From the NCBI GenBank assembly GCA_020201045.1, contig JAIVHP010000264.1, positions 1 through 33,089 of the forward strand: DNA of 33,089 nt, given 5' to 3'. The first letter of the stretch is position 1. Each line of letters begins with the position of its first letter. Origin of the DNA: Flavobacteriales bacterium (GTDB lineage Bacteria; Bacteroidota; Bacteroidia; Flavobacteriales_D; Cryomorphaceae). The notes under the pieces are model-generated. The model did no database searches and was not told the origin of the DNA. It was given only the letters and a program-made list of their open reading frames with translations. This document shows, one piece after another, positions 1 through 33,089 of the stretch. A program made the translations under genes and the position numbers.

Positions 1-221
1 AGTTGCGCCTGGATAATATTCGCAACCTGATCGTCTATACCTGTTCCAAGAAAAATTATGCGGTCCATCATCAACCTCGAGAACACATCCATTTGCGCCA
101 CATTCATCTGCCGCTCTTCGATAATGTAAGGGGTTAAATTCTTCGCGTAATCGTTTAAATACAGGCTGTTAATTCTGTGGTGGCCTGTAGCGTATTTTTC
201 AAATTCTGTTTTATTCGCCAT
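1..221 (-). CDS. clpP: ATP-dependent Clp protease proteolytic subunit ClpP, N-terminal part (runs off the window)
   Basis: Reverse-complement translation MANKTEFEKYATGHHRINSLYLNDYAKNLTPYIIEERQMNVAQMDVFSRLMMDRIIFLGTGIDDQVANIIQAQL..., typical ClpP N-terminus; located just downstream of tig as commonly seen. Confidence 0.9.
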   Translation of the reverse strand, partial: MANKTEFEKYATGHHRINSLYLNDYAKNLTPYIIEERQMNVAQMDVFSRLMMDRIIFLGTGIDDQVANIIQAQ

Positions 222-269
222 GAAATTTATAGTCAAATTAATGTATCTATCGCCTTAAAATTAAAGTTT

Positions 270-1622
270 TTACCCTTTTTGTGCGAGTTCAACGAATTTA
301 TCGTAAGCCACTTCTTTATCTTTAACTGTGGCGTTGTTGCGAATGTACTCAACCAATTTTTCATCGTAGAGCATATCGTAAAGTTTTCTCGACTCGTCTT
401 GATCAGCTAAAACTTTCATAGCCGTTTCGGTGAGTTCATTATCGTCTGGAGCAGGCAAGCCATACTGCGCGTATTGCGAGCTGAGCAAGGTCTTTGCGCG
501 GTCAATTACTTCGTCTTGCTCGATTTTAATCTCATCTTGTTTGATTAAATCGTTGAAGATAAGCTGCCATTGCAAGCTCTTTCGGTAAGAATCGTAATCG
601 CGCTCAACCTCGTCGGCTGTAATCGGTTTTTCGTTCGACATTTGAATCCAGCGCTTCAGAAAATCGTCGGGCAGGGTAGGATTGTAGTCTTCAATAAGCT
701 TGTTTGTTATATCGCGCTTAAAGAGCCTGTCGCTATCCTGGCTAAAGCCCTTTTGGATATCATCTTTCACGCGTGCTCTGAATTCCTTTTCATCCTGCAC
801 TTCTCCCTCTCCGAAAATCTTATCGAAAAGTTCCTGATTTATCTCTGCGGGAATCATTTCCTTCACTTCGTTAATATTGAATTGAAAATTTCCGCTTAGT
901 TGGTGCACCTGTTCGTGCGAAATATTGAGCATTCGCTCCAGGTCTTCGTGATTTCGAGATACCTTATGCGGATCTACCACTACTGAATCGCCGGGCTTTT
1001 TGCCGATAAAATCTTTCTGCACATCTGCATCAATGTGCTCTATTGCAATGGTGCTCGTATTGAGAATACCACCTTCTTTTATTTCGTCGTTTTCATCGAG
1101 TTCAACAAAATCACCTACGAGCATATCTTTCTCTTTGGCATTCTCGGCGTCTACCAATTTTCCATATCGCCTTGCAATATCGCCGATTTGTTCATCGAGA
1201 AGTTTATCGTCGACCTTAATGGTAAAGTATTCGAACTTTTTCTTCTTGTCTATATTAACTTTGAGATCGGGAGCCAGACCCAACTCATACGTGAATTCAA
1301 AATCGCTCGGGTTATCCCAGTCTCCCTGATCTTCGTTTTGATCGGTAGGCATTGGGCTTCCGAGAACCTGAAGATCTTTTTCGGTAATGTACTTTTGGAT
1401 TCGGTCGCTCAGCACCTTGTTGAGCTCTTCGGCGAGTAGAGATTTACCATAGCGCTTTTTCACAACGCCAATGGGCACCTTTCCAGGACGGAAGCCCGGC
1501 ATTGAAACCTGCTTCCGGTATTGCTTGAGCGCCTGATTGTATTTGTCTGAATAATCTTCAGGCGTAATTTTGATTTTCAACAGTGCGTTTTGGTCGCTTA
1601 CTTTTTCTTCTGTAATATGCAT
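270..1622 (-). CDS. tig: Trigger factor (peptidyl-prolyl isomerase chaperone)
   Basis: ORF with MPGFRPGKVPIGVVKKRYGKSLLAEE signature; likely start is MHITEEKVSD (ATG at 1620-1622), not the extended ORF start at 1787, which runs through the tRNA. Confidence 0.93.
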   Translation of the reverse strand: MHITEEKVSDQNALLKIKITPEDYSDKYNQALKQYRKQVSMPGFRPGKVPIGVVKKRYGKSLLAEELNKVLSDRIQKYITEKDLQVLGSPMPTDQNEDQGDWDNPSDFEFTYELGLAPDLKVNIDKKKKFEYFTIKVDDKLLDEQIGDIARRYGKLVDAENAKEKDMLVGDFVELDENDEIKEGGILNTSTIAIEHIDADVQKDFIGKKPGDSVVVDPHKVSRNHEDLERMLNISHEQVHQLSGNFQFNINEVKEMIPAEINQELFDKIFGEGEVQDEKEFRARVKDDIQKGFSQDSDRLFKRDITNKLIEDYNPTLPDDFLKRWIQMSNEKPITADEVERDYDSYRKSLQWQLIFNDLIKQDEIKIEQDEVIDRAKTLLSSQYAQYGLPAPDDNELTETAMKVLADQDESRKLYDMLYDEKLVEYIRNNATVKDKEVAYDKFVELAQKG

Positions 1623-1745
1623 AAATACAAGTGATTGAGATCTTTTGCAGCCGTCTAAAAACGGAGTGCAAATATACGTTATTTTAACCAACCTATGAAG
1701 GGATGGGGAGGATGTAAAAAAAAATGGCCCCAATTCGGGGCCACC

Positions 1746-1830
1746 TGGTGCGGATGGAGGGACTCGAACCCACACACCTCTCGGCACTAGATCCTAAGTC
1801 TAGCGTGTCTACCAATTTCACCACATCCGC
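1746..1830 (-). tRNA. tRNA-Leu, anticodon TAG, CCA encoded
   Basis: Reverse complement GCGGATGTGGTGAAATTGGTAGACACGCTAGACTTAGGATCTAGTGCCGAGAGGTGTGTGGGTTCGAGTCCCTCCATCCGCACCA; 7-bp acceptor stem, class II variable arm, anticodon loop CTTAGGA. Confidence 0.96.
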
Positions 1831-1853
1831 AGTAGACTTTTTAAAAGCGTGCG

Positions 1854-1884
1854 CAAAGATAAGCAGTTATTGGAAATAGCAAAA
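1854..1884 (-). promoter_or_regulatory. Candidate Bacteroidota sigma promoter upstream of tRNA-Leu
   Basis: Minus strand TTTTG-N18-TATCTTTG, matches the TTTG/TAnnTTTG consensus, about 24 bp upstream of the tRNA 5' end. Confidence 0.6.
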
Positions 1885-1950
1885 CGGAAACAACAGTGTT
1901 TTACCGATTGATTAGATAGAGAAGTTTTTACCTTTGCCCAAAACCAACAA

Positions 1951-2844
1951 ATGCGCAGTTTTAATCCCGAAGATCTACCTGTACCCAAGCTCCACGGGTT
2001 GCTTTTAGGTGCCATCGGCCCACGTCCGATTGCCTTTGCGAGCACTATAGATTCGGAGGGTAAACCCAATTTAGCTCCATTCAGTTTTTTCAATGTGTTT
2101 AGCGCAAATCCGCCAACGCTAATTTTTTCACCGGCGCGGCGCGGAAGAGACAATACCACCAAGCACACATTCGAAAACGTAAAGAAGGTAAGCGAAGTGG
2201 TCATTAATATTGTAGACTACGCGATGGTGCAGCAAATGTCGCTCGCAAGTGCCGATTTTCCCGAAGGTGTAAATGAGTTTGAAAAAGCGGGCTTTACGAT
2301 GGAGGCATCAGAGCGCGTAAAACCCTTCCGGGTGAAAGAATCGCCGGCGCAATTCGAGTGCATTGTAAAAGATGTGGTAGAACTGGGCTCTGAAGGCGGT
2401 GCGGGGAATCTGGTAATTTGCGAAGTGGTAAAGGTTCACATGAAAGAGAGCGTGCTAGACGAGAACGAAAAAGTAGACCAGGAGCGAATTGACACGGTGG
2501 GCAGAATGGGTGGCAACTGGTACGTTAGAGCACACGGTGAAGCCTTGTTTGAAGTGGCTAAACCCCTTCAAAACCCCGGTATAGGCATAGATCAAATTCC
2601 CGAAGATATACGGCTAAGCACCGTTTTGACGGGAAATGATCTCGGTCAGCTCGGAAATGTAAACGCATTGCCAAACGAAACAGAAGTAAACGAGTACCGC
2701 CTAACAGAATTGGGAGACCTTTTTGTAGAGCTCGAAGACGAGCCCGGAGAATTAGAAAGAAGGCTTCACGAAATGGCAAAATCACATATATCCAACGGCA
2801 GGTTAAACGAAGCCTGGATGACCTTATTGAGTTTTAATAATTAA
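1951..2844 (+). CDS. Flavin reductase / DIM6-NTAB family flavoprotein
   Basis: 297 aa; GAIGPRPIAFASTIDSEGKPNLAPFSFFNVFSANPPTLIFSPARR flavin-reductase-like FMN-binding domain. Confidence 0.85.
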   Translation: MRSFNPEDLPVPKLHGLLLGAIGPRPIAFASTIDSEGKPNLAPFSFFNVFSANPPTLIFSPARRGRDNTTKHTFENVKKVSEVVINIVDYAMVQQMSLASADFPEGVNEFEKAGFTMEASERVKPFRVKESPAQFECIVKDVVELGSEGGAGNLVICEVVKVHMKESVLDENEKVDQERIDTVGRMGGNWYVRAHGEALFEVAKPLQNPGIGIDQIPEDIRLSTVLTGNDLGQLGNVNALPNETEVNEYRLTELGDLFVELEDEPGELERRLHEMAKSHISNGRLNEAWMTLLSFNN

Positions 2845-2858
2845 AAGAAATAGCAGTT

Positions 2859-3230
2859 ATGTTTTCAATGAACGGCAAAATCGTAGTAAAAAACGATACA
2901 CAACAAATTAAAGACACTTTTAAAAAGCGCGAATTCGTTGTCAGCGACGAAGGCAGTCAATACCCGCAGGAAATCATGTTTCAATTGGTACAGGACAAAT
3001 GCGATTTGATTGACCCATTTCAGGTGGGCGACGAGATAAAGGTGAATTTTAACATCCGCGGACGTCGATGGGAAAACCCCAAAACCGGAGAGATTCGCTT
3101 CTTTAACTCCCTGGATGCATGGCGAATCGAAAAGGTGAATCAGCAACCTGCTGACAGCAATCTGCCGCCACTTCCAGATTCTGAGCCCGCAAATATGGGC
3201 GATAGCGACGCCGACGACCTCCCCTTTTAA
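2859..3230 (+). CDS. DUF3127 domain-containing protein
   Basis: 123 aa; VVKNDTQQIKDTFKKREFVVSDEGSQYPQEIMFQLVQDKCDLIDPFQVGDEIKVNFNIRGRRW with acidic DDLPF tail (OB-fold/SSB-like family). Confidence 0.85.
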   Translation: MFSMNGKIVVKNDTQQIKDTFKKREFVVSDEGSQYPQEIMFQLVQDKCDLIDPFQVGDEIKVNFNIRGRRWENPKTGEIRFFNSLDAWRIEKVNQQPADSNLPPLPDSEPANMGDSDADDLPF

Positions 3231-3257
3231 CTGGTTTTTTCGTTAAATCGGAAATGA

Positions 3258-4655
3258 ATGTCCTTCGCACAAAAATTTGAGCGACTCTTTCACCAGGTAT
3301 TGCCCAGCCCCTTTACGTTAGCGGTTGGGCTTTCCTTTTTTGTAATCGCCGTAGCCATTCTTTTTTTCAGACCCGAAGGGCTGGATTTTATTCCTCACAC
3401 TGCCCAGGTTTTCACCTATTGGTACGAAGGTATTTGGAATGGGCCGTTTCTGGTTTTCGCCTACCAGATGATTTTGATTCTGGTATTGGGTCATGTTCTC
3501 GCCCTGACTGAACCCGCGAACCGGGCAATTGACATTGCGGCCCGGTATTGCGACACCACACCCAGAGCGGCAATGATCGTGAGTTTTTTTTGTGTGCTGT
3601 TGGGGCTGATAAACTGGGGGATGGCACTGATATTTGGCGCCATTTTCGCCCGCAAAATAGCCGAAAGAGCTACGAGAAAAGGACTTTCAATTAACTACCC
3701 CATCGTAGCGGCATCGGGCTATACCGGACTTATGGTTTGGCACGGTGGGTTCTCGGGAAGCTCTCTGATAAAAGTAGCTGAAAGTGGCCATATTGCAGAG
3801 CTAACAAAGAGCAGCAGTGCCTTAAAAGGCGTTCAACTTCCCGATTACGTCGGTTTTTCGGAAACCGTCTTCTCGCAGATGAATATGAGCGTTTCGCTCG
3901 CTTTGCTGGTAGCTGTTCCTTTTGGCGCCTATGCCCTGGGCAAAAATGCCAGGCCCACCAAATACATCCTGCGTAAGCTGAGAACAGGCGATGCAGACGA
4001 AGTGCAGAAAAAAGATATGGGCTGGGCAGAGAAATTTGACCACAAATCTGCACCCGCATTTGCCCTGGGTTTTTTAGCTCTGGTAACCGCAGTTATTGTA
4101 GCCACCAACTCCGTTTCGGGCGGGGATAGTAATTTTCTCAATCCCAACTTTCTCAACCTCGTGTTTTTGGGGCTGGGTTTGATCGGGCACGGAAGCCTAT
4201 CAGAATTTGCCGGGGCAGTTAAACAGGCTATCCCTGGGGCTTCTGGCATTCTCATTCAATTTCCCCTTTACTTCGGCATCATGGGAATTATGCAAAATGC
4301 GGGAATTGTGCAGGAAATTTCGGCATTTGTAGTTTCGGTTTCCACCCCTACCACGTATTATATCAATACATTTTTTAGCGCCGGCTTCGTAAATGTTTTG
4401 GTGCCCAGTGGTGGTGGGCAGTGGATGGTGCAGGGCCCAATTATAATCGAAGCTTCCAATCAACTCAATTTACCCCTGTCAAAAAGCATTATGGCAATGG
4501 CTTACGGCGACCAAATTACCAATATGCTGCAGCCTTTCTGGGCGCTTCCACTTTTATCTATTACCGGGCTTCGCGCAAGGGATATTCTTCCGTATACACT
4601 GTATTTTATGCTTATCGGAATTGTGATTTTCATCTCCGCACTGCTGATCTTTTAA
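3258..4655 (+). CDS. Short-chain fatty acid transporter family (AtoE-like/TIGR00366) membrane protein
   Basis: 465 aa polytopic membrane protein; NWGMALIFGAIFARKIAERATRKG, FVNVLVPSGGGQWMVQGPI motifs. Confidence 0.85.
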   Translation: MSFAQKFERLFHQVLPSPFTLAVGLSFFVIAVAILFFRPEGLDFIPHTAQVFTYWYEGIWNGPFLVFAYQMILILVLGHVLALTEPANRAIDIAARYCDTTPRAAMIVSFFCVLLGLINWGMALIFGAIFARKIAERATRKGLSINYPIVAASGYTGLMVWHGGFSGSSLIKVAESGHIAELTKSSSALKGVQLPDYVGFSETVFSQMNMSVSLALLVAVPFGAYALGKNARPTKYILRKLRTGDADEVQKKDMGWAEKFDHKSAPAFALGFLALVTAVIVATNSVSGGDSNFLNPNFLNLVFLGLGLIGHGSLSEFAGAVKQAIPGASGILIQFPLYFGIMGIMQNAGIVQEISAFVVSVSTPTTYYINTFFSAGFVNVLVPSGGGQWMVQGPIIIEASNQLNLPLSKSIMAMAYGDQITNMLQPFWALPLLSITGLRARDILPYTLYFMLIGIVIFISALLIF

Positions 4656-5866
4656 GCGAGTCGGTTATCAAAACTATCGCGTAATCCATTGCCGATAAGC
4701 ATAAAAGCCAAGACGAGAATGAGAATGCACAAACCGGGGAGAATGGCCAAGTACGCCATATCTGTGGTGATGTAAGTGTAGTGTTCCTTTATCATTTGGC
4801 CCCAGGAAGCCATCGGAATCTGGGCGCCAATGCCCAAAAAACTCAGCCCCGCTTCGAGGAGAATTGCCGATGCAAAATTAGCCGCAGAAATTACGATTAC
4901 CGGTCCCATAACATTGGGCAGAATGTGTTTAGAAACAATTCTAAAATTACCGTATCCCAGCGCTTTCGCAGCTTCGATATACTCCTGATTCTTTAGCGCC
5001 ATTACCTGACCGCGAACCACACGGGCAACTTCCACCCACATGGTTAACCCCACCGCAATAAATACTTGCACAAATCCCTTTCCCAGTGCAAACGTAATTG
5101 CGATTACCAGGAGTAGGGTTGGTATGGACCACACTACATTGATGAGCCAGGTAATAAAATCGTCAAGGCGCCCACCGAAAAATCCGGCTGCCGCACCCAA
5201 ACCAATTCCCAAAATCAGAGAAATTGCAACGGAAATTAGTCCTACAGAGAGCGAAATAATCGTTCCAGCCATTAATCTACTCAAGAGATCGCGTCCGAAT
5301 TTATCTGTTCCCAGGATATACCGCTTTTCAAAAATGGCTCCTTCTTCAATGGTTTTGCGCAAGTCGTCAGCGCTTCGTTTAATATTTTCGCCGGTTACGG
5401 TATAACCCGAAATAACACCGCGTTCATCGAATTCCGTTTCGCCGGAAATCGGCGAAACCACATCGAGCAGATTATATTCAAATGGTTCACCCCGTGTATC
5501 TGGACTTCCGCCGTACACGTAGCCTTTTACAAGCGGTCCTTCGAAGGTATAGGAGTGAATGGGTATCGTATGGTAATCAGAATCTCTACCGCCAAAAAAA
5601 AGCATATTCCAAAAACCCGTATTCTCGGACGTTTTGTTTTTTCTAATCTGAAGAACATCGACCTGGAAATTTACAGATTTCTTCGAAATGGCGAGAAGCT
5701 GACTGTTGGCATTGGCACTGCTATCGGGCCGAAGTATTCCACCCAGAATTGCAATCAGGCTCGCCGCGATAAGCACGAATAAGCCGAAGAGCGCCAGTTT
5801 GTTCTCTCTAAACTTTTTCCAAGCAAGTTGCGAAGGCGACAGGCTCGTTTCTGATTTATTTGTCAA
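4652..5866 (-). CDS. ABC transporter permease, OppC/DppC-like
   Basis: C-terminal EYIEAAKALGYGNFRIVSKHILPNVMGPVIV EAA loop; TTG start likely at 5864-5866 directly after the GT2 stop. Confidence 0.85.
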   Translation of the reverse strand: MTNKSETSLSPSQLAWKKFRENKLALFGLFVLIAASLIAILGGILRPDSSANANSQLLAISKKSVNFQVDVLQIRKNKTSENTGFWNMLFFGGRDSDYHTIPIHSYTFEGPLVKGYVYGGSPDTRGEPFEYNLLDVVSPISGETEFDERGVISGYTVTGENIKRSADDLRKTIEEGAIFEKRYILGTDKFGRDLLSRLMAGTIISLSVGLISVAISLILGIGLGAAAGFFGGRLDDFITWLINVVWSIPTLLLVIAITFALGKGFVQVFIAVGLTMWVEVARVVRGQVMALKNQEYIEAAKALGYGNFRIVSKHILPNVMGPVIVISAANFASAILLEAGLSFLGIGAQIPMASWGQMIKEHYTYITTDMAYLAILPGLCILILVLAFMLIGNGLRDSFDNRLA

Positions 5867-5871
5867 GACAG

Positions 5872-6975
5872 CTATTTCCAGTTTGGTTTTGTAAATATAC
5901 TCGTCGCGACCACACTCACCAGATAAAATGGATACAAGAAAATTGCCGGCAATATCATCCAGATAAGATCTTTGCGCTTCAAACCAATACAGGCAGTGGT
6001 GAGATAACCAATTTGAGCAATCAGGAGCGCGACAAACACAGCGAAAGCCACTGGATCGGCTCGGTTTATACTCAACCACGCCAACGGAAAAAACGCGAGA
6101 GCCCCGGCAAATACCAGCCACGAGACAAACTGGAACCAACCACCCGAAACCCGACCTACCTTTGATACCCAGCGCGTGCGCTGCGCCCATAAATCAGAAA
6201 AGCTATCTGGAAAGGAAACTTCAACTGCAGTCTTCTCTAACGGCAAGATACCGATAGCATGACGCCCAAATTCTTTATTCATGGCCATCATGGCAAAAAC
6301 ATCATCGCCCGAATTGATATCCCAATCTTTTCTGTGGTGAAGGGAGGCGAAATACGCCTTCCTGTTTAGGAGCATCGCCGCCCCATTGGCAAGGAGGGGT
6401 TGTTTGATTAAGATCGATTTTAATCCGACGAAATGAAGGCTGACAAAATCGAGATCGAAGAAATTACGTAAAAGAGAAGGAGATGGCTTTGGACGAAGGG
6501 GTGCAAGCAACATCATACATCTTCGATCGATAGGCGTCTGTAAAAGTGATAAAATCGTCTTATTAGGTCGCGAATCTACATCCATAAGAAATATCCATTC
6601 TGCGTTCAATGTATTCAATGCAAAATGAATGGCGTGCTTTTTTCCCGGTTTTCCCGTTGAAGGCAGAAGGTGAAATCCGTCTCGATCAGCGGTGTATTCA
6701 GCCAATGCTTCAGGGTAATGAGAAGAGTGATCATCTATCCAATAAATCGGTATGTTGGCTGAATCCCGAAACAATTCACCCAAGTATTTAGCCTGATTAA
6801 GGGTTCCGGCTCCTTCGTTTCTAAATGGAATCACAATAGCCATGCTTTTCAGTACGGAGCGATCTTTTGCATTTTGCGATCGGTTCTGTCTTATGAAAGT
6901 GAAAATGAGCAAAAGCAAACTCAAAAGGAATGCTGGGAGTGCGAATGCGACGGTTGCCAAATCAGGATACGCCAA
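5872..6975 (-). CDS. Glycosyltransferase family 2, membrane-associated
   Basis: VIPFRNEG...IPIYWIDDHSS...IFLMDVDSRP...QRTRWVSK; ORF extends to 7083 but that part overlaps the flippase gene, so start is uncertain (candidate TTG 6973-6975). Confidence 0.8.
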   Translation of the reverse strand: MAYPDLATVAFALPAFLLSLLLLIFTFIRQNRSQNAKDRSVLKSMAIVIPFRNEGAGTLNQAKYLGELFRDSANIPIYWIDDHSSHYPEALAEYTADRDGFHLLPSTGKPGKKHAIHFALNTLNAEWIFLMDVDSRPNKTILSLLQTPIDRRCMMLLAPLRPKPSPSLLRNFFDLDFVSLHFVGLKSILIKQPLLANGAAMLLNRKAYFASLHHRKDWDINSGDDVFAMMAMNKEFGRHAIGILPLEKTAVEVSFPDSFSDLWAQRTRWVSKVGRVSGGWFQFVSWLVFAGALAFFPLAWLSINRADPVAFAVFVALLIAQIGYLTTACIGLKRKDLIWMILPAIFLYPFYLVSVVATSIFTKPNWK

Positions 6976-7900
6976 GTCTTGAACGCTTAGAGTTTCTGAT
7001 AAGAAGGCTCCCCACCGCAACGGGAAGACCAATATTTGCAAGCCAAACCAGGAGTGTAGCCACGGCTGCCAGAGCCGGCTCACTCATTGTTCCGCCAAAG
7101 ATGAGAACGGCCAGAAACTCCCGAACACCCAATTCGGCAAAAGTGGTAAGTGGAAGGTAAGATTGCACCAGGAACATCACGGAAATGCCCGCGCAGCAAT
7201 ACCATGGAGAACCGCTGTAGCCAAACAGGTAAAGCGCAAGGGCAATCTGGGCAGTAAAAATCACATACCTAAGCACAGCCCAGGGGAGCGCGTTCAAAAC
7301 ATTTACAGTTTTTAAAGCCCTAACCGACTGCGCGATTGCCCGCGCATAAGGGAATACTTTTTTTCTGAACGCCAGGAATAAAATTGCAGCAATCGCTGAG
7401 AAAAGTAGGATGTGTAGTGACAAGTCGAATTTGATAAAACTGCTAACCTGACTCCAGAGTGGAAAAACGAGAAGGGCGACAAGTCCGAATGCGACAGTTA
7501 CAGATCCCTGCAGCGTAGAGCCCACCCAGGTCATAGCTATGATTTTGGGATGAGCTTCGGGTTTAAACACCGTTACTCTGCCGGCAAACTCTCCTACTCT
7601 ATTTGGCGTAATAAATCCGGTGGCCATTCCAATAAGCAAAGCTCTAATGGATTTGGAAAACCCAATGCGTTCGTCATTCAATAGTGCCAACCACTTTTTT
7701 GCTTCACAGAGCAAATTGGGTATGGTTAGAAAAAAAATCAGGAGAATTGACGAAGCTCCGGCGCTAATGGCAAGCTTGAACTCACCGAAGATAGGCCAGA
7801 TATTATCTGCTATGTAGACGCCCAGAAGCGCGAAAACCAAAAAAGAAAATATCAGCTTTACTTCCTTTCTTAGCTTATGGGTAACTCCAGTTTTATACAT
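6962..7900 (-). CDS. Flippase-like / lysylphosphatidylglycerol synthase TM-region family membrane protein
   Basis: Polytopic protein with ...[14 protein letters not shown]... and [18 protein letters not shown]; likely start [10 protein letters not shown] at 7898-7900. Confidence 0.78.
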
Positions 7901-7919
7901 TTGGGCTAAAGGTAAGAGA

Positions 7920-8471
7920 TTGTCTAAAGAAAGAATCATTTTAGGAATAGATCCGGGAACATCGGTGATGGGTTACGGCATTATTTGCTGCAAGGGAAAC
8001 AAGATTGAAATGCTTACCGAGGGGGTTATCAAGTTGAGCAAATACACCGATCACGCTGTTCGGCTTCAAAAAATCTTTGAGCGTATCACTGGACTTATCG
8101 AAGAGTACCACCCCGATGAGCTGGCAATAGAAGCCCCATTTTACGGAAAGAATGTACAGTCTATGCTAAAGTTGGGGAAAGCACAGGGCGTTGCCATTGC
8201 CGCGGCACTTAATCGCGACATCCCCTATGTAGAATACGCCCCCAGGCGCATAAAGCAAGCTGTTACCGGGAATGGTAATGCGAGTAAGGAGCAGGTAGCT
8301 AAAATGATTCAGTCTCTATTAAATCTCAAAAGTATGCCGGAATTTTTGGATTCCACAGATGGGCTGGCCGCAGCCATTTGCCACAGCTTTCAGGGTGGAA
8401 ATACAGAAAAGGAATCGTACTCATCCTGGAAATCTTATATTTCTAAAAACCCGGGTAAAAAGCTAAGGTAG
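7920..8471 (+). CDS. ruvC: Crossover junction endodeoxyribonuclease RuvC
   Basis: 183 aa; [52 protein letters not shown] start. Confidence 0.93.
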
Positions 8472-8472
8472 G

Positions 8473-8847
8473 CTAAGAGCGATTGATTTTAGCTGCAATC
8501 TCCGCCAGTTCTTCCTGCGACAAATCCAATTTCGGTTTAGAGAAATTCATATCCGAAACGGAATTGATAGGAATGAGATGGACATGGGCATGAGGCACTT
8601 CCAGTCCGATAATCGAAATTCCAATTCGCTCACAATCCATCGCCGCTTCAATTTTCGCGGCTACCGATTTACTAAAAATCAGTATTTCGGAGAGTAGTTC
8701 TTCTGGCAGGTCAAAAATATAATCTACTTCGCGTTTGGGAATCACAAGCGTATGCCCTTTAGCCAGCGGATTGATATCCAAAAAGGCCAGAAAGCGATCG
8801 TTCTCGGCGATTTTATGCGATGGAATTTCTCCGGAAATAATTTTTGA
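8473..8847 (-). pseudogene. HIT family protein lacking its native start codon (5' truncated at a fusion junction)
   Basis: Frame reads SKIISGEIPSHKIAENDRFLAFLDINPLAKGHTLVIPKRE...VPHAHVHLIPI (HIT motif); in-frame TGA upstream and no ATG/GTG/TTG before the conserved N-terminus. Confidence 0.8.
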
Positions 8848-9095
8848 ATGTCCATTTGAGACTCATCGACGATTCTGGCATTTGCCAAAACGTCTTCCAT
8901 TTTTGCGATACGCGCTTCCAAATGTCCCTGCGCTTCTTTGGCGGCGTCGTATTCGGCATTTTCAGATAAGTCACCTTTATCGCGTGCTTCTGCAATTTGT
9001 TGTGAGATAGATGGTCTCTCTACCGTCTTTAATTGATGCAGCTCGTCTTTGATCTTTTGCAGACCTTCTTTGGTGTAGTAGTTTATTTGCGACAT
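8742..9095 (-). pseudogene. greA: Transcription elongation factor GreA, N-terminal coiled coil only; C-terminal domain missing, fused out of frame to HIT gene
   Basis: MSQINYYTKEGLQKIKDELHQLKTVERPSISQQIAEARDKGDLSENAEYDAAKEAQG...ANARIVDESQMD is GreA residues 1-82; residues after this are the HIT gene read in the wrong frame. Confidence 0.85.
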
Positions 9096-9131
9096 CTTAA
9101 TTCATTTTTTACCAGGTGGGTTAAGCCAAAA

Positions 9132-9164
9132 AATGAGAAAACCCGTTTTCAGGGTTTTCTCATT
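9132..9164 (-). terminator. Strong hairpin terminator at the end of the PorV-like operon
   Basis: AATGAGAAAACCC GTTTTCA GGGTTTTCTCATT, 13-bp perfect stem between the PorV-like stop and greA start. Confidence 0.8.
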
Positions 9165-9193
9165 CTAATACAAAGTTAATACTATTTAAATAT

Positions 9194-10261
9194 TTACTGC
9201 GATTTTCCGAGGTGTATTCGGGCTCCAATACAGTGTGTTCCGTTAAAAGGATTGCTCGCTCTCCACGCATAGTCAAGCGATACTCTGGAGTTGTTTTCAC
9301 CAAACTTCAGTTGAACTCCCGCTCCTGCAGCAATTCCGGTGTAAACGTACCTTCTATCTGCATCATTGGTAATTCCCTCTTCGTAGTGGTAACCCCCACG
9401 GAGGTAAAACATCTCTTTAAAATTGTAAACCGCACCCACGAGAAAATTATCACGTGTAAAGGAATTTGCGATGAAAGTACCGTGGGCAGTAAGATTGTGG
9501 TTTTCGGCGAGAATGAAATCATAGCTCGCAGCAATGGATATTAGTGATGGCAACTCGTAATTTTCACTTCTCAATTCAGAAGTAAAAGAATAAGCTGCAT
9601 CAGGAGCGGCTCCTTCATAGCTCAAACCGTCGCCTTCGAACGACATCGTGGGTCCAACATTTTTCAATGAAATACCAAATTTAATCTGGTCACGGTCACC
9701 GGTCACATATTTAATCCCAGCATCAAATGCAACACCATTGGAATTTAGGTCTGCTACTGATTCAGAGATCACCTTCACAGTTATACCACCGTAAATGCTG
9801 TTTGAAAAGGCTTTTGCATAAGACAATCCGATATTCAGTACACTCATATTGAAAAAAGTCCCATCACCATCTGGCGTTTCTGTTGTTGTTCTCCGTATAT
9901 CGCCGAAACCAAATGATGCAACGGTAAATCCAATCGCACTAGTTTCGCCAACGCGTTGAGCTAAAGCCACGGAGTTAACACTAACATCAGAACCCGAAAG
10001 GTAATCTGAATAAGTAAAACCAATTTCTGTTTGCTCAACGAAGGCCATACCGGCTACGTTTTGAAACATCGACTCAACAGGCGTAGCATCGGCCATATTG
10101 GCTCCCGCAACACCGTTGCTTCGCACCCAGGGGTTTACCAGTAGCTGCATACCTCCTGCAGAACCGGCCCTGTCTGGGTTTCCGGCGTAAGCCGGAAACA
10201 CCAGGCAAATTGAGAATGCGGCAATGAAGGTTTTCACAAAAAATTTCAAACAGTTATTCAT
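9194..10261 (-). CDS. PorV/PorQ family outer-membrane beta-barrel protein
   Basis: 355 aa with signal peptide; ANMADATPVESMFQNVAGMAFVEQTEIGFTYSDYLSGSDVSVNSVALAQ and FKEMFYLRGGYHYEEG, as in PorV/UPF0164-type barrels. Confidence 0.8.
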   Translation of the reverse strand: MNNCLKFFVKTFIAAFSICLVFPAYAGNPDRAGSAGGMQLLVNPWVRSNGVAGANMADATPVESMFQNVAGMAFVEQTEIGFTYSDYLSGSDVSVNSVALAQRVGETSAIGFTVASFGFGDIRRTTTETPDGDGTFFNMSVLNIGLSYAKAFSNSIYGGITVKVISESVADLNSNGVAFDAGIKYVTGDRDQIKFGISLKNVGPTMSFEGDGLSYEGAAPDAAYSFTSELRSENYELPSLISIAASYDFILAENHNLTAHGTFIANSFTRDNFLVGAVYNFKEMFYLRGGYHYEEGITNDADRRYVYTGIAAGAGVQLKFGENNSRVSLDYAWRASNPFNGTHCIGARIHLGKSQ

Positions 10262-10291
10262 AGGTCAACAGTTGTAATCTCTGATTGTAGT

Positions 10292-13200
10292 TTAGAAGTT
10301 TCTCAAGTCGGTTGGGCGTGTAGCCATAAAGAATTTTAGCACTCGCTCTCCCAATCTTGGAGATTGCACATGAATTAAGTATACTCCACCCGCAATCGGA
10401 ATGAATGCTTCATTTTGTAAGTCCCATTCCAGGAAGGTATTGGGGTTATCCTTTTCGAGGATTCTCACCAATGTTCCGTTAATGGTAAAGATTTGAATTT
10501 TACACTCCGGAGGCAAATTCACAAACTTCACACGGTTATCAACTCTGCTTTGCTCGTACGACGAGTAAGCGTAGTATGGATTGGGCACAATATCGATCAA
10601 ATCAAGCGCATTCTCTCCTTCCTCCTGAACATTCGTGAAAGTTTCAATTCCTACAGTTGAAAATTCATACGAAGGATACCAGAAGTTTTCGCTCAAATCG
10701 TAGTTCTCATCAACTGGTGTAAATGGGAATGAAGCATCTCCTAATTCTTCCTTGGTAGTTGCATAAGGTTCATACGATCTGGCTACATGGGCGAAGATTT
10801 TCGCTTCGCCGGGAACCAATCCGTCTTCCGGAGAGAGATATTGCAAACCAGCTTCTCTGGCTAACTGAGAAAAGACAGGAATACCTATCCAATCCAGAGC
10901 TCTATAGGTTCTTCTAACTTCTACAGAGTTTCCGCGATTCAAACGTTCGTAGATAAACTGCCCGCCGTCGTACATTGGTACATCGCGGTCGTTATCTGTA
11001 ATCCGACGTTCGTTTCTAAAGGTGTATACGTAATGCTCACCGCCAAATAAAACTTGGTCACCCAGGTTTGTAGTAACTCTGGGGCTTGGATTCCAAAGCA
11101 TATCCTTTCCATTATCACCGGCCAATTGTGAGTTTTCGCCAAAAGCCATATTCTGTCGCTCGCCAGTTTCGGGAGTAATTGCATAACCGGGGAACCATGA
11201 CATACCAAACGAAAGCCCAAGCAGATCGCCTTCAGTGGAAGTATCGTCAAAGTAATCGGGATACTCGAGCGCCAGAAGTTCAAGCATGTCATCGATTTCC
11301 GATGCGCTCATATCATCGATATCCTCCTGGATTATTACCTGGTTTCCATTGAAAGTAGCTTCGGCCACATTCGCTCCCGGTTCAAGTTGGTGTCTTCCAT
11401 TTTTATCTACGGAGAGTGCACCCCTTAAATCCATTTTCTCAGCTCGCAGTTGAGCAAATAAAGGATTCGACTGCATTTCATAAACCGGAACGCGACTCCA
11501 TTTAGACTTATCTTGCGTGATGAACAAGTCAACAGAATTCAATGGCGAAAGATCTCTACTTCCATTGATCAATTGCGCTCTCGCGGCATTGCTCAATGGA
11601 GCGGGGCCACAGTCGTAAGCGGCAACCAATCGCGCTGGAGCAAAAGTTCCACCAACGATATCCTCAAACAGCTGGTCGTCGTCTACATTCGGGTAGTCGT
11701 TAAAAACGAAAGGGTGAATTGAACCATCGGCCTGCTGATAGCACGGACCATCGGCCTCTTCGGCATCTGGTTCGTCTTCTTGTATAATCCCAGACCTAAT
11801 CCAATTGAAGAAGTTATTTCCTTCTTGATCTGGCACACCTTCGAGCCATTCTTCTCCTGTAAACTCAATGCCAGACGAAAGGGGTTGTGGATAGAATGCC
11901 AACAGATTCGCATTGTTATTTACGATTTCATTTTCGTATTGACCTATCTCTACGGAAATTCCATACTCAGGTACGATTTGTTCATTGGCCACTTCGATGG
12001 TATTTTCACTAAAGATTGTGTCTTCTGGATTATCTACATAAATCATAAACCATCTAGCGTCATTGAAATCCCCTTCATAACCACCATCATCGGCTAAATC
12101 ATTTGTAAACTTCAGCTCAAAGTCAGCCGATACAACATTCAAAGGATCGATGACCTTCACATTTATCGGACCTCTTCCCGGTAAGTAAGAGACCCTATCT
12201 ACTTTGTAAGGTGATGATTCCATAACGGCATTAACAGACTCATCGTCCATGAGTAGATCATTCCCGCCGTTTCCAGCGCCTTCTACTCTAGTAATTGGCA
12301 CTCCGTCTCCGTAATTCGTTTGAGAAACCGTTCCGAACTGCTCGGGTGAAGGTTTGTGAGGAATTACCGTGATGGGCGTAATTTCACCTGTTGCACTAGA
12401 TCTACCGCGTAGGTAAGGAAATGCCTGACCAGTCAATACATTCGGATCTGGATTATAGGGTTCATATTCGTTGTAACCGTAAGCAATTGCCACGAAGTAG
12501 TACTTCTTGAAATTTATTAATCGCGTATCTCCCGAAGCAAACTGATCTTCTGTTACCTGAAAAGAATGCGTAATTCCTCGGTTTGCACCATTTACCTTTT
12601 CTGTAGGCACGGGTAAACCGATGGACTCATCGAACTCGTAATTAACGATCTGTGCGATCGGATCTCCATTTTCTTCAAAATCGCGAATATCACACTGAAA
12701 TACCAGACGTGACCGCTCAGGATCTTGTATATCACCAACGGAAACTTCAGCATCTCTCAATTGATAGATTTGATAACCTTGAAACCGATAGAATCGATCG
12801 TTTGGAGTACCGTCCAAATCAGTGGGGGGAATAGTAGGATCCAATTCCACATATTGCTCACCTTGATTATTACTCAAAGGACTGGTATTTCTGATGTAAA
12901 GAATTGCTTCCTTATCTAATTCCTGAGCTGTCAAATCTGGCGCATCAGGACCATCGAGAAGCCTAAAACAATTCTCAAATAGAGCTTGTGCCTTGTCATC
13001 TGCCTGGAACAAGGCTCCAACAGACGCAAAAGGACCACCTGTTTGCGCCCTGGCATAAACAGCACCGACCGTTATGTTATTAAATTCTCCTGGATCTAAG
13101 GTGAAAGGTCCAGCAGATTGCATGAAACGACGGTCTGCTGGTGGATTACCTTCATTCTCTTCAGTCCAGCCACCGGCTATGCCATAATTAGGGTCAATTC

Positions 13201-14680
13201 CACCCGTTCCCCAATTTAAAGGATCCGAATCACCGGGAAACATAAAGTCTGCGTCGAGGGCCGATTGATCGGTAGGGTTGTAACCCGTTCCGCCAAAAGT
13301 CATTTCTACACCGTTTCTCCAAATACCGCGCATGAAATTATAGTATTCCACCGCCACCTGAGGGTCTAAAGTCGGCGCTGGACCATCTGCGTTATTGTGG
13401 TATAGGAACCTTCTCATTCCAAAGCGCTCATTGTCGATAATCGAATCAACACCACCAGGCTCTAACGAATCGGCGAGATTAAAGTAGCCAAGACCATTAA
13501 GTGCTTCTCCTTCGCCTATTCCATAAGCGTTATTAATGCCATCGGGGTCCTGGTAAGGTCCTTCGAAGAAATCAATTCCAAGTGCTGGTGGCTGAGAGCC
13601 ATAACCCGGACCACTCGTACTTCCTTCATCGTTATCGTCACCATTATATGTGTATCCCAAACCTCTGCCAACGTCACATCCAACAAAGTCGTCACTAAAA
13701 TTACCCAAGTCGGTATCAATCCATTGGGCGAAATAAGTATCTTCTAATGTCAATGAACCTCTGTTTATCAACACATAATTGCAAAAGGTCATGTTGTTAA
13801 TCTCGTCGTTTGTAGTAAAACCAAACATCTGAGCCTGAATTTCCATACCGATCGGTTCACCCTGAGATTCGGTGTGAACATTCCCTTTATCGTTAAACAC
13901 CCAATACATGCTAAAGTCACCAAATAAAGGAACAGGGTCTGTTACCAAACGCGTTCTACAATCTATTTCCTGATCGAGGTCATAAAGTGGATAATCTCCC
14001 AATGTGGGTTCATAGATATCCGGAGTGGTTAATATTTCACCAGATTCTGGATCTCTGAGATCGGCAAATGGAGCAATGTTGAAGCTTTGTCCAAGTGATA
14101 CATCGCCTTCTGCAGGCCATTCCAAAATTTCTGTCGGGATATCGTATCCGTTTTCAAAAAGTGGGTCGGTAGTGGGATCTATCCCCTGAGCCAGAAGGGT
14201 AAAATAATACCTGTGCGTTTCAACCATTTGGCGAGACATATTAAAAAATCTGTCCCACAACGTACACGTTTCGGGCTGAATTGAAGCTGCACCATCGGTA
14301 GTAAGCGGACCTGGCCAATAATCATTACCATTTTGCCGAAACCGCACTGCTGCAAGCTTTAAGTTACCTGCCGGATCTTCTCCTCCCATCCAGAGTGCAC
14401 CCGCAAAGATTGCGTGGTTTCCACCACCGGCGGGAACTTCGTAATAAGGCAACCCGTTACCACGGTCGTACCAGGTATTCCCGCCGGTTTCGGCTGCAGT
14501 ACGCACGTTATTGACGAAAAACTCTTGCAAAGACTGAGCGGGAGAACAATCTACCGCTTTGGCTTTAACCTGAGATTTAGAATCCTTGGATTTGGGTCCA
14601 ACGTATTCTCTAGCATTCAGATGGTTTATGCTGGCTGTGAGCAGAGCGAGGCATAATACTGTGTTCGTGAATACTCTCAT
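10292..14680 (-). CDS. Large secreted protein (1462 aa) with putative T9SS-type C-terminal domain
   Basis: Signal peptide MRVFTNTVLCLALLTASINHLNA; C-terminal PNPYYAYSSYE...CKIQIFTINGTLVRILEKDNPNTFLEWDLQNEAFIPIAGGVYLIHVQSPRLGERVLKFF resembles T9SS type A sorting-domain architecture. Confidence 0.75.
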   Translation of the reverse strand: MRVFTNTVLCLALLTASINHLNAREYVGPKSKDSKSQVKAKAVDCSPAQSLQEFFVNNVRTAAETGGNTWYDRGNGLPYYEVPAGGGNHAIFAGALWMGGEDPAGNLKLAAVRFRQNGNDYWPGPLTTDGAASIQPETCTLWDRFFNMSRQMVETHRYYFTLLAQGIDPTTDPLFENGYDIPTEILEWPAEGDVSLGQSFNIAPFADLRDPESGEILTTPDIYEPTLGDYPLYDLDQEIDCRTRLVTDPVPLFGDFSMYWVFNDKGNVHTESQGEPIGMEIQAQMFGFTTNDEINNMTFCNYVLINRGSLTLEDTYFAQWIDTDLGNFSDDFVGCDVGRGLGYTYNGDDNDEGSTSGPGYGSQPPALGIDFFEGPYQDPDGINNAYGIGEGEALNGLGYFNLADSLEPGGVDSIIDNERFGMRRFLYHNNADGPAPTLDPQVAVEYYNFMRGIWRNGVEMTFGGTGYNPTDQSALDADFMFPGDSDPLNWGTGGIDPNYGIAGGWTEENEGNPPADRRFMQSAGPFTLDPGEFNNITVGAVYARAQTGGPFASVGALFQADDKAQALFENCFRLLDGPDAPDLTAQELDKEAILYIRNTSPLSNNQGEQYVELDPTIPPTDLDGTPNDRFYRFQGYQIYQLRDAEVSVGDIQDPERSRLVFQCDIRDFEENGDPIAQIVNYEFDESIGLPVPTEKVNGANRGITHSFQVTEDQFASGDTRLINFKKYYFVAIAYGYNEYEPYNPDPNVLTGQAFPYLRGRSSATGEITPITVIPHKPSPEQFGTVSQTNYGDGVPITRVEGAGNGGNDLLMDDESVNAVMESSPYKVDRVSYLPGRGPINVKVIDPLNVVSADFELKFTNDLADDGGYEGDFNDARWFMIYVDNPEDTIFSENTIEVANEQIVPEYGISVEIGQYENEIVNNNANLLAFYPQPLSSGIEFTGEEWLEGVPDQEGNNFFNWIRSGIIQEDEPDAEEADGPCYQQADGSIHPFVFNDYPNVDDDQLFEDIVGGTFAPARLVAAYDCGPAPLSNAARAQLINGSRDLSPLNSVDLFITQDKSKWSRVPVYEMQSNPLFAQLRAEKMDLRGALSVDKNGRHQLEPGANVAEATFNGNQVIIQEDIDDMSASEIDDMLELLALEYPDYFDDTSTEGDLLGLSFGMSWFPGYAITPETGERQNMAFGENSQLAGDNGKDMLWNPSPRVTTNLGDQVLFGGEHYVYTFRNERRITDNDRDVPMYDGGQFIYERLNRGNSVEVRRTYRALDWIGIPVFSQLAREAGLQYLSPEDGLVPGEAKIFAHVARSYEPYATTKEELGDASFPFTPVDENYDLSENFWYPSYEFSTVGIETFTNVQEEGENALDLIDIVPNPYYAYSSYEQSRVDNRVKFVNLPPECKIQIFTINGTLVRILEKDNPNTFLEWDLQNEAFIPIAGGVYLIHVQSPRLGERVLKFFMATRPTDLRNF

Positions 14681-14709
14681 AATTTATCTTATTTCTCTCT
14701 AAATATTTA

Positions 14710-17700
14710 TTAAAAGTCTAATCTGATACCAAGCTGTATAGTTCTTGGAGCAGAGTAATTAAATGGATTGGCAGCTTTCAGCGCATACATCTGTCTGAAT
14801 GCTGTTTCGTCTAATTGTGTTCTAATGTTTGGTTGAAACTGTGGTGCCGCCAGATATCCATCGTCGTCTGGGTTACCGGTAAATCGGTACACACCTAAAA
14901 TGTTTTGCGTATCAAAAATATTATTAATCAAAAGGTAGGCATTTAACATCGCAGACTTCTTTTTATCGCCTTTACCCAGCTCAAGTGCCCAGGATTTATC
15001 AATCTGAACGTTCACTCTAAACTGCCATGGAACGCGTGACCCGTTCACGGTACCTTCAAGTTGTGGCGATCCCGATGGATTGATAAATGCTGCACCCGTT
15101 GCCAATCTCTGTCGTGAGTAAGGTGTACCTGACCCCAAGTTACCAACGACATTTAGACCGGCATTGGCAAAGATCTGGCTTCCGCCAATAACTGGACCAT
15201 TGTAGTCCTTACCCGAGCCGTAACGGTAATCGAATGTTGTGATAAATACATGGCGTTGGTCTCTATCTGTTGGGAAAATAACCCGGAGGTTTGGCTCGCC
15301 AGAGTTAACCAGATTCAAGGCCGAACCAGAACTCGAACCGGTTGCAGAAGCAAACTGTAAAGTATAAGCTGCTCTTAAACTCACATTACCTGTTCTTCTC
15401 AAGTCGTACGTTAACGTCATACCCTTGGTCGTTCCAAAGTCGAAGTTGTCATAAGTTGTAAAAGTAACGGGATAGGCACCGAGTAATCTTCTCGCTTGAA
15501 TCTCATCCCTCGTTTCGCGGTAAAATGCAGAAATCTTTAAAGATGAACTCCTGGAAAGTACTTGCTGGAATCCAAGTTCGTAGTCGATCGTAGTCGTCGG
15601 CAACAGATTTGGATTGGCTATAGGTGTATTTCCCAGGTTCTGAACAAACAAGTAATCTATTGGATTGAATACATTCTGCCCCGTTGGTCTTTGCGTCAAA
15701 ACATCGTAGTGGGCGAAGAACACCGCTTCATCAGAAATAGGGAATGAAAATGCTATACGCGGCATAAAATTCCACTGTGGTTCGTAATCTCTAAAGGCAT
15801 CTGCCGTTAAGTTCTCTCCTACTTCATCTGGATCGACCAATAGAGGTGCAATTCCAGATGGGGTGAAGATGCCTTCTCTGGGATCTGGAATCTCAACACC
15901 CTGGGAGTTAAACCAGGTATTTCCATCTCGATAACCATTTATTGCCGTTGGGTTTTGAAGATCGTTTACATAAACCACCCAATCGTCTTGAACAACATTA
16001 GGCTGATTTTGTAGGTAGGCATTCTCATCGCCTGTAAGATTTCTAGAGTCACCAACGGTAACAGCTTCACCTATAACAAATTGATCTTTAAGCGTAGGCT
16101 GGTTGGCATCAAAGCGGTCTACACGTAACCCTACGTTGAAGATAATGTCGTCAAAAGCAAACTTATCCATCACGTAAAACGATGCGTAAATGGGATCGAA
16201 GGCACCAACTGGTCTTGTTCTGTTGCCGGCTTCGTCGGTGGCATTAAAGAAATCTTCAATGGTAGGAGAACCGCCGCTCAAGCGATTTCCCAAATAATCG
16301 AAACCGTAGTAATTAACCAGGGCGTTGTTTCCCTGACGGAGCAACTCATCTGCACTAAACATATCCAATTCGAAGAGATCCGGGTCGAGGGCATCTACAT
16401 AGATGTAATCATCACCGTTAGGATTTAAACCCAGCGTAGATCGAAGGTTTCTGTCAAATGTTGACTGACTTCCGATGTCGATTAATCTGTCGTAGGTTAA
16501 ATACGTTTGATTATTGATCTCTTGTGCTACGGGACTTGATTCGAAATCCAACTCTTCTATATGTGAATTCGTCAACTGGCGTGCCTGATTCCAAAGACCT
16601 ACAGGCGATCGCACCGTAAAAGAACGCTGTGTAAACTGTTCGAATTCAAAACCCAATGTTATCGCGTGATCTCCCACATCGGCATTACCCGAAGCCGTAA
16701 TTCGGAACTGGTCCTGATCGAAAACCTGGAATGAATTGAAGGGTGCTCCCAGTGGCCTGTACAAGTTGTACACATCATCTGGTAATCGCCCGTTTCGTAA
16801 TCCGTTTGCTCCGTCAATATCATTTCCATCTCGAACCGTAAAACCTAATTGATCGTAGAATTCATATAGTCCCGTGGTGTAAGAAGCTAAACCGGGATTT
16901 GTCTCGCTGGGAGTAAACGTTGTTTCCAGCGTTCTGAATCCAGAGTGCACAAAAGCGTCCAGGCTATCGCCATCGAAAGAATAGTTTGGCGTTTCTATGG
17001 TTTCAAACTTTCCCACATAGCCATAATTAAACAATCGGTCTTCGTGCAGCGGGTCTTGTTGCTTAAAGCGTCTCTGACTATAGTCGATCATAACGCTGTA
17101 AAAGGCATTTTTAATTAACCCATCAGCTTCTTGATCATCATCTGCAAAACGTTGCGTAAACCGACCGAAAGCTCTCCAGGTTTGATCTGTAGATCGTCCG
17201 TTACTTCCAGAATTAAACAAGCTATTTTGGTAGCTGTAAATATTATCCTGCACCCAGTCAAAAGTACCGCCAAAAGAAAGATCGATATTTGGACCTGTAG
17301 CGACATCTAGTTTACCAGTTAGCGACACACCTTGCTGCCTGTCGTTCTGGCGCGCTGGCACTTCTTCCCAATCATCTGATCTTAGAAACTCAGCATTCGG
17401 ATTACCTTGGACATTTGGTGTAACTGTTGTTGAATTCTGCGGAACACCATTCTCGTCAATATATTGATCTCCCGAAGGATCTACTTCTACTCCACTAAAC
17501 TCAAAATCAATTGGATTTGCCAAAAGTTGTTGGCGCGTAGACTCCTTGATACGGTATTGTCTAATTGAAGGTCTGTTGTCAAGCGAGTTCCTGTAGTTTC
17601 CCGAAACAAAAAATCCCAGAATCGGATCTGTTTTATTTCCCTCAGCATCCTTTTTCCAGAGCAGTGGACCTGATATTACAGCCTCAATCTGTGTTTGGGC

Positions 17701-18462
17701 GTAACGGTCTAAGCCGATACCGTCACCATCTTCGTTTGCAAAACCAGAAGTGATGATATCCAGACTTCCAAAATACTCACTGCTCGCTCCACGTGTAGTA
17801 ATAGATATAATACCACCTGTCGCATCACCGTAGTTAGCGGGAATACCACCGGTTAATACCTGAACTTCCTCGATGGCCGCTTTGGGAAGGTTATTTGATC
17901 CCCTTACTTTAATACCATCTATATAGTAGAATGTGTTTCCTTCACGGGCACCGCGGAGTGAAACCCCCGCTCCGGTTTCTTGCACCCCACCAACTGTGGC
18001 GGCGATGGATGTGGCAGACCGACCTGGCATCTTGTTGATATCTTCTCTTGTAACAGTTCCTCCCGTGGATCCCCCATCTTTATCGATAAGCGGAACAGTG
18101 TAGTCCACAACTTCAAACTCATCAAGTTTTACTCCACTGTCTAATTCAACATCCAGGAAAGTTATTTTGGAGTTATTAATCTCTACACCGTTAATGCGTT
18201 TAGCGTTGTAACCCACAAATGATATAGATATATTGTATTCACCGGGTGGAATTGGTTTAATGGTATATTCTCCATCAAAATTGGTTGAACCACCGGCAAC
18301 TTGTCTGTCACCTTTTAATAACACCAGGTTAACAAATGGTAAAGGTTCGCCCGTTTCGGAGTCTGTCAAAGTTCCCTTTAGCGTACCAGATCCTACCTGC
18401 GCATACACGGAAAATGAAGAAAATAGGAAAACCAATCCCAGGAAGTAAAGATTTCGCAACAT
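14710..18462 (-). CDS. TonB-dependent receptor with carboxypeptidase-regulatory-like N-terminal domain
   Basis: 1250 aa; GTLKGTLTDSETGEPLPFVNLVLLKGDRQVAGGSTNFDGEYTIKPIPPGEYNISISFVGY, plug domain VSLRGAREGNTFYYIDGIKVRGSNNLPKAAIEEVQVLTGGIPANYGDATGGIISITTRG. Confidence 0.9.
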   Translation of the reverse strand: MLRNLYFLGLVFLFSSFSVYAQVGSGTLKGTLTDSETGEPLPFVNLVLLKGDRQVAGGSTNFDGEYTIKPIPPGEYNISISFVGYNAKRINGVEINNSKITFLDVELDSGVKLDEFEVVDYTVPLIDKDGGSTGGTVTREDINKMPGRSATSIAATVGGVQETGAGVSLRGAREGNTFYYIDGIKVRGSNNLPKAAIEEVQVLTGGIPANYGDATGGIISITTRGASSEYFGSLDIITSGFANEDGDGIGLDRYAQTQIEAVISGPLLWKKDAEGNKTDPILGFFVSGNYRNSLDNRPSIRQYRIKESTRQQLLANPIDFEFSGVEVDPSGDQYIDENGVPQNSTTVTPNVQGNPNAEFLRSDDWEEVPARQNDRQQGVSLTGKLDVATGPNIDLSFGGTFDWVQDNIYSYQNSLFNSGSNGRSTDQTWRAFGRFTQRFADDDQEADGLIKNAFYSVMIDYSQRRFKQQDPLHEDRLFNYGYVGKFETIETPNYSFDGDSLDAFVHSGFRTLETTFTPSETNPGLASYTTGLYEFYDQLGFTVRDGNDIDGANGLRNGRLPDDVYNLYRPLGAPFNSFQVFDQDQFRITASGNADVGDHAITLGFEFEQFTQRSFTVRSPVGLWNQARQLTNSHIEELDFESSPVAQEINNQTYLTYDRLIDIGSQSTFDRNLRSTLGLNPNGDDYIYVDALDPDLFELDMFSADELLRQGNNALVNYYGFDYLGNRLSGGSPTIEDFFNATDEAGNRTRPVGAFDPIYASFYVMDKFAFDDIIFNVGLRVDRFDANQPTLKDQFVIGEAVTVGDSRNLTGDENAYLQNQPNVVQDDWVVYVNDLQNPTAINGYRDGNTWFNSQGVEIPDPREGIFTPSGIAPLLVDPDEVGENLTADAFRDYEPQWNFMPRIAFSFPISDEAVFFAHYDVLTQRPTGQNVFNPIDYLFVQNLGNTPIANPNLLPTTTIDYELGFQQVLSRSSSLKISAFYRETRDEIQARRLLGAYPVTFTTYDNFDFGTTKGMTLTYDLRRTGNVSLRAAYTLQFASATGSSSGSALNLVNSGEPNLRVIFPTDRDQRHVFITTFDYRYGSGKDYNGPVIGGSQIFANAGLNVVGNLGSGTPYSRQRLATGAAFINPSGSPQLEGTVNGSRVPWQFRVNVQIDKSWALELGKGDKKKSAMLNAYLLINNIFDTQNILGVYRFTGNPDDDGYLAAPQFQPNIRTQLDETAFRQMYALKAANPFNYSAPRTIQLGIRLDF

Positions 18463-18738
18463 ATAAATCAGTTTACGTTTTTTTAACTTTTTCGCAACAA
18501 GGCCGTAAATATATAGATTTTAAAGTCAGACGACCAAGAGCAATTTTCACCAATCATAAATCCAATCTGATCCAATCATTAGAATCCTACCGGATTTCAT
18601 GCCGATTGAAAGGGGTTAATCGTCCTTTAATTGAGCGATTTACCTTTCGGTGGTTACGTAAAGTTAAGGTGAGAATTAGCCGTAAACTAATTCCAAAAGG
18701 AATAGGAAATTCATTTTTATACAAGTCAAATTGACTCG

Positions 18739-19056
18739 TTAGCGCTTCGGTTTTTTCTTAAAGAGCCGCTGAAAGAAGTTTTCTTTGTGTTTATTCTTCT
18801 TTAACCGTTTCATTTTTTTACGGTTCTTCTTCATGCGTTTCCGCGTTTCTTTGGTCTGTAAGTCGCGGTGTCTCTCCCGCCCTTCTTCAAGTTGCTTGGT
18901 ATTGGCTTCCGAGCGTTCTTCCTGAAGCTCCATAAATTCTTTCTTCTGCTTTTTTACAGACTTCTGCTTTTCTCTTTTTTGACCAAACGCATTTGGACCT
19001 GAGATTAGGAAGGCGATGAAGATTAGAATAATGAATGTAAATTTGCGTTTCAGCAT
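18739..19056 (-). CDS. Small secreted/membrane-anchored highly basic Lys/Arg/Glu-rich protein, unknown function
   Basis: Signal-like MLKRKFTFIILIFIAFLISGPNAFGQ followed by KREKQKSVKKQKKEF...KETRKRMKKNRKKMKRLKKNKHKENFFQRLFKKKPKR. Confidence 0.6.
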   Translation of the reverse strand: MLKRKFTFIILIFIAFLISGPNAFGQKREKQKSVKKQKKEFMELQEERSEANTKQLEEGRERHRDLQTKETRKRMKKNRKKMKRLKKNKHKENFFQRLFKKKPKR

Positions 19057-19080
19057 ATCAGGGTACAAGAAATTTTAAGC

Positions 19081-19524
19081 GTGCAAAAATTAACTTACAC
19101 ATCTATTATACTCATTTTAGGGCTACTTATTGCCCCGGGTTGTAGAAAAGATCGAGATATTCAGGATAGCAGGGTGCCGGTAGTTCCTACTGATGTTACC
19201 ATTAACTTGAATTTACCCCAGTACCAACCGCTAGCCAACCCGGGTGGCTTTGCATACGTAATAGGTGGATCTCGCGGTATTGTGGTATACCGATATGGCC
19301 TGGAAGATTTTGCCGCGTTCGACCGGCATTGTACCTTTGAGGTGCAAGAAGGCTGTACGATAGAAGTAGAAGAAGCCAGCGTGGCCACGGATTTGGCATG
19401 CTGCGAATCATCGTTCGAGATTGTAAACGGGCTTCCTACCGAAGGCCCTGCAATTCGCCCGCTTTTGAGATACAATACGCAGTTTAATCCGAACGCCAAC
19501 TTACTACGCATCTTTAATCAATAA
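19081..19524 (+). CDS. Rieske-like fold lipoprotein without canonical cluster ligands
   Basis: GTG start; lipobox-like ILGLLIAPGC; CCESSFEIVNGLPTEGPAIRPLLRY resembles the Rieske CHGSxFDxxGxPxxGPAxxPLxxY box but with ligand positions changed. Confidence 0.65.
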   Translation: MQKLTYTSIILILGLLIAPGCRKDRDIQDSRVPVVPTDVTINLNLPQYQPLANPGGFAYVIGGSRGIVVYRYGLEDFAAFDRHCTFEVQEGCTIEVEEASVATDLACCESSFEIVNGLPTEGPAIRPLLRYNTQFNPNANLLRIFNQ

Positions 19525-19553
19525 AAAACCCCCGCGTATTGCGAGGGTTTTTT
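19523..19553. terminator. Bidirectional terminator between convergent genes
   Basis: AAAAAACCCCCGC GTATT GCGAGGGTTTTTT between the Rieske-like CDS (+) and ahcY (-). Confidence 0.8.
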
Positions 19554-19575
19554 AGATCAATATGTCGTTGCAGAA

Positions 19576-20892
19576 TTAATATCTGTAGTGATCTGGTTTG
19601 AATGGACCTTCCAGGTCTACACCGATGTAATCGGCCTGGTCTTTCTTCAATACTTCGAGTTCTACACCAATTTTCTCAAGGTGGAGCTTGGCTACTTTCT
19701 CATCCAAGTGTTTAGGCAATGTATAAACCTTGTTTTCGTAATTCTCGTGGTTATTCCACAATTCCAATTGTGCAAGCACTTGATTGGTAAATGAATTAGA
19801 CATTACAAAAGAAGGGTGACCAGTAGCACATCCTAAGTTGACAAGGCGTCCTTCTGCGAGGAGAATAATATCTTTTCCCTCTACAGTGTACATATCTACC
19901 TGCGGTTTTACTTCTACCTTAGAATCGCCGTAGTTTGTATTCAGCCAGGACACATCAATTTCGTTGTCGAAGTGCCCGATGTTGCACACAATCGTTTTGT
20001 CTTTCATGGCTTTAAAATGCTCGCCATGAATGATGTCTTTGTTTCCGGTAGCGGTAACAACAATATCAACTTCACCTACTGCGCTCATCATTCGCTTCAC
20101 TTCAAACCCGTCCATTGCCGCCTGTAAAGCACAAATAGGATCTACTTCGGTAACAATAACACGTGCCCCGGCGCCTCTTAAAGAAGCGGCCGAACCTTTA
20201 CCCACGTCGCCATAACCAGCTACAACGGCTACTTTACCCGCCATCATAACGTCGGTGGCTCTGCGAATGGCATCGACAAGCGATTCTTTGCAGCCGTATT
20301 TATTATCGAACTTAGATTTGGTAACCGAATCGTTTACATTGATTGCAGGCATTACCAATGTTCCCTTTTTCATTCGCTCGTATAAGCGGTGAACGCCGGT
20401 GGTAGTCTCTTCAGATAAACCTTTTATTCCGGGGGCCAATTCGGGATATTTGTCAAAAACCATGTTGGTAAGGTCTCCACCGTCGTCGAGAATCATATTC
20501 AAAGGCTCTCCATCCTTAAAGAATAAGGTTTGTTCGATACACCAGTTAAATTCTTCTTCGGTCATTCCCTTCCAGGCGTAAACCGGAATTCCGGCTTCGG
20601 CCATAGCGGCTGCAGCGTGGTCTTGAGTTGAGAAAATATTACAACTAGACCAGGTAACTTCAGCTCCCAGCTCAACCAATGTTTCAATAAGAACAGCAGT
20701 TTGAACGGTCATATGAAGGCATCCCGCGATACGCGCTCCCTTCAATGGCTTATCCTTTCCGAATTCTTCCCTGAGCGACATAAGCCCGGGCATCTCGGCT
20801 TCCGCCAGATTAATTTCTTTTCTTCCCCATCCGGCAAGGCTAATATCCTTTACTTTGTGAGGTAATTTTTTAGTGTCAGCAGTCTTGCTCAT
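19576..20892 (-). CDS. ahcY: Adenosylhomocysteinase
   Basis: 438 aa; [84 protein letters not shown]. Confidence 0.97.
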
Positions 20893-20985
20893 CTAATCAA
20901 CGCTTTAAATTTAGAAGCGCAAAGATACAATAAGCTAGCGAAAATACTGAAGAATTAATCCTTAAATCCAGAGCTTTACGCCGTT

Positions 20986-21594
20986 ATGCCCCTTCTCTAT
21001 TATCGCTCCTTAGAAAAAGCTGAAGTTGCCCTTTGGAAAACACAGGAACCCACTGACTTTTATGAAACTGAACTCTTAAAACAAGAATTCCCCACAACTC
21101 CGGGAGCGAAAATACGCCATCCCGAAAAGCGCAGGCAATGGTTTGCATCCAGGTATTTGCTTTGCGAAGTTTACCCCGCCGCCATTCAGCTCTACCACAA
21201 CCAAAAACCTTTTTTATTAAATGGCCCGGAAGTATCGTTTAGCCATTCCAGCGATGTGGTGGGTGTTATGATTTCTGAAAGCCACGCGGGAATAGATTTA
21301 CAATACCCCGACCGGAAACTGGAAAAAGTTAGTTCAAAATTTTTGAACCCTGGAGATGAAGGCGCTTTTGGGGATATGCCACGACTTGATCGCCTAACCT
21401 GCATTTGGGCCGTTAAAGAGGCTACATTTAAGATCTTTGGGGCGGGTTTACCTTTTAAATCAATTAAATTAAAGGCTTACGACTCTGTAAAAGACGAAGT
21501 GGATGTAGAAGTAGAAAAAGAAGATGCCACACACCGATTTAAATTGGCATTGGTGTTCTTAAATGATCTGGTTTTGGCTTACCTGTTGAAATAA
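20986..21594 (+). CDS. 4'-phosphopantetheinyl transferase superfamily protein
   Basis: 202 aa; SFSHSSDVVGVMISESHAGIDLQYPDRKLEKVSSKFLN...CIWAVKEATFKIFG. Confidence 0.88.
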   Translation: MPLLYYRSLEKAEVALWKTQEPTDFYETELLKQEFPTTPGAKIRHPEKRRQWFASRYLLCEVYPAAIQLYHNQKPFLLNGPEVSFSHSSDVVGVMISESHAGIDLQYPDRKLEKVSSKFLNPGDEGAFGDMPRLDRLTCIWAVKEATFKIFGAGLPFKSIKLKAYDSVKDEVDVEVEKEDATHRFKLALVFLNDLVLAYLLK

Positions 21595-21613
21595 ATCTAT
21601 TTTTGAAATTGAT

Positions 21614-22348
21614 TTGAATATTTACAAAAATATCGAGCTGGCGAAAAAAGCGGGAAAGACGCTTATCGCACAGTTAATAGACCCGGATTTCATTCGCGAT
21701 TTCGACCATTTGGTAGACTGCAACTCGAGGGCGGAAAAGAGCGGAGTTGATTTTTTCTTTCTAGGCGGAAGCCTCATTACCCAGGCGCGAGGATGGGATC
21801 CGGTAAAAGCCCTGAAAGAGATTTCGTCTATTCCTGTTGTGTTGTTTCCTTCTTCACCTGCGCATACTAACTTAAACGCCGATGCTATTTTATTTCTATC
21901 GCTTATAAGCGGGAGAAACCCCGAGTATTTAATTGGTTCGCACGTAGAAGCTGCGCCCCTTCTGCGAAATTCGGAATTGGAAATTTTACCCACCGGATAC
22001 GCACTTGTTTCATGCGGAAAAACCACCACCGCCGAGTACGTAAGCAATTCGATGCCCATCCCATATGAAAAACCCGAAATAGCCGCTGCAACGGCCTTGG
22101 CCGGAGAGATGCTCGGTATGAAAATGATTTACCTGGATGGAGGAAGCGGAGCCGAGAAAACCGTTTCTCCCCAAATGGTAGCCACCGTAAAATCATGGAT
22201 AAGTGTACCGCTCATTGTGGGTGGCGGAATAAGAACCGTAGAAGACGCCGAAGCTCTGAGCCACGCCGGTGCAGATGTACTGGTTATTGGAAACGGTGCG
22301 GAAGAAAGGCCGGAATTTATAACGGAGATGTGTCAAAAGATGAAGTGA
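21614..22348 (+). CDS. Geranylgeranylglyceryl/heptaprenylglyceryl phosphate synthase-like (GGGPS/PcrB family)
   Basis: 244 aa; LIDPDF, DFFFLGGSLIT, VVLFPSSPAHTNLNADAILFLSLISGRNPEYLIGSHVEAAPLL, YLDGGSGAEKTV, VPLIVGGGIRTVEDAEALSHAGADVLVIGNG; TTG start. Confidence 0.9.
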   Translation: MNIYKNIELAKKAGKTLIAQLIDPDFIRDFDHLVDCNSRAEKSGVDFFFLGGSLITQARGWDPVKALKEISSIPVVLFPSSPAHTNLNADAILFLSLISGRNPEYLIGSHVEAAPLLRNSELEILPTGYALVSCGKTTTAEYVSNSMPIPYEKPEIAAATALAGEMLGMKMIYLDGGSGAEKTVSPQMVATVKSWISVPLIVGGGIRTVEDAEALSHAGADVLVIGNGAEERPEFITEMCQKMK

Positions 22349-22349
22349 T

Positions 22350-22985
22350 ATGGACTTAGTTGTAATTTCCAGTGCCCGAAACGAGATAAACGAGACTACG
22401 GAAGTGGTAAAGATGTTTGAGTCGGGATTGGAAAATTTCCACATCAGAAAGCCTAAAATGTCCAGAGGGCTGCTGTCTGATTACATCAAACGGTTTCCGG
22501 AAGAATACCGAAACAGACTGGTCTTGCACAGTTACCACGGATTGGCACATCAGTATAAACTGGGCGGAATACACCTCAGCAGAAGCCATCGAAAACGAGG
22601 GAAGATGTACCACTTTGGCGTTTGGACGCGAAAGCGAATGAACCCCGATCTCATTATTACCCGAACTTTTCACAAACTTACCGATGTAACCAGCGACAAG
22701 CGAACGTATTCCTACGCTTTTTTAAGCCCGGTATTCGACAGCATTTCGCAGAGCTCGCTTTCCGCGGGATTCAGCCGCAGAGCCCTACTTATTCTAACCC
22801 CGCAAGCAAACCAGCCCATCTATGCACTTGGCGGCATTTCGATAGACAAACTGGAATCTGTTGCCGAAAATGGATTTCACGGAGCGGCTCTACACGGTTG
22901 CCTTTGGGAAAGCGATGAGCCCGCCCACGAAGTTTACATCAGGGCAAGGGCCACCGCCGACCGAATTCGCGACTTAAAAACCTGA
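22350..22985 (+). CDS. Thiamine phosphate synthase/TenI-like family protein
   Basis: 211 aa; LVLHSYHGLAHQYKLGGIHLSRSHR, YSYAFLSPVFDSISQSSLSAGFS, PIYALGGISIDKLESVAENGFHGAALHGCLW: ThiE/TenI fold motifs. Confidence 0.78.
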   Translation: MDLVVISSARNEINETTEVVKMFESGLENFHIRKPKMSRGLLSDYIKRFPEEYRNRLVLHSYHGLAHQYKLGGIHLSRSHRKRGKMYHFGVWTRKRMNPDLIITRTFHKLTDVTSDKRTYSYAFLSPVFDSISQSSLSAGFSRRALLILTPQANQPIYALGGISIDKLESVAENGFHGAALHGCLWESDEPAHEVYIRARATADRIRDLKT

Positions 22986-23011
22986 AGAATAATCGAACTC
23001 CGTTCCCCTAT

Positions 23012-23150
23012 GAGCGCTGCTCCTATTATCTATTTTGATAACTGACAGCTGATTATCAGAAATAAATTGATTTTGTTTTATCATAGCCTTAAGCAAAAAT
23101 TAGCGCTGAGAAAAGTGAGAAAATGGACAAGCAGGGCGTGTTTAGGCGAG
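23012..23150. repeat. Dispersed intergenic repeat, copy A
   Basis: gagcgctgctcctattatctattttgataactg ... tagcgctgagaaaagtgagaaaatggacaagcagggcgtgtttaggcgag; near-identical blocks recur at 30603-30713. Confidence 0.8.
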
Positions 23151-23323
23151 TGCGCAGCCCCGAAGCAAGTCCGGGGTTGCTCAAAAGGCTTAAGGCGTGC
23201 AAGCACGCTGTGAGAACTTGCAAAGAGAAAGGTCGTCGGGTTTCTCACTGATCGCTCGCGATCCTCGGCGCACTCATCAATTTGAGCTTTGGTTGTCCTT
23301 TTTCTCTGAGTTCTCTGCGTCAA

Positions 23324-25753
23324 TTACTTAAAAGAAGATCCAAAAAATAAAAATTGGGGGTAGTAAAAATTCTCTGTTACCTCGTCTCCGGCTATATAAG
23401 AATAGGTGTAGCCGTTTGAGACGTAGCGCTCATCGAGAATATTATTTACCAAAACGCTAAACTGAACTTTTTTGAATAGCAGGTTTTCTACAGTGTAAGC
23501 CACCCTAAGATCGTTTACTAAATAGGCTTCTATCGTGCGATTTTCATTTTGGGTATTATCCAGGTACTGTTTACCAACGTACTTAGAATTCAAATTAATT
23601 TCCAACCCTTTCATCGGTTCAAAATTCAATCGGCTCGCGGCAATAATAGATGGGCTAAAGCTGATCTCTGTATCTTCAAATCCTTCCGTGAGCACGTCAA
23701 AACCATCGGAGTAGTCGTAAACAACGTTCTGATAATTCCTAATCCTGTTTTGGCTTAGCGTTGCATTTACATTCCAATTAAACCATTTGGCAAAAAATAC
23801 GGTCGCGTCAACTTCTACTCCCGCCCGGTACGATTCATCCACATTTCTCCTTATAGATGCACCCACATCGTTTAACTCACCGGTAAGCACCAATTGATTC
23901 TGGTAATTCATCAGGTAACCATTGGCATTCACAACCAGCCTGCTGTCTGAGTAAGTATAGCCCAATTCGATGTTCTGCATTGTTTCGTGCTCGGGCTGTT
24001 CGCCTGGTAAAGCATCTATAAAGTCGTTTCGCACGGGCTCTCTGTTTCCTATTCCGGCATATACATATATAGAGTTCGATCCATCTAAGGTATAGCGGCC
24101 GCCAATTTTAGGGTTAAAGAACAGGAAATCGCGTTTTACTTCGATAGGAGACAAATCGTTGTCGGTTCCAAATGCCTCGTATTGCACACTGCGCAACTGC
24201 ATGTCGGCCATTAATTGCAAACGGTTGGTACGGTATTCCCATTTCGCATACACATTCAGATCGTCTTTATCTCCCACTCCGCGGTAGTATTCTTCCAGGT
24301 GATCGATCTCTCCAGCCATTTCGGCCCAAACGATTTCGCCAAAATGATCGCCTCGATAAAGATGAGCTCCACCACCGAGAATAACTTTGTGGTTGTCTTT
24401 CTCAAAATCCAGCGCGAATGTACCTCCGTAAAAATCGTTATCCAGCCATCTGCGGCGAATGAAATCCGATTCTGTAATAATACTATCCCCAATCATCGGA
24501 TTTGGCTTTCCGTAGTCGGCGTACTCATCGTCGCGGCGGTATTGCTCGAAAAATCCGCGGCCATAAGTGTAATGTCCAGCCAGGCGAAGCTGGATAAAAG
24601 GTGTGATTTTTTGAATGAGGTGTAGTTGGTAGTGATCTTGCTGATAATCGTCTACCTCGTTTTCGTATTGATAAAAATTATACGTCCTACCACTGCTCAG
24701 CAGATTTGCTCGCTGGTCTGGCGCATACCCTTCCCTGTCGGCGTGGGCATTCATAGCTTCTACATCGTTGTTCAGTCTAGATTCAGGTGTTCCGTACCAG
24801 CTTTGGTAAGTTCGCTCGGCGCCCCCAAAAGTAATAGCCTTTACCACGGTATTTTCGCCAAAATACCCACCGGAGAGGTAATAACTTTTCAGGTCGCTCG
24901 AAGCTCTGTCTATGTAACCATCAGATTGAATGCTAGACAGCCTTCCTTCCATAGCAAAGCCATTTTCCATGCGGCCCGTATTTACCTGTACGGTATTTTT
25001 AAACGTGTTGAATGAACCGGCGCTGCTCGACACCATACCACCGGCTTCGTCGTCGAGTAAGTTGGTTTCCATATTCACAGATGCTCCAAAAGCACCCGAT
25101 CCATTGGTGGAAGAACCCAGGCCGCGTTGTATTTGCACACTCGAAAGGCTGGTTGCCAGATCGGGCATATTCACCCAAAACACTCCTTGCGACTCGGCGT
25201 CGTTAATGGGTATGCCGTTCACCGTAACATTGATACGGGTTTGATCGCTTCCGCGGATGCGCATACCCGTGTACCCCACCCCTGCTCCGGCATCGCTTGT
25301 AGATACCAGCGAAGGCGTCCAGTTTAGCAGGATGGGAAGGTCTTGCCCAAGGTTTAGTTTTTGAATTTCCTTGCTTTCAATATTCTTGAATGTCGCGGGC
25401 GCCTTTCGGGATAAACGGGTGGCTTCTACCACCACTTCATCGGTGAGAAAGGGACTCGGTTTCAAGACAACTACCGGGTCTTCCATCCCTTGAGAGACCT
25501 CGATGGTTTCTACTTTGGACTCATACCCCAAATAAGAAACCCGCAGGCTGTGCGATCCAGGAGTAAGTTTCCCCACGTTAAAGGTTCCACTGGGTTGTGT
25601 AAAGAAGGCGCGGTTTCCGTCATCGACAGCGATTTGCGCGCCGTTTAAAGGTTCGTTCTCCGGGTTTACCACAATACCGGTTACTTCTACCTGTGCCGCT
25701 AATGCGCAAGGCAGTGAAACAGCTAACATAGCTGCTCTCCATAAATTTTTCAT
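23324..25753 (-). CDS. TonB-dependent receptor, predicted thiamine uptake (TPP-riboswitch controlled)
   Basis: 809 aa; carboxypeptidase-like domain EVTGIVVNPENEPLNGAQIAV, plug GVGYTGMRIRGSDQTRINVTVNGIPINDAESQGVFWVNMPDLATSLSSVQIQRGLGSSTNGSGAFG; downstream of TPP riboswitch. Confidence 0.88.
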   Translation of the reverse strand: MKNLWRAAMLAVSLPCALAAQVEVTGIVVNPENEPLNGAQIAVDDGNRAFFTQPSGTFNVGKLTPGSHSLRVSYLGYESKVETIEVSQGMEDPVVVLKPSPFLTDEVVVEATRLSRKAPATFKNIESKEIQKLNLGQDLPILLNWTPSLVSTSDAGAGVGYTGMRIRGSDQTRINVTVNGIPINDAESQGVFWVNMPDLATSLSSVQIQRGLGSSTNGSGAFGASVNMETNLLDDEAGGMVSSSAGSFNTFKNTVQVNTGRMENGFAMEGRLSSIQSDGYIDRASSDLKSYYLSGGYFGENTVVKAITFGGAERTYQSWYGTPESRLNNDVEAMNAHADREGYAPDQRANLLSSGRTYNFYQYENEVDDYQQDHYQLHLIQKITPFIQLRLAGHYTYGRGFFEQYRRDDEYADYGKPNPMIGDSIITESDFIRRRWLDNDFYGGTFALDFEKDNHKVILGGGAHLYRGDHFGEIVWAEMAGEIDHLEEYYRGVGDKDDLNVYAKWEYRTNRLQLMADMQLRSVQYEAFGTDNDLSPIEVKRDFLFFNPKIGGRYTLDGSNSIYVYAGIGNREPVRNDFIDALPGEQPEHETMQNIELGYTYSDSRLVVNANGYLMNYQNQLVLTGELNDVGASIRRNVDESYRAGVEVDATVFFAKWFNWNVNATLSQNRIRNYQNVVYDYSDGFDVLTEGFEDTEISFSPSIIAASRLNFEPMKGLEINLNSKYVGKQYLDNTQNENRTIEAYLVNDLRVAYTVENLLFKKVQFSVLVNNILDERYVSNGYTYSYIAGDEVTENFYYPQFLFFGSSFK

Positions 25754-25809
25754 TTGTTCTGTATTATTTAGTTACGGAGCTCACTCGGGGAAAGCGAGCT
25801 TGCCAACTA

Positions 25810-25935
25810 ATTTCTCCCTACGCCGGTATTAACCGGATCAGGTGCACAACCAAAAACAGTATTGGTTGTAGGGTTTGATCTCAGCCTGTCCAAAAATCAC
25901 GTTTGATTGGCGGATATAGGCACCCCTGTGAGATG
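25810..25935 (-). promoter_or_regulatory. TPP riboswitch (THI element)
   Basis: Minus strand GGGGTGCC...GGCTGAGATCAAACCCT...GCACCTGATCCGGTTAATACCGGCGTAGGGAGA; matches the core conserved THI-box segments. Confidence 0.95.
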
Positions 25936-25972
25936 TGACAAAGGTAATTCTTACTTTATAACTACAAAAACA

Positions 25973-26503
25973 CTAAAGGTCAAAATGGTTGCGAATATAG
26001 CTTTCGGCGCGTTTAAAGCGCTGTATGCCTTCGCCTTCTACAATGAAATAATTATCGGAATAATTTGCTTCTACCTGTCTTTTGTAGAGCTCAAATAAAA
26101 AGTTGCGCTCATTTTCATCGGGTATTTCGCGCAGTGGATCTGGTGTCCAGGGCAAATCGGGTTTGCAAAGCAGTACAGCATGGTATTGCCGCTGTTCTAT
26201 AGCCAGGGCCACATTTCTGGGTACGCGATTAAAACGATGCCGCGCCCATATTTTCAACACCAGCATATCTGTGTCGAAAAAGACGATGCCGTTAGCCTTT
26301 TCCATAGCTTCTTCTTCATTGGCAATTTGCCCTTCGCATATGGCTATCAAATCTTCGTAGTCGTATTCACCATTTCGCGGTTCCAGGTATTCTCTGGCGT
26401 ACTCAGAGGCAAAGGAAGTTTGAAATTGCCTGGCCAAATAAGCTGCAAGTTCGCTCTTGCCCGATGATTCAGGGCCTGTAATAGAAACCTTAATAACTTC
26501 CAT
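25973..26503 (-). CDS. NadR-like AAA/P-loop ATP-binding protein, predicted kinase (thiamine-locus context)
   Basis: MEVIKVSITGPESSGKSELAAYLARQF Walker A; EYAREYL, VFFDTDMLVLKIW, DLPWTPDPLRE as in ribosylnicotinamide-kinase-like domains; start overlaps the stop of the PnuC-like gene. Confidence 0.83.
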   Translation of the reverse strand: MEVIKVSITGPESSGKSELAAYLARQFQTSFASEYAREYLEPRNGEYDYEDLIAICEGQIANEEEAMEKANGIVFFDTDMLVLKIWARHRFNRVPRNVALAIEQRQYHAVLLCKPDLPWTPDPLREIPDENERNFLFELYKRQVEANYSDNYFIVEGEGIQRFKRAESYIRNHFDL

Positions 26504-27077
26504 TAGTCTGATGTGGGCTTTGGGTGTATGACTTATACCACGCTGCATATCCGTAAAAGGCAATTACGGTGAAGGCCGCAGATAAAGCGGCGTAAATATA
26601 GAGCTCTCTCGAAACGTATAAATAAATGGTAAGGGCATCTATCGCTATCCAATAGACCCAGTTTTCCAGAATGCGCTTTGCCACCATCCACGTAGCGATA
26701 AAGCTAAACACGGTAGTGTACGCGTCGAGTAGCGGCATTTGGGCATCGGTAAAGTTTTCAAGGATGTAGTAAACTCCATAAGAGGCAATGAATCCTCCGA
26801 TTAAAACCAGGCTGTGCACAGGCCAATTCCAGATTCTTATTTGAATTTCGTCGCGATTTTCGGTGGAGCGGATCCATGCATACCAGCCGTAAAACCCCAT
26901 AAAAACGTAATAGGTAAAGAGTACCGATTCGGCGTATAAGCCAGACTTTATAAAAAGCCAAATACTCAATCCCGAACCTATTATCCCCATCGGCCAGCAC
27001 CAGATTGACCCCCTGGCGGCTAAAAGCACATAGGCGATATTAAATACTACCGCTGCAATTTCAATCGGCAATTCCAT
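26490..27077 (-). CDS. PnuC family transporter (predicted PnuT-type thiamine transporter)
   Basis: 195 aa; WPMGIIGSGLSIWLFIKSGLYAESVLFTYYVFMGFYGWYAW; context with TPP riboswitch and kinase. Confidence 0.87.
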   Translation of the reverse strand: MELPIEIAAVVFNIAYVLLAARGSIWCWPMGIIGSGLSIWLFIKSGLYAESVLFTYYVFMGFYGWYAWIRSTENRDEIQIRIWNWPVHSLVLIGGFIASYGVYYILENFTDAQMPLLDAYTTVFSFIATWMVAKRILENWVYWIAIDALTIYLYVSRELYIYAALSAAFTVIAFYGYAAWYKSYTQSPHQTNGSY

Positions 27078-27337
27078 TACATCTTGAAATCCAAATCCAA
27101 TTGGCCGGGAAGAATTTTTATCACAAAGGATGCTTTTACGTGGCCCGAGTAAACTTTTGCTACCGATTTATTTACCGCTTCCATAACTTCATTGTGATCG
27201 CCAACCACCTGCGTGCTCATCGCATTTACCTTCACCGTATCGAGATTGTGGCTACGGATTTCGCGGATAAATGAGAGCACCTGCTCTTCGTAATCAGCGC
27301 GAAGTGGATACATGGAAATCTCTACTGTTAACTTCAT
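27077..27337 (-). CDS. YkoF/MTH1187-like thiamine-binding family protein
   Basis: 86 aa; LTVEISMYPLRADYEEQVLSFIREIRSHNLDTVKVNAMSTQVVGDHNEVMEAV. Confidence 0.7.
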   Translation of the reverse strand: MKLTVEISMYPLRADYEEQVLSFIREIRSHNLDTVKVNAMSTQVVGDHNEVMEAVNKSVAKVYSGHVKASFVIKILPGQLDLDFKM

Positions 27338-27349
27338 TTTTTGTTCATT

Positions 27350-27907
27350 TTAACCGCAATTGCACGGCGAAGAAAAGAATATTTTCAAATCGGGATACCG
27401 ATCTCTTATCGCTTCTTGTTGGTTTTTGTTCATTTCTATCATGCGCATATCAATCTTTTCGAGGTGCTCTAAACCATCGGGAAGTGATGTAATGGCTGTT
27501 CCGCGCAAATTGAGAATTTTAAGATTGGGAAGAGTGAGAATGCCGCGAGGTAGAATATTTAATGCGGTAAAGGAGAGATCGAGTTCCTCAAGAGCAGTCA
27601 TGTCATAAAGGTCATCGGGCATGCGATTCAGGGCCGATTTTCTGAATGTAGCCGAGCGCAAGCCAGCCAATTTCCCAAAACAATCGGGAAGACGAACGAC
27701 AGATGTTTTTACAAAGTCCAGGTATTTAAGTTTCGTACACGAACACAGTTCAGAAAGTCCAGACAAGTCTGCCGTTTTCACTTTTAAGCTCCCATCATCA
27801 TTTACCCGTTCGCAGAGATTTCCATTATAACTGGCAAAAACGGGCGACGCGCTAAGTATCCAGATCAATAGAACTGCCCGAAAAGAAATGTTTGGTTTCT
27901 TCTGCAT
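27350..27907 (-). CDS. Small secreted leucine-rich repeat protein
   Basis: Signal peptide MQKKPNISFRAVLLIWILSASPVFA; LRR units LEELDLSFTALNILPRGILTLPNLKILNLRGTAITSLPDGLEHL. Confidence 0.75.
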   Translation of the reverse strand: MQKKPNISFRAVLLIWILSASPVFASYNGNLCERVNDDGSLKVKTADLSGLSELCSCTKLKYLDFVKTSVVRLPDCFGKLAGLRSATFRKSALNRMPDDLYDMTALEELDLSFTALNILPRGILTLPNLKILNLRGTAITSLPDGLEHLEKIDMRMIEMNKNQQEAIRDRYPDLKIFFSSPCNCG

Positions 27908-28805
27908 CGATTTCAAGTTGGTTCTTTAGCTCCGCAATGTTTTCAAATTTCTCTTCGTCTCTGAGCCTTTTTTCGAAGTAAATGGTAAGGCTCTTCCCGT
28001 AAATGTCTTCCTTAAAATTGAAAATATGAACTTCTATCCTGGGCTTCCCCTTTGCAGAAATCGTGGGGCGATGACCAATATTTGTCATGCTTGGGTATCG
28101 CTTCCCGTCCAAGAGGGCAACAGTGGCATAAACCCCGTTCATGGGAATCATCTTTGTAGCTTCGGGTGGCTTCAGGTTTGCCGTGGGAAATTCCAAAGAC
28201 CTTCCAATTTGATCGCCTTTCACCACCTCGCCCGAAACGGGGTAGGCATAACCCAGAAATTCGTTGGCCTTTGCTATATCTCCAGCTTCCAATGCGTTTC
28301 TGATTTTTGTAGAACTCACATTCACATCGTCAATTTCCTGCGCTGATATTTCTTCAACTTCAAATCCGTACCCCGGAGCCATTTCCTTTAGCCGTTTGAG
28401 ATTTCCCTCCCTGTTTCTACCGAAGTGATGGTCGTAGCCAATTACGAGTTTGTGCACACCCAATTGGTTCACCAAAATATCCTTTACATATTCCAATGCC
28501 GTGGTTCGGCTGAATTCAACTGAAAAAGGATGTATAATCAAGTGATCTAAACCCGTTTTTTCCAATCGCTCAATTCGCTCGTTGAGGGTAGTCAACAATT
28601 TTAAATCGTTATCGTCTGGAAAGAGCACAATTCTCGGGTGTGGTGAGAATGTGAGCAGCACTGTTTCGCCGTTTTCTTTCCGGGCCAATTCGCGAATTCG
28701 CGAAAGTAGTTTCTGATGGCCAACGTGCACACCATCAAAGGTTCCCACAGTTACAATAGCTCTTGTAGTTGGGGTGAATTCGGATAAATTACGGTACAAT
28801 TTCAA
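27852..28805 (-). CDS. ribF: Bifunctional riboflavin kinase / FAD synthetase
   Basis: 317 aa; VTVGTFDGVHVGHQKLL, VIGYDHHFGRNREGN, EFPTANL, GVYAT, RPTIS...IEVHIFNFKEDIYGKSL; TTG start. Confidence 0.93.
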   Translation of the reverse strand: MKLYRNLSEFTPTTRAIVTVGTFDGVHVGHQKLLSRIRELARKENGETVLLTFSPHPRIVLFPDDNDLKLLTTLNERIERLEKTGLDHLIIHPFSVEFSRTTALEYVKDILVNQLGVHKLVIGYDHHFGRNREGNLKRLKEMAPGYGFEVEEISAQEIDDVNVSSTKIRNALEAGDIAKANEFLGYAYPVSGEVVKGDQIGRSLEFPTANLKPPEATKMIPMNGVYATVALLDGKRYPSMTNIGHRPTISAKGKPRIEVHIFNFKEDIYGKSLTIYFEKRLRDEEKFENIAELKNQLEIDAEETKHFFSGSSIDLDT

Positions 28806-28897
28806 TGAAGAAGAAGGTCAATGAAGTGTTGAAATCTGAACTGGCTACAACGGTTATTAACCGCGGTAACAAATACGGTTCAAAAGTAGAAAAATAA
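28805..28897 (+). CDS. Possible 30-codon small ORF between ribF and atpD
   Basis: ATG AAG AAG AAG ... GAA AAA TAA = MKKKVNEVLKSELATTVINRGNKYGSKVEK; only ORF evidence. Confidence 0.2.
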   Translation: MKKKVNEVLKSELATTVINRGNKYGSKVEK

Positions 28898-28912
28898 AAT
28901 AAGGTGATGCCA

Positions 28913-30250
<1,338 letters not shown>

Positions 30251-30252
30251 TT

Positions 30253-30486
30253 ATGGTAGTAGATATTATTACACCAGACAAATCACTTTTTTCGGGAGAA
30301 GCCACTGCGGTAACTGTACCGGGAACCGACGGGAGCCTTGGAATTCTGGATAAGCACGCACCGCTTATTTCGGCATTGAAGCAGGGCAAAGTAAAGGTTA
30401 CTACCGCTGGCGGTGAAGATTTTTACGAAATAGCCGGCGGAGTTGTAGAAGTGCAGCAAAACAAAGTGATCATTCTCGCTGAATAA
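30253..30486 (+). CDS. atpC: F0F1 ATP synthase subunit epsilon
   Basis: 77 aa; ITPDKSLFSGEATAVTVPGTDGSLGILDKHAPLISALKQGKVKV, follows atpD. Confidence 0.92.
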   Translation: MVVDIITPDKSLFSGEATAVTVPGTDGSLGILDKHAPLISALKQGKVKVTTAGGEDFYEIAGGVVEVQQNKVIILAE

Positions 30487-30507
30487 AATTTCTTAAAATA
30501 AACTTAC

Positions 30508-30539
30508 AAAAGCCGTTCGAATATTCGAGCGGCTTTTTT
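30508..30539 (+). terminator. Rho-independent-like terminator after atpC
   Basis: AAAAGCCGTTCGAATATTCGAGCGGCTTTTTT just after the atpC stop. Confidence 0.8.
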
Positions 30540-30602
30540 GTTTTCGGGTATCCAGCAAATCCGTTGCCCCGGCGATAAACCCGATAACCTGAGTTCAGCT
30601 AA

Positions 30603-30713
30603 GAGCGCCGCTCCTATCATCTATTTTGATAACTGTTTATCTGGATAGCCATACGCAAAAAAATAGCGCTGAGAACGGTGAGAAAATGGACAAGCAGGGC
30701 GTGTTTTGCCGAG
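30603..30713. repeat. Dispersed intergenic repeat, copy B
   Basis: gagcgccgctcctatcatctattttgataactg...atagcgctgagaacggtgagaaaatggacaagcagggcgtgttttgccgag, matches copy A at 23012-23150. Confidence 0.8.
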
Positions 30714-30759
30714 AACACAGAGGCGTGCTCCGCCGAAGGGTGGATGGGGCTCTGCGCAC

Positions 30760-31122
30760 CTCCGCCATGCGGCGGAGTCCCAGTATCTGCGAATTACTCT
30801 GCGACCCTCCGCAATTCTGCGGAGTCCGAGTATTTGCGTGAAATGCGCTACCTTTCTAAGGTTCACGCCGACGCTGGAGCTCCGCCGGATGGCGGAGGAT
30901 CGCTAAGGATGCCCAAACGCTTGAGCTCCGCAGAATTGCGGATGCTCGAACTCCGCCGAATGGCGGAGGGGACGCAGAGAGACCCGTGCCACAGCGTAAT
31001 CAAATTTTAGTCTATGTTTTGATTCTCGATGGAGAAAAAGAATGAAGAAACTAGGGGCTTTGTGAGCTACGTAAATCATTTAAAATAATAGTGCTGACGC
31101 TTGTGATCCGCCGGAGGGCGGA
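30760..31122. repeat. Cluster of six short palindromic hairpins, consensus CTCCGCM-N4-KGCGGAG
   Basis: Copies at 30760-30777 (loop ATGC), 30807-30824 (ATTC), 30880-30897 (GGAT), 30926-30943 (GAAT), 30951-30968 (GAAT), 31107-31122 (GGAG). Confidence 0.85.
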
Positions 31123-31134
31123 GGGGCGCAGAGC

Positions 31135-31182
31135 CCCGAAACAAGTTCGGGATTGCTTCGCTTACCCCGAAACAAGTTCGGG
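31135..31182. repeat. Two copies of palindrome CCCGAAACAAGTTCGGG
   Basis: Exact copies at 31135-31151 and 31166-31182; related CCCCGAAGCAAGTCCGGGG at 23158-23176. Confidence 0.8.
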
Positions 31183-31316
31183 ATTTTGCGTGATACTCCT
31201 GCCTAAACATCTGGAAATTAGCAATCGGGTTATATGATAGGTCGATATATTTTGCGATCGAATCCTTCGCCCAGCATCGATTCAAATTCTAGAGAAAACA
31301 ATTCTTTTCAAAAATG

Positions 31317-31351
31317 AAAAAACCACCCCGAAAGCTTTCGGGGTGGTTTTT
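31317..31351. terminator. Perfect-palindrome terminator-like hairpin without an obvious upstream gene
   Basis: AAAAAACCACCCCGAAAGCTTTCGGGGTGGTTTTTG; core 31321-31348 is a 28-nt perfect palindrome. Confidence 0.7.
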
Positions 31352-31480
31352 GCTGCTGAGGATTAATTTTTGGTTAAAGGGATATTTTTCCTTTGGTTGC
31401 TAGTACGCACATTGAGCTCCGATGTTTCATTTATTATTTTGACGAGGTAAATAAAATTCAAGAAACCTTTACTTTGCAAT

Positions 31481-33089
31481 ATGCCAGAAGAAAAAAAATC
31501 TAAAATTAGAAAACGCGATATTCTCGACTACCAAGAAGGCGATCGCCCAGGTAAAATAGAAGTCATACCCACCAAGCCGTCAAACAGCCAACGCGACCTT
31601 TCCATTGCATACTCACCCGGAGTGGCTGAGCCCTGCAAAGAAATCCAGGCAAACCCAGCGCTGGCTTACAACTACACGGCAAAATCAAATTTAGTTGCGG
31701 TTATTAGCAATGGAACTGCCGTTTTAGGACTGGGCGACATCGGTGCATTGGCATCTAAACCCGTAATGGAAGGAAAAGGAGTACTCTTCAAAATATTTGC
31801 GGATATTGATGTTTTCGACCTGGAACTCGATACCACCGATATCGATAAATTCATTGAAACCGTTAAAATACTGTCACCCACTTTTGGCGGAATTAACCTG
31901 GAAGACATAAAATCTCCCGACTGTTTTGAAATAGAGCAGCGCTTGCGCGACGAGCTCAATATCCCGGTGATGCACGACGATCAGCACGGTACGGCAATCA
32001 TTACCGGAGCGGCGCTGCTGAACGCCCTCAGTCTGGCCGATAAAAAAATTGAAGATGTAAAAGTGGTTTTTAACGGAGCCGGGGCGAGTGCCATTTCATG
32101 TGCCAGCCTTTATATTTCGCTCGGGATACGACCGGGAAACCTTCTTATGCTCGACAGCAAAGGCGTGATTGCCACTGATCGCGATAACCTCACCAAGGAG
32201 AAACAAAAATTCGCACGCGACACTCCGCTCAAAACCCTTGACGAAGCTATTGCCGACGCCGACGTATTCGTTGGATTGTCTAAGGGAAACATCGTGAGCA
32301 AGGCCATGGTGAAAAGTATGGCGAAAAACCCCATCGTTTTTGCCCTTGCCAATCCAGACCCGGAAATTCAATACAGAGACGCCATGGATGCGCGAAAAGA
32401 CATCATTATGGCCACGGGAAGATCAGACAATCCCAATATGGTGAACAACGTGCTCGGCTTTCCGTACATATTTCGCGGAGCGCTTGATGTGAGGTCTACA
32501 TCGATAAACGAAGAAATGAAGCTCGCCGCGGTGAAGGCCATCGCCGACCTGGCCCGAGAGACCGTTCCCGAAGTAGTTAACCTGGCTTATAACCAGCGCG
32601 ACCTTTCGTTTGGCAGGGAATATATCATCCCCAAACCTTTTGACCCCAGGCTTATCACCACCGTTGCTCCCGCCGTGGCAAGAGCTGCCATGGAAACCGG
32701 TGTTGCACAACGCCCCATCAAAAACTGGGATGCGTACGAAGAACACTTGATTTCCAAACTTGGCAGAGACGACAAGTTTGTAAGGCTGGCGATGGAAAAA
32801 GCCAAAGGAGATCCCAAAAGGCTCGTGTTTACCGATGGGGAAAGCTATAAAGTTCTGAAGGCCTGCCAGATTCTGGCTGAAGATGGAATTGCACACCCCA
32901 TTGTGCTCGGCAAGCGTTCGCGTATTGAAGAAATCATTGAAAAATATTCGCTGAGCCTCGACGGAATAAAGATTGAAGATATAAACGAAAACCCCGAAAA
33001 TATAGACCGATACGCCGATGCGTATTTTAAACTTCGCCAGCGAAGGGGAGTTACGGAATACGAAGCCGGCAGAGATATGATTCACCGCG
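31481..33089 (+). CDS. maeB: NADP-dependent malic enzyme with phosphotransacetylase-like C-terminal domain (3' end beyond window)
   Basis: MPEEKKSKIRKRDILDYQEGDRPGKIEVIPTKPSNSQRDLSIAYSPGVAEPC..., IPVMHDDQHGTAIITGAALLNAL, FALANPDPEI, IIMATGRSDNPNMVNNVLGFPYIFRGALDVR; open to window end, hence absent from the ORF track. Confidence 0.93.
   Translation, partial: MPEEKKSKIRKRDILDYQEGDRPGKIEVIPTKPSNSQRDLSIAYSPGVAEPCKEIQANPALAYNYTAKSNLVAVISNGTAVLGLGDIGALASKPVMEGKGVLFKIFADIDVFDLELDTTDIDKFIETVKILSPTFGGINLEDIKSPDCFEIEQRLRDELNIPVMHDDQHGTAIITGAALLNALSLADKKIEDVKVVFNGAGASAISCASLYISLGIRPGNLLMLDSKGVIATDRDNLTKEKQKFARDTPLKTLDEAIADADVFVGLSKGNIVSKAMVKSMAKNPIVFALANPDPEIQYRDAMDARKDIIMATGRSDNPNMVNNVLGFPYIFRGALDVRSTSINEEMKLAAVKAIADLARETVPEVVNLAYNQRDLSFGREYIIPKPFDPRLITTVAPAVARAAMETGVAQRPIKNWDAYEEHLISKLGRDDKFVRLAMEKAKGDPKRLVFTDGESYKVLKACQILAEDGIAHPIVLGKRSRIEEIIEKYSLSLDGIKIEDINENPENIDRYADAYFKLRQRRGVTEYEAGRDMIHR

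Follow-up and report, generated by a model that had tools for sequence, protein, structure and literature searches.

The stretch of DNA analysed here (the window, 33,089 nucleotides) is an entire contig (C488) of a draft genome comprising 494 contigs. Its minus strand carries three open reading frames, at 14710–18462 (1250 amino acids), 10292–14680 (1462 amino acids) and 9194–10261 (355 amino acids), which encode a TonB-dependent receptor (TBDR), an exported surface protein and an outer-membrane barrel of the PorV/PorQ family, respectively. The intergenic gaps are 29 and 30 nt, in agreement with the preliminary description, in which three co-directional genes about 30 bp apart were reported to be closed by a terminator at 9132–9164. 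The latter was also recovered by folding: the region 9125–9170 of the minus strand forms a strong single stem (−19.8 kcal/mol, z = −5.95), and the intrinsic terminator at 9132–9166(−) closes the operon. This hairpin is not among the calls of a generic terminator scanner, probably because some of the T-run is base-paired to the stem. Directly upstream of the receptor, at 18742–19068(−), lies the gene for a small secreted lysine-rich protein of about 105 residues, without a Pfam family, which is found immediately 5′ of the receptor in about ten of the fetched loci of the order and is a possible fourth member of the module.

The surroundings of the operon do not point to a substrate. Around the core copy of the trio only greA, a HIT gene, ruvC, ahcY and a phosphopantetheinyl transferase gene are found, and a riboswitch scan of the window and seven loci, made in search of a substrate clue, returned none at the gathering threshold. 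At 8473–9095(−), the window has an out-of-frame fusion of greA with the HIT gene; relatives have both as intact, separate genes. About 250 nt, corresponding to the C-terminal part of greA and the start of the HIT gene, are absent, and the genome contains only one other match to the GreA_GreB C-terminal domain, a partial one; a real deletion and an assembly error cannot be told apart. At the other end of the contig, the trigger factor ORF (270–1787) opens with a GTG that is overlapped by a tRNA at 1749–1830(−); the true start is placed further inside the ORF because the family match begins at residue 68.

The receptor (14710–18462) contains a signal peptide, a CarboxypepD_reg domain (residues 27–107, Pfam E 8e-14), a plug (residues 136–218, E 3e-9) and a barrel, for which no Pfam model was matched. 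It belongs to a conserved family of proteins of about 1250 residues, in the alignment of which the classical plug motifs are present, and is assigned to the TBDRs by its plug, TonB dependence itself being inferred. No SusC/RagA model of NCBIfam is among its matches, so the receptor does not qualify as the SusC/RagA-type component of a SusCD pair. The lipoprotein component is missing as well: the operon contains no match to the SusD family, and the single weak match in the whole genome is located on another contig.

The 1462-residue protein (10292–14680) begins with a Sec-type signal peptide, judged by eye and with no lipobox at its end, which is followed by a conserved multi-domain body; no part of the protein matches Pfam. 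Two AlphaFold models were available (m7021365b136b, pLDDT 87.5; me3fdb44671fe, pLDDT 90.0), the second of which covers residues 740–1462. No recognisable binding fold or enzyme was identified in the body, for which the best Foldseek results were local matches only. Cysteines at residues 45 and 139, each found in 61 of 69 relatives, suggest a putative disulfide in the N-terminal domain. This domain (approximately residues 46–545) recurs in proteins of 550–600 residues (L058–L072 and G000:C74), which in some cases form tandem arrays. An ordinary type A tail is present on the proteins of L059 and C74, and MoxR/DUF58 genes lie alongside in L059.

The C-terminal domain (CTD) of the protein (approximately residues 1345–1462; 10292–10648(−)) had been described as similar to those of cargo of the type IX secretion system (T9SS). 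On its own, the 1462-residue protein reaches only 12 bits against TIGR04183 (Por_Secre_tail, cut-off 23) and therefore does not qualify as type A cargo; the T9SS-type C-terminus is nevertheless real, and clear both at the family level and in the structure model. Relatives scanned singly match the PorZ model in 54 of 59 cases, the type A tail in 42 of 59 (E ≤0.01) and the PorU model in 23 of 59, so that the claim withstands the profile check that could have refuted it. A profile search of the PDB with the family returned only two weak matches, PorZ (E 0.015) and PorU (E 0.62). The model of residues 740–1462 ends in a β-sandwich domain, for which the best Foldseek match is PorZ (5m11, E 6e-6), with PorU (6za2) and, from the T9SS translocon structure, the chain of the substrate NucA (8glk_D, TM 0.70 to target) as further matches. 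This Ig-like CTD and the signal peptide place the protein among T9SS cargo in the wide sense. The genome encodes about 140 ordinary T9SS tails, and the CTD profile recovers from it, at E ≤1e-6, only the 1462-residue protein itself, PorU and one 950-residue protein. The protein is not PorZ, against whose equivalog it scores 17.8 bits (cut-off 260), the true PorZ being located on contig C233. Its identification as PorU, considered with porU–porV neighbours in mind, was also rejected, since the true porU–porV pair lies on contig C242. PorU and PorZ sit on PorV and PorQ, and both CTDs are reported in the literature to be uncleaved; by analogy, the inference is that the 1462-residue protein belongs with retained, not released, cargo.

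The 355-residue barrel (9194–10261) is a member of the PorV/PorQ family (NF033709, E 2e-41, 142.6 bits against a cut-off of 90) and also matches the Pfam PorV model above its cut-off. It stays below the cut-offs of the PorV, PorQ and PorV2 equivalogs (58.7/250, 73.1/220 and 50.8/325 bits, respectively), and the genome, among whose T9SS parts are SprA, PorU–PorV, PorQ, PorV2 and PorZ, carries its own PorV, PorQ and PorV2 besides the trio barrel. A tree built from 85 proteins of the PorV family places the trio barrels in one clade with support of 100/100, separate from the entries identified by NCBIfam as PorV, PorQ and PorV2, which bears out the earlier proposal of a dedicated PorV paralogue; the barrels of the amplified cassettes described below form another group, with weaker support (90/75). 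In two loci (L186:1309–7532 and L187:3244–9583), PorV2 (NF052325) lies directly before a protein of 1683–1753 residues with a CTD of the same type, without a TonB receptor; in the window's own genome PorV2 adjoins a CTD protein of 1683 residues. Because PorV2, too, adjoins a CTD protein, barrels of the PorV family tend to pair with one CTD partner.

Among the loci fetched, 50 (two of them repeats of another locus) preserve the gene order of receptor, big protein and PorV-like barrel, with median gaps of about 30 and 42 nt. They range from the taxonomic order to which the window belongs to other classes of the phylum; the linkage on which the preliminary description depended does hold in other genomes, and this conservation excludes chance as the origin of the arrangement. 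The big protein is present in 58 of 60 relatives, among them every one of the 51 with a completeness of at least 90% and low contamination. Across the phylum it was detected in 191 of 396 sampled genomes, in some by the CTD only. The nearest named relative is Cryomorpha ignava, and the named trio loci include those of C. ignava and of MAGs labelled Bacteroidales, Chitinophagaceae and Cytophagaceae. The three genes are co-inherited phylum-wide, the distance matrices of their products correlating with r = 0.93–0.96 (permutation maximum 0.22). In the class Bacteroidia the trio is usually followed by greA and the gene of the HIT protein; since the neighbours differ in other classes, the conserved unit is the trio itself. 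SprA was found in 304 of the 396 genomes, and no big protein was found in the six genera negative for SprA (SprA_N; g36, g68, g72, g82, g93, g98), so that the protein is restricted to SprA-positive genomes.

Some loci show other arrangements. In L041, L079, L081 and L087 a second full-length big protein follows the PorV-like gene, and one barrel may serve two surface proteins there. Full-length big proteins also occur alone, with neither receptor nor PorV-like gene (L085:6631–14075, L086:7492–15129 and L088), an unidentified ORF of 1061–1078 residues lying upstream in L085 and L086. Outside the window's class, GWxTD-domain proteins come right after the trio in L133, L140, L141 and L142.

Paralogous cassettes extend the picture. 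In seven genomes, 50 loci match a CTD profile with E values of about 5e-12 or lower, and the counts of orphans rest on profile searches of these same seven. Directly before a PorV-family gene lie 39 of the 50 (0.11 expected under random placement), and 38, with a receptor of the trio's family upstream as well, belong to complete TBDR–CTD–PorV cassettes; in genome G410 all 12 CTD loci are complete cassettes, the amplification being found in classes other than that of the window. Gene models on the fetched DNA confirm, in order, a receptor of 917–1175 residues, a CTD protein of 615–1303 and a barrel whose open frames span 333–548, and in one locus (L147) receptor and barrel occur without a CTD protein. 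The middle proteins of the amplified cassettes are variable and mostly without Pfam domains. SusD is scarce in the seven genomes, with at most about six genes and zero in two, and is located away from the cassettes. Cassettes in G089 and G410 have as neighbours a chondroitinase B (PL6-type) and a heparinase/alginate lyase (L206), a heparinase and β-helix proteins (L200), a GHL10 hydrolase (L203, L204), a PfkB kinase, a RhaT symporter and an FGE-sulfatase-type protein (L157, L197), or an amidase_2 (L143); the neighbours of other cassettes give no such clue. Several paralogous cassettes are located in polysaccharide loci without a SusD match.

The cassette also occurs in Rhodothermus marinus. 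On a plasmid of strain DSM 4252, a TonB receptor, a 1132-residue protein with this CTD and a PorV/PorQ protein are followed by an amidase and a serine hydrolase. The alginate locus of R. marinus contains tonB, hypA (with a T9SS sorting domain) and hypB (PorV/PorQ) together with characterised lyases (PMC9530828), the same three-gene cassette, as annotated by its authors, although its middle protein, of 726 residues by the gene length of 2,181 nt, is not an orthologue of that of the window. The section of that paper devoted to the locus places the middle gene among hypothetical genes and leaves the trio uninterpreted; SusD is not mentioned in the paper. The strongest evidence for an uptake module in the position of SusCD comes from this locus.

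The trio is one copy of a widespread cassette that is uncharacterised in the open-access literature, an earlier description not being excluded. We interpret it, with a probability of roughly 0.6, as an uptake module similar to SusCD, in which the T9SS exports the surface subunit and a dedicated PorV paralogue holds it; the complex, the transport and the window's substrate are inferred. Of the alternatives raised earlier, we favour the one in which the secreted protein takes the place of SusD beside the receptor, since paralogous cassettes occupy polysaccharide-utilisation loci without SusD; there are no data on a complex or on a lid function. After export by Sec, the C-terminal Ig-like domain would direct the 1462-residue protein through the SprA translocon and across the outer membrane, where its own PorV-family barrel would collect it. 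Because the CTD would stay uncleaved and attached to this barrel, in the manner of PorZ with PorQ and of PorU with PorV, the protein would be retained at the surface. There it would lie over or beside the receptor and bind the substrate, taking the part that the lipoprotein SusD plays in SusCD. The captured solute would then be imported by the receptor with TonB energy. That the big protein is retained on its cognate barrel, that a ternary complex forms, that the protein acts as a lid and that the window copy serves uptake are all inferred, as is its substrate. The model combines the tested anatomy with precedents, namely the PorU:PorV and PorQ:PorZ complexes and type B cargo with PorP/SprF-like barrels. 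Uptake in particular is carried over from the paralogues, because neither the window copy nor its orthologues within the class have a catabolic transporter or hydrolase as neighbour; greA, HIT, ruvC and ahcY are found there instead.

As in SusCD, a receptor and a surface-exposed partner are co-encoded and repeated in polysaccharide-utilisation loci, but the receptor is not SusC, the partner is T9SS-tailed and neither SusD nor a lipoprotein, and a PorV-family barrel is added. PorZ:PorQ and PorU:PorV of the T9SS attachment complex also combine a CTD protein with a cognate PorV-family barrel, and their CTDs are those most similar to the trio's, whereas the body of the trio's CTD protein is related to neither a sortase nor a propeller, the operon includes a TonB receptor and the PorV-like protein forms a separate clade. 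In SprB/SprF and other type B systems with PorP/SprF-like shuttles the cargo gene is likewise followed by its own dedicated shuttle barrel, but the trio CTD is type A-like and its barrel belongs to the PorV/PorQ, not the PorP/SprF, family. The BAM accessory subunits BamG and BamH pair a FadL-type barrel with a surface protein, but BamH is a lipoprotein, BamG binds BamA and there is no T9SS tail (PMC12611786). In the family scans no homology between them and the trio was found, and this identity was rejected, BamG being a FadL barrel and BamH a lipoprotein.

The three products might instead be co-regulated but independent parts, a surface adhesin or sorting factor with its PorV-type anchor beside an unrelated receptor, without any ternary complex. 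Cargo with a dedicated barrel and no receptor is already known and is represented in the same genome by PorV2 with its 1683-residue CTD protein, and lone copies of the big protein exist; we nevertheless consider this explanation unlikely, as almost all intact cassettes, whatever their class, include the receptor and its divergence is correlated with that of its partners. The main mechanistic rival is a secretory role of an Oar-like receptor, which would aid export, folding or release of the big protein, with the PorV-like barrel as shuttle and no import. Such a role appears improbable, given that the T9SS already provides translocon and energy, that other T9SS cargo (about 140 tails in the genome) is not all receptor-linked, that the genome's PorU–PorV and PorV2–CTD pairs have no receptor, and that the paralogues sit with lyases, a sugar kinase and a symporter; it draws support from the strict co-inheritance of the three genes and from Oar, whose N-terminal domains are arranged like those of the receptor and which Myxococcus needs in order to secrete the protease PopC. 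A second attachment complex, in which the big protein and the PorV-like barrel act on other T9SS cargo like PorZ–PorQ and the receptor supplies or flips a ligand, is very unlikely. In its favour are the closeness of the CTD to those of PorZ and PorU and a core copy that most of the order's genomes have inherited vertically; against it, the genome already has PorU, PorV, PorQ and PorZ, and amplified cassettes with differing middle proteins in sugar loci misfit housekeeping sorting.

The SusCD-like uptake module is itself weakened by several points: there are no interaction, localisation or transport data, the body of the big protein has no recognisable binding fold (Foldseek TM ≤0.23), some genomes have extra or lone big proteins without a receptor, and the CTD of the window's protein alone is below the type A cut-off.

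A broader proposal, which we advance only tentatively and at somewhat less than even odds, is that the T9SS is a general assembly route for surface subunits of TBDRs and that each PorV paralogue permanently anchors one uncleaved CTD protein. Across much of the phylum, TBDR–CTD–PorV modules would then replace SusCD, also in polysaccharide loci of Rhodothermota, and one orthologous core module would serve a substrate that is unknown but widely needed. Many natural cargo–barrel pairs are available to test whether cognate PorV-like barrels protect the CTD from cleavage, an idea already published (PMC10202324). If true, the uptake-module reading would join T9SS protein secretion and TonB-dependent nutrient uptake, so far treated separately, would explain the many PorV paralogues and few SusD genes in several examined members of the phylum, and would give a transporter to polysaccharide loci seemingly without a SusCD pair.
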